NCBI GenBank assembly: GCA_024330215.1 | Contig: JANDLU010000023.1 | Location: forward strand, 1 to 43,469 | DNA from: Candidatus Gaiellasilicea maunaloa | GTDB taxonomy: Bacteria > Actinomycetota > Thermoleophilia > Gaiellales > Gaiellaceae | Direction: 5' to 3' | Length of the DNA stretch: 43,469 bases | Shown: positions 1-43,469 of the stretch, in pieces | How positions within the stretch are numbered: position 1 is the first letter of the stretch | Layout of the letters: the number at the start of each line of letters is the position of its first letter | Translations under genes and position numbers: made by a program | Notes under the pieces: model-generated | What the model was told of the DNA's origin: nothing | Database searches by the model: none | The model's input: the letters and a program-made list of their open reading frames with translations, nothing else

Positions 1-41
1 CACCGTCTCTGACACCGACGGCGCGCGAGTAGACTGCGACC

Positions 42-701
42 GTGCCGGATCGAGACGCAAGCCGTCGTCGTCGCGCGATCTACGCGGCGCTTGCGCTCCT
101 CTCGCTCTTCTCCGTCGCTCTCGTCTGGGCGCGATATGCGTACTCGCAGGAGCCGCGTTTCGGCTGGGTGATCTGGAATCTCTTCCTCGCCTGGATCCCG
201 TTCGGGCTGGCGGTCGTCGTCTACGACCGCCACCGCGCTGGGACCCGCGCGGCCATGCTGCTCCCGCTCGGCGCGCTCTGGCTCCTCTTCCTCCCGAACG
301 CGCCCTACATCGTCACCGACTTCAAGCATCTCTCGCCGAGCGCCGGCGTGCCGCTCTGGTTCGACATCGTCGTGATCGCGGCCCCGGCATGGACGGGGAT
401 GCTGCTCGGGTTTCTCTCGCTCTTCCTCGTGCAGGCGGTCGTGCGCGAGCTGGCCGGGAGAGCCGCGGGTTGGCTCGTTGCGTTGGGGGCGCTCGGGCTG
501 GCGAGCTTCGGGGTCTACCTCGGTAGGGTCCTCCGCTGGAACAGCTGGGACGTCCTGACCGATCCGGGTCTGCTCGCGCAGCTCGACGGCGTTCTCAACG
601 ATCCGCGTGCCGTCGCGATGACGATCCTGCTCTCCGGTTTCCTGACGCTCAGCTATCTCGTGCTCTACGCGTTCATGCGGCTCGATCTCCGCGACCGTTG
701 A
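42..701 (+). CDS. DUF1361 family integral membrane protein
   Basis: A polytopic membrane protein of 219 residues. About six hydrophobic segments are visible, near residues 12-33, 42-60, 70-88, 106-130, 136-160 and 190-212. Family-like blocks are NLFLAWIPF near residue 46, LFLPNAPYIVTDF near 85 and YLGRVLRWNSWD near 165; I recognise these as the DUF1361 (PF07099) pattern. The biochemical role of the family is unknown to me. GTG at 42 is the first in-frame start; no clear ribosome site precedes it. The next gene begins 45 bases downstream with its own -10 hexamer, so co-transcription is not required. Family assignment is fairly sure; function is unassigned. Confidence 0.8.
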   Translation: MPDRDASRRRRAIYAALALLSLFSVALVWARYAYSQEPRFGWVIWNLFLAWIPFGLAVVVYDRHRAGTRAAMLLPLGALWLLFLPNAPYIVTDFKHLSPSAGVPLWFDIVVIAAPAWTGMLLGFLSLFLVQAVVRELAGRAAGWLVALGALGLASFGVYLGRVLRWNSWDVLTDPGLLAQLDGVLNDPRAVAMTILLSGFLTLSYLVLYAFMRLDLRDR

Positions 702-732
702 CTGCGGGTCCGGCTCGCCGTGCGAATGGCGG

Positions 733-738
733 TAGAAT
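733..738 (+). promoter_or_regulatory. -10 hexamer TAGAAT, leaderless start at 747
   Basis: TAGAAT lies 8 nt before the ATG at 747, so transcription would begin at or next to the start codon. No convincing -35 is seen. Confidence 0.5.
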
Positions 739-746
739 GGCGCGAG

Positions 747-1097
747 ATGGATGTGGCGCACGCGGAGCGGCTGGCGCGGAACGAGTCGCTCTTCCGTGAG
801 GTGAACGAGCGGATCAACGAGGTGGCCGGCTCGCTGAGCCCAGATGATCTGGGCGCGGACGATCACCGTTACGAGTTCGTCTGCGAGTGCTCCGACCCCC
901 ACTGCACGGAGCGACTCGTCCTCAGCCGCGGCGAATACGACCAGGTGCGCGCGGACGGGACGCGCTTCGTGCTCGCCCACGGGCACGTGACGGCCGAGAT
1001 CGAGCACGTCGTCGAGCGCACCGACGACTATGTCGTGATCGAGAAAGAGGGCGTGGCGGCCGAGGTCGCAACGGGGCTCGACCCGCGCACCACCTAG
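747..1097 (+). CDS. Conserved small protein with CxC-x5-C motif
   Basis: A 116-residue soluble protein of a family common in actinobacteria, with no function known to me. The N-terminus is a charged helix (HAERLARNESLFREVNERI). The centre holds CECSDPHC near residues 45-52, a CxC plus Cys arrangement that could bind a metal. It ends with the pattern VVERTDDYVVIEKEG. I chose ATG 747 rather than the in-frame GTG at 720: the -10 hexamer TAGAAT sits 8 nt upstream of it and family members start with this helix. The TAG stop (1095-1097) is also the first half of the -10 hexamer of the next gene. Metal binding is inference. Confidence 0.75.
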   Translation: MDVAHAERLARNESLFREVNERINEVAGSLSPDDLGADDHRYEFVCECSDPHCTERLVLSRGEYDQVRADGTRFVLAHGHVTAEIEHVVERTDDYVVIEKEGVAAEVATGLDPRTT

Positions 1098-1100
1098 GAT
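1095..1100 (+). promoter_or_regulatory. -10 hexamer TAGGAT sharing a stop codon
   Basis: TAGGAT begins with the TAG stop of the preceding gene and lies 8 nt before the ATG at 1109. Confidence 0.45.
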
Positions 1101-1108
1101 CCGCGACG

Positions 1109-3055
1109 ATGACGCGTCGCGGCCTCGTCGTCCTGCTTCTCGTCGGCGTTCTCTGGGAGCCGGCTGCCGCTGTGGGCGCCCCGTCGATCCGCGAGCGCGT
1201 CGTGCGCTACCAGGACGCGGACGGCCGGACGCACGTAGGCACGCTCACCTTGCCGGGCTCGTACGGAGCCGGCCGGAATCCTCCGCTACCGCTCGTCCTC
1301 GTACCCGAACGCGGAGGCAAAGGCCGGATCTGGGGGGACCTTCCGGCTCGAGCGCCGTTCGCGCTTCTCCGGCTACAGGGTGGACCCGCGCGCGTGGGGC
1401 CGGAGGGAATCGCGGCGCTCGCAGACGCGCCGGATGCCGTTCGTCGCGCGTTTCCGTGGCTGCGACTCTCGCCCGGCAGGATCTACGTCTTCGGCAGCGG
1501 CGAAGGCGGGAGGCGGGCGCTCCGGCTCGCGGTGCTCCGGCCTCGGCTGCTCGCGGGGATCGCTGCGCTCGATGTCCACGGGGCCGAGGCTTTCCTCCCT
1601 TCCGGTCGTCAGCTCGCGTTCTCGCAGGTCGCGATCCAGCTCTGGAGCAGCTCGGCGACGCAGAGACAGCGCGCTGCGGCTCTCGCTCGAGGCATCCGCT
1701 CGAACCAGTCCGGCGGCCGCGTGCTCGCGGCGGACGGCGGTTGGCCCGCTCGACTCGAGCCCGCTCTGCTCGGCTTCGGGTTGCTGTCGCTGACCGACAG
1801 ATTGCCCGCCCCGGCGTTGCGGACGCCGGCCTCGTCGTCGCGTTGCCAACGTCCGACCGCGCTCGCGTACAGGTGGCCGATCCGCCCCTTCGACCGGCCC
1901 CATCCGGTGCGGGGCCATGTCGGCGACCCGCGTACGCGCTTCGCCCTCTCCTCGCCCGACGACGAGAGTGCTACGGGAGCCTTCGCCTTCCACAACGGCG
2001 CCGACATCTCCGCCCCGGGCGGCACCCCCGTCTATCCCGTCGTCTCCGGCGTCGCCGAGCGGGCGGGACGCTACGGCGTCGTCGTGCGGGCAGTCGGTGG
2101 CAGGAGCTTCGACTATCAACACATCGAGCCGGCGATCGTCGACGGAGCCCGCGTGGACGCCGGGCAGTCGATCCTCGGCAGGGTGCTGACGCGCTCGCAG
2201 CATGTGCACCTGACCGAGTTCGCGCCCGACGGGACCGTGCTGAATCCGCTCCTCCACCTGACGCCGTTCGACGACGCCACCGCCCCGGTCGTCGCCTCGG
2301 CGGAGACACCCGGCAGCGCCCGCGGCCGGATCGACGTTCTCGCTGCCGCCTACGACATCCCGACGCGCTCCGCCGGGGGCGTCTGGGCCGGTCTTCCCGT
2401 GGCCCCGGCCCGAATCTTCCTCTCGTTGCGCAGCCGCTCGGGTAAGACGCTTCGCAGCTCGCGCGGCGTCGATTTCACGACGGGGCTCCCGGGCAACGAC
2501 GCGTTCCGCAGCGTCTACGCCAGCGGGACGCGCCAGAACTTCGCCGTGATCGGGTTCCACTACTTCGCGGGCGCGCCCGGCTCGTACCGCTACCGGCTCT
2601 CACTGAACGTCCGAAGCGTCGCTTCAGGGCAGTACACGCTCGTCGTCAACGCGGCGGACACCTGCGGCAACACGGGGATCCTGTCCCGGCCGATTCGCGT
2701 GCTCCGCGACCCCTCGTGGCGGCCGCCCGCGCGACCGAGGCCGAGATCGCGCCGCCCCCTGCCGGCGGCGCCAATGAGCTGGCACGGGAGTGGCTACACG
2801 GTCGTGCTCGGATCGCTCCGGGGGCAGAGCGGGCAAGCGCTCGCGCGCGCGCTTGCCGAGCGAGCCCGTGCCGCGGGGATCGAACGGGTCGGCGTCCTCC
2901 GCAGCTCGCGCTACCGCGGGCTCGCGCCGGGATATCACGTCGTCTTCAGCGGCGCCTATCGCTCGGCTGCGGCGGCCGCCGCGGCGTCGACCCGGATCGG
3001 CAGGCACTTCCCAGCGGCCTATCCGCGGCTCGTTGGGCGGCAGCGCCGAGGCTAG
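1109..3055 (+). CDS. Secreted protein: hydrolase-like, M23 peptidase and SPOR-like domains
   Basis: A 648-residue exported protein. A signal peptide covers residues 1-24. Residues ~30-230 resemble an alpha/beta-hydrolase or esterase fold, but the nucleophile elbow reads GSGEGG (~residues 128-133) where G-x-S-x-G-G is expected, so the catalytic serine seems lost. Residues ~270-390 are an M23/LytM metallopeptidase domain with both zinc motifs: HNGAD (His295, Asp299) and HVH (365-367). After a beta-rich stretch, residues ~563-645 look like a SPOR domain, which binds peptidoglycan in known proteins. The likely role is cell-wall hydrolysis or remodelling outside the membrane. The start has TAGGAT 8 nt upstream. 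The M23 call is firm; the flanking domain calls are weaker. Confidence 0.8.
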   Translation: MTRRGLVVLLLVGVLWEPAAAVGAPSIRERVVRYQDADGRTHVGTLTLPGSYGAGRNPPLPLVLVPERGGKGRIWGDLPARAPFALLRLQGGPARVGPEGIAALADAPDAVRRAFPWLRLSPGRIYVFGSGEGGRRALRLAVLRPRLLAGIAALDVHGAEAFLPSGRQLAFSQVAIQLWSSSATQRQRAAALARGIRSNQSGGRVLAADGGWPARLEPALLGFGLLSLTDRLPAPALRTPASSSRCQRPTALAYRWPIRPFDRPHPVRGHVGDPRTRFALSSPDDESATGAFAFHNGADISAPGGTPVYPVVSGVAERAGRYGVVVRAVGGRSFDYQHIEPAIVDGARVDAGQSILGRVLTRSQHVHLTEFAPDGTVLNPLLHLTPFDDATAPVVASAETPGSARGRIDVLAAAYDIPTRSAGGVWAGLPVAPARIFLSLRSRSGKTLRSSRGVDFTTGLPGNDAFRSVYASGTRQNFAVIGFHYFAGAPGSYRYRLSLNVRSVASGQYTLVVNAADTCGNTGILSRPIRVLRDPSWRPPARPRPRSRRPLPAAPMSWHGSGYTVVLGSLRGQSGQALARALAERARAAGIERVGVLRSSRYRGLAPGYHVVFSGAYRSAAAAAAASTRIGRHFPAAYPRLVGRQRRG

Positions 3056-3058
3056 GCT
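3053..3058 (+). promoter_or_regulatory. -10 hexamer TAGGCT sharing a stop codon
   Basis: TAGGCT begins with the TAG stop of the M23 gene and ends 6 nt before the ATG at 3065. Confidence 0.45.
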
Positions 3059-3064
3059 GAGGCG

Positions 3065-4309
3065 ATGCGCCTCTTCGCACGCCTCTTCCAGCTCGTCTGG
3101 GGCGGTGAGATCGACCGCGCACTCCGGCCGGTGCTCGCCGTCGCCCTGGCAGGCTCGATCGCCGGCTCCTCGCTCTTCACCTTCATGGGGATCTGGGCGA
3201 TCAAGGAGCTCGACGCGAGCGGGAGGGCGCTCGGGGCGACGTTCCTCGTCGGGGCGATCCTCGCGGCCGCGGCCGGCTATCTGGGCGGGCACCTGTCCGA
3301 CCACTTCGGCCGTCGCCGGCTGATCCTCGTGGGCTGGGGCGGCTGGGTGCTCTACACGCCGTTCTTCCTCCTCGCCGGCGAGAACCTGCTGCTCGGGCTC
3401 GGCCTGATGGCAGGCGTCGGTGTCTTCGGCGCGATCGGCGGTGCCGCCGACCAGGCGATGGTCGCCGACCTCGTCCCGAGCGAGAAGCACGAGGCGGCCT
3501 ACGCGTCTGTGCGCGTCGCCTCGAACCTCGGCGTCACGCTCGGCCCGCCGCTCGGCGGGCTGATGATCCTGCTCGGCGACTGGAACGGGCTCTTCGTCGG
3601 CGTCAGCCTGCTCGCGGCCGCTGCGGCGGCGCTCGCCTACCGGTTCATTCCGGCGCGCGGCGCTTACTCGCCGGAGGCGCCGCCGGAGCGGGGCTCGTTC
3701 GGCGTGATCGCGCGCGATCGTGTCTTCCTCGTCTTCCTCCTCTCCGGGATGCTCGCATTCCTCGTCTACGTCGCCTACGAGGTCGCGCTGCCGATCTCGC
3801 TGACCGACACGCACGGGCTCTCGCCGACCGCCTGGGGCTTCCTCGTGGTGATCAACCCGGCGCTCGTCACCCTCTTCCAGCTCCGCCTGACGAGGCGCGT
3901 GAGCGGGATTCCGGCGGCGCCCAAGCTCGTCGTCGCGATGCTGCTGATGGGCTTCCCGTTCCTGCTCCTCTCGGTCAGCTCGGCGCTCCCGGTGATCGCG
4001 TTCATGATCGCCGTATTCGTGCTCGGCGAGATGCTCTGGGTCCCGACCTCGCAGTCCGTCGTCGCGGCGCTCGCCCCGGAGGACGTGCGTGGCGCCTACA
4101 TGGGTGCGTTCAGCAGCACCGCGGCAGCCGGGTTCGCGCTGGCGCCCTTCTTCGGGCTCCAGGTACGCGATGCGTTCGGCGACGACGCGATGTGGGGGAT
4201 GTTCGCGGCGTTCTCCGTGGTCGCTGCGATCACCGGCGCGGCAGCGTGTCGCGGCGTTCGCTCGCGACCGGAGAGCGAGGGGCTCGAGGTCGAGCCGGCC
4301 ACCGTCTAG
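3065..4309 (+). CDS. Major facilitator superfamily transporter
   Basis: A 414-residue polytopic protein of about 12 membrane segments, the usual MFS length. The loop between segments 2 and 3 has the MFS motif A form GGHLSDHFGRRR near residues 77-88. The layout resembles drug:H+ antiporter or multidrug exporters; substrate and direction cannot be read from sequence. A leaderless-type -10 (TAGGCT) precedes the ATG. Its TAG stop overlaps the GTG of the next gene by one base, so the two are probably translated together. A second, distinct MFS protein is encoded on the opposite strand just downstream (4721-5899). Confidence 0.85.
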   Translation: MRLFARLFQLVWGGEIDRALRPVLAVALAGSIAGSSLFTFMGIWAIKELDASGRALGATFLVGAILAAAAGYLGGHLSDHFGRRRLILVGWGGWVLYTPFFLLAGENLLLGLGLMAGVGVFGAIGGAADQAMVADLVPSEKHEAAYASVRVASNLGVTLGPPLGGLMILLGDWNGLFVGVSLLAAAAAALAYRFIPARGAYSPEAPPERGSFGVIARDRVFLVFLLSGMLAFLVYVAYEVALPISLTDTHGLSPTAWGFLVVINPALVTLFQLRLTRRVSGIPAAPKLVVAMLLMGFPFLLLSVSSALPVIAFMIAVFVLGEMLWVPTSQSVVAALAPEDVRGAYMGAFSSTAAAGFALAPFFGLQVRDAFGDDAMWGMFAAFSVVAAITGAAACRGVRSRPESEGLEVEPATV

Positions 4310-4791
4310 TGGACCGGCGCGAGCGGGAACGGATCCTGCGACAGGGCGTCGTCCTGCCCGAGACGCCGCGGCGTCAGCGCGAGCTGGCGGCACTCGTCGA
4401 GGATCTGGTCGAGCATCCGCTGCAGAGTCGACCGCTGCGACAGCGGTATCGCAACTTCACGCCGGACGCGGGCTCGTACTTCGCCGCGCTCGGCGGACCG
4501 CTGCCATACATGGCGAGGCTCCGCGAGATCGAGGCGCTCGTCGCCGGGCATGAGCTCGCTCTCGCCGATCGCTACGCGACCGCCGACACAGCAGCCTGGC
4601 GAGAGGTGGCGGAGAGCTGGAGCTTCGGTGAGGTGAACGACCTGATCGACCGCCACAATCGGTGGTATCCGATCGAGGCACGGTTGCCGATGGATCCGCA
4701 CACGGGCGACTTCGTCCTCGTCAACGGCGAGCCCTACTGGAAGCGTCCGCTGGATGCACGCTGGGTGCTCGAGCGCTTCCCGGCTGCCTGA
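4309..4791 (+). CDS. Conserved hypothetical protein
   Basis: A 160-residue soluble protein with no domain I recognise. It is rich in charged helices (ERERILRQGVVLPETPRRQR at the N-terminus) and ends with a block PMDPHTGDFVLVNGEPYWKR that looks beta-rich. I chose GTG 4309 because it overlaps the TAG stop of the MFS gene by one base, a coupled arrangement. Its last 71 bases overlap antisense with the 3' end of the MFS gene at 4721-5899. The reading frame has normal codon bias, so I take it as real. Function unknown. Confidence 0.6.
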   Translation: MDRRERERILRQGVVLPETPRRQRELAALVEDLVEHPLQSRPLRQRYRNFTPDAGSYFAALGGPLPYMARLREIEALVAGHELALADRYATADTAAWREVAESWSFGEVNDLIDRHNRWYPIEARLPMDPHTGDFVLVNGEPYWKRPLDARWVLERFPAA

Positions 4792-5899
4792 ACGTCGCCG
4801 CGAGAGTCACCAGGCACAGTCCCGCCGCAAGCAGATAGGGGAGGGCGTCGCCGGCGGCCTCGGCGAGAGCGCCGCCTGCGATCGGCCCGGTCATGTTGCC
4901 GAGCGCCCAGGCCGTGTTCATGATCCCGAATCCGAGTCCCTGCGCGAGGCCGACCGACTCGGCGCGGTCGGAGACGAGCGCCATTCCGGGCGTGTAGAAG
5001 CCTCCGAACGAGATCGCCGCGAGCGCGACGAGCGCGACGACGAGCGCGGGACGGCTGGCGAACGCGAACGCTGCGGCGACGAGGACGGACGCTGCGAGCG
5101 CGAGCCGGATCGGAAGCAGGCGGCCGCGCCGGTCGGAGAAGCGTCCCAGGAGTGGGTTCGCCACTGTCTCCGCGAGCCCGGCGCCGAGAAAGACGAGGCC
5201 GATCGCGAACGCGCCGAAGCCGCCGTCGGCGAGCGTCAGCGGTACCAGCACCACCATCAGGCCGAACAGGAGCGCAGGCAGGGTGTTCAGCCAGAGTCCG
5301 CCGAGGAAGCGCCGGTCGTGCAGGGCAAGCAGAAGCGACGCGGGCTCGTGCGGGTCTGCGGCCGCCGCCGGTCGGGTCGCGGCGAATCCGGCGAACGCTA
5401 GTGCGATCGCACCGACGGCCCCGAAGGTGGCTCGGATGCTGACGGCGTCTGCAATCGCGCCGAACATCGGGCCGATGATCGCTCCGAACACAGCAGCGCC
5501 GAAGGCGATCCCGATCAGCTCGCCTCGGCGCGAGCGCGGTGCCGCGACGGTGAGCCACGCGAGCGCTCCTGCCCAGGTGGTCGTGCTCGAGAAGCCCTGG
5601 ACGAAGCGCGCGAGCGCGAGCGCCCAAGGGCCGGAGGCGAGCGAGAAACCGAAGCTTGCGAGCGCGAGCAGGACGAGGCCGAGGACGACGGCTCGCTTCG
5701 GGCCGAGCTTCATCGCGGCAATCCCGCCGGGGATCCCACCGAGGAGGGCGCCCGCACCGAACGCGCCGACGAGGAGCCCGGCACCTGCCTTCGAAAGCCC
5801 GAACTCGTTCGCGTAGCCGGGCACGAGCGGTGCGAGCGCACCGAAGAGCATCGCGTCGACGAAGACGATCGAGCTGACGAGCACGAGCAGCCGGCGCAT
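4721..5899 (-). CDS. Major facilitator superfamily transporter
   Basis: A 392-residue, 12-segment MFS protein. It opens with a hydrophobic helix containing LVLVSSIVFVDAM and has a motif A-like loop with GRFSDRRGR between segments 8 and 9. The fold resembles sugar or drug efflux carriers; the substrate is unknown. The C-terminal tail is Ser/Arg-rich and overlaps antisense with the hypothetical gene 4309-4791, so the two transcripts converge and overlap. Upstream, on the far side of the start, lies the ~830-bp intergenic region carrying the duplicated unknown element. Confidence 0.8.
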   Translation of the reverse strand: MRRLLVLVSSIVFVDAMLFGALAPLVPGYANEFGLSKAGAGLLVGAFGAGALLGGIPGGIAAMKLGPKRAVVLGLVLLALASFGFSLASGPWALALARFVQGFSSTTTWAGALAWLTVAAPRSRRGELIGIAFGAAVFGAIIGPMFGAIADAVSIRATFGAVGAIALAFAGFAATRPAAAADPHEPASLLLALHDRRFLGGLWLNTLPALLFGLMVVLVPLTLADGGFGAFAIGLVFLGAGLAETVANPLLGRFSDRRGRLLPIRLALAASVLVAAAFAFASRPALVVALVALAAISFGGFYTPGMALVSDRAESVGLAQGLGFGIMNTAWALGNMTGPIAGGALAEAAGDALPYLLAAGLCLVTLAATFRQPGSARAPSVHPADASSRARR

Positions 5900-5971
5900 C
5901 AGCCGACGTTACCGATCGAGCAACAGCCCGAAGAGCGTCGCCACTGAACCAAGCTCGAGAACAATCGCGCC

Positions 5972-6266
5972 TGAACCAAGCGAGCCGACCTGTGGCATTG
6001 AGCCCCGGCAGCGACCTCGCAGCTTCAGGGGGCTTGCGCCCTTAAGAAATTCAGCGAGCCGGGTGCGCTTTCGTCCGCCACTCCGACGAACTTTCGGCAT
6101 CAGCCTTGCGGCGTCCTCCTACGGCCTATCGGTGTGGACTCGACCTACTCGCGTCCCGTGCTCGCTGCAAGGGGGAAGCTAGAGCCGCGGCCGACGAGGG
6201 TCAAGGGTGCGAAAGGTGAAGAAGTCGCAAATTGCGATCTTTTCCTCAATAACACACGCATTTGCG
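5972..6266. repeat. Unknown ~295-bp non-coding element, copy 1
   Basis: First of two diverged tandem copies in the intergenic region 5900-6727, which holds no supported gene. Blocks shared in the same order with copy 2 include TGAACCAAGC, GAGCCCCGGC, GCAGCTTCAGGGG, TTCAGCGAGCCGG, TTTCGTCCGC, GACTCGACCTA, GTGCTCGCTGCAAG, CGCAAATTGCG, TTTTCCT and CGCATTTGC. An extra TGAACCAAGC lies at 5945. Near its end, TCGCAAATTGCGA (6225-6237) followed by TCTTTTCC resembles a weak terminator; CGCAAAT there could instead pair with ATTTGCG about 28 bases on. Blocks conserved between variable spacers suit a structured RNA or a mobile non-coding repeat better than a protein. I do not recognise it as tmRNA, RNase P RNA or a known riboswitch. 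Confidence 0.6.
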
Positions 6267-6292
6267 ATCCGCGCCTTTTACCAACACGGGAA

Positions 6293-6569
6293 TGAACCAA
6301 GCGGCTGACGTAGCGAGCGAGCCCCGGCGCCGACCCACGCAGCTTCAGGGGTCCACAAAAATAGATTCAGCGAGCCGGTGGCGGTTTCGTCCGCTCCTCC
6401 GACTGACGTTTCCGCTTCCGCGTACTCGCCTGCCGGTGGAGACTCGACCTAATCCCGCTCCGTGCTCGCTGCAAGCAGGAAACTAGGGATCCATTCGGTG
6501 TAGGTCAAGTGTCATCCGGCTCACTTCCCGCAAATTGCGGAGTTTTCCTTTCGCGCAGGTCGCATTTGC
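6293..6569. repeat. Unknown ~277-bp non-coding element, copy 2
   Basis: Second tandem copy, offset 321 bp from copy 1, with the same ordered blocks. The stretch between GCAGCTTCAGGGG and ATTCAGCGAGCCGG differs completely: A-rich here, but a GGGC-containing hairpin in copy 1. CCGCAAATTGCGG (6528-6540) followed by AGTTTTCCTTT is the counterpart of the hairpin plus T-run in copy 1. It lies ~160 bp upstream of the SDR gene. Confidence 0.6.
6528..6551 (+). terminator. Terminator-like hairpin with T-run in copy 2
   Basis: CCGCA/TGCGG arms around AAT, followed by AGTTTTCCTTT. The same arrangement occurs in copy 1 at 6225-6246. The short stem makes this a modest candidate. Confidence 0.35.
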
Positions 6570-6727
6570 CAACGATTGCGCATGCTCTAGAAAGGAGTTC
6601 GCCTGCTCGACCCGTGCCGAAGGCAGCTCGCGGCGAGATCGGAATCTATGCTCGCTCTGGGCGAGCGGCAAGGATCGCCGGCCAGGACGTTCGCAAAGAG
6701 CGGGCAAAGGACGAGAGGAGAGCACGA

Positions 6728-7489
6728 GTGGGGCGCTTCAGCGACAGGCACGTCGTCGTCACGGGCGGCGGTGTCGGCATCGGTAAGGCGATCGCGGAGC
6801 GGCTGGCGGCCGAGGGCGCGACGCTCTCGCTGCTCGCACGCGATCTCGAGCGACTCCAGCTCGTGGCCGACGAGCTCGGCGCGCATGTCGGCCGCTGCGA
6901 CATCCGCGACCGAGCCCAGGTGGAAGAGGCGTTCGCGACCGCCGCGGACGTGAACGGGCCGATCCACGGGCTCGTCGCCTGCAGCGGCGTCGGCGGCCCC
7001 AACGAGGACGGTGCCGACGACCGCTTCGACGACCTCGTCGCCACGAATCTCTCCGGCACCTACTACTGCGCGCGGGCCGCCTTCAGCCGGCTCGCGGCTG
7101 GGCCGGAGCCGCGGCACCTCGTCGTGATCTCCTCGATTCTCGCGCGAATCGCCGTTTCCGGCTACTCCGGCTACTCGGCGTCCAAGGCCGGACTCCTCGG
7201 CCTCGTTCGCTCGCTTGCCGCCGAGCTCGCGCCCGCGAACGTCCTCGTGAACGCGATCTGTCCCGGCTGGGTCGACACCGAGATGGCCTGGGACGGGCTC
7301 GACGGGCTCGCGCGTGCGATCGGCGGGACGCGCGAGGACGCCTACCGCGAGGCGATGCGGGAGGTACCGCTCGGACGGATGGGACAACCGGCCGACGTCG
7401 CTGGCACGGTCGCGTGGCTTCTCTCCCCGGATGCGAACGGTGTCACCGGCCAGGCGATCGACCAGAACGGCGGCGCCTGGACGGGATAG
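6728..7489 (+). CDS. SDR-family NAD(P)-dependent oxidoreductase
   Basis: A classical short-chain dehydrogenase/reductase of 253 residues. The nucleotide-binding motif TGGGVGIG is at residues 12-19, and the catalytic Tyr149 and Lys153 lie in YSASK, with a Ser near 137. The C-terminal block GVTGQAIDQNGGAW is typical of FabG-like and 3-hydroxyacyl reductases. The NNAG motif is replaced by ACSG. GTG 6728 is preceded by AGAGGAG with 7-nt spacing, which decides the start over the longer in-frame extension from 6509 that runs into the repeat. The substrate cannot be stated; reduction or oxidation of a 3-oxo/3-hydroxyacyl or similar alcohol is the family norm. Confidence 0.85.
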   Translation: MGRFSDRHVVVTGGGVGIGKAIAERLAAEGATLSLLARDLERLQLVADELGAHVGRCDIRDRAQVEEAFATAADVNGPIHGLVACSGVGGPNEDGADDRFDDLVATNLSGTYYCARAAFSRLAAGPEPRHLVVISSILARIAVSGYSGYSASKAGLLGLVRSLAAELAPANVLVNAICPGWVDTEMAWDGLDGLARAIGGTREDAYREAMREVPLGRMGQPADVAGTVAWLLSPDANGVTGQAIDQNGGAWTG

Positions 7490-7510
7490 GGAGGACGCCG
7501 GTGCCGGAGC

Positions 7511-7516
7511 TAGGAT
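7511..7516 (+). promoter_or_regulatory. -10 hexamer TAGGAT before a uORF
   Basis: TAGGAT followed 7 nt later by GTG 7524, matching the spacing of the other leaderless starts in this window. Confidence 0.35.
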
Positions 7517-7523
7517 CGCGTTC

Positions 7524-7553
7524 GTGGCGAGCGGGCGCGAGACTTTGTGTTGA
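7524..7553 (+). CDS. Candidate leaderless 9-residue leader peptide
   Basis: GTG 7524 opens a nine-codon frame (MASGRETLC, stop TGA 7551-7553) placed 7 nt after a TAGGAT hexamer. Its stop codon falls inside the first of two hairpins upstream of the amidotransferase gene. This geometry resembles leader peptides of attenuators. Evidence is positional only, and a chance mini-ORF is possible. Confidence 0.3.
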   Translation: MASGRETLC

Positions 7554-7624
7554 AACAACACTTTCTCCTAGTTGGTCGGCTTCGTTGCGGGCGTCCGCCG
7601 AAGTTTGTGTTGGTTGAACACAAG
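7544..7624 (+). promoter_or_regulatory. Attenuator-like pair of alternative hairpins
   Basis: Four segments: 1 GTGTTG (7547-7552), 2 CAACAC (7556-7561), 3 TTGTGTTG (7605-7612) and 4 AACACAA (7617-7623). Segments 1:2 and 3:4 form hairpins, but 2:3 or 1:4 can pair as well. The uORF stop lies next to segment 1, and the gene at 7651 with AGGAGG follows. Hairpin 1 followed by TTTC could also simply terminate the SDR transcript. Confidence 0.4.
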
Positions 7625-7650
7625 CATTCGTTCTTCGCGAGGAGGGTGGG

Positions 7651-8385
7651 ATGAGCGGCGCGTCGCGCCCGCTGATCGGGATCACCGCCTACGCCGAGCC
7701 GAGCGTCCGCTGGGGTGCGTGGGATCTGCCCGCGGCGCTGATTCCGCTCGCCTATGTGCGCTCGGTCGAGGCGGCGGGTGGGCGGCCGCTGCTCGTGCCG
7801 CCGAGCGAGGACGGAGTCGAGGAGACGCTTGCGGTGCTCGACGGACTCCTCTTCTCCGGAGGCTCCGACCTCGATCCGGATCTCTACGGCCAGGCCGTCC
7901 ATGTGGAGACGAACGGGATCCGGCCCGATCGCGACCGCAGCGAGCTTGCGTTGCTGATTTCAGCGCTCGAGCGCGACCTGCCGGTCCTGGCGGTCTGCCG
8001 AGGCTCGCAGGTGCTGAACGTCGTGCGCGGCGGCGACCTCGTGCAACACCTGCCCGACGTGCTCGGACACGAGCGGCACAGGCACACTCCGGGCGCGTTC
8101 GCGGATCACGAGGTCGAGGTAAAGCCGGAATCGCGGATCGGCTCGGTGCTCGGCAGGCGAGCGCCCGTCAAGTCGCACCATCATCAAGGTTTCGGGCGGG
8201 TCGGCGAGGGTCTCGTGGAGGCTGCCTGGGCCGAGGACGGGACGCTCGAGGCGCTCGAGGATCCCTCGAAGCGCTTCGCGGTGGGCGTACTCTGGCATCC
8301 CGAGGAAGGAGCGGACACGGCACTGCTCGAGGCCCTCGTCGAGGAGGCGCGGCGCTACCGGGCGGAGCGAGCCGCCCCGTCCTAG
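7651..8385 (+). CDS. Class I glutamine amidotransferase-like hydrolase (PuuD/peptidase C26 type)
   Basis: A 244-residue protein of the gamma-glutamyl-GABA hydrolase/peptidase C26 group, whose members cleave gamma-glutamyl amide bonds. The nucleophile Cys116 sits in VCRGSQVLNV, and His216 and Glu218 are in WHPEEG, completing the triad. The N-terminal PLIGITAYAE and the block SGGSDLDPDLYG are typical of the family. GAGGAGGG lies just upstream of ATG 7651. The leader carries a candidate uORF with alternative hairpins. The next gene downstream is under a TPP riboswitch and has its own promoter. The exact substrate (gamma-glutamyl-GABA or another) cannot be told. Confidence 0.85.
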   Translation: MSGASRPLIGITAYAEPSVRWGAWDLPAALIPLAYVRSVEAAGGRPLLVPPSEDGVEETLAVLDGLLFSGGSDLDPDLYGQAVHVETNGIRPDRDRSELALLISALERDLPVLAVCRGSQVLNVVRGGDLVQHLPDVLGHERHRHTPGAFADHEVEVKPESRIGSVLGRRAPVKSHHHQGFGRVGEGLVEAAWAEDGTLEALEDPSKRFAVGVLWHPEEGADTALLEALVEEARRYRAERAAPS

Positions 8386-8397
8386 TCAGTCAGGCGC

Positions 8398-8403
8398 TAC
8401 CAT
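8398..8403 (+). promoter_or_regulatory. -10 hexamer TACCAT of the thiamine operon
   Basis: TACCAT lies shortly before the riboswitch, so transcription would start about 8410. No clear -35 is seen. Confidence 0.4.
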
Positions 8404-8410
8404 GGCACTG

Positions 8411-8501
8411 CCGTAAGGGGAGCTCGGGGCAGCCGGGCTGAGAGGGCGGACGAGAGCGCCGCCGACCCACGACCTGATCTGGGTAATGCCAGCGGAGGGA
8501 G
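8411..8501 (+). promoter_or_regulatory. TPP riboswitch (THI element)
   Basis: The thi-box features are present in order: GGGGAGCTCGG, CCGGGCTGAGAGGG, then GACCTGATCTGGGTAATGCC and AGCGGAGGGAG. AGCTCGG and CCGGGCT can pair to form P2 (with one G-U). The GGAGGG near the 3' end also serves as the ribosome-binding site of the GTG at 8511, so thiamine pyrophosphate probably blocks translation initiation. The downstream thiamine genes support this. Confidence 0.92.
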
Positions 8502-8510
8502 CGTGTACAC

Positions 8511-9155
8511 GTGGTCGAGCGAGCCGTCATCGTCGCCGCAGGAGCGCCGCCGCTGGATCGAGCATTGCCCCTCGATTCCGAGGGTGCATTCGTCGTCGCC
8601 GCCGACGGGGGCGCGGACACCGCGCTCGCGCTCGGGCTACGCGTCGACCTCGCGATCGGCGACTTCGACTCGATCAGCACCGACGGGCTCGCGGCGCTCG
8701 AGCGGGCGGGGTCTCGGATCGAGCGGCACGCGGCCGCGAAGGACGCAACCGACCTGGAGCTCGCGCTCGACGCGGCGCTCGCTGCGGAGCCTCGGTCGAT
8801 CTTCGTCGTCGGCTCTGCAGGCGGCCGGCTCGATCACTTGCTCTCGTCCCTCGAGCTGCTCGCGAGCTCCCGGTATGCGGGAGTCGAGCTCGACGCGCAG
8901 CTCGGTGGCGCGCGGGTGCACGTAATCCACGACTCGCGCCTGCTCGAGGGAGAGGACGGAGAGCTGCTCTCGCTCCAGGCGCTCCACGGAGCCGCGCACG
9001 GAGTGATCACCGAGGGACTGCTCTATCGACTCGCCGGCGAGACCCTCGAGCCGGGATCGAGTCGCGGCGTCTCGAACGTCTTTGCCGCGTCGGAAGCGCG
9101 CGTCTCGCTCGCTAACGGCGTCTTGCTCGCAATCAGGCCGGGGGTGGTGTGGTGA
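8511..9155 (+). CDS. thiN: Thiamine pyrophosphokinase
   Basis: Transfers pyrophosphate from ATP to thiamine, giving TPP. The 214-residue protein shows family blocks VAADGGADTAL, IGDFDSI, KDATDLELALDAAL and GSAGGRLDHLLSSL; the acidic residues in these blocks bind metal and nucleotide. GTG 8511 has GGAGGGAG about 9 nt upstream, which is also the 3' end of the TPP riboswitch. It is the first gene of an operon with a thiamine ABC transporter, so imported thiamine would be directly pyrophosphorylated. Its TGA stop overlaps the GTG of the next gene by 4 bases. Confidence 0.9.
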   Translation: MVERAVIVAAGAPPLDRALPLDSEGAFVVAADGGADTALALGLRVDLAIGDFDSISTDGLAALERAGSRIERHAAAKDATDLELALDAALAAEPRSIFVVGSAGGRLDHLLSSLELLASSRYAGVELDAQLGGARVHVIHDSRLLEGEDGELLSLQALHGAAHGVITEGLLYRLAGETLEPGSSRGVSNVFAASEARVSLANGVLLAIRPGVVW

Positions 9156-10189
9156 AGCGGCTCGTGCTCCTCGGCTTCGTCCTGCTCTCCGTCAGCTGCG
9201 GCGGGGATGACGCGGGCGAGCCGACCGAGGTCGTCCTCGTCACGCATGACTCCTTCGTCGTCTCGAAGCCTGTTCGCGCAGCGTTCGAGCAGGAATCCGG
9301 CCTGCGGCTGCGGATCCTCCAGTCGGGCGACGCGGGCGCGGCGCTCAACCGCGCCCTGCTCACGAAGGGCAATCCCGAGGGGGATGTCTTCTTCGGGGTC
9401 GACAACAACCTCCTCTCGCGGGCGCTCGCGGAGGATCTGTTCGAGCCGTACGAGCCGCCCGGGCTCGATGCCGTCCCCGACCGCTACGAGCTCGACCCCG
9501 AGCACGGCCTCATCCCGATCGACCACGGCGAGGTCTGCCTCAACGTCGACAAGGGGTGGTTCGCGGAGCGGAGGCTCGCGCCGCCGCGCTCACTGGACGA
9601 GCTTTCCGACGCGCGCTACCGCGGGCTTCTCGTCGTGGAGAACCCGGCGACGTCGACTCCGGGCCTCGCGTTCCTTCTCGCCACCGTCGCGCGCTACGGT
9701 GAGCCGGGCTGGCAGGAGCTCTGGCGAAAGCTCCGCGCGAACGACGTGCTCGTCGTCGACGGCTGGGAGGCGGCCTATACCGCTGAGTTCTCCGGCGCCG
9801 GCGGGAGCAACGGCACGCGGCCGATCGTCGTCTCGTACGCCTCGAGCCCGCCGGCGGAGGTCGTCTTTGCCGGGAAGCCGCTCGACGAAGCGCCGACCGC
9901 GGTCGTCGAGGACAGCTGCTTCCGGCAGGTCGAGCTCGCCGGCGTCCTCCGCGGGGCGCAAAACGAGAGCGGCGCCCGCACGCTCCTCGACTTCATGCTC
10001 TCCGAGCGCTTCCAGGCCGACCTGCCGCTCTCGATGTTCGTCTTCCCTGTCCGTGACGGGGTCGAGCTCCCCGAGGCGTTCAGGCGCTTCGCGGTCGTGC
10101 CCGAGCGGCCCCTCGAGCTCTCGCCCGAGGAGATCGGCTCGAATCGGGATCGCTGGATCCGGGAGTGGACGTCGATCGTGCTCCGCTAG
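9152..10189 (+). CDS. thiB: Thiamine ABC transporter, substrate-binding lipoprotein
   Basis: A 345-residue extracellular binding protein. A lipoprotein signal ends in LLSVSC (Cys near residue 16), so it is probably lipid-anchored outside the membrane. The mature part matches the ThiB/iron-type periplasmic binding group: VVLVTHDSFVV, GDVFFGVDNNLLSRAL, IPIDHGEVCLNVD, and ENPATSTPGLAFLLATVARYG. GTG 9152 forms GTGA with the thiN stop; the in-frame GTG at 9149 is equally possible. The gene sits between thiN and the permease under a TPP riboswitch, which fixes thiamine (or a phosphate ester) as the likely ligand. Confidence 0.88.
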   Translation: MKRLVLLGFVLLSVSCGGDDAGEPTEVVLVTHDSFVVSKPVRAAFEQESGLRLRILQSGDAGAALNRALLTKGNPEGDVFFGVDNNLLSRALAEDLFEPYEPPGLDAVPDRYELDPEHGLIPIDHGEVCLNVDKGWFAERRLAPPRSLDELSDARYRGLLVVENPATSTPGLAFLLATVARYGEPGWQELWRKLRANDVLVVDGWEAAYTAEFSGAGGSNGTRPIVVSYASSPPAEVVFAGKPLDEAPTAVVEDSCFRQVELAGVLRGAQNESGARTLLDFMLSERFQADLPLSMFVFPVRDGVELPEAFRRFAVVPERPLELSPEEIGSNRDRWIREWTSIVLR

Positions 10190-11751
10190 GACGGCTGCAG
10201 CTCGCTGCGGCGGCGGCCATCCCGATCGCGTTCCTCGCGATCTTCTTCGTCTACCCGCTCGCGACGATCGTCGGGCGTGGGCTGGCGGAGAGCGGCTCGA
10301 GCACGTTCGCGACCGGAGAGACGCTCCGGATCGCGTGGTTCACGACCTGGCAGGCGGCGCTCTCGACGGCGCTGACCCTCGCCGTCGGGCTGCCGCTCGC
10401 CTGGGTGGTCGGCCGGTTCGCGTTCCGTGGCCGTTCGCTCGTCCTGGCGCTCGTGCTCGTGCCGTTCGTCCTACCCACGCTCGTGGTCGCGACAGCGTTC
10501 GTCGCGGTGCTCCCGGGTCGGCTCGATCGGAGCGTCCCGGCTATTCTGCTCGCGCACGCGTTCTTCAATGTCGCCGTCGTCGTGCGCGTGGTCGGCGGCT
10601 ACTGGGCGGGACTCGGCCGAACGACCGAGGCCGCGGCTACGGTACTCGGCGCGGGCCCGTGGCGGCGACTGCGCGAGGTGACGCTGCCGCAGCTCGCACC
10701 CGCACTCGCCGCGGCATCGGCGCTCACATTCCTCTTCTCCTTCACCTCGTTCGGGGTGGTCGTTGTCCTCGGTGGCCCACGAATCGCGACGCTCGAGACC
10801 GAGATCTACAGCCAGGCGGCGCGGCTCTTCGACCTCCGGACCGCGGCTGTGCTTTCGCTCGTCCAGCTCGGCGCGGTGGCGGCGATCGTCGTCGTCGCGA
10901 GCCGGCTCGAGGGGAGGCTACTCGGGGGCCGCAGCTCCGAGACGGCACGACGCGTGTTGCGGCGCCCACGTGGACGCGAGCGGTGGCTCGTCGGCTCGGT
11001 GCTCGGCAGCTCGGCTGTTCTCCTCGGCCTACCCCTCGCCGCGCTCATCCGGCGATCACTCTCGACGCCGACCGGAATCGGACTGGACCACTACCGTGTG
11101 CTCCGGCGGGAGACGAGCATTCTGCTCGTGACCCCCCTGGAGGCTGCGGCCAACTCGCTGCTCTTCGCGACACTCGCGACCGGACTGGCGCTCGCGGTGG
11201 GCGGGCTGTTGGCGCTCGCTCTCGCGCGGCTCAGGCCCGGTTGGCTCGATGCGCTCGTCCTGCTTCCGCTCGGCGGCTCGGCAGTCATGCTCGGCTTCGG
11301 CTTCGTGATCGCTTTCGACGAGCCGCCGCTCGAGCTCCGCGGGTCCGCCTTGCTCGTGCCGGTAGCGCAGGCCCTCGTCGCCGCGCCGTTCGTCTTCAGG
11401 ATCGTCGCGCCCGCAATCCGCTCCGTTCGCGTCGAGCTCAGAGAGGCGGCCGCACTGCTCGGCGGCTCGCCGCTACGGGTGCGACGCGAGATCGATCTGC
11501 CCCTCGTCGCGCGCGCTCTCGGCGGTGCGGCCGGGTTCGCGTTCGCGATCGCGCTGGGCGAGTTCGGCGCCACGATCTTCGTCGCCCAGGCGGACCGGCC
11601 GACGCTTCCAGTCGCGATCTTCCGTTTCCTCGGCCGTCCGGGCGCCGAGAATCAGGGCTCGGCGGCCGCGCTGGCGGTCGTGCTGGCGCTCCTCGCCGCC
11701 GCCGCGGCGCTTGTCGCAGAGCGCGCCGGTGGGAGGCGGAGTCCGCTGTGA
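10165..11751 (+). CDS. thiP: Thiamine ABC transporter, fused-dimer permease
   Basis: The membrane channel of the thiamine transporter, 528 residues with about 12 membrane segments. It contains two BPD-type permease modules in one chain. Each has an EAA loop that contacts the ATPase: EAAATVLGAGPWRRLREVTL near residue 155 and EAAALLGGSPLRVRREIDL near residue 425. This matches the ThiP/SfuB layout. The start at GTG 10165 overlaps the 3' end of thiB by 25 bases; no later start is clearly better. The TGA stop overlaps the ATPase GTG (GTGA), so the operon is translationally coupled. Confidence 0.88.
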   Translation: MDVDRAPLGRLQLAAAAAIPIAFLAIFFVYPLATIVGRGLAESGSSTFATGETLRIAWFTTWQAALSTALTLAVGLPLAWVVGRFAFRGRSLVLALVLVPFVLPTLVVATAFVAVLPGRLDRSVPAILLAHAFFNVAVVVRVVGGYWAGLGRTTEAAATVLGAGPWRRLREVTLPQLAPALAAASALTFLFSFTSFGVVVVLGGPRIATLETEIYSQAARLFDLRTAAVLSLVQLGAVAAIVVVASRLEGRLLGGRSSETARRVLRRPRGRERWLVGSVLGSSAVLLGLPLAALIRRSLSTPTGIGLDHYRVLRRETSILLVTPLEAAANSLLFATLATGLALAVGGLLALALARLRPGWLDALVLLPLGGSAVMLGFGFVIAFDEPPLELRGSALLVPVAQALVAAPFVFRIVAPAIRSVRVELREAAALLGGSPLRVRREIDLPLVARALGGAAGFAFAIALGEFGATIFVAQADRPTLPVAIFRFLGRPGAENQGSAAALAVVLALLAAAAALVAERAGGRRSPL

Positions 11752-12707
11752 GACTGCGAGCAGAGGAACTCGTCGTCGGCTTCGACGGAACTGCGGCGCT
11801 CGCCGGCGCGTCCCTCGATGTCGCCGCCGGCGAGACGCTGGCGCTCCTCGGCCCGAGCGGCTGCGGCAAGTCGACGTTACTGCGCGCGATCGCGGGTCTC
11901 CAGCGGCTCGACGGCGGCCGCGTCCTGCTCGATGGGCGAGACCTCGGCGGCACGCCGCCGCACCGGCGTGGGATCGGGCTGATGTTCCAGGAGCATGCGC
12001 TCTTCCCGCACCGCGACGTCGCCGGAAATGTCGGCTTCGGGCTCCGGATGGCAGGAACCCCCAGGGCCGAGATCGCTCGCAGCGTCGTGGAGCTGCTCGG
12101 GCTCGTCGGGCTCGACGGGATGGGCAAGCGCTCGGTCGAGACGCTTTCCGGGGGTGAGCAGCAGCGGGTGGCGCTGGCGCGCGCGCTCGCGCCCGGCCCA
12201 CCGGTGCTGCTCCTGGACGAGCCGCTTGGCTCGCTCGATCGGCCGCTCCACGACCGTTTGCTCGATGAGCTCGGGGAGGTGTTCAGGCGTCTGCAGCAGA
12301 CGGTCCTCTACGTGACGCACGACGTGGCCGAGGCGTTCGCGCTCGGAGACCGCGTCGCTGTGATGCGGGCGGGGCGGATCGTTCAGACTGCGACGCCGAA
12401 CGAGCTCTGGTCGCGTCCGGCGAACGGCTGGGTGGCGCGCTTCCTCGGGCTCGCGAACGTGGAGCCGCTCGGGGAGAGCGTCAGGATCACGCGACCGGAG
12501 GCGATCGGCGTCGAGCGCTCGCCGGCCGGCGAGGCGACGGTGATCCGGGCCGAGCGGAGCGGCGCAGTCGTCACCCTGACGCTGCGAGACTCGGCAGGGC
12601 GCGAGCTCGAGGCGGTCGTCGCCGGCGTGAACGTCCCCGCTCCCGGCGACCGCGTCGCGCTGCGGATCGACCCGGCCGGCGTCGTCTTCGTCCCAGCCGG
12701 CGACTGA
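11748..12707 (+). CDS. thiQ: Thiamine ABC transporter, ATP-binding protein
   Basis: The ATPase subunit of 319 residues. Walker A GPSGCGKST is at residues 35-43, the Q-loop is in MFQEHALF, the signature LSGGEQQRVALARA starts near 133, Walker B VLLLDEP lies near 152-158 with the D-loop following, and the H-loop is YVTHD near 190. After residue ~240 a beta-rich TOBE-like region follows, longer than in E. coli ThiQ and more like iron/spermidine ABC ATPases. Position in the TPP-riboswitch operon supports thiamine. The last two bases of the stop lie inside a perfect hairpin shared with the convergent yjbQ gene. Confidence 0.88.
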   Translation: MRLRAEELVVGFDGTAALAGASLDVAAGETLALLGPSGCGKSTLLRAIAGLQRLDGGRVLLDGRDLGGTPPHRRGIGLMFQEHALFPHRDVAGNVGFGLRMAGTPRAEIARSVVELLGLVGLDGMGKRSVETLSGGEQQRVALARALAPGPPVLLLDEPLGSLDRPLHDRLLDELGEVFRRLQQTVLYVTHDVAEAFALGDRVAVMRAGRIVQTATPNELWSRPANGWVARFLGLANVEPLGESVRITRPEAIGVERSPAGEATVIRAERSGAVVTLTLRDSAGRELEAVVAGVNVPAPGDRVALRIDPAGVVFVPAGD

Positions 12708-12732
12708 CTTAGTGTTCAAACAACACTAAGTC
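12706..12732. terminator. Bidirectional hairpin between convergent thiQ and yjbQ
   Basis: Perfect 11-bp arms GACTTAGTGTT / AACACTAAGTC around CAAAC. The hairpin fills the 26-bp gap between two convergent stops and overlaps the thiQ stop. It is strikingly AT-rich for this genome. There is no T-run on either side, so it is a candidate symmetric terminator or transcript stabiliser. Confidence 0.6.
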
Positions 12733-12733
12733 G

Positions 12734-13186
12734 TCAAGCGCCGACGACCTGGACGAGCCAGCGTCGGTCGCGCGCGCGGTCGAGCTCCAGGAAGAGGACA
12801 CGCTGCCAGGTGCCGAGGCAGAGCTCGCCTTCGCGGACGGGGATCGACTCGCCGGCGGGGCCGAGCAGCATCGACATGCAGTGCGAGTGTCCGTTCCCGA
12901 AATCCATGTCCTCGGGGCAGACGTTCTCCGTCCGCTTGTCCCAGTCGTCGTGGGCGTAGTAGTGGTCGCTCGGCACCAGCCGGCGCAGGAGGACGGCGAA
13001 ATCCTCGAGGAAGCCGCTCTCGAACTCGTTCACCCGCACCGAGCAGGTCGTGTGCGGCGAGTAGACGCAGCAGATTCCGTCTTGCACGCCGCTCGCTGCG
13101 ACGGCGTCGCGCACCTCGTCGGTGATGTCCTTGACGGAGAGGCCTCCCGCCGTCCGGAGCTGGGTCTCCTGCTGGTAGGCCTTCAC
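12734..13186 (-). CDS. yjbQ: YjbQ family protein (secondary thiamine-phosphate synthase type, UPF0047)
   Basis: A 150-residue protein of the YjbQ/UPF0047 family, for which weak thiamine-phosphate synthase activity is known in E. coli. Family blocks are visible: SVKDITDEVRDAV, CCVYSPHTTCSV, NEFESGFLEDF, then MDFGNGHSHCMSMLLG with its conserved His residues, and LGTWQRVLFLELD. I chose GTG 13186 over ATG 13222 because family members begin at this point (VKAYQQETQLRT) and GAGAGGA lies 5 nt upstream. It converges on the TPP-controlled thiamine transporter operon; a part in thiamine metabolism fits but is inference. Confidence 0.88.
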   Translation of the reverse strand: MKAYQQETQLRTAGGLSVKDITDEVRDAVAASGVQDGICCVYSPHTTCSVRVNEFESGFLEDFAVLLRRLVPSDHYYAHDDWDKRTENVCPEDMDFGNGHSHCMSMLLGPAGESIPVREGELCLGTWQRVLFLELDRARDRRWLVQVVGA

Positions 13187-13288
13187 GTGTGTCCTCTCGT
13201 ACGTAGCCAAAGGGATGGACATTGTGACAGTCGCGCAACAAGGGCCGCCGGGTCGAGCGATTCCGCCTGCGTTACGCTGCCTCCGAGC

Positions 13289-13362
13289 GGGCCCGTAGCT
13301 CAGTTGGTCAGAGCAGCGGACTCATAATCCGTCGGTCCCTGGTTCGAGTCCAGGCGGGCCCA
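13289..13362 (+). tRNA. tRNA with CAU anticodon (Ile2 or elongator Met)
   Basis: A complete 74-nt cloverleaf: acceptor arms GGGCCCG / CGGGCCC, D-arm GCTC...GAGC, anticodon loop CTCATAA with CAT at 13323-13325, T-arm CCTGG TTCGAGT CCAGG, discriminator A. No CCA is encoded. CAU can be elongator Met or the TilS-modified Ile2. The acceptor has C4-G69 and C5-G68, the pairs TilS recognises in E. coli, which leans towards Ile2. TACGCT at 13273-13278 may be its -10. Confidence 0.93.
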
Positions 13363-13748
13363 TTCGCGACTCAGCGGCTTTCACCTGCGCCCGGATCGGG
13401 ACCCACGGTCGGGATTGCGGCGCGTGGCTCCCATGCCCCCGCCGCGATTCCGAGCACCCCTCGCTCAGCCCCTTCCGCTCGCACGTCAACTGTTGAACCT
13501 GTGTGAAGCGACGAGGTGAACCACCCGTTGGGTGATAGGTCAACCGCCGGTTTCCAACGATGGTGTTCCCAGCGGCGTACGAGATTCACGGGACTCCTGC
13601 GGTGGCCCCGGATCTCACGGAGAACGGGGTGGGGCTCCTGCGGCGGCCCCGCGTCGAGGGCCAGATCGAGGGCGGCTTGGTCCGCGGCGGCTGAGGTGCG
13701 GGTTGGTTTCGAAGGCGCGCGGGATCCTCTCGCTCACATTCGACAAGC

Positions 13749-13777
13749 GAGAGGCCCGCATCGAACGCGGGCCTCTC
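13749..13777. terminator. Strong GC hairpin, probable terminator
   Basis: Perfect 11-bp arms GAGAGGCCCGC / GCGGGCCTCTC around ATCGAAC, followed within 12 nt by CCTTTTC. It lies in the 552-bp stretch 13363-13914 between the tRNA and pdxS, which holds no supported gene. It may end the tRNA transcript or a transcript I cannot identify. Confidence 0.6.
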
Positions 13778-13901
13778 TCCCGGACGCTCCTTTTCTGGGC
13801 CAGAAGGCTCCCCCGACGGGCGGAGGAATCGTCTGGAGGGGGAGAGGAGTCGCGTCCGGTCGTATATCCATGTCATATCCGGCGGTCGGATACCAGGGCG
13901 C

Positions 13902-13907
13902 TACACT
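13902..13907 (+). promoter_or_regulatory. -10 hexamer TACACT of pdxS
   Basis: TACACT lies 7 nt before ATG 13915, which suggests a leaderless pdxS transcript. Confidence 0.5.
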
Positions 13908-13914
13908 CAATCCG

Positions 13915-14799
13915 ATGAGCGAAACGGGCACGATGCGAGTAAAGAGCGGTCTCGCCGAGATGTTGAAGGGCGGCGTGATCATGGATGTCGTCAACGCGGA
14001 GCAGGCGAAGGTCGCCGAGGACGCGGGAGCGGTGGCCGTGATGGCGTTGGAGCGCGTCCCTGCCGACATCCGCCGGGACGGCGGCGTCTCGCGGATGTCC
14101 GACCCGGCGATGATCGAGCAGATCCAGGAGACCGTCTCGATTCCCGTGATGGCAAAGTGCCGGATCGGACACTTCGCCGAAGCGCAGATCCTGCAGGCGC
14201 TCGAGGTCGACTACATCGACGAGTCCGAGGTGCTGACGCCCGCCGACATCGCACACCACGTCGACAAGTGGGCCTTCACGATCCCGTTCGTCTGCGGCGC
14301 CACCAACCTCGGCGAAGCCCTGCGCCGGATCGCCGAGGGGGCTGCGATGATCCGGACGAAGGGCGAGGCCGGGACGGGCGACGTCGTCAACGCGGTCACG
14401 CATATGCGCGCGGTCTTCGGCGGGATCCGCCGGCTCGGCTCGCTGCGCGGCGAGGAGCTCTACGCCGAGGCGAAGGAGCTGCGGGCCCCGTACGAGCTCG
14501 TCCGCTGGGTGGCCGAGAACGGCCGGCTCCCGGTCGTCACCTTCACCGCCGGTGGGATCGCGACGCCGGCCGACGCCTCTCTCTGCATGCAGCTCGGCGC
14601 CGACGGCGTCTTCGTCGGCTCCGGGATCTTCAAGTCCGGCGACCCGGCGCTGCGCGCGAAGGCGATCGTCGAGGCGACGACGCACTATGCCGACGCCGAG
14701 ATCCTCGCGCGCGTCTCCGCCGGTCTCGGGGAGCCGATGGTGGGCATCTCCACCTCGACGCTCGAGCCGAGCGAGCTGCTCGAGACCCGCGGCTGGTAA
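13915..14799 (+). CDS. pdxS: Pyridoxal 5'-phosphate synthase, PdxS subunit
   Basis: The synthase subunit of the DXP-independent PLP pathway. It builds PLP from ribose 5-phosphate, glyceraldehyde 3-phosphate and ammonia supplied by PdxT. The protein has 294 residues, the usual length. Key residues are present: the Asp of [11 protein letters not shown], the Schiff-base Lys in [14 protein letters not shown], and the second catalytic Lys in [13 protein letters not shown]. The phosphate-binding stretch [19 protein letters not shown] is also intact. The start is ATG 13915, 7 nt after TACACT. The partner pdxT lies 2.3 kb downstream rather than adjacent; an unknown gene and an ankyrin gene intervene. 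Confidence 0.96.
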
Positions 14800-14878
14800 C
14801 CGACGCAGCCTCGCTCACGACCTGGAGGAACCGGGCGAGGGGCGAGCGGGTAGGTCGGAGGCGACGCGAGAGACGAAG

Positions 14879-14901
14879 GCTTGTGTTCATTGCTCACAAG
14901 C
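14879..14901. repeat. Dispersed hairpin repeat, copy 1
   Basis: Arms GCTTGTG / CACAAGC around TTCATTGCT. Lies 80 nt after pdxS. Identity with the copy at 38015-38037 extends beyond the palindrome through the adjacent GACGAAG. Confidence 0.7.
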
Positions 14902-14921
14902 AGCACTTTCGCTCGCATCTC

Positions 14922-15290
14922 GTGACGCTTTCGTTGCAACTCCTCGGGCACGCTTGGTTCGTGCGCTTCGCCGTTCCCGGAAACGACCCTCGTCTCGTCG
15001 GACTCGTCCGCCGGTACGACCGCGACGGCGTCTCGATGGCGGAGACGTGGCGGGCGGTCGGCGCGCGTGCGAGTCGGCTCGGGTTCAGGCGTCCCGGTTA
15101 CGGTCTCGTCCGCCAGCTCGTCCGACTCGAGCGCATCCGGCGCCGGGTCCGGAACGAGACGCTCGCCGCACTCAAGAAGGCTGCCTCGGGCTTCGCCGCC
15201 GGCCGAGTCCCAGTGCGGCCGCTGCTCGCCGACCTCGAGCGAGTCGGGTGGCGAAAGGGGCTCGTGTTCGATCCTCGCGAGCCGCCGTAG
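14922..15290 (+). CDS. Hypothetical basic protein
   Basis: A 122-residue basic, mostly helical protein with no domain I recognise. It contains VGLVRRYDRDGVSMAETWRAVGARASRLGFRRPGYGLVRQLVRL, which has the feel of a helix-turn-helix; a DNA-binding role is speculative. GTG 14922 lies 20 nt after hairpin repeat copy 1. A longer in-frame reading through the repeat into the pdxS antisense shadow is open but implausible. No clear ribosome site is visible. It separates pdxS from the ankyrin gene. Confidence 0.45.
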   Translation: MTLSLQLLGHAWFVRFAVPGNDPRLVGLVRRYDRDGVSMAETWRAVGARASRLGFRRPGYGLVRQLVRLERIRRRVRNETLAALKKAASGFAAGRVPVRPLLADLERVGWRKGLVFDPREPP

Positions 15291-15329
15291 GCGGCGTACG
15301 CCGCGTAGTCATCGTCAAACATTCAAGCT

Positions 15330-15347
15330 CCGAGAAATCCATCTCGG
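15330..15347 (+). terminator. Weak terminator-like hairpin
   Basis: CCGAGA / TCTCGG around AATCCA, followed by TTT. It lies 40 nt after the hypothetical gene ending at 15290. The 366-bp stretch 15291-15656 otherwise holds only hairpin repeat copy 2 and a possible promoter. Confidence 0.35.
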
Positions 15348-15492
15348 TTTCGGCGATTCGGACACTCGTGGGCGCTGGCGCCGGATGTGTGTCTGGTGAG
15401 CAGCGTCGCACGTTTTCGCAGCGTTGAAGCCGCGTTGCCACACGGTCCGGGTGGCGACGTCAACCGCGCGCCGCAGCTCGTGGGCCGACAGA

Positions 15493-15517
15493 CGCTTGTG
15501 CGCAATGAACACAAGCG
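15493..15517. repeat. Dispersed hairpin repeat, copy 2 (reverse orientation)
   Basis: Arms CGCTTGTG / CACAAGCG around CGCAATGAA, the reverse complement form of copy 1. It ends 4 nt before a -10-like TAGGCT (15522-15527) upstream of the ankyrin gene. Confidence 0.7.
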
Positions 15518-15656
15518 CTGGTAGGCTCGTGGGGCGTTCGAGGACGCAGCCGGTCCGCGGGCAGGGCAGAGCCCACCTCGTAGCTTCGTCGCTGCACCGA
15601 TCGATCTCTTTCCCGCCCGAGCACGCGGACACCGGGCACGATGGGAGGAGGTCGCA

Positions 15657-17039
15657 GTGAATCTCGAGCAGCTTCGCAAGCAGGCCAAGGAGCTCGTCCG
15701 CGCCGCGCGAGCCGGAGACGAAAGCGCACTTGTGCGTCTCGGCGAGCTGGAGCCGATCCTCGCGAGTGCGCACCTCGTGCTCGCGCGGGAGCACGGTTAC
15801 GCGAGCTGGCCGGCGCTCGTGCACGCCCTCGAGGCGAACGCCGAGAGCTTCGTCGTCGCCGCGACCGAGGCAAGGCGCGGCCGCGCCGACACTCTGCTGG
15901 CCGCGCGGCCGGAGCTCGAGCGGGATCCGTGGTCGCGGCTCGTCCTCGGCCGCGGCTGGGAAGGCGACCCGAGCAGGCCCGGCGGCCCGCGTGGCTGGTC
16001 GCCGCTCCATTACGTCTGCCACTCGGTGTTCGCGAGTGTGCCGCTCGCCCGCGAGCTGCTCGAGCGCGGCGCCGATCCGAACGCGTTCTACGCGAACGAC
16101 TACGGCCCGATGTCCGTCCTCTACGGCGCAGCCGGCGTTCTCCACGATCCGGAGCTGACCGAGCTGCTGCTCCGGGCCGGCGCCGATCCGAACGGCGAGC
16201 CGCAGCGCGGCGATGCCCTCTACCACGCCTGCGAGGCCGAGTCGACTGAGTGCCTTCGTCTCCTCCTCGAGCACGGCGCCGAGCCGAACGACACGAACGC
16301 GCTCGCCCATGCCCTCGACTACCAGCATCTCGAGCACGTACGACTCCTCCTGGACGCCGGAGCCGACTCGAACGAGGGAGCGCTCGTCGCGCATGCCGTG
16401 CGTCGCGGGCGCGGACCTGAGTTCGTCCGCCTGCTCGCGGATCGGGGTGCCGAGCTCGACGCGCTCGGCGGCGAGACCTGGCGCGGCGACGTCCCGTTAC
16501 GGACCGCCTACCAGCACGCTCTGCTGAGGGGCCGGTCGGACGTCGCGGAGGTGCTGGCCGAGCTCGGCGCCTCGACCGAGGCGGCTCCGGCCGACCTCGC
16601 GATCGCGGCCGTCGCGCGCGGGGAGCGGCCGGAGGCGGCTCTGCCGCTCGACCTCGATCCGGACGCTCAGGAGGTGCTGATCCTCGCGGCGCTCGGCGGT
16701 CACGTCGACCTCGTGCTCGAGCTCGTGGGAGTCGATTTCCGCGGTGTCGTCGGCGGCAGTCCCGAGGGCACTCTCCTCCACCACGCTGCCTGGGTTGGCG
16801 ATCCGGATGTCGTCGCGCGGCTGCTCGCGGCCGGCTCGGATGCATCGGCAACATCGTTCGCGACGTATTCGACGCCGCTCGGCTGGGCTGCGCTCGGTTC
16901 GCAGTACCACGGACTCCCCGGCCGGGACTACGTCGCCGTCGCGCAGCTGCTCGTGCAGGCGGGTGCCGAGCTCGAGCCCCGCTTCCTCGAGGTGGCCGGG
17001 GGCGGGCTCGCGCCGTGGCTCGAGGAGCGGCTCGCCTGA
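15657..17039 (+). CDS. Ankyrin-repeat protein
   Basis: A 460-residue cytoplasmic protein with no signal peptide. Ankyrin repeats are visible from ~residue 115: [83 protein letters not shown], and a late pair around [23 protein letters not shown]. Residues 1-60 form a helical N-terminal region ([19 protein letters not shown]) seen ahead of ankyrin domains in other bacteria. GTG 15657 has GGGAGGAGG upstream. Partner proteins cannot be inferred. It interrupts the pdxS-pdxT pairing, and hairpin repeat copy 3 follows its stop by 4 nt. Confidence 0.85.
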
Positions 17040-17043
17040 GGAG

Positions 17044-17064
17044 CTTGTGCTCATTGCGCACAAG
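17044..17064. repeat. Dispersed hairpin repeat, copy 3
   Basis: Arms CTTGTGC / GCACAAG around TCATTGC. It starts 4 nt after the ankyrin stop and ends 20 nt before the -10 of pdxT. Confidence 0.7.
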
Positions 17065-17084
17065 GCGCACCTTGCGCCCGCTTC

Positions 17085-17090
17085 TACACT
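17085..17090 (+). promoter_or_regulatory. -10 hexamer TACACT of pdxT
   Basis: Identical hexamer to pdxS, 7 nt before ATG 17098; probable leaderless start. Confidence 0.5.
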
Positions 17091-17097
17091 TCGGCGC

Positions 17098-17652
17098 ATG
17101 ACGATCGGCGTCCTTGCCCTCCAGGGGAACTTCCGAGAGCATGCGGCGATGCTGCGTCAGCTCGGCGCGGACGTGGTCGAGGTGCGCCTGCCCGAGCAGC
17201 TCGACGGGCTCGACGGGCTCGTGATCCCGGGCGGCGAGTCGACCGCGATCGCACGGCTGATGCGCCTCTACGGGCTCGAGGAGCCGGTTCGCCGCTTCGA
17301 GCAGCCGATCTTCGGCACCTGCGCGGGGATGATCCTGCTCGACCGGGCCCACCTCGGGCTCGCGGATCTCGAGGTCGATCGCAACGCCTACGGCCGCCAG
17401 CTCGCGAGCTTCGAGGCCGACCTGGAGCTCGCCGGCGACGACGAGCCGCTGCGCGGCGTCTTCATCCGGGCGCCTCGCGTCGCGGACGTCGGCCCGGACG
17501 TCGAGGTGCTGGCCGAGCATGCGGGCCAGCCGGTCCTGCTGCGCGCCGGCCGGATCCTCGTCGCCTCGTTCCACCCGGAGCTGACCGCCGACACCCGCGT
17601 GCACGAGCGCTTCCTGGAGTTGGTCGGAGAGGAGTTGCATGTCCGGGCATAG
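17098..17652 (+). CDS. pdxT: Pyridoxal 5'-phosphate synthase, glutaminase subunit PdxT
   Basis: The glutaminase that releases ammonia from glutamine and channels it to PdxS. The 184-residue protein has the nucleophile Cys75 in GTCAGMILL and the partners His159 and Glu161 in FHPELT. The early block [12 protein letters not shown] and PGGESTAI are family signatures. A leaderless-type -10 precedes ATG 17098. The gene's end overlaps the start of yebC by 14 bases, tying PLP synthesis to the yebC-ruvCAB cluster, an arrangement frequent in actinobacteria. Confidence 0.96.
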
Positions 17653-18394
17653 CAAGTGGTCGTCGATCAAGCACAAGAAGGGCGCCGCCGACGCGAAGCG
17701 CGGGAAGCTCTTCACGAAGCTCTCGCGCGCGATCATCGTCGCGGCGAAGGAGGGCGGCCCGGACCCGTCGGGCAACGCCTCGCTTCAGAGCGCGATCGAC
17801 AAGGCCAAGAGCTACTCGATGCCGAAGGACAACATCGAGCGGGCGATCGCGAAGGGCGCGGGAACCGAAGCCGACGCGGCCGTGTTCGAGACCGTGATCT
17901 ACGAGGGCTACGGCACGGACGGGGTCGCGGTGCTCGTCGAGGCGCTCACCGACAACCGCAACCGGACCGCCTCCGACGTTCGCCACACGTTCGCGAAGAA
18001 CGGCGGCAACCTCGGCACCTCCGGCTCCGTCGCGTGGCTCTTCGAGCGGCGCGGCGTCGTAGTCGTGGACGCCGAGAGCGCCGACGAGGACGAGCTGATG
18101 CTGGCGGCGGCCGAGGGCGGGGCGGACGACCTCGAGCGCGACGGCTCCGTCTTCCAGATCTCGGCTCCGCCGGAGAGCCTGGCGGCCGTCCGCGACGCGG
18201 TCGCCGCCGCGGGCTTCGCCATCGACTCGGCCGAGCTCTCGATGATCCCGAAGACGACGGTGGAGATCGCGGACGAGTCGTCCGCCAAGAAGTTGATGCG
18301 GCTGATCGAGGCGCTCGAGGAGAACGACGACGTCCAGGACGTCTGGGCCAACTTCGACATTCCCGAGCAGGTGCTGGAGGCGGTCGCGAGCTAG
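17639..18394 (+). CDS. yebC: YebC/PmpR family protein
   Basis: A 251-residue member of the YebC/TACO1 family, known as a transcription regulator in some bacteria and as an aid to translation of difficult sequences in others. The invariant start [23 protein letters not shown] is intact, followed by LFTKLSRAI and the acidic C-terminal domain with MIPKTTVEI. It lies between pdxT and ruvC, its classical position. ATG 17639 overlaps pdxT. The gene is full length and unremarkable in composition. Confidence 0.95.
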
Positions 18395-18427
18395 GACCGC
18401 CTCGGCAGGAACGTCCGACGGGGTGCC

Positions 18428-18433
18428 TAACCT
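18428..18433 (+). promoter_or_regulatory. -10 hexamer TAACCT of ruvC
   Basis: TAACCT ends 6 nt before GTG 18440; probable leaderless start of the ruvCAB operon. Confidence 0.45.
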
Positions 18434-18439
18434 TTCCGC

Positions 18440-18928
18440 GTGAAGGTTCTCGGCATCGACCCAGGGACAGCTGCGTGCGGGTACGGGATCGTCCACGAAA
18501 GCGGCGGCCGGATCAGGCGAATCGACCACGGGTGGTGGCAGACGCCCGCCACGGAGCGCCTGGAGCTCCGGCTCAGGACGATCTTCGAGGGAGTCCAGGA
18601 GCTCATTGCGGAGCACGAGCCGGACGGCGTCGCGCTGGAAGAGTCGTTCGTCGGTGCAGACGCCCGCATCGCGCTCTCAGTCGGGCAGGCGCGCGGCGCC
18701 GTGCTGGTCGCCGCCGCATGCGCCGGAGTCGAGTGCGTTGAGTACGCGCCCGCACGGGTCAAGCAGGCGGTGTGCGGCTACGGCCGCGCCGAGAAGGCGC
18801 AGGTGCAGCGGATGGTCCGCGCCATCCTCGCGCTGGACGCGCTTCCGACCCCGCATCACGCCGCCGACGCGTTAGCCGTGGCGATCTGCCACGCGCTCGC
18901 ACCGCCGCTCCTGAGGGTCGTCGGGTGA
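18440..18928 (+). CDS. ruvC: Holliday junction endonuclease RuvC
   Basis: Resolves Holliday junctions by symmetric nicks, working with RuvAB. The 162-residue protein has the RNase H-like catalytic acids: Asp7 in VLGIDPGTAACGYG, the Glu in ALEESFVG near residue 69, and the acidic C-terminal motif HHAADALAVAIC. The blocks SVGQARGAVL and YAPARVKQAVCGYGRAEKAQVQ are family typical. GTG 18440 follows TAACCT. The stop overlaps the ruvA GTG by four bases (GTGA). Confidence 0.95.
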   Translation: MKVLGIDPGTAACGYGIVHESGGRIRRIDHGWWQTPATERLELRLRTIFEGVQELIAEHEPDGVALEESFVGADARIALSVGQARGAVLVAAACAGVECVEYAPARVKQAVCGYGRAEKAQVQRMVRAILALDALPTPHHAADALAVAICHALAPPLLRVVG

Positions 18929-19485
18929 TCTCGCGGCTTCGCGGGGCCCCCGTGGGACGGAGCGCGGACGGCCTCGTCCTGGAGGTGAACGGCGTCGGCT
19001 ATCTCGTGGCCGCGTCGGCCGCGGCGCTGCGGAAGGCGGATGGAGTGGCGGAGCTCGTCGTCGAGACGTATCTCCACGTGCGCGAGGACGCGCTCCAGCT
19101 CTACGGCTTCGCCGACGCGTCCGAGCGCGAGCTCTTCACGCAGCTCCTGACCGTGAACGGCGTTGGCCCGAAGGTCGCGCTCGCGATCGTCTCCGGCTCG
19201 CCTGCGACCGAGCTGCGCCGCGCGATCGCGCTCGAGGACGTCGCCCGCTTCCAGGCGATCCCCGGGATCGGCAAGAAGACCGCCGAGCGGATCGTGCTCG
19301 AGCTGAAGGGGAAGGCCGCGGCTGCTGACGCACCCGCGGTTAGCTCGGAGCGTTCCGTCGTCGAGCGGGACGCGCTCGTCGAGCTTGGATATTCGCAGTT
19401 CGAGGCAGATCAGGCGTTGGCCGCGATCGATCCGGAGCTTCCGGCTGAGGAACGAGTCCGACTCGCATTGAGGCAGGCGGCGTGA
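18925..19485 (+). CDS. ruvA: Holliday junction DNA-binding protein RuvA
   Basis: Forms the tetramer that holds the Holliday junction flat for RuvB. The 186-residue protein has an N-terminal OB fold ([34 protein letters not shown]), two helix-hairpin-helix motifs ([16 protein letters not shown] and [22 protein letters not shown]) and the C-terminal RuvB-binding domain ([17 protein letters not shown]). GTG 18925 overlaps the ruvC stop. Its own stop overlaps ruvB by four bases. Confidence 0.95.
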
Positions 19486-20525
19486 GCGCGGTCACCGCTG
19501 CGGCTGTCCTCTCGCCGGAAGAGGAGGATGCCGAGGTCTCGCTGCGCCCGCGGCGGTTGGCGGACTTTGTCGGCCAGGAGAGCGTCAAGGAGCAGCTCGC
19601 GATCGCGCTCGCAGCGGCGAAGGCTCGCGGCGAGGCGCTCGACCACGTCCTGCTCGTCGGCCCGCCTGGGCTCGGCAAGACGACGCTCGCGCAGATCGTC
19701 CGCGGGGAGCTCGACGTGGGGCTCCGCACCGTCGCCGGTCCCGCACTCGAGCGCAAGGGCGACATGGCCGCGATCCTCACGGGGCTCGAGGATCGCGACG
19801 TGCTCTTCGTCGACGAGATCCACCGGATCAACCGGGCGATCGAGGAGATCCTCTATCCGGCGCTCGAGGACTTCCGGCTCGACATCATCGTCGGTCAAGG
19901 ACCTGCCGCCCGGACGCTGACGCTCGACCTGCCGCCGTTCACGCTCGTCGGTGCGACGACGCGCACCGGCCTCCTGACGACGCCGCTGCGCGACCGTTTC
20001 GGGATGACCTTCCGGCTCGGCTACTACGACGCCGAGCAGCTCGGCGCGATCGTCCACCGCTCGGCCGGGATCTTCGCGATCGCGATCGAGGACGACGCCG
20101 CTCGCGAGATCGCGCGCCGCTCGCGCGGGACGCCGCGGATCGCGAATCGGATCCTCCGCCGCGTCCGCGACGTCGCCGAGGTGCGACATCAGGGCGCGAT
20201 CACGAACGAGATCGCCCGTGAGGCGCTCGAGCTGCTCGAGGTCGACGACGAGGGCCTCGAGCGCACCGACCGGGAGCTACTGCACGCAATCGCGCACAAG
20301 TTCGAAGGCGGCCCGGTCGGGCTCTCGACGCTCGCGGTCACGCTCGGCGAGGAGACCGACACGATCGAGGAGGTCTACGAGCCTTACCTGCTCCAGCTCG
20401 GCTTTCTCCAGCGCACCCCGCGCGGGCGCGTGATCACGAAACTCGGTCGTCTGCACATCGGTGCTGCTCTTTCTGCGCAAGAACGGGATCCACAGGAGCG
20501 GATCCCGTTCGCGCCAGACCCCTGA
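19482..20525 (+). CDS. ruvB: Holliday junction branch migration ATPase RuvB
   Basis: The AAA+ motor that drives branch migration on RuvA-bound junctions. The 347-residue protein has Walker [10 protein letters not shown] near residues 60-68, Walker [12 protein letters not shown] near 108-118, sensor 1 [12 protein letters not shown], and the arginine-finger region LRDRFGM. The C-terminal winged helix contains [16 protein letters not shown] and [12 protein letters not shown] 19482 overlaps the ruvA stop (GTGA). An 11-bp perfect inverted repeat lies within its last 45 bases. Confidence 0.96.
20481..20510. terminator. Hairpin inside the 3' end of ruvB
   Basis: Perfect 11-bp arms GAACGGGATCC / GGATCCCGTTC around ACAGGAGC, within the last codons of ruvB. 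No T-run. It could fold at the end of the ruv transcript facing the convergent gene at 20561. Confidence 0.4.
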
Positions 20526-20560
20526 AGGTCGCTTCGCTTCGGTCTTCCTCGTCTGAGGTC

Positions 20561-20869
20561 TTACGTCGACGCGGCCAGCTTCGCCGCGATCACGTCGACC
20601 TTCTTGATCTCGGGAGGCGTCGCGAAGAGATCCTCGGCCTGCGCCATCAACGCCTCGGCGACCTTGCCCGAAAGGTGTGCGTCGCGGCCCGATTCGTCCT
20701 CGAAGACGTCGAAGATCGCGAACGAGCTCGGCCCGAGCCGGACGGCGAACCACGCCGTCGTGTCGGGCTCCTGATCGACGAGCGCGCGGCCGCTCTCGAG
20801 GAAGTCGGCCACCTCCTGCTCCTTCCCCGGCTTTGCTTCGAGCGGTACCCAGAGACCGACGGTCACCAT
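20561..20869 (-). CDS. Antibiotic biosynthesis monooxygenase (ABM) fold protein
   Basis: A 102-residue protein with the dimeric alpha/beta-barrel ABM fold: VTVGLWVPLEAKPGKEQEVADFLESGRALVDQEPDTTAWFAVR, then FAIFDVFEDESGRDAHLSG and the late helix. Such proteins include quinol monooxygenases and heme-degrading enzymes, but many have no known activity, so no substrate is assigned. ATG 20869 is preceded by AAGGAGGG, which fixes the start against a longer frame running through hairpin repeat copy 4. It is divergent from helD and convergent with ruvB. Confidence 0.85.
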   Translation of the reverse strand: MVTVGLWVPLEAKPGKEQEVADFLESGRALVDQEPDTTAWFAVRLGPSSFAIFDVFEDESGRDAHLSGKVAEALMAQAEDLFATPPEIKKVDVIAAKLAAST

Positions 20870-20955
20870 GTTCCCTCCTTGCGTCGCGATTGGAATGCGA
20901 CCTCTCCTCGGCCTCTTGCCCGCAAACGCCGCTGCCGCGAGCGCGCGGTTCGAGC

Positions 20956-20980
20956 GTCGCTTGTGTTCATTGCACACAAG
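20956..20980. repeat. Dispersed hairpin repeat, copy 4
   Basis: The most perfect copy: 9-bp arms CGCTTGTGT / ACACAAGCG around TCATTGC. It lies in the divergent region between the ABM gene and helD, 26 nt before the helD -10, so it cannot be a terminator of either gene. Confidence 0.75.
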
Positions 20981-21006
20981 CGGGGTCCGAGCCTCGGCCG
21001 CTCCCG

Positions 21007-21012
21007 TACGCT
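21007..21012 (+). promoter_or_regulatory. -10 hexamer TACGCT of helD
   Basis: TACGCT ends 8 nt before ATG 21021; probable leaderless start. Confidence 0.4.
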
Positions 21013-21020
21013 CAGAACGT

Positions 21021-22976
21021 ATGAGCCACCCGGATCTGCCCGCCGAGCAGGCTTACGTCGACCGTGCCTACGCGGCACTGGACGAGATGCGAGACGTGGT
21101 CTCGCGTGCCGCGAACGCGACCGACCAGGAGGTGGCTGCGCTCGCGCTCGAGGCGTGGAGCGCGAGGCGGCTCGTCACCTACGAGGACGCCGAGCGCGGG
21201 CTCCTGTTCGGCAGGCTCGACTTCGACGACGTCGAGCGGCCGCTCTACGTCGGTCGCCGCTGGGTGCAGGACGACGAGCAACGACAGCTCGTCGTCAACT
21301 GGCAGGCTCCCGCCGCGCGACCTTTCTACACCGCAACGCCGGTCGACCCGCAGCGTGTCACGCTCCGTCGCCGCTTCCGAACCGCCGGCCGGAGGCTGAC
21401 GGACATAGCGGACGAGTCGCTCGACGGCTCGATGCTCGATGGCGCCAGCGTCGGCGACTTCCTGCTCGAGGAGCTAGACCGCAGCCGAGAGACGCGGATG
21501 CGCGACATCGTCGCGACGATCCAGGCCGACCAGTACCGGCTGATCACGCACCCGCCGGACCGCCCGCTCGTGATCCAGGGCGGGCCAGGGACCGGCAAGA
21601 CCGCGGTCGGTCTGCACCGGGCCTCTTGGCTCCTCTACTCGCACCGCGACACGCTCGCGCGCTTGCGCGTGCTCGTCGTCGGGCCGAACCGGCTCTTCAT
21701 GGAGTACGTCTCGCACGTCCTGCCAGCGCTCGGCGAGCACGCGGTCGAGCAACGCGCCGTCTCGGAGCTCGTCGACGGCGCCGAGCCGACGCTCGCCGAG
21801 GCACCGGAGGTAACGCGGCTGAAGGCCGACCCGCGGCTGGCCGAGGTGCTCGCCCGCGCGGTCGAGCTACGACTCGAGAGCGAGCCCGAGGAGATCTACC
21901 TGCGCCTGGAGGGAGAGTATGTGCGCGTTCGGGCCCGCGAGATCGCCGAGCTCCTGCGCGCGACCCGCGAGCGCGAAGGGACGAACGCGATCGCCCGCGA
22001 GCGGTTCCGGATGGCGCTCGTGCGTCGGTTCTACGGCGCCTACTCGGAGACGCTCGGCGGAAGCGCGGTGCGCGACGGCGAGGAGATCGAGAAGGCGCTG
22101 AAGGCGCGTGGCTATCTCGCGCGCATCCTCGAGCGCGCCTGGCCGACGCTCGCTCCGGAGAAACTCGTCCGCGCGCTCTTCGCGCAGCCGGCGTTCCTCG
22201 CCGAGGCCGCGAACGGAATCCTCGGCGAGGAGGAGCAGGCGCTGTTGCGGCGCCGCGGCGCGGGCTGGAGCGACGCCGATCTCGCTCTACTGGACGAGGC
22301 CCACGCCCTCGTCGGGACGCCGCCGCGCAGGTACGGCCACGTGATCGTCGACGAGGCGCAGGATCTGACGCCGATGCAGCTCCGGATGATCAGGCGCCGC
22401 GCCCGCGAGGGCGGGCTGACGCTGCTCGGAGACGTGGCCCAGGCGACCGGCGCCGTCGTCTATCGGAGCTGGGACGAGGTGCTGCCGCACCTCCCGCACG
22501 CCGAGGAGGCGGAGATCGAGGAGTTGCGGCACGCCTACCGGGTGCCCCGCGAGATCATGGATGTCGCGTTGCCGCTCCTCGATGCGATCGCGCCGAACGT
22601 CGCGGCGCCGCTCTCCTACCGCAGAGGCGGCTCCGAGCCGCTTGTCGTCCGCGTGCGGGCGGAGGAACTCCTGCGCGAGGCGTACCGAGAGGCGGCTCGG
22701 CTCACGAGGGAGGACGGTCTCGTCGCGTTGATCGTCCCGGACGAGCTGCTCGAGCCGGCCCTTGCCGACGAGTCCGCCTACGAGGGTTTGCCACTGCTCA
22801 CAGCCCGCGGTGCGAAGGGACTCGAGTTCGACCACGTGATCGTGGTCGAGCCGGCTCTCCTGGCCGAGGGCGAGCAGGGCCTGCGCGAGCTCTACGTCGC
22901 GCTCACGCGGCCCACGAAGACGCTCGTGATCGTCCACGCACGCGAGCTCCCGCCGGCGCTCCGGTACGCCCCATAG
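21021..22976 (+). CDS. helD: HelD-like UvrD-family helicase
   Basis: A 651-residue superfamily 1 ATPase of the HelD type. In Bacillus and mycobacteria HelD binds RNA polymerase and frees it from nucleic acid. The N-terminal ~150 residues form a long helical arm (LPAEQAYVDRAYAALDEMRDVV...) typical of HelD, followed by VVNWQAPAARPFYTAT. Walker A is QGGPGTGKTAVGLHRASWLLY near residue 193, Walker B is VIVDEAQDLTPMQLRMI near 443, and late motifs are TARGAKGLEFDHVIVVE and LYVALTRPTKTLVIVH. The TAG stop doubles as the first half of a -10 for the next gene. Confidence 0.88.
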   Translation: MSHPDLPAEQAYVDRAYAALDEMRDVVSRAANATDQEVAALALEAWSARRLVTYEDAERGLLFGRLDFDDVERPLYVGRRWVQDDEQRQLVVNWQAPAARPFYTATPVDPQRVTLRRRFRTAGRRLTDIADESLDGSMLDGASVGDFLLEELDRSRETRMRDIVATIQADQYRLITHPPDRPLVIQGGPGTGKTAVGLHRASWLLYSHRDTLARLRVLVVGPNRLFMEYVSHVLPALGEHAVEQRAVSELVDGAEPTLAEAPEVTRLKADPRLAEVLARAVELRLESEPEEIYLRLEGEYVRVRAREIAELLRATREREGTNAIARERFRMALVRRFYGAYSETLGGSAVRDGEEIEKALKARGYLARILERAWPTLAPEKLVRALFAQPAFLAEAANGILGEEEQALLRRRGAGWSDADLALLDEAHALVGTPPRRYGHVIVDEAQDLTPMQLRMIRRRAREGGLTLLGDVAQATGAVVYRSWDEVLPHLPHAEEAEIEELRHAYRVPREIMDVALPLLDAIAPNVAAPLSYRRGGSEPLVVRVRAEELLREAYREAARLTREDGLVALIVPDELLEPALADESAYEGLPLLTARGAKGLEFDHVIVVEPALLAEGEQGLRELYVALTRPTKTLVIVHARELPPALRYAP

Positions 22977-22979
22977 AGT
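22974..22979 (+). promoter_or_regulatory. -10 hexamer TAGAGT sharing the helD stop
   Basis: TAGAGT starts with the helD stop and ends 7 nt before GTG 22987. Confidence 0.4.
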
Positions 22980-22986
22980 CTGTGGC

Positions 22987-23297
22987 GTGTCGGAGCTCTG
23001 GATACCCGGAATGGCGGGTCCGGTCGAGGGAGCTCGTGGGCCGGATCCACCGGCGGATCGAGTCGTTTGCCGCCGAGCACGGCGTGGAGGCGATGGTCGA
23101 GATCGAGCTCTCGGACGGCGCTCTGCATCGGCTCGAATCGATCTCCGCGGAGCCGGGCTTCGGCTTCGTGACGCTGCGGCCCCCATACCGCGGAGGGTCC
23201 GCAGGAGCTGATCGTGCCGCTCGACGCGATCCGCCAGCTGACGATCGGCGCCGCGGAGGCAGAGCGGCGGATCGGCTTCTCGCTGCCGACGCCGTAG
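22987..23297 (+). pseudogene. Small conserved protein gene with two +1 frameshifts
   Basis: Three consecutive frames together give one plausible ~101-residue protein: SELWIPGMAGPVE, then ELVGRIHRRIESFAAEHGV and VEIELSDGALHRLESI, then PQELIVPLDAIRQLTIG and ERRIGFSLPTP. The breaks fall in GAGGGAG (G-run 23028-23030) and GGCCCCCAT (C-run 23180-23184); removing one base from each restores a single frame ending at TAG 23295-23297. I recall similar small proteins from actinobacteria, of unknown function. Two homopolymer +1 errors in 300 bp could be sequencing errors rather than decay. The stop abuts an inverted-repeat element. Confidence 0.6.
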
Positions 23298-23425
23298 GGA
23301 CATGTCCGGGCTTTGACCCCAGGCATGTCCGCCACGGACACGTCCTCGATCAGACTTTCCGCCGTCCAACCTACGAGCTGGTGTCCTCCGTGGACGTGGC
23401 CGGGGTCAAAGCCCGGACGCGTCCC
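23297..23425. repeat. 129-bp inverted-repeat element
   Basis: Outer arms 23297-23320 and 23402-23425 match at 22 of 24 positions and share GGGCTTTGACCCC; inner parts (around 23321-23345 and 23380-23401) are also partly complementary. It sits between convergent genes, touches the stop of the frameshifted gene, and supplies the last ~16 codons and the stop of the membrane protein gene. No ORF of its own. MITE/REP-like element or large bidirectional terminator. Confidence 0.65.
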
Positions 23426-24117
23426 TTCCGGACAGCGCGGGCGAGAGCCAGCAGGCGTGGCGCTACCGCGAGCGCGACGATGTCGAACCAGACGTAGCCG
23501 GAGGCGACGCCGCTCGGCGGGTTCCCCAGCGACACCGACGTTCCCGGAATCTCGGCCGCCCACTGCCAGGTTCCGATCGCCGTCCCGTAGAGCTCGAGCC
23601 AGGCGACGACGAGGAAGACGCCCGCGTAGATCTCCGGCGCGCGACCTCGGAGCAGGTAGACGGCGAGGAGTCCCGCGCCGAGCGCCCCACCGACGTCCGA
23701 GCGGGGGAGCACGGTGACGCCCGCGACTCCCCAGGCGAGGACGAGTGCGAGCGCGATGCGCACGAGCAGCTCTCGCCTCGGCGCTGCCCAACCCGCGAGT
23801 GCCGCCCCCGCGAGGTAGACGAGCCCATGGGCGGGAGGCACGAAGCTCGGCAGATTCTCGAGGCGGTACGTGTAAACCCCCCAGACGAGCGAGCCGACGA
23901 TCTCGGCGCAGGTGGCAACCACGACCACGACCAGGGCCTGCACGCGAAGCTCGGGCGGCACCCGCCGGCAGGCGAGCCAGAGCACGAACCAGGTCAATGC
24001 TCCCAGCGCGAGCTGCCGCCGCGCGTCGACCTGCGTATCCACGGCCAGTAGCACACCTAGCCAGGCGACCAGGCAGACGGTCAGGGCGCCGAAGCGGGGA
24101 ACCGTGGGCCTGCGCAC
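23371..24117 (-). CDS. Conserved integral membrane protein
   Basis: A 248-residue protein with about seven membrane segments and conserved-looking blocks VWGVYTYRLENLPSFVPPAHGLVYL and LELYGTAIGTWQW...GNPPSGVASGY. Similar proteins occur in actinobacteria; I know no function. The pattern vaguely recalls carotenoid-pathway membrane proteins, but I do not assign that. GTG 24117 has TAGGCT 6 nt upstream on the same strand. The C-terminal tail (RALTPATSTEDTSS) is translated from the inverted-repeat element, so the original 3' end may have been replaced. Confidence 0.7.
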   Translation of the reverse strand: MRRPTVPRFGALTVCLVAWLGVLLAVDTQVDARRQLALGALTWFVLWLACRRVPPELRVQALVVVVVATCAEIVGSLVWGVYTYRLENLPSFVPPAHGLVYLAGAALAGWAAPRRELLVRIALALVLAWGVAGVTVLPRSDVGGALGAGLLAVYLLRGRAPEIYAGVFLVVAWLELYGTAIGTWQWAAEIPGTSVSLGNPPSGVASGYVWFDIVALAVAPRLLALARAVRKGRVRALTPATSTEDTSS

Positions 24118-24123
24118 CGGCCC

Positions 24124-24129
24124 AGCCTA
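24124..24129 (-). promoter_or_regulatory. -10 hexamer TAGGCT of the membrane protein gene
   Basis: On the minus strand TAGGCT ends 6 nt before GTG 24117; probable leaderless start. Confidence 0.4.
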
Positions 24130-24180
24130 CAGCCCTGGAAATGAGGGGAAGAACGTGCTACAAGCTGGAAGGAAGTCCCT

Positions 24181-24861
24181 GTGCCTGCGGCGACAAGGAG
24201 ACACATCCACCTGCTGAAGCTTCGGCTGCTCGATGACGACGCTGCGTTACGCGCAGCGCGCACCGAGCCGTGCCTGACCCGCACTCGCTTGCTCCAGCAC
24301 GCCGTCGTCGGCGGCGGAGCGGTGATTGCGGGCGGCGTCCTGCTCGGCGGCCTACCGCCGGTCGCGGTCGCGGCCCGCTCGCCGGAGCAGGATGTGCGGA
24401 TCCTCAACTTGACGCTGCTCCTGGAGGAGCTGGAGGCCGCGTTCTACGCGGATGCGGAGGATCGCGGCGCGCTCCGAGGCGAGCTGGCCGAGTTCGCGCG
24501 CATCGTCGGCGACCACGAGCGCGCGCACGTCGCCTTCCTGCGGAAGGCCCTCGGCGACCGTGCCGAGCCTCGGCCAACGTTCGACTTCGGCAACACAACG
24601 AGCGATCCCAATCGCTTCGCGGTCACGTCGGCGATGCTGGAGGACACCGGGATTGCCGCCTACAACGGGCAGGCGGTGAACCTGACGAAGCCGGTCCTGA
24701 AGGCCGCGGCGACGATCGTCTCGGTCGAGGCGCGGCACGCTGCGTGGATCCGCGACATCGTCGGGCAGCCGGCCGCGCCCGATGCGACCGACAAACCGGC
24801 GACCGAGCGGCAGGTGCGGGCGCGTGTGGCGCGCACCGGCTTCGTGAAGGGGTCCGGATGA
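24181..24861 (+). CDS. Ferritin-like domain protein, first of a pair
   Basis: A 226-residue protein of the Ferritin_2/DUF4439-like group. After a basic N-terminus with TRTRLLQHAVVGGGAVIAGGVLLGG (Tat-like or membrane-anchoring; the twin Arg is not adjacent), a four-helix ferritin-like domain follows. Candidate metal ligands are the Glu of LLLEELEAAFYADAE, the E and H of DHERAHVAFL, and E...H in SVEARHAAWIR. The family is exported; iron binding or redox activity is not shown. GTG 24181 has GGAAGGAAG with 5-nt spacing. Its stop overlaps the ATG of a paralogue by four bases. Confidence 0.75.
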   Translation: MPAATRRHIHLLKLRLLDDDAALRAARTEPCLTRTRLLQHAVVGGGAVIAGGVLLGGLPPVAVAARSPEQDVRILNLTLLLEELEAAFYADAEDRGALRGELAEFARIVGDHERAHVAFLRKALGDRAEPRPTFDFGNTTSDPNRFAVTSAMLEDTGIAAYNGQAVNLTKPVLKAAATIVSVEARHAAWIRDIVGQPAAPDATDKPATERQVRARVARTGFVKGSG

Positions 24862-25541
24862 TCCCGCAGCTCCCGGCCGGCGTCGACGTCACTCTCGATC
24901 AACTCGACCGCGACGGCGCGCTGCGCGAAGCCGGCTCGCGGCTCCCACGCGGCCGCTTCCTCGGCCTTGCTGCGGGCGCGGCCGTCGCGTTCGGCGGACT
25001 CGCATCGCCCGCACGAGGCGTGACGAAGGGCGATGTCGCAATCCTCAACTACGCCCTTTCACTCGAGTACCTCCAGTCGGCCTTCTATACGGAGACGGAA
25101 CGCGTTGCCGCCGTCAAAGGGCAGGCGGCGCGCGCGGCGCGAGTCGTCGGTGCGGTCGAGCGTGCACACGTCATCGCCTTCCGCAACCTGCTCGGCCGGA
25201 AGGCGATCAAGCGGCCCCTGTTCGACTTCCGGGGCACGACCGAGGATCAGCAGGCGTTCCTGAAGACTGCGGTTGCGTTCGAGGATCTCGCGGTCGCCGC
25301 CTACAAGGGACAGGCGCACTTGATCGAGTCGGACGCGGTGCTCGCGGCGGCGGTGTCGATCCACTCCGTCGAGGCCAGGCACGCGGCGTGGGTGCGTCAT
25401 CTCTTCGGCATCCGGCCCGCGGCGAACGCATTCGACGAAGGGAAGCCGAGAGCGGAGATCGAGCGGATCGTCCAATCGACGTCGTTTGTCGTCGCGCGAT
25501 CGCGGACGCGTGGAAGAGGAGGGCCGAGATTCACCGGCTGA
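24858..25541 (+). CDS. Ferritin-like domain protein, second of a pair
   Basis: A 227-residue paralogue of the preceding gene, with the same helix pattern: ILNYALSLEYLQSAFYTETE, VERAHVIAFRNLLG, FDFRGTTEDQQAFLKTAVAFEDLAVAAYKGQ and HSVEARHAAWVRHLFG. The N-terminal PRGRFLGLAAGAAVAFGG looks like an export signal. ATG 24858 overlaps the first gene's TGA (ATGA), so the pair is translationally coupled. A tandem duplication is the simplest origin. The C-terminal end is Arg/Gly-rich and overlaps the start of the L,D-transpeptidase frame. Confidence 0.75.
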   Translation: MIPQLPAGVDVTLDQLDRDGALREAGSRLPRGRFLGLAAGAAVAFGGLASPARGVTKGDVAILNYALSLEYLQSAFYTETERVAAVKGQAARAARVVGAVERAHVIAFRNLLGRKAIKRPLFDFRGTTEDQQAFLKTAVAFEDLAVAAYKGQAHLIESDAVLAAAVSIHSVEARHAAWVRHLFGIRPAANAFDEGKPRAEIERIVQSTSFVVARSRTRGRGGPRFTG

Positions 25542-26344
25542 TCCTGCCGGGCCTCGTCACCGCTGCCTTGGGCGCTGCCGTCATCATCGCCGTGCTCGTT
25601 CGTCAGGGGAACGACCAGGCAAGACCGGACGAGGAACGAGCGACCGTGGCCTCGCCCTCGGCCTCGCCTGCGCTCGCGGCCTCGCCCGCGCCTGCGCTTC
25701 GGATCGGCCAGCCGGTGCGGCTGCGCGCTGCGCGCTACCTTACCCACTGGGCTCCCGTCGTTCGGTCGGTCGCCGCTCGCTCGGCCCCGACCGTGACCGC
25801 GCCGACCGTTGCGCGTCTCACCACGCAGACGCCTGAACAGACGGCGAACCTCGTCCTCGCGCTCGGTCGCACGACAGACGCAAAGGGCCGCGTGTGGACG
25901 CGCGTCCGGCTCCCGGTGCTGCCGAACAACACGATCGGCTGGGTTCCGCGGGCTGCGCTCGGAGGTCTCTCGGCAGTCCGGACTCGGCTCGTCGTCGATC
26001 TGGAGCGCCTCACCGCGACGCTCTATCGAGGCGGCCGGCGAGTCTTTCGAGCACCCGTCGGTGTCGGTAGGTCGCAGTGGCCGACGCCGCGAGGAGAGTT
26101 CTACATCCGCAACCGCCTGTCGAGCTACCGGAGCCCGTTTTATGGCCCGATCGCCTTTGGAACGAGCGCACGCTCAGCAGTCCTCACCGACTGGCCCGCG
26201 GGTGGCTTCGTCGGGATCCACGGGACGAACCGCCCGGAGCTGCTGCCCGGCAGGGTCTCGCACGGGTGCATCCGGATGCGTAACCCCGACATCCTTCGGC
26301 TCGCGCGCCAGCTGCCGATCGGCACGCCGTTGACGATCCGCTGA
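25529..26344 (+). CDS. L,D-transpeptidase (YkuD domain), start uncertain
   Basis: Cross-links peptidoglycan by 3-3 bonds or attaches proteins to it. A membrane anchor (LILPGLVTAALGAAVIIAVLV) is followed by a Ser/Ala/Pro linker, an SH3-like region (PEQTANLVLALGRT...GWVPRAAL) and the YkuD domain ending in HGTNRP...VSHGCIRMRNPDILRLA, with the catalytic Cys and both His. The start is unresolved. The frame is open from GTG 25388, but that overlaps the ferritin-like gene by 154 bases. AAGAGGAGGG (25514-25523) stands 5 nt before ATT 25529 and 14 before CTG 25538, so a rare start codon is my best guess. The next gene overlaps by one base. Confidence 0.82.
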   Translation: MHRLILPGLVTAALGAAVIIAVLVRQGNDQARPDEERATVASPSASPALAASPAPALRIGQPVRLRAARYLTHWAPVVRSVAARSAPTVTAPTVARLTTQTPEQTANLVLALGRTTDAKGRVWTRVRLPVLPNNTIGWVPRAALGGLSAVRTRLVVDLERLTATLYRGGRRVFRAPVGVGRSQWPTPRGEFYIRNRLSSYRSPFYGPIAFGTSARSAVLTDWPAGGFVGIHGTNRPELLPGRVSHGCIRMRNPDILRLARQLPIGTPLTIR

Positions 26345-27207
26345 TGCGCTCCGCCGTCGCAACTGCGGTCGTGGCACTCCTCGCTACGGCGACCCTGGTC
26401 GGTCCCGCTGCCGGAGAGCCGGCGCCAGCGCCGGGCGAGCTCTGGTCGAACTTTCCGTTGGAGCAACCCGCCGACAGCAGACCGCCGCGGACGTCGCGGC
26501 CGGTGGAGCCCGCCGACAGCGGGCCGCCGCCGACGTCGCAGCCGGTCTCGCCGCCACGTCCGGTTTCGACCGTACCGGTCGACGCGAGTGAAGAGTCGTC
26601 GACCACCGGGGTGCTACTGGGGCTCGGGGCGGCGGCTGCGGTTGCCGCCGCGGCTGGGGGCGCGCTCGTGTACGGCAGGCGTCGTCGAACCCCGTCCGCG
26701 ACCAGCGAGCAGGACGGGAGTGAACCCGTGGCGATCAAGGTCGCTCGGCCGATCGGGCGGGCGACGCCGCGTGTCGCCACCGGCGGCGGCCGATCCGTGG
26801 CGGTCGCCGAGCCTTCCGCGCGGGTTGCAGCACCGAGAGCCGAGCCAGCGACGCGGGTCGCAGCGCCGAGAGCCGAGCCTTCCCTGTTCGAGGTCCTCTC
26901 GCCTCGTCTGCGGCTCGAGGAAGACGTCGAGGAAGCCGCCGCGCGGGTAGGAGCATCCGCACCGCTGGCCGGCGAGATTCAATGGTGGCGCGGCTATCTC
27001 AAATCCCATTTCTTCGTCGAGGTCGACCCCCCGCTCGACCAGCCGATCGAATCGCAGGCTTTCCGGGCTAGCGGGGATGATGCGCCCGAGCAGAACGACG
27101 TAGCCGTCGAGGCGCACAAGGGGCTCGTCGAGTGGCTCGTCGCCGCGGGGTGGGAACGAGACGGCCGTGGCGAGCACTGGTTCTCCGATCGGTTCCGGAA
27201 GGACTAG
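26344..27207 (+). CDS. Single-pass membrane protein with Pro-rich ectodomain
   Basis: A 287-residue protein with no named domain. A signal peptide (~1-24) is followed by a Pro/Ser-rich segment with two copies of PADSxPPxTSxPV, a membrane helix (GVLLGLGAAAAVAAAAGGALVYG, ~residues 85-107) and an Arg-rich stop-transfer. The cytoplasmic part has two copies of RVAAPRAEP and then a conserved-looking C-terminal block (EIQWWRGYLKSHFFVEVDPPLD...AVEAHKGLVEWLVAAGWERDGRGEHWFSDRF). ATG 26344 shares a base with the L,D-transpeptidase stop, so it probably belongs to the same cell-envelope operon. Function unknown. Confidence 0.65.
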   Translation: MRSAVATAVVALLATATLVGPAAGEPAPAPGELWSNFPLEQPADSRPPRTSRPVEPADSGPPPTSQPVSPPRPVSTVPVDASEESSTTGVLLGLGAAAAVAAAAGGALVYGRRRRTPSATSEQDGSEPVAIKVARPIGRATPRVATGGGRSVAVAEPSARVAAPRAEPATRVAAPRAEPSLFEVLSPRLRLEEDVEEAAARVGASAPLAGEIQWWRGYLKSHFFVEVDPPLDQPIESQAFRASGDDAPEQNDVAVEAHKGLVEWLVAAGWERDGRGEHWFSDRFRKD

Positions 27208-27220
27208 GAAGCTCTGAGCG

Positions 27221-27676
27221 CTACCGCCTGAACTGGAGCTCGTGCCAGGAAGGCACGGGCGCAAGCTCGAGCAGGGCGCGGCCACCGCGCGGCTCCGCGT
27301 AGCCGAAGTCGCCGGTGTCCTCGTCCCAGGTAACCTCGAGCAACCCCTCCTTGACGCGGTGATCGAGCCAGGCGCCGCGGAAGACGAGCTTGCGTAGCCA
27401 GTAGACGAGCGACTCGCCCTGGAGCAGGCCGACGCGCTCCCAGTGGCGGACGAGGTAGCGGCCGAGCTGGCTGCGCGCGTCGGCGATCCGACCGTCGGCC
27501 GAGAGCTCGACGAGATCGGCCGTCTCGTCCTCGTCGAGGTCGTTCCCCTCGATCAGCCCGAGCTTCACCGCGGCGGCGGTGACGCGCTCCTCGAAGTCGT
27601 CCACGTTGAAGCCGAACCGGTAGCCGAGGAACTCCACCACGTAGTCCTCTCCGGAGCCGTAGTTCGCCTCGGTCAT
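27221..27676 (-). CDS. Conserved hypothetical protein
   Basis: A 151-residue acidic soluble protein: MTEANYGSGEDYVVEFLGYRFGFNVDDFEERVTAAAVKLGL, an acidic centre with DLDEDETADLVELSADG, and a C-terminal TWDEDTGDFGYAEPRGG. I do not recognise a domain. ATG 27676 is supported by TACCCT 8 nt upstream on the minus strand, part of a symmetric hexamer pair shared with the divergent gene at 27702. It converges on the gene ending at 27207 with 13 bases between the stops. Longer in-frame extension upstream would run through the divergent gene and is rejected. Confidence 0.65.
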   Translation of the reverse strand: MTEANYGSGEDYVVEFLGYRFGFNVDDFEERVTAAAVKLGLIEGNDLDEDETADLVELSADGRIADARSQLGRYLVRHWERVGLLQGESLVYWLRKLVFRGAWLDHRVKEGLLEVTWDEDTGDFGYAEPRGGRALLELAPVPSWHELQFRR

Positions 27677-27684
27677 TGGCCGGA

Positions 27685-27694
27685 AGGGTACCCT
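27685..27694. promoter_or_regulatory. Symmetric -10 (AGGGTACCCT) serving two divergent genes
   Basis: The palindrome holds TACCCT on each strand. On plus it ends 7 nt before GTG 27702; on minus it ends 8 nt before ATG 27676. Both genes would be leaderless from one opened region. Confidence 0.5.
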
Positions 27695-27701
27695 CACGCC
27701 C

Positions 27702-27905
27702 GTGGAAAGGCGTCTCGTGCTCCCGATGATCGGCGTCGTCCTCGCGGTCTGGCTGCTCGGGACCTGGGTGACGAAGTACTCCCTCGAGGAGATGGCGGTC
27801 TTCACCCCGATCGCGGTCGCCGCGCTCGGCGCCCTGATCGGGATCGTCCTCCTCTGGGTGAAGATCGTCCGCGATTCGCTGCGCGGTCGCCGCACCGACC
27901 CCTAA
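27702..27905 (+). CDS. Small two-helix membrane protein
   Basis: A 67-residue protein with two hydrophobic helices (LVLPMIGVVLAVWLLGTWV, and VFTPIAVAALGALIGIVLLWV) and a basic C-terminal tail (RDSLRGRRTDP). No family recognised. GTG 27702 follows TACCCT by 7 nt. It is divergent from the hypothetical gene at 27221 and lies 65 bases upstream of recJ. Confidence 0.6.
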   Translation: MERRLVLPMIGVVLAVWLLGTWVTKYSLEEMAVFTPIAVAALGALIGIVLLWVKIVRDSLRGRRTDP

Positions 27906-27970
27906 GGCCCCTCAAGCCCCGACTCCGCGGCTGCAGCACCGTCCGACGCCGCCCGTACCGTCGAGTGGCG

Positions 27971-29851
27971 ATGCACGACGGCTCCTGGACGATCGACAAG
28001 TGCTCCTTCGCCGACGTGAAGACGCTCGCGTCTGGGCTCGAGATCAGCGAGACGACGGCCTCGATCCTCGTCCGCCGCGGCCATGCGAATGTTGAGGAGG
28101 CGCGCGCGTTCCTCGACGGCGAGCAGGCTCCGCACGATCCGTTCCTGCTCGGCGACATGACAGAGGCCGTGGCCCGAATCCGTGCCGCGATCGCCGCCGG
28201 CGAGCGGATCTGCGTCCACGGCGACTACGACGTCGACGGCATCTGCGCGACGGCGCTTGCGGTCCTGACCCTGCGCGAGCTCGGCGCCGACGTCGAGTGG
28301 CACCTGCCGAGCCGGTTCGAGGAGGGCTACGGCGTCTCCGGGGAGACGATCTCCCGGCTGGCCGACGAGGGTTGCGGGCTGCTGCTCACGGTCGACTGCG
28401 GGATCACCGCCGTCGCCGAGGTCGCCGCGGCCAAGGTGCGCGGGCTCGACGTGATCGTGACCGACCACCACCGGCCGGCCGAGACGTTGCCCGACTGTCC
28501 GATCGTCGCGACCCGGCCATCCGACTACCCCTACCCGGAGCTGTGCGGTACCGGGGTCGTCCACAAGCTGGCGCAGGCCCTGCTCGGCGTCGACCACGCG
28601 GCGGTCAAGCGGCACGCCGACCTCGTCGCGCTCGCGACGATCGCCGACGTCGTGCCGCTCCTCGACGAGAACCGCTCGCTCGCGATCGCCGGCCTGCGCG
28701 CGCTTGCCCGCACCCAGAAGCCCGGATTGCGCGCGCTGATGCGCTCCGCGCACGTCGACCCAGCCGCTGTCGACTCGAGCTCTGTCGGCTTCAGGCTGGC
28801 GCCGCGGATCAACGCGGCCGGCCGGCTCGGGCGTCCCCACGCCGCGCTCGACCTCCTGCTCACCGAGGACGGCGACGAGGCGAGGCGCCTGGCCGGGGAG
28901 CTCGAGACGCTGAACCGCGACCGCCAGGCCGTGGAGGACAGGATCCTGCGAGCCGCGATCGCCGAGGTGGAGAGCTGGCCGGAGCCGAAGCGCCGCCGCC
29001 GCGGCTACGTTCTCTGGGGCGAGGACTGGCACGAGGGCGTGATCGGAATCGTCGCCTCGCGGCTCGTCGAGCGCTTCAACCGGCCGGTCGTGATGATCGC
29101 CGGAGCGAAAGCCGAGTGGAAAGGGTCGGGGCGGTCGGTGTCCGCGTTCGACCTCCACGGCGCCCTGGCCGCATGCGCGGCGCGCCTCGAGCGGTTCGGC
29201 GGCCACCGCGCCGCCGCCGGGCTCTCCATCCTTCCGGAGAGCCTCGAGTCGTTCGCAGCAGACTTCGCCGCCCACACGGACGCCCACCTCGGCGCCGACG
29301 AGCTCGTGCCGGCGACGAAGATCGACGCGATCGTGCCCGGGTCCTCGCTCACGCTCGGGCTCGCCCAGGAGCTCGCGCGGCTCGCTCCCTTCGGGCTCGG
29401 CAACCCCGACGTAACGTTGCTCGTGCCGAGTTGCGAGCCGGTGAACCCGGGGCTCGTGGGGGAGGGCAAGCACCTTCGCTTTCGCGTTCGCCACCAAGGC
29501 CGCGATGCCGGCTCCGCGATCGCGTTCGGCCACGGCTCCCAGCTCGACCGACTGCTCAGACCCGTCCGGTACGACCTTGCCTGCCGCCTGAAGGAGAACC
29601 GCTGGAACGGCACCGTGGCGCCGCAGCTCCTGATCCGCCGTCTCTTCGACGCTCCCGCCGGGTATGAAGACCTCCGTGAGCACCTCGGCCGGCTCTGGAA
29701 GCAGGGCGAGACCGCGTGGACTGGCGAGGCGCGCGCCGTCTTCGCCGAGCTCGAGCTCGAGGAGGGGGCGAGGCGCCAGCTCTACGAGTCGGAGTCGTTC
29801 AGGGCGCTGCTGGCCGGGACCGCGCTCGAAGCCCTACCGCGCGCCGCCTAG
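27971..29851 (+). CDS. recJ: Single-stranded-DNA-specific exonuclease RecJ
   Basis: A 5'-3' ssDNA exonuclease of the DHH family acting in recombination and mismatch/base-excision repair. The 626-residue protein has the motifs VHGDYDVDG (His83, Asp85, Asp87, Asp89) and VTDHHRP (Asp165-His166-His167), RINAAGRLG, and the DHHA1 motif FGGHRAAAG. The C-terminal OB-like part contains HLRFRVRHQG. ATG 27971 is preceded at 9 nt by TACCGT; an in-frame GTG two codons upstream is less likely. The following 197 bases to rel hold no feature I can support apart from the rel promoter. Confidence 0.93.
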   Translation: MHDGSWTIDKCSFADVKTLASGLEISETTASILVRRGHANVEEARAFLDGEQAPHDPFLLGDMTEAVARIRAAIAAGERICVHGDYDVDGICATALAVLTLRELGADVEWHLPSRFEEGYGVSGETISRLADEGCGLLLTVDCGITAVAEVAAAKVRGLDVIVTDHHRPAETLPDCPIVATRPSDYPYPELCGTGVVHKLAQALLGVDHAAVKRHADLVALATIADVVPLLDENRSLAIAGLRALARTQKPGLRALMRSAHVDPAAVDSSSVGFRLAPRINAAGRLGRPHAALDLLLTEDGDEARRLAGELETLNRDRQAVEDRILRAAIAEVESWPEPKRRRRGYVLWGEDWHEGVIGIVASRLVERFNRPVVMIAGAKAEWKGSGRSVSAFDLHGALAACAARLERFGGHRAAAGLSILPESLESFAADFAAHTDAHLGADELVPATKIDAIVPGSSLTLGLAQELARLAPFGLGNPDVTLLVPSCEPVNPGLVGEGKHLRFRVRHQGRDAGSAIAFGHGSQLDRLLRPVRYDLACRLKENRWNGTVAPQLLIRRLFDAPAGYEDLREHLGRLWKQGETAWTGEARAVFAELELEEGARRQLYESESFRALLAGTALEALPRAA

Positions 29852-30036
29852 CGAGGCGCGCAGCGTCCGCCGTGGCAGGAGCCGCCGCCGCTCGCGGGCG
29901 ACATCGTCGAGCTCGACGAGTAGCCGAGCTAGTTGCGTTGCCTTCCTGATCTGTCTGCGGCGGCGGAGCACGGGCGTCACCATTCCGCATCGCAACGCGT
30001 ACTCCTCCGGGGGAGTTCGATCGGAAAGGTGCTGAG

Positions 30037-30042
30037 TACACT
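30037..30042 (+). promoter_or_regulatory. -10 hexamer TACACT of rel
   Basis: TACACT ends 6 nt before ATG 30049, the same hexamer as for pdxS and pdxT; probable leaderless start. Confidence 0.5.
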
Positions 30043-30048
30043 GAATGC

Positions 30049-32250
30049 ATGGCCGTGCTCGACGTCGAACGGCATCACCAGGACCTCGTCGACGAGCTGA
30101 TCGCGGCTGCCGAGGCGTACAACCCCGGCGTCGACAAGGAGCTGCTCGCTCGCGCCTTCCACTTCGCCGCCGCCGCCCACGAGGGCCAGGTCCGCCGCTC
30201 GGGGGAGCCGTTCGTCCATCACCCGTGGGGCGCCGCCAAGATCTGCGCGGAGTTGCACCTGGACGAGCAATCGGTCGCCGCTGCGCTCCTCCACGACGTC
30301 GTCGAGGACACCGAGGTCGAGCTCGACGATCTCCGCGCCGAGTTCGGGGACGAGATCGCAGTTCTCGTCGAGGGCGTCACCAAGCTGACGCGGACGAGCT
30401 TTCAGAGCCGCGAGCAGGCGGAGGCCGAGAACTACCGCAAGATGATCGTCGCGATGGCGCAGGACGTCCGCGTGATCCTGATCAAGCTCGCCGACCGGCT
30501 TCACAACATGCGTACGATCGAGTACCAGGGCAAGCAGACCCAGGTGCGCAAGGCGAAGGAGACGCTCGAGGTCTACGCGCCGCTCGCCCATCGCCTCGGG
30601 ATCCACGCGCTCAAATGGGAGCTGGAGGATCGCTCGTTCGAGGTCCTGCACCCGCGCAAGTACGCCGAGATCCGGGAGATGGTCGCCGACCGGCGCGACG
30701 ATCGCGAGTCGCAGGTCGCGCTCGCCGGGCAGGTGTTGAAGGCCGAGCTCGACAAGGTCGACATCCCGGCCGACATCTCGGGCCGCGCGAAGCACTTCTA
30801 CTCGATCTACGACAAGATGGCCAAGAAGGGCCGCGAGTTCAACGAGATCTACGACCTGACGGCGATGCGGGTGACCGTCGAGCGCTCGGGGGACGAGGGG
30901 ACGCGCGACTGCTACGGCGCCCTCGGGCTGATCCACGCGCTCTGGAAGCCGATGCCCGGGCGCTTCAAGGACTTCATCGCGATGCCGAAGTTCAACCGCT
31001 ACCGCTCCCTGCACACGACCGTGATCGGGCCCGAGGGGACGCCGCTCGAGATCCAGGTGCGCACGCGCGAGATGCACGAGGAGGCCGAGTACGGGATCGC
31101 TGCCCACTGGCTCTACAAGCGCGGCAAGGGCAAGGCCGACGACGAGTGGCTCGCCTGGGTGCGCTCGCTCCTCGACTGGCAGCAGGACGAGGCCGATCCG
31201 CGCGAGTTCATGAAGACGTTTCGCACCGACCTCTTCGACGACGAGGTCTACGTGTTCACGCCGAAGGGCGAGGTGAAGACCCTTCCGACCGGCGCGACGC
31301 CGATCGACTTCGCGTACGCCGTCCACACCGACGTCGGCCACAAGACGGTCGGTGCCAAGATCAACGGCCGAATCGTGCCGCTCCACTACAGGCTGAAGAA
31401 CGGCGACTTCGTCGAGATCCTCACCTCGAAGTCCGGCCGGGGGCCGTCGCGCGACTGGATGTCGCTCGCGGCCTCCTCGCGCGCCCGGAACAAGATTCGC
31501 CAGTTCTTCCAGCGCGAGACGAGGGGCGAGACCGAGCAGAAGGGCCGCGAGATCCTCGACCAGGCGCTGAAGGCGCAGAGCTTGCCCTATCGCAAGCTCC
31601 AGGGGTCGGCGGTCCTCGCCCAGGTGATCCGCGAGACCGGCTTCAAGAAGGCCGACGACTTCTACGTCGCGCTCGGCGCCGGGAAGCTCCAGTCCGGCCA
31701 GATCGTGAACAAGGTGCTGCAGCGCCTGAAGACCGACACGGTCGCCGAGGAGCCGGCCGTCCCGCTGAAGGCGCCGCGTGCCCGCTCGACGGTCGCCGGC
31801 GACACGCTCGGGATCAAGGTAACGGGCGTCGAGGACGTACTCGTGCGGATGGCCAAGTGCTGCACGCCCGTGCCCGGCGATCCGATCCTCGGCTACATCT
31901 CGCTGGGGCGCGGGATCACGATCCACCGCGAGGATTGCCCGAACGTGCGCGCACTGATGCGGAACCCGGAGCGCTTCACGCCCGTCGAGTGGGACGGCGG
32001 CACCACGACGAGCTTCCGCGTCGCGATCGCCGTCGACTCGTTCGATCGACCGCGGCTGCTCGAGGACGTCGCGCGGACGTTCGCCGAGCACGGAGCGAAC
32101 ATCGTCTCCTACGGCGGTGTCGTCGAGGACGGGATGGCGCGCAACTGGTACACGGTCGAGGTGGGCGAGGTGAAGGAGCTGCGGACGCTCTTGACCGCGC
32201 TGCGCAACCTCGACGCGGTGTTCGACGCGTATCGGGTCACGCCGACCTGA
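30049..32250 (+). CDS. rel: Bifunctional (p)ppGpp synthetase/hydrolase Rel
   Basis: Makes and degrades the stringent-response alarmone (p)ppGpp. The 733-residue protein has the HD hydrolase domain with LLHDVVEDT (His82, Asp83), the synthetase domain with RFKDFIAMPKFNRYRSLHTT from residue 305 and EIQVRTREMHEEAEYG, a TGS domain (VFTPKGEVKTLPTGATPIDFAYAVH), the helical and zinc-finger-like region (MAKCCTPVPGDPI...GRGITIHREDCPN) and a C-terminal ACT domain. HD residues and synthetase motifs are intact, so both activities are expected. The order recJ-rel is sensible; the truncated GNAT gene follows after 13 bases. Confidence 0.95.
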   Translation: MAVLDVERHHQDLVDELIAAAEAYNPGVDKELLARAFHFAAAAHEGQVRRSGEPFVHHPWGAAKICAELHLDEQSVAAALLHDVVEDTEVELDDLRAEFGDEIAVLVEGVTKLTRTSFQSREQAEAENYRKMIVAMAQDVRVILIKLADRLHNMRTIEYQGKQTQVRKAKETLEVYAPLAHRLGIHALKWELEDRSFEVLHPRKYAEIREMVADRRDDRESQVALAGQVLKAELDKVDIPADISGRAKHFYSIYDKMAKKGREFNEIYDLTAMRVTVERSGDEGTRDCYGALGLIHALWKPMPGRFKDFIAMPKFNRYRSLHTTVIGPEGTPLEIQVRTREMHEEAEYGIAAHWLYKRGKGKADDEWLAWVRSLLDWQQDEADPREFMKTFRTDLFDDEVYVFTPKGEVKTLPTGATPIDFAYAVHTDVGHKTVGAKINGRIVPLHYRLKNGDFVEILTSKSGRGPSRDWMSLAASSRARNKIRQFFQRETRGETEQKGREILDQALKAQSLPYRKLQGSAVLAQVIRETGFKKADDFYVALGAGKLQSGQIVNKVLQRLKTDTVAEEPAVPLKAPRARSTVAGDTLGIKVTGVEDVLVRMAKCCTPVPGDPILGYISLGRGITIHREDCPNVRALMRNPERFTPVEWDGGTTTSFRVAIAVDSFDRPRLLEDVARTFAEHGANIVSYGGVVEDGMARNWYTVEVGEVKELRTLLTALRNLDAVFDAYRVTPT

Positions 32251-32263
32251 GGATTCAGAGGGC

Positions 32264-32500
32264 TTGAGGCTTCGGGGATCGCGGCTGACGCTGACGGCGC
32301 TCGACGCCGACGAGCTGGAGTCGATTAGGTGGGATCCGGAGGACGAGGACGCGCGGGAGCTCTTCGTCAGGCGGCTGCGGGCCGATCCCGGCGCCCGCGG
32401 CTTCTGGGTCTGGACGGCCACGCTCGATGATGGAACGGCGATCGGGAACGGCGGCTTCGGGGGCCGGCCGGTCGAGAATCGTAGGCTGACGGTCGGCTAG
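32264..32500 (+). pseudogene. Truncated GNAT acetyltransferase
   Basis: A 78-residue frame from TTG 32264 with the N-terminal part of a GNAT (RimJ-like) acetyltransferase: RLRGSRLTLTALDADELESI, GFWVWTATLDDGTAIGNGGFGG, RRLTVG. It stops exactly where the acetyl-CoA loop (R/Q-x-x-G-x-G/A) should begin, so it cannot be active alone. Its stop overlaps the 3' end of the minus-strand gene at 32497. The missing C-terminal half is not found nearby. Confidence 0.6.
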
Positions 32501-33165
32501 CCCGCCTGTGGAGCCGGGTGTTCCCGAGGGCCGAGGCCGTGGTTACGGCGGAAGCTTCGCCCGCCGCGGAGGTGCTCGCTGTTCACGAGCACCGTGATCC
32601 GCTCCTCGAGACCCGAGACGAGCTCGTCGCGCCGCAGCTTCGTCAGCCGTCCCCTCGCCAAGGCCGCATCGAGCTTCTTCGTCTTGTCGGCGACGATCGC
32701 GGCCACGAGTCCGTCGATCGACTCGCCCTTTTCGTTCGCGACCTGGGCGAGCGTCTTGCCTTCCCGGATGCTCGTCCGGAGCGCCTCCTCGGTGACGCCG
32801 AGATACGACGCGGCCGCGTCGAGATGACCGAGGCCGCGATCGTGGTGCCTGCCGGACCCGAAGCCGCGGCCGCCGAAGACCGGGAAGGCGTCCGCCTCGA
32901 TCCGCGCCTTCAACTCCTTGCCTTGTGCCTCCGTCAGGCGTCCGGCCTTGACGGCCGCGTCGACGCGATTCGCAAGCGCCTGCTCGAGCGCGCGGCTGAG
33001 CTTCTCCGGGTCGACGCCGAGCTGCTTCGCCGCGTCGTTCACGACGGACTTGCTCTCGGCGCTCGGGTCCCCGCTCGATTGCGCCGCGAAGGCGGCTCCG
33101 CCGCCGACGACGGCGAGCGCGGCGCCCGCACCCGCCATCAGCGTTCGTCTCGTCCTTCTCCTCAT
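32497..33165 (-). CDS. Secreted hypothetical protein
   Basis: A 222-residue exported protein. The N-terminus MRRRTRRTLMAGAGAALAVVGGGAAFA is a signal peptide, possibly Tat-like. The mature part is helical and charged with two related modules (VNDAAKQLGVDPEKLSRALEQALANRVDAAVKAGRLTEAQ and AAASYLGVTEEALRTSIREGKTLAQVANEKGESIDGLVAAI); the second pattern recurs in many actinobacterial secreted proteins of unknown role. AAAGGAG precedes ATG 33165. It lies 31 bases downstream of htrA on the same strand and so may belong to the same envelope-stress unit. Confidence 0.75.
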   Translation of the reverse strand: MRRRTRRTLMAGAGAALAVVGGGAAFAAQSSGDPSAESKSVVNDAAKQLGVDPEKLSRALEQALANRVDAAVKAGRLTEAQGKELKARIEADAFPVFGGRGFGSGRHHDRGLGHLDAAASYLGVTEEALRTSIREGKTLAQVANEKGESIDGLVAAIVADKTKKLDAALARGRLTKLRRDELVSGLEERITVLVNSEHLRGGRSFRRNHGLGPREHPAPQAG

Positions 33166-33196
33166 TGCGTGTGCTCCTTTCGGTCGGTGGTGTGCG

Positions 33197-34243
33197 TCAG
33201 GCCGCCGGGCGAGCGCCGAGCTCGACCTCGACAGTGCGTTCGTCGCCGCTCCGGACGATCGTCAGCTCGACGGAGTCGCCCGGACGCCTTGCATCGATCA
33301 GCCGGCGCAGCCCGTCGGCCGCGTCGACCGGCTCGCCGTCGATCTCGGTGACCATGTCGCCGTCGCGAAGGCCGGCTGCGGCGGCCGGGGTGCCCGGGCG
33401 AACCTGGGCGAGTCGGACGCCGTCTCCGTCCGTCGCGTCTTCCGTCGCGACGCCGAGGTAGGCGTGCTCGACCTTCCCGTCCGCGATCAGCTCTGCCGCG
33501 ATCCGTGCCACTGTGTCCGAGGGAACCGCGAAGCCGACGCCGTCGTTGCCGCCCGACCGACTCTCGATCTGGGAGTTGACCCCGATCACGCGCCCGTCGA
33601 GATCGAGCAGCGGGCCGCCGGAGTTGCCGTGGTTGATCGCTGCGTCGGTCTGGATCGCGTCGTCGATCGCGAAGTCGTTCGGCGAGTTGATCTGGCGATG
33701 AAGGGCGCTGACGATCCCGGTTGTGACGGTCTGATCGAGACCGAACGGGCTGCCGATCGCGATCACTCCGTCGCCGACCTCGACGTCGCCCGAATCGGCG
33801 AGCGCGAGCGGCTGCAACGCGGAAGCCGGCGCATCGACGTCGAGCACCGCGAGGTCGGTGGATGGATCGCTGCCGACCACGGTCGCCTCGTAGGTCGAGC
33901 CGTCGGCGAACTTGACGGACACCGTGCTCGCGCCGGCGACGACGTGCTGGTTCGTAATCACATGGCCGTCGTCGTAGACGAAGCCGGAGCCCTGCGACTG
34001 AGGCCCGCTCTCTCCGCCGACGGCGATCTCGACGACGCTCTGGGCGCTGCGCTCGTAGATCTCGCCCACGGTCGAGGTCGAGCTCGCCGCTTGCTGCGCC
34101 GACCGGCCGACCGTGACTTGACGAACGACCGTCTCGCCAGAGTCGAGCGCCGAGACTGCGACGGCACCGCCTCCGGCTCCGAGGAATACCGCCGCGACGA
34201 GGGCGGCGGCTCCGGCGCGGGGGTGCTTGAACGGGTTCTTCAT
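33197..34243 (-). CDS. HtrA/DegP-type serine protease with PDZ domain
   Basis: A 348-residue membrane-anchored trypsin-like protease for envelope quality control. An N-terminal helix (residues ~10-32) anchors it. The catalytic triad is His100 (ITNQHVV), Asp130 (STDLAVL) and Ser208 (NHGNSGGPLL). A PDZ domain covers ~250-340 (YLGVATED...GLRDGDMVTEIDGEPV). AAAGGA lies upstream of ATG 34243. The upstream gap carries four direct repeats at 11-bp spacing, likely boxes for the adjacent response regulator. Synteny mirrors mycobacterial mprA-mprB-pepD, where the regulator controls the protease; the same logic here is inference. Confidence 0.92.
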   Translation of the reverse strand: MKNPFKHPRAGAAALVAAVFLGAGGGAVAVSALDSGETVVRQVTVGRSAQQAASSTSTVGEIYERSAQSVVEIAVGGESGPQSQGSGFVYDDGHVITNQHVVAGASTVSVKFADGSTYEATVVGSDPSTDLAVLDVDAPASALQPLALADSGDVEVGDGVIAIGSPFGLDQTVTTGIVSALHRQINSPNDFAIDDAIQTDAAINHGNSGGPLLDLDGRVIGVNSQIESRSGGNDGVGFAVPSDTVARIAAELIADGKVEHAYLGVATEDATDGDGVRLAQVRPGTPAAAAGLRDGDMVTEIDGEPVDAADGLRRLIDARRPGDSVELTIVRSGDERTVEVELGARPAA

Positions 34244-34290
34244 CTCAGGTTTCCTTTCGCTGGCGATGATGACTCCAGGAGACCACCGCC

Positions 34291-34331
34291 GTCTAAGGCG
34301 GGTCTGAGATCGGTCTAAGGATCGCCTAAGA
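34291..34331 (-). promoter_or_regulatory. Four 11-bp-spaced direct repeats upstream of htrA
   Basis: GTCTAAGG (34291), GTCTGAGA (34302), GTCTAAGG (34313) and GCCTAAGA (34324) begin exactly 11 bp apart, i.e. one per helical turn. This is the pattern bound by OmpR/PhoB-type regulators. The site ends ~48 bp from the htrA start and touches the kinase stop. Confidence 0.65.
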
Positions 34332-35672
34332 CTTCGACGTCTCGGGCCGGAGGCGCAGCCGCAGCCGCGTTCCGCCGCCCTCCGCGGCCTCGGCGCTGAC
34401 GGCGCCGCCGTGCGCCTCGGCCACCTGACGGACGATCGCCAACCCGAGCCCCGAACCCGGCATGCTTCTCGCCGTCGCGGCGCGATAGAAGCGGTCGAAG
34501 ACGAACGGAAGATCCTCCTCGCCGATTCCCGGCCCGTGGTCGCGCACGGTCACCTCGCCCTCGCGCACGGTTACCTCCACCTCGCCGCCCGCGGGGCTCC
34601 ACTTGGCCGCATTGTCGAGCAGGTTCGAGATCGCCCGCTCGATCGTCGCGGGAACCCCCCGGATCAGCGATTCGTCCAGCTCGCTCGCGAATGTCACTCC
34701 CGGCCGGTTCCGGCGCGTGCGCGCGATCGCGTCCGCCGTCGCCAGGTCCAGCCGAACGTCCTCGGGCTCGACCGGAGCCTGATCGCCGCGGGCCAGCTCG
34801 ACGAGCTCCGCGATCAACGCGGTCATCTCGCCGAGCTGCTCGGTCACGTCCCGCAGGAGCTGCTCCCGCTCGCCGGGCGGCAGGGTCACGTCCCGGCTCA
34901 GAACCTCGATGTTCGTGCGCAGGCTCGTCAAGGGCGTCCGGAGCTCGTGCGACGCGTCCGAGACGAGCTGACGCTGCGCCCGCGCCGAGTCCCCGAGCGC
35001 AGCGAGCATCGTGTTGAACGTCGAAGCGAGGCGCGCGAGCTCGTCGCTTCCATGATCGTCGATCCGGCGTGAGAGATCCCGGGTCTCCGTGACGTCCTCG
35101 GCCGCGCGCGTCAGGCGCTGAACGGGAGCAAGCACAGCGCGCGAGACGACAAGCCCGAGTCCTGCCGCGAGCGCGATTCCGCCGGCTGCGATCAGCACCA
35201 GCAGGCCGCGGATCCGTTCGAGAGCCGCATCCACCTCGTCGAGCGGGCGCGCAATCTGGAGCGCGAGCCCGGGGCGGTCGACCGGCAATGTGTAAACGCG
35301 CAGGTGCGTTCCCGCGACCGTCGCATCGGCGAAGAACGAGCCGCGCTTGCCGGCGGCGGTCAGTCGCGCTCGCTCACTCACCGGCAGCTCGACGCGTGCG
35401 GCTGGTGACTGGATCGCAGAGCCCTTCGAGGTGACGAGCTGCGTGATTCCCTCCGCTCCTCCGAAGCGCGTCGGTGGAAGGTCGAGGAAGGGATTGCCGG
35501 ACGAGTCGTTCACGACGCGCAGCCGCACGCTGCTCACGCGGTCCCGCAAGGCGTCGTCGACCTCGCTGCGGAGCTCGCCGCGGACGAGTACGTAGGTGAT
35601 CGCCGAGGCTCCCGCCACGGCCAGCGCCACGGCCAGCGCCACGGCCAGCGTCAGCCGGGCGCGGAAGCTCAC
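34326..35672 (-). CDS. Sensor histidine kinase (MprB-like)
   Basis: A 448-residue membrane kinase partnered with the response regulator just upstream. Membrane helix 1 is ~8-30, an extracellular sensor ~31-155, and helix 2 ~156-178. The HAMP domain has [15 protein letters not shown]. The dimerisation/phosphoacceptor box is [14 protein letters not shown] (His242). ATPase motifs are [11 protein letters not shown] (N box), DHGPGIG (G1), FVFDRFYRA (F box) and GSGLGLAIV (G2). GTG 35672 overlaps the regulator's TGA (GTGA). The first helix is encoded by three copies of a 12-bp unit giving LAVA repeats. The kinase probably senses envelope stress, by analogy with MprB. Confidence 0.92.
35614..35649 (-). 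repeat. Three tandem 12-bp units in the kinase membrane helix
   Basis: GCCACGGCCAGC occurs three times in direct succession (35614, 35626, 35638). Each unit codes four residues of the LAVA pattern, so copy change would alter helix length without a frameshift. Confidence 0.6.
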
Positions 35673-36343
35673 TGCTCGCGGAGGGCGTAGCCGACGCCGC
35701 GGATCGTCTGGATCAGCCTCGGCTTCCCGCCCGCCTCGGTCTTCCGGCGCAGGTAGCCGATGTAGACGTCGAGCGAGTTCGAGCCGAAGCCGAAGTCGTA
35801 GCCCCAGACGCGCTCGAAGATCACCGAGCGTGTCAGCACCTGGCGTGGGTTGCGGAGGAAGAGCTCGAGCAGCGAGAACTCGGTTCGCGTCAGCTCGATC
35901 TGAGAGCGTGCGCGCGTTGCGAGCCGTGTGGCCGGGTCGAGCTCGAGGTCGGCGAACTGGAGGACGGCGCCGTCGTCCGGCGCGGTGCGGCGCAGCAGCG
36001 CGCGCAGGCGGGCAAGCAGCTCCTCGAGCGCGAACGGCTTGACGACGTAGTCGTCCGCACCGGCGTCGAGCCCTGCGACCCGATCGGCGACCTCGTCGCG
36101 CGCGGTCAGCATCAAGATCGGTATGGGGTTTCCGTCGCTTCGTAGCCGCCGGCACACCTCGAGTCCATCGAGGCACGGCATCGAGACGTCCAGCACGACC
36201 GCGTCGATGTCGGGCTCGCGGGCGATCCGCGCGAGCGCCTCGACGCCGTCGCCGGCAAGCTCGACCTCGTAGCGCTCGAGCCCGAGCGCGCGCCGCAGCG
36301 ACTCGCGCACCGCAGCATCGTCGTCGACGACCAGGATCCTCAT
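35669..36343 (-). CDS. OmpR-family response regulator (MprA-like)
   Basis: A 224-residue two-domain regulator. The receiver domain has the acidic pocket VVDDD, phosphoacceptor Asp52 ([11 protein letters not shown]), Thr80 in LMLTAR and Lys in YVVKPF. The C-terminal winged-helix domain contains [23 protein letters not shown] and the recognition region [15 protein letters not shown]...[14 protein letters not shown] 36343 has CACAAT 6 nt upstream on the minus strand. Two 11-bp-spaced boxes like those before htrA overlap the expected -35 region, suggesting autoregulation. Its TGA overlaps the kinase GTG. Confidence 0.93.
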
Positions 36344-36364
36344 CCGCTCATTGTGCGGCCGGGG

Positions 36365-36381
36365 CCTAAGAAGTTCCTGAG
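36365..36381 (-). promoter_or_regulatory. Two 11-bp-spaced boxes at the response-regulator promoter
   Basis: CCTAAG (36365) and CCTGAG (36376) are 11 bp apart and match the core of the four htrA repeats. They cover the -35 position relative to CACAAT (36350-36355), fitting activation or autoregulation. Confidence 0.5.
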
Positions 36382-36409
36382 AGAGCGATCCCGCGCTGAA
36401 CTCGGCGAA

Positions 36410-36460
36410 CCCTCGATCGAGGGATCGTCTCGCGAGCGGGCCGTCCCCCTCGATCGGGGG
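36410..36460. promoter_or_regulatory. Two related palindromes upstream of the regulator gene
   Basis: CCCTCGATCGAGGG (36410-36423, perfect) and CCCCCTCGATCGGGGG (36445-36460) share CCCTCGATCG and are ~36 bp apart. They lie in the 281-bp gap 36344-36624. They may be operator sites or hairpins; the role is unknown. Confidence 0.35.
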
Positions 36461-36528
36461 ATGGCAGGACGCTCGGATCCGACTAGAAGTGAGAGCGCGG
36501 CCAGGGGAGGGGGATGCGGGTCTCTGCG

Positions 36529-36561
36529 GCGCCCGTTCGATGGCGATCCTCGAACGGGCGC
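36529..36561 (-). terminator. Perfect 12-bp hairpin downstream of the thioesterase gene
   Basis: Arms GCGCCCGTTCGA / TCGAACGGGCGC around TGGCGATCC. It lies 64 bases past the thioesterase stop in the direction of transcription. No T-run. Candidate end of the phosphomannomutase-thioesterase transcript. Confidence 0.5.
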
Positions 36562-36582
36562 GCACCCGCAACGGAAGCAGGA

Positions 36583-36601
36583 TTGTGTTCATTGCGCACA
36601 A
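36583..36601. repeat. Dispersed hairpin repeat, copy 5 (shorter arms)
   Basis: Arms TTGTG / CACAA around TTCATTGCG; the flanking C-G pair of the other copies is lost. Lies 23 bases beyond the thioesterase stop. Confidence 0.65.
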
Positions 36602-36624
36602 GGTCTGTGCGTGCGCGCCGCGCG

Positions 36625-37083
36625 TCAGGCCTCGAGATCCTCGCCTTCGAAGGTCCGGATCGCCTCGCGGTAGGAGTCCGGAATCTCCGCCGCTCGTCTC
36701 GCCTCCCGCTCGACGAGGACGAGCGTCTGCGCAGCGGTCACCATCAGCGCGTCCTCGTCCATCCGGTAGGCCGCGCACTCGTAGGTCGCGCTCGTGCGAC
36801 CGATCCGGGCGAGCCGGACGAAGATCTCGAGCAGGTCGTCGAAGCGTGCGGGGGCGTGGTACTCGACGTTCGAGGCGCGGAGGACGAAATCATGGCCCGC
36901 GATCCACTCGCCCGCTAGCCCGAGATGGCGGTGGTACTCGGTGCGCGCGTGGTCGAAGTAGGGGAGGTAGCGGCCGTAGTAGACGATCCCCTGCGCGTCC
37001 GTGTCCGAGAACCAGACGCGCGCGATCGCCGAGTACTTGAACGGAGGCTTCCGGTCGGTGACGCGACCTAGCTCGATGGTCAT
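36625..37083 (-). CDS. Acyl-CoA thioesterase, hot-dog fold (4HBT family)
   Basis: A 152-residue single hot-dog thioesterase. The 4-hydroxybenzoyl-CoA thioesterase-like signature is [28 protein letters not shown], with the catalytic Asp in [18 protein letters not shown] and TLVLVERE follow. It hydrolyses acyl-CoA thioesters; the acyl group is not predictable. ATG 37083 overlaps the stop of the phosphomannomutase gene by four bases (ATGA), so the pair is co-translated. A longer open frame upstream is only a shadow of that gene. Confidence 0.87.
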
Positions 37084-38432
37084 CCCCGGATCAGTCCGAT
37101 CACCTCGTCGCGCTTCTCCTCCAGCAGCTCCTCGGAGAGCGCTTCCAGGTTGAGCCGGAGCAGCGGCTCGGTGTTCGACGGGCGGACGTTGAAGTGCCAA
37201 TCGCTGTACTCGACCGAGATCCCGTCGAGGTGGCTGATCCGCCCGTGCGCGTAGCGCCCCTCCAGCTCCGCGAGCGTGCGCGCGGTGTCGGCGACCGGAG
37301 TGTTGAGCTCGCCGGTCAGGAAGTAGCGCTCGCGGAATGGGCGCAGGATCGCGGAGAGCTTCTGTCTGCGCTTCGAGATCAGCTCGAGCATGAGCAGGAA
37401 CGGGACGATGCCCGAGTCGGCCTGGGTGAAGTCGCGGAAGTAGTAGTGAGCGGAGACCTCGCCGCCGAAGACGGCGCCCTCCTCGCGCATGCGGTGCTTG
37501 ATGTAGGCGTGCCCGACGCGGTTGACGAGCGCGACCCCGCCCGCCTCCTCGATCGTCTTCGGCACCGCCCAGCTTGCGCGCACGTCGTAGATCACCTTGC
37601 CACCCGGGTTCTTCTCGAGCACGGACTGGGCGAGCAGGGCGGTCACAAAGTCGCCCGGGACGAACTCGCCCATGTCATCGACGAAGAAGCAGCGGTCGGC
37701 GTCGCCGTCGTACGCGACCCCGAGATCGGCCTCGGCCTCCCGCGTGCGCGCGACGATGAACTCGCGGTTCTCGGGCAGGAGCGGGTTCGGCTCGTGGTTC
37801 GGGAAGGTGCCGTCGGGCTCGAAGTAGCAGCGGACGGCCTCGATCGGCAGGCGCGCGAGAATGGGCGGGAGCATCGTCCCGGCCATCCCGTTCGCCGCGT
37901 CGATCACGACCCGCAACGGCTTGACCGCCTCGATGTCGACGAATGAGAGCACCTTCTCGACGAACCCGGCCCAGATGTCCTCCTGCCGAATCGAGCCGCG
38001 AGCCGAGGACGAAGGCTTGTGTTCATTGCGCACAAGCTCTAGCGCGCGGTCGCGCACCCCGAAGAGGCCCGATTCGCCGCCGACCGGGAGCGCCCCAGCG
38101 CGGACGATCTTCATCCCCGTGTATTCCTTCGGGTTGTGCGAGGCGGTCACGCAGACGCCGCCGTCGAGACCGAGATCGCCGACGGCGAAATAGACCATCT
38201 CCGTTCCCACGAGCCCGAGGTCGAGCACGTCCGCACCGACGTCGGCGGCGCCGTCGATCAGCGCCGCGGCCATCGTGGGCGACGAGCTGCGCATGTCACG
38301 CCCGACCGCGATCGAGCGCGGCTCGAACTGCTCGACGAACGCACGCCCGATCGCGTACGCGCCCTCCTCGTCGAGCTCGTCGGGATGAACGCCGCGGATG
38401 TCGTATGCCTTGAAGACCTTCGGGTCGAGCAC
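37080..38432 (-). CDS. manB: Phosphomannomutase/phosphoglucomutase
   Basis: Interconverts hexose 6- and 1-phosphates for GDP-mannose or UDP-glucose supply. The 450-residue protein has the active-site Ser98 in TASHNPKEYTGMK, the metal loop DGDADR (242-247), the sugar loop GGEVSAHYYFRD and the phosphate loop FNVRPSNTEPLLRL. Residues ~131-144 (LELVRNEHKPSSSA) are translated from a copy of the dispersed hairpin repeat, between the first and second domains, a place that can tolerate extra residues. GTG 38432 has TAGCAT 6 nt upstream on the minus strand. Gene symbol follows the usual family name; specificity could include glucose. Confidence 0.92.
   Translation of the reverse strand: MLDPKVFKAYDIRGVHPDELDEEGAYAIGRAFVEQFEPRSIAVGRDMRSSSPTMAAALIDGAADVGADVLDLGLVGTEMVYFAVGDLGLDGGVCVTASHNPKEYTGMKIVRAGALPVGGESGLFGVRDRALELVRNEHKPSSSARGSIRQEDIWAGFVEKVLSFVDIEAVKPLRVVIDAANGMAGTMLPPILARLPIEAVRCYFEPDGTFPNHEPNPLLPENREFIVARTREAEADLGVAYDGDADRCFFVDDMGEFVPGDFVTALLAQSVLEKNPGGKVIYDVRASWAVPKTIEEAGGVALVNRVGHAYIKHRMREEGAVFGGEVSAHYYFRDFTQADSGIVPFLLMLELISKRRQKLSAILRPFRERYFLTGELNTPVADTARTLAELEGRYAHGRISHLDGISVEYSDWHFNVRPSNTEPLLRLNLEALSEELLEEKRDEVIGLIRG
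38015..38037. repeat. Dispersed hairpin repeat, copy 6, inside manB
   Basis: Arms GCTTGTG / CACAAGC around TTCATTGCG, preceded by GACGAAG as in copy 1. It is read in frame as ELVRNEHKP in the phosphomannomutase without breaking the frame. Confidence 0.75.
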
Positions 38433-38438
38433 GGCGCG

Positions 38439-38444
38439 ATGCTA
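38439..38444 (-). promoter_or_regulatory. -10 hexamer TAGCAT of manB
   Basis: On the minus strand TAGCAT ends 6 nt before GTG 38432; probable leaderless start. Confidence 0.4.
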
Positions 38445-38480
38445 TGGGAACCGTCTCGGTGACTGCGGTGTAGAACGCGT

Positions 38481-39242
38481 ATGACCAGAGCGCTTGCCCT
38501 GGCTCTCCTGGCTTTCTGTGCGTCACTAGCCGCTCCGTCGAGCGCGTATCCAAAGGAGATCGCACGCGTGGTCGTCTGCGGTGCGGACGGGTGCAGCGAG
38601 CTCACCCGGCCGCGTACGGCACTCACCGGTTCTCCGGGCGCGTCGATGCCGTCCCCGAGCTCGTTCTACGCTGTCGAGATCAGCTACGGCCGCAAGGGGA
38701 GCCATCCGCCGGAGACGGCGTTCTACGTGCCGAGCGCACGGATGACCGCCAGCTCCTGGAGTGAGGCCGGCTTTCAGTGGTCAGTGACGCCGCCGGCCGC
38801 CGTCACGACGTTCGAGCGGATCGCGCGCGGGCTGCGGCCGTTCCAGCGGCCGCGGTTCGAAGAGGTTGTCGTGGGCGGGACCGGAGTCTCGCAACCGAGG
38901 TCGTACGAGCGGCTCTTCACGATCCAGGATCCGGGGCGCACGGATCTCGAGGAAGCCGACTGGGAACGAATCGAGTTCCGGTCCGCGCACGAGAATCCCT
39001 GGTCGCTCTCGACCCTTCGTTACTCGCCCGGCAGCGACATCCTCAGACGCAACCTGGAGTGGGTGAAGATCTCGCCGTCGCTAGCCCGCGCGATCGAAGC
39101 CCGCTCGAGCCTCGACCGCTCCGCCGGCGTTGGCCTCGACTGGCAGCTCGTCGGCGGCTCGCTGTTGATCGGCGCGGCGCTCGCGGTGACAGCGGCGCTG
39201 CTCATCCGACGCGACTCGTCGCCTCGTTCCGAGAGCGTCTGA
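38481..39242 (+). CDS. Secreted/membrane-anchored hypothetical protein
   Basis: A 253-residue protein with a signal peptide (MTRALALALLAFCASLAAPSSA), an extracellular part without recognised domain (contains a VVVCGADGCSEL Cys pair near residue 35), and a C-terminal membrane helix (LVGGSLLIGAALAVTAALLI) with a basic tail. This is a type I membrane topology. ATG 38481 has TAGAAC only 4 nt upstream, a poorer promoter match than its neighbours. It is divergent from manB with 48 bases between starts, and is followed by another exported protein on the same strand, with which it may work. Confidence 0.65.
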   Translation: MTRALALALLAFCASLAAPSSAYPKEIARVVVCGADGCSELTRPRTALTGSPGASMPSPSSFYAVEISYGRKGSHPPETAFYVPSARMTASSWSEAGFQWSVTPPAAVTTFERIARGLRPFQRPRFEEVVVGGTGVSQPRSYERLFTIQDPGRTDLEEADWERIEFRSAHENPWSLSTLRYSPGSDILRRNLEWVKISPSLARAIEARSSLDRSAGVGLDWQLVGGSLLIGAALAVTAALLIRRDSSPRSESV

Positions 39243-39323
39243 GCCGGCGAGGGCCCGCCGGCTCGCCGCAACGGACGTCGTATGCTCCGGAAAACCGTCG
39301 GTCGAGCAAGGGAGCGGCGCTTG

Positions 39324-40490
39324 GTGACATCGATCCTACGCGCGGTCCTGGTGGCAGCAATAGTCACTGGAGTGGTCGCGACCGAAGGAGGCTCCGGGGA
39401 CGCGCGCTTCTACGGCCTCAGCGGCTCCCAGGCCGACGCGACGCTCTCGCAGGTCGACCCGGCGACGCTCCGACCGGTCGGCCGGCCACTTCGCGTCGGC
39501 GTCTTCAACGCAGATCGGGCGATCTCACCCGACGGATCGACGCTTGCGCTCGTGTCGCAGGAACGTCCCGTCGTGCGATTCGTCGACCTCGGACGGATGC
39601 GCGCGACCGGGCAGGCGACGCTCGCGGCGGAAGGTGAGGTGCAGTGGCTGCGCTGGACTCCTCGTGGCCTCGTCGCGCTCGTCGACCTGTCCCGCGGCTC
39701 GAAGCTGGTCTGGCTCGATCCATCGACGCGGACGGTGACCCGCACGCTGCGCTATCGCGGTGAGCTCGTCGATCCGCGTCTCGCGAACGGCCGGGTCGTC
39801 GCCGTCGAATGGCCTTCGGGGCAGGTCGGTCCGATCCGCCTGAACGTGATCGACGCCGACGGCCGAGCGCGCTCGACCCGCGTCGAGCGGATCGCGGGCG
39901 GCTGGCAGCGCCGCGGCGGAGAGGTCGTCCGGATGGCCGAGCCGGGCCTGGCCGTCTCCCCGGACGGCGAGCGGTCGTGGCTCGCCGACGGCGACGGCGA
40001 GCTCTGCGCGGTCGAGCTCGGCTCGCTCGCGATCGCCTGTCGCCCGCTGCGCACTCCGGCCGAGGTCGCCAAGATCGGGAGCCCGTGGTCGCGGCGCCAG
40101 CTCAAGCTCGTCGCGCCCGGCACGCTCGCCCTCTCCGGCTGGGAGAAGCCGACCCGCGGCCCGAGGGCGGCGAAGGCGATCGGACTCTGGCTCGTCGACG
40201 CGGCCACGTGGGAGCGACGCCTGCTCGACCGCGAGATCGACTCGTTCCGCGCCGCGGCGGGCGTCGTCGTCGGCGTCCGCCGCAACGGCGTCACCGCCTA
40301 CGGCAGCGACGGCGCCAGGCGCTACGGAATCGAAGAATCGCTCCAGCTCGGCGTGATCAGGACGACCGGCCCGTATCTCTACGTTCCCCGCTCGGACGGC
40401 CGCACGGTCGTCGCCGACCTCGCGAGCGGCCGTGTGCTCCGGCGAGTCGCCACGCGCGTCCAGCCCTTCCAGGACGTCGACACCTGGTAG
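39324..40490 (+). CDS. Exported beta-propeller-like protein
   Basis: A 388-residue protein with a short signal peptide (TSILRAVLVAAIVTGVVATEGGSG) and repeated beta blades of the YVTN/WD-like kind: LSQVDPATLRPVGRPLRVG, AISPDGSTLALVS, LVWLDPSTRTVTRTLRY, LAVSPDGERSWLAD and TVVADLASGRVLRRV. A binding or scaffold role outside the cell is usual for such proteins. I chose GTG 39324 because AAGGGAG (39308-39314) precedes it and the signal peptide starts there; ATG 39282 overlaps a TATGCT that may instead be the -10 (39281-39286). Confidence 0.65.
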   Translation: MTSILRAVLVAAIVTGVVATEGGSGDARFYGLSGSQADATLSQVDPATLRPVGRPLRVGVFNADRAISPDGSTLALVSQERPVVRFVDLGRMRATGQATLAAEGEVQWLRWTPRGLVALVDLSRGSKLVWLDPSTRTVTRTLRYRGELVDPRLANGRVVAVEWPSGQVGPIRLNVIDADGRARSTRVERIAGGWQRRGGEVVRMAEPGLAVSPDGERSWLADGDGELCAVELGSLAIACRPLRTPAEVAKIGSPWSRRQLKLVAPGTLALSGWEKPTRGPRAAKAIGLWLVDAATWERRLLDREIDSFRAAAGVVVGVRRNGVTAYGSDGARRYGIEESLQLGVIRTTGPYLYVPRSDGRTVVADLASGRVLRRVATRVQPFQDVDTW

Positions 40491-40522
40491 CCCGCGCACG
40501 CTCGGCGCGTACGTCCCGTCAC

Positions 40523-40528
40523 TACAAT
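40523..40528 (+). promoter_or_regulatory. -10 hexamer TACAAT of the cyclase gene
   Basis: TACAAT ends 6 nt before GTG 40535; probable leaderless start. Confidence 0.5.
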
Positions 40529-40534
40529 CGAAGG

Positions 40535-42049
40535 GTGGAACGGAAGCTCGCGACCGTGCTCTTCGTCGACCTGGTCGGCTCGACGGAGCTCGTCTCCTCC
40601 CGCGATCCGGAGGTCGTCCGGAGGCGCGTGACCTCGTTCTTCGAGCACGTCTCGACGTGCATCACGCGCCATGGCGGGATCGTGGAGAAGTTCGCGGGCG
40701 ACGCCGTGATGGCCGCGTTCGGAGTGCCGCAGGCGCACGAGGACGACGCCGAGCGCAGCGTCCGCGCCGCCGAGGCGATCATGGACTCGGTGCACGGGCT
40801 CGGGCTCGAGGCGCGGATCGGGATCGAGTCGGGCGAGGTCGTCGCCGACGAGTCCGAGTCGACGTTCGCGACGGGCGAGGCGGTCAACGTCGCGGCACGC
40901 CTGCAGCAGCTCGCCCAACCCGGCGAGACGCTGCTCGGGCCGTTCGCGTACCGGCTGACGCTCTCGCGCGTGGTCACGGAGGATTGCGGCATCCTCGACC
41001 TGAAGGGGTTCGGCGACCCGCTCCCCGTCTTTCGGCTGCTCGGCGTGCTCGACTCGGCCGACCGGCCGGCGAGCGTCTCGGCTCCATTTGTCGGCCGCGA
41101 GTTCGAGCTCGAGCTGCTCCACACGACGTTCGCGCGCACCGTGCGCGACCGCCGCGCCCACCTGTTCACGATCTACGGCGAGCCCGGGGTCGGCAAGAGC
41201 CGCCTCGTGCGCGAGTTCGCCGCGGGCGTCGAAGGAGCGACCGTCCTCGCCGGTCGCTCCCTGCCCTACGGCGAGGGGATCACCTACTGGCCGATCGCCG
41301 AGATGGTCAAGGTCGCGGCCGGGATCACGGACGACGATCCCGTTCAGGAGGCGGTCGCGAAGCTCCAGGCGGCCTGCGGCGACGACGCCGTGGCCGATCT
41401 CCTCGCGCTTGCGGTCGGCGTGCTCGAGGGAATCGAGGCCGAGCGCAGCCAGCAGGAGATCGCCTGGGCTGCGCGCGAGTGGGCTGCCGAGCTCGCGTCG
41501 GCGCAGCCGCTGATCCTCGTCTTCGAGGACGTTCACTGGGCCGAGGATTCGCTCCTCGAGCTCGTCGAGCATCTCGCCGAGCGCGTCAAGGACGCGCCGC
41601 TCCTGATCGTCTGCCTCGCCCGCCCGGAGCTGCTCGATCTCCGTCCCGGCTGGGGCGGCGGACGTGTGCGCGCGACCGCGATCGAGCTCGAGCCGCTGCC
41701 GCCGCTCGAGAGCGAGGCGCTTGTCGACGCGCTTCTCGCCGAACGTGAGCTCTCGGCAACCGATCGCCGCTCCCTGCTCGAGAAGACCGAAGGCAACCCG
41801 CTCTTCGTCGAGGAGACGATCCGGATGCTGCTCGAGGGCGGCACCTCGGCAAAGCGGATCCCGGACACGCTCCAGGCGATGATCGCAGCAAGGATCGACC
41901 GACTGCCGCGCGCAGAGAAGACGTTGCTCCAGCGCGCCTCCGTGATCGGCCGGATCTTCTGGGAAGGCGCGCTCTCGCGGCTCGCGCCGGAGCTCGAGGA
42001 GCTCGAGCCGGTGCTCGACGACCTGCTCCAGCGGGACTTCCTCCGGCCC
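40535..42049 (+). pseudogene. Class III nucleotide cyclase-AAA ATPase protein, 3' truncated at a junction
   Basis: The first ~505 residues of a large signalling protein. Residues 1-170 are a class III adenylate/guanylate cyclase domain: metal Asp12 in LFVDLVGSTEL, Asp56 in FAGDAVMAAFG, and VNVAARLQQLAQPGE. Then comes an AAA/NACHT-like ATPase with Walker A YGEPGVGKSRLVREFA near residue 213 and LILVFEDVHWAEDSLLELVEHL as Walker B. Family proteins go on for several hundred residues with TPR-like repeats. Here the homology stops at QRDFLRP, and menF-like sequence begins in another frame within 42041-42050. The nominal frame runs on to 42412 as nonsense. It is either a deletion fusion or a contig misjoin. 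Confidence 0.8.
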
Positions 42050-42233
42050 GGTGGGGTGGACGGACGCCAACGAGGACGGCGAGTTCTGCGTCGCGCTTCG
42101 CTCCGCGCTGCTGGAGGGCACGGTCGCCCGCTGCTACGCGGGCGTCGGCGTCGTGCGCGACTCCGACCCGGCCGCCGAGCTGGCCGAGACCGAGATCAAG
42201 CTGCAGGCGCTGCTTCCGGTCCTGGCGGCCTGA
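42042..42233 (+). pseudogene. menF: C-terminal fragment of isochorismate synthase
   Basis: About 63 residues that match the end of MenF/chorismate-binding enzymes: GPVGWTDANEDGEFCVALRSALLEG, then ARCYAGVGVVRDSDPAAELAETEIKLQALLPVL and a stop. The conserved end includes the GAGIV-like GVGVV and the ExxK of AETEIK. Everything upstream in this frame is missing, replaced by the cyclase gene. MenF makes isochorismate for menaquinone synthesis, and a menD gene lies convergently 54 bases downstream, so the fragment comes from a menaquinone locus. Confidence 0.75.
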
Positions 42234-42243
42234 TCGGGCGCAT

Positions 42244-42286
42244 CTGTCCCGCTCTGGTGTCGCAGGACGACACCAGGACAGGACAG
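42244..42286. terminator. Nested hairpin between convergent menF fragment and menD gene
   Basis: Inner 9-bp arms CTGGTGTCG / CGACACCAG around CAGGA (42254-42276), within outer CTGTCC / GGACAG. It sits in the gap between the two convergent stops. Candidate bidirectional terminator or REP-like unit. Confidence 0.55.
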
Positions 42287-42287
42287 G

Positions 42288-43469
42288 TCATGGCGCGTGA
42301 CCCACGAGGACGGCCAGATCGCGCTCACGCCAGCGGACCACGGCCTCGAAGCCGGCTTCGGCGAGCCAGCCGAGCTGCTCCGCGACCGTGCTGGGAAAGT
42401 CGACGTCGCTGAGCGGTGTCGAGCCCTCGCCCACATCCCCGGGCACGACCACGTCGGCGAGGACGAACCGCCCGCCGGGCGCGAGCGCCGCGCGCACGCG
42501 GCGAAACAGGTCGGCCTTCTCGGGCCCCTGCAGGTGGTGGACCGCGAGCGCCGAGACCACGAGGTCGAAGAGGCCGTCGGGGACGGGGTCCTCGAGGCGG
42601 CGCAGCTCGAGGCGCACGCGGTCGGGATCGAGGCGCTCGCGCGCGGCGACGAGCATCGCGGAGTTGGCGTCCACGCCCACCAGCACCGCGTCGGGGTGGG
42701 CCTCGAGGAGGCGCCGCGCCGTCTCGCCGGTGCCGGTCCCCAGCTCGAGGATCGAGCGTGCGGGCAGCTCGCGGGTCGCGGCGACGGCCGTCTCCTGCAA
42801 CCGGTCGTAGCCGGGCACGCCCTCCCGTCGCATCCAGGCCAGGTAGGTCTCGGGGTCCCAGCCCTCGTGGCCGGCGCGCCGTGGGGTTGAGTCGCCGTCG
42901 GTCGGCTTGATCGCCGCCTGCACCGCCGCCACGCAGCGCCGGCGCAGCGCGAGGCTCTCGGCGCGGTCGGTGCGCACGTGCAGGAGCGTGGTCTCGAAGG
43001 CCGGGCGCAGGTGCTGGGGAGCCTCCACGAGGCGGTAGGCGATCCCGGCCATGGCAGCGGCCGCCGCGAAGTCGATCCCGGTCGGCGTTGCGACGTGCTC
43101 CTCGAAGGCGTCCGTCGCCGCCGCGACGGGCAGCGCGTCGAAGATCCCGCCGCCGCCGTTGTCGACCAGGACGATCGTGAGCGGGCGGTGGGCGCGGGCC
43201 AGCGCGGCCAGACCGCCCAGGTCGTGGACCAGCGCGACGTCGCCGATCAGCAGCACCACCGGGCCGTCGTGGACGGCGGCGACGCCCAGCGCCGTGGCCA
43301 CCGTCCCGTCGATCCCGTTGGCGCCCCGGTTGGCCAGGACGCGCGGCGGGTCGTCGCGCGTGGGCGTGAAGGCCTCGACGTCGCGTACCGGCATCGAGGA
43401 GGCCACGACCAGGATGGCGCCGGCCGGGAGGGTGGTGGCCAGATGGTTGACCACCAGCGGCTCGCTGAG
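42288..43469 (-). CDS. menD: MenD C-terminal domain fused to a class I methyltransferase (5' end outside window)
   Basis: The frame is open to the window edge, so the N-terminus is missing. The first ~195 visible residues are the TPP-binding domain of SEPHCHC synthase MenD (menaquinone pathway): VVASSMPVRDVEAF, VLANRGANGIDGTV, LLIGDVALVHDLGGL and IVLVDNGGGGIFDALP, i.e. GD-x~26-DN. Without a stop, a linker (KPTDGDSTPRRAG) leads to a ~185-residue SAM-dependent methyltransferase: WDPETYLAWMRREGVPGYDRLQ, motif I SILELGTGTGETARRLL, VGVDANSAML, and FDLVVSALAVHHLQG. The fusion may link two steps of quinone synthesis, or the second part may be unrelated. A lost stop through sequence error is possible. 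Confidence 0.8.
   Translation of the reverse strand, partial: LSEPLVVNHLATTLPAGAILVVASSMPVRDVEAFTPTRDDPPRVLANRGANGIDGTVATALGVAAVHDGPVVLLIGDVALVHDLGGLAALARAHRPLTIVLVDNGGGGIFDALPVAAATDAFEEHVATPTGIDFAAAAAMAGIAYRLVEAPQHLRPAFETTLLHVRTDRAESLALRRRCVAAVQAAIKPTDGDSTPRRAGHEGWDPETYLAWMRREGVPGYDRLQETAVAATRELPARSILELGTGTGETARRLLEAHPDAVLVGVDANSAMLVAARERLDPDRVRLELRRLEDPVPDGLFDLVVSALAVHHLQGPEKADLFRRVRAALAPGGRFVLADVVVPGDVGEGSTPLSDVDFPSTVAEQLGWLAEAGFEAVVRWRERDLAVLVGHAP

Follow-up and report, generated by a model that had tools for sequence, protein, structure and literature searches.

The window, as the whole stretch of 43,469 nucleotides analysed here is called, very probably holds a small RNA gene in two tandem copies, each transcribed independently, whose product would be a rod-shaped RNA that starts from its own promoter, ends in a T-run and acts in trans. 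The RNA is read right to left from the minus strand, opposite to the orientation first assumed. Sequence signals indicate an own promoter, an intrinsic terminator and no fixed leader role, and on these grounds the classification as an autonomous small-RNA gene appears close to certain. Each gene would yield an RNA of ~115-135 nt, folded end to end and closed at its tip by a GNRA or UNCG tetraloop. The Gaiellales, to which the window belongs, are common in soil, and very few of them have been cultured; a literature search on RNAs of this order found nothing. A multi-copy RNA gene that almost every sampled genome of one family carries, as do several related families, and that shows promoter, terminator and fold signals but is absent from Rfam, makes a good candidate for a regulator of house-keeping or stress functions in these organisms. 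The consensus, the coordinates (Table 1) and the model make the RNA gene directly testable, and the corrected strand matters in this respect, as readers would otherwise assay the plus strand.

Table 1. Predicted features of the small RNA array and its downstream neighbour in the window
Feature	Position	Strand	Remark
MFS transporter gene	4721..5899	-	Pfam MFS_1 4.5e-51; downstream of the array
Small RNA gene, copy 1	6037..6169	-	RNA ~6169→6037; ends predicted to ±3 nt
Closing helix, 3' arm with T-run (GGCTCGCTGAATTTCTT), copy 1	6044..6062	-	predicted intrinsic terminator
Apical hairpin GCC-GCAA-GGC (GNRA tetraloop), copy 1	6103..6112	-	predicted fold
-10 element TAGCTT, copy 1	6176..6181	-	sequence signal
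-35 element TTGACC, copy 1	6199..6204	-	17-nt spacer to -10
Palindrome TCGCAAATTGCGA upstream of copy 1 promoter	6225..6237	.	likely regulator site, centre about -62
Small RNA gene, copy 2	6354..6473	-	RNA ~6473→6354; ends inferred
Apical hairpin CGC-GGAA-GCG (GNRA tetraloop), copy 2	6413..6422	-	predicted fold
-10 element TAGTTT, copy 2	6480..6485	-	sequence signal
-35 element TTGACC, copy 2	6503..6508	-	N17 to -10
Palindrome CCGCAAATTGCGG upstream of copy 2 promoter	6528..6540	.	sequence signal
Probable third-gene remnant: palindrome CGCTCTTTGCG, CTTGCC, TAGATT	6641..6701	-	RNA body lost or decayed

The preliminary description had placed in this region a tandem pair of diverged, non-coding units of ~280-295 bp, implicitly on the plus strand. 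The pair itself is borne out: the copies, located at ~5972-6275 and ~6290-6575, match each other in blastn with E=2.5e-22 and 72% identity, a likeness far above chance, and their repeat blocks occur in the same order at offsets of 303-320, with ungapped repeat families of 85 nt at 73%, 51 nt at 80% and 21 nt at 86%, plus others. The ending ascribed to both copies, CGCAAATTGCG with a T-run and CGCATTTGC, is present after each of them where it had been reported. The extent of the unit had to be revised, since the RNA accounts for ~115-135 nt of it and the remainder consists of promoter, palindrome and spacer; the boundaries change accordingly, and the transcribed parts would be ~6037-6169 and ~6354-6473 on the minus strand. 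The 3' blocks of the two copies (to 6237 and 6540) are the promoter and upstream palindrome of the minus-strand genes, and the leftmost 60-80 nt of each copy, for which conservation across the family was not found, lie outside the core. The R2 model matches copy 1 at 6045-6170 (minus strand, 100.5 bits) and copy 2 at 6361-6474 (minus strand, 107 bits). Copy 1 folds into a single end-to-end hairpin of -54.4 kcal/mol, and copy 2 repeats this architecture at -55.7 kcal/mol.

A full-length profile search found no third copy in the window. At the place expected for one, where only the promoter part is left, a promoter-region profile scores 6.5 bits, with E=0.46 for the window as a whole, and segment 6641-6701 is, judging by these signals, a probable remnant of a third array copy. 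The genome from which the window comes (3.85 Mb, 200 contigs) contains exactly three copies, the third being at C135:27597-27744 and adjoining uppP. A protein-coding reading is out, in agreement with the earlier statement that no plausible protein frame is present: the length of the rod differs among relatives, by 12-16 nt and in steps other than three, and every reading frame is closed in some member.

The assignment of the strand follows from the wobble pairs. In the plus-strand reading, A·C cells are more numerous than G·U cells (93 to 51, 55 to 32 and 41 to 17), which is the opposite of the trace of a plus-strand RNA and therefore places the RNA on the minus strand; additional pairs that depend on G·U, such as 48-107 (GU 31, AU 12, GC 7 in alignment A6), hold on the minus strand only. 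The consensus fold energy is -88.8 kcal/mol on the minus strand versus -75.8 kcal/mol on the plus strand, and the mean fold z is -4.9 versus -3.2, respectively; single-sequence folds of the plus-strand copies have z near 0. According to predicted minimum-energy folds, tetraloops cap 119 of 126 minus-strand rods (GNRA in 105, UNCG in 14), and none of 101 plus-strand folds is capped in this way (11 of 101 in shuffles). A simple search for apical hairpins, which is noisy, detects GNRA or UNCG loops in 57 of 126. The plus-strand reading, in which CGCAAATTGCG and the T-run served as the terminator, was reversed by the wobble test.

In alignments of 90, 58 and 51 members the RNA forms a single long hairpin, with compensatory changes along its whole length. 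Of the alignments made, only A4 and A5 had been fitted to the model, not A2, A3 and A6 (the last a MAFFT alignment of 51 sequences in the minus sense), yet the structure itself was taken from the same family. In A6, 92.1% of the cells are paired and 25 of the 34 pairs have changed on both sides; double-sided changes occupy 216 cells, against 60.5±9.7 in shuffles, which ignore shared ancestry, and at most 65 in slid controls, which account for it. Both-sided changes affect 17 of 26 pairs in A3, with 148 cells against 48.5±4.8 shuffled and at most 42 in slid controls. A mostly independent set, drawn from other Gaiellales genera and families, gives 132 cells versus 50.9±5.2, and its helix bases have been swapped wholesale (A-U to C-G or U-A). 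When column pairs were scanned unguided, the strongest covarying pairs were those of the long hairpin. Covariation, which had been proposed as a check, is thus extensive in several alignments. Within the rod, the internal loop GAGUAGGUCGAA / GGACGAAAGC keeps near-invariant unpaired bases that remain constant while the surrounding helices change. This loop resembles loop E (AGUA opposite GAA, with an invariant bulged G), and GAA is found in 85 of 90 members, but the G of AGUA varies (G in 61, C in 17, U in 4, no match in 8), and the loop is therefore not filed as loop E (sarcin-ricin).

A cmscan search of Rfam returned no family, only chance-level hits, for the window and for canonical, type B and distant members, and the element is, as originally stated, unmatched to known RNA families. 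Of the two original options, structured RNA or non-coding mobile repeat, the former is upheld by the covariation and this Rfam result, and the latter is set aside on account of the syntenic sites described below. 6S RNA (RF00013) does not match the element up to E=10 on either strand, and a 6S gene lies at another locus of the same genome (G000:C184:3379-3545, minus strand), where it scores 41.3 bits, just under the gathering score; identity with 6S RNA was rejected on these two counts. A separate 6S RNA gene occurs in 23 of 41 genomes (this one and 22 of 40 related ones), with scores over the cut-off in 6 of the 41. The genes for SRP RNA (RF00169) and RNase P RNA (RF00010) are on other contigs of the genome, and the element, which matches neither, was not assigned to them.

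Across the family, the sequences flanking the rod carry the signals expected of a transcription unit. Among 130 members, the mean promoter score is 9.1 versus 6.4 in shuffles, and scores of at least 9 are reached by 84 members versus 0 in shuffles. The spacer between the -35 and -10 elements is 17 nt long in 100 of the 130, though its sequence varies. A separate sigma-70-type promoter is predicted for each copy on the minus strand. A strict generic consensus scan detected no promoter, because the -10 element, TAGNTT, is too far from TATAAT. In 84 of the 130 members, the palindrome CGCAAWTTGCG has its centre 61.5-64.5 nt upstream of the predicted start; such a position is typical of activators that contact the polymerase from upstream, and a regulator probably binds the palindrome ~62 nt ahead of the start. 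The RNA would begin at the closing helix and end in the T-run, which lies past this helix family-wide, with 6.3 T per 15 nt versus a background of 2.3.

Two further motifs accompany some of the copies. Ten of 101 members (for example L116, L102, L071, L089 and L064; also L170) have clusters of 2-5 DnaA-like boxes (TTATCCACA type) ahead of the promoter, against a background of 0.018 per 170 nt. Their interpretation as a replication origin was rejected, given that dnaA is on other contigs and, in the single-contig genome G019, more than 0.5 Mb off. The motif TGCTCT[AG] is found at 6579-6586 of the window and in 9 of 22 inter-copy spacers of arrays, where 0.24 would be expected; its reading as the promoter of the next copy was dropped once the strand had been corrected to minus.

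The genes occupy three recurrent sites: between apt-C4-C9 and uppP/sigma-70, between a trmH-like gene and pheS/pheT, and, as arrays, beside an MFS gene. The window represents the array site. Its MFS protein is 57-69% identical to those adjoining the arrays of seven other loci (L061, L072, L077, L099, L104, L139 and L146), which makes it an orthologue of the MFS proteins at the arrays of other genera, and in L077, as in the window, the same SDR gene flanks the array opposite the MFS gene. Arrays comprise three copies in 5 loci and two in 12, mostly 220-330 nt apart, and the copies nearest to the MFS gene are often of a diverged type B with UUCG loops. At the main site, relatives (e.g., L062, L064 and L097) conserve a run of RsiG-like, FHA, apt and C4/C8/C9 genes before uppP; no Pfam family was matched by proteins C4, C8 and C9.

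As regards distribution, matches came from 53 of 101 related genomes in a nucleotide search, and of the 92 stretches picked up by an exact-pattern scan of GTDB genomes, 85 have the element; the other 7 were discarded as chance matches in Alphaproteobacteria. The element-bearing records are titled Gaiella, Gaiellaceae, Thermoleophilia or Actinomycetota, apart from one contig labelled Burkholderiales. This record (L124, JAICUZ010000010.1), titled as a Burkholderiales MAG, carries the Gaiellales RNA pair together with its synteny and is probably mislabelled or mis-binned. The R2 model, whose E-values, as those of all the short-calibrated models, are rough, and which was run mostly on metagenome assemblies, detects the gene in 81 of 82 genomes of the family of the window (f1), the lone exception being 66% complete. 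In other families of the order it detects the gene in f2 (5 genomes), f4 (2) and f3 (1), and has no match in most f3 genomes and in one f4 genome, so that the term order-wide is valid for f1 and f2 and the presence is patchy beyond them. Among 396 genomes from the whole phylum, R2 matched none outside the four Gaiellales ones. At E≤0.001, the only match of R1 or R2 among the sampled genomes outside the order was a weak one of R1 (G122, from another family of the class, 29 bits), which did not recur among the R2 matches and was rejected as a carrier. Genomes hold from one to six copies, and plasmid and phage sequences gave no match to the element.

The orientation of the array, which in the window and in the seven other loci lies upstream of the MFS gene and reads toward it, would suit a cis-acting, riboswitch-like leader or attenuator of that gene. 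This is very improbable, since elsewhere the 3' neighbour is convergent, as in 40 of 70 loci, so that the RNA is not the leader of a fixed gene; moreover, the neighbours vary by site (uppP/apt, pheS/trmH or MFS), and each copy has its own predicted terminator, which would end it before the gene. A DNA-level element or non-coding mobile repeat can hardly be credited at all: the wobble asymmetry and the GNRA loops are signatures of RNA, the sites are syntenic among genera, and plasmid or phage copies were not found in the sequences searched, despite the tandem, multi-copy arrangement, the palindromes and the DnaA-like boxes at some copies that might suggest it.

The product of the small RNA gene would work in trans through its folded shape, and the conserved internal loop is most likely what it offers to a protein. 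Protein recognition is the likeliest mode of action, at slightly less than even odds, given the stable tetraloop and the near-invariant bases of the internal loop; the apical loop, as a stable tetraloop, is an unlikely site of base-pairing. Pairing of mRNAs with the internal loop or with single-stranded stretches, as in a base-pairing regulatory small RNA, would agree with the tandem, multi-copy genes that have promoters of their own and a presumed regulator site, an organisation common among regulators of this kind, and with the divergence of array copies into types A and B. This mode is nonetheless unlikely, as nearly all of the RNA is paired, up to the tetraloop seen in 119 of 126 rods, and the conserved unpaired bases lie inside the internal loop, constant while the flanking helices change. 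A functional analogue of 6S or Ms1, that is, a rod RNA that attaches to RNA polymerase and modulates transcription, also appears improbable. It would fit the length, the end-to-end rod, the strong house-keeping-type promoter and the near-universal presence, and Ms1 of other Actinobacteria is a rod-like RNA that binds core RNA polymerase (PMC9130861). Against it stand the conventional 6S genes found elsewhere in 23 of the 41 genomes, the failure of cmscan to match 6S, the consensus, with small internal loops and no large 6S-type central bubble, the restriction of matches among the 396 genomes to the four Gaiellales ones, and the neighbourhood, in that the HAD hydrolase accompanying Ms1 is not among the recurrent neighbours that were annotated. 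A wider proposal, which must be called doubtful, is that of an order-wide Gaiellales regulatory RNA that binds a central protein (RNA polymerase or an RNA-binding protein) by way of the conserved internal loop, with several specialised paralogues and a dedicated CGCAAWTTGCG regulator; if true, the RNA would join 6S as a further protein-binding RNA of the Gaiellales.

Compared with known systems, the autonomous small RNA gene of the Gaiellales shares with Ms1 the character of a structured RNA gene widely spread in Actinobacteria. Ms1 is ~300 nt long in mycobacteria, is linked to a HAD-hydrolase gene and binds core RNA polymerase (PMC9130861, PMC4191392); neither this length nor this link was seen at the annotated Gaiellales loci, and the comparison with Ms1 consisted of the R2 search, which gave no match outside the Gaiellales. 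The likeness to 6S RNA (RF00013) lies in a rod-like hairpin of 100-200 nt, an own gene and wide distribution in the clade, and the difference in the separate 6S gene of the same genomes, the lack of a sequence or model match and the missing central bubble, which in 6S RNA is large and mimics an open promoter; 6S RNA also binds the RNA polymerase holoenzyme and serves as template for pRNA. Qrr, LhrC and OmrA/B are tandem, multi-copy bacterial small RNAs, and the present family resembles them in its several diverged copies, partly in tandem, each with a promoter and a terminator of its own; it has no known sequence relation to them, and in place of an exposed pairing region it shows a tetraloop-capped rod with a conserved internal loop.
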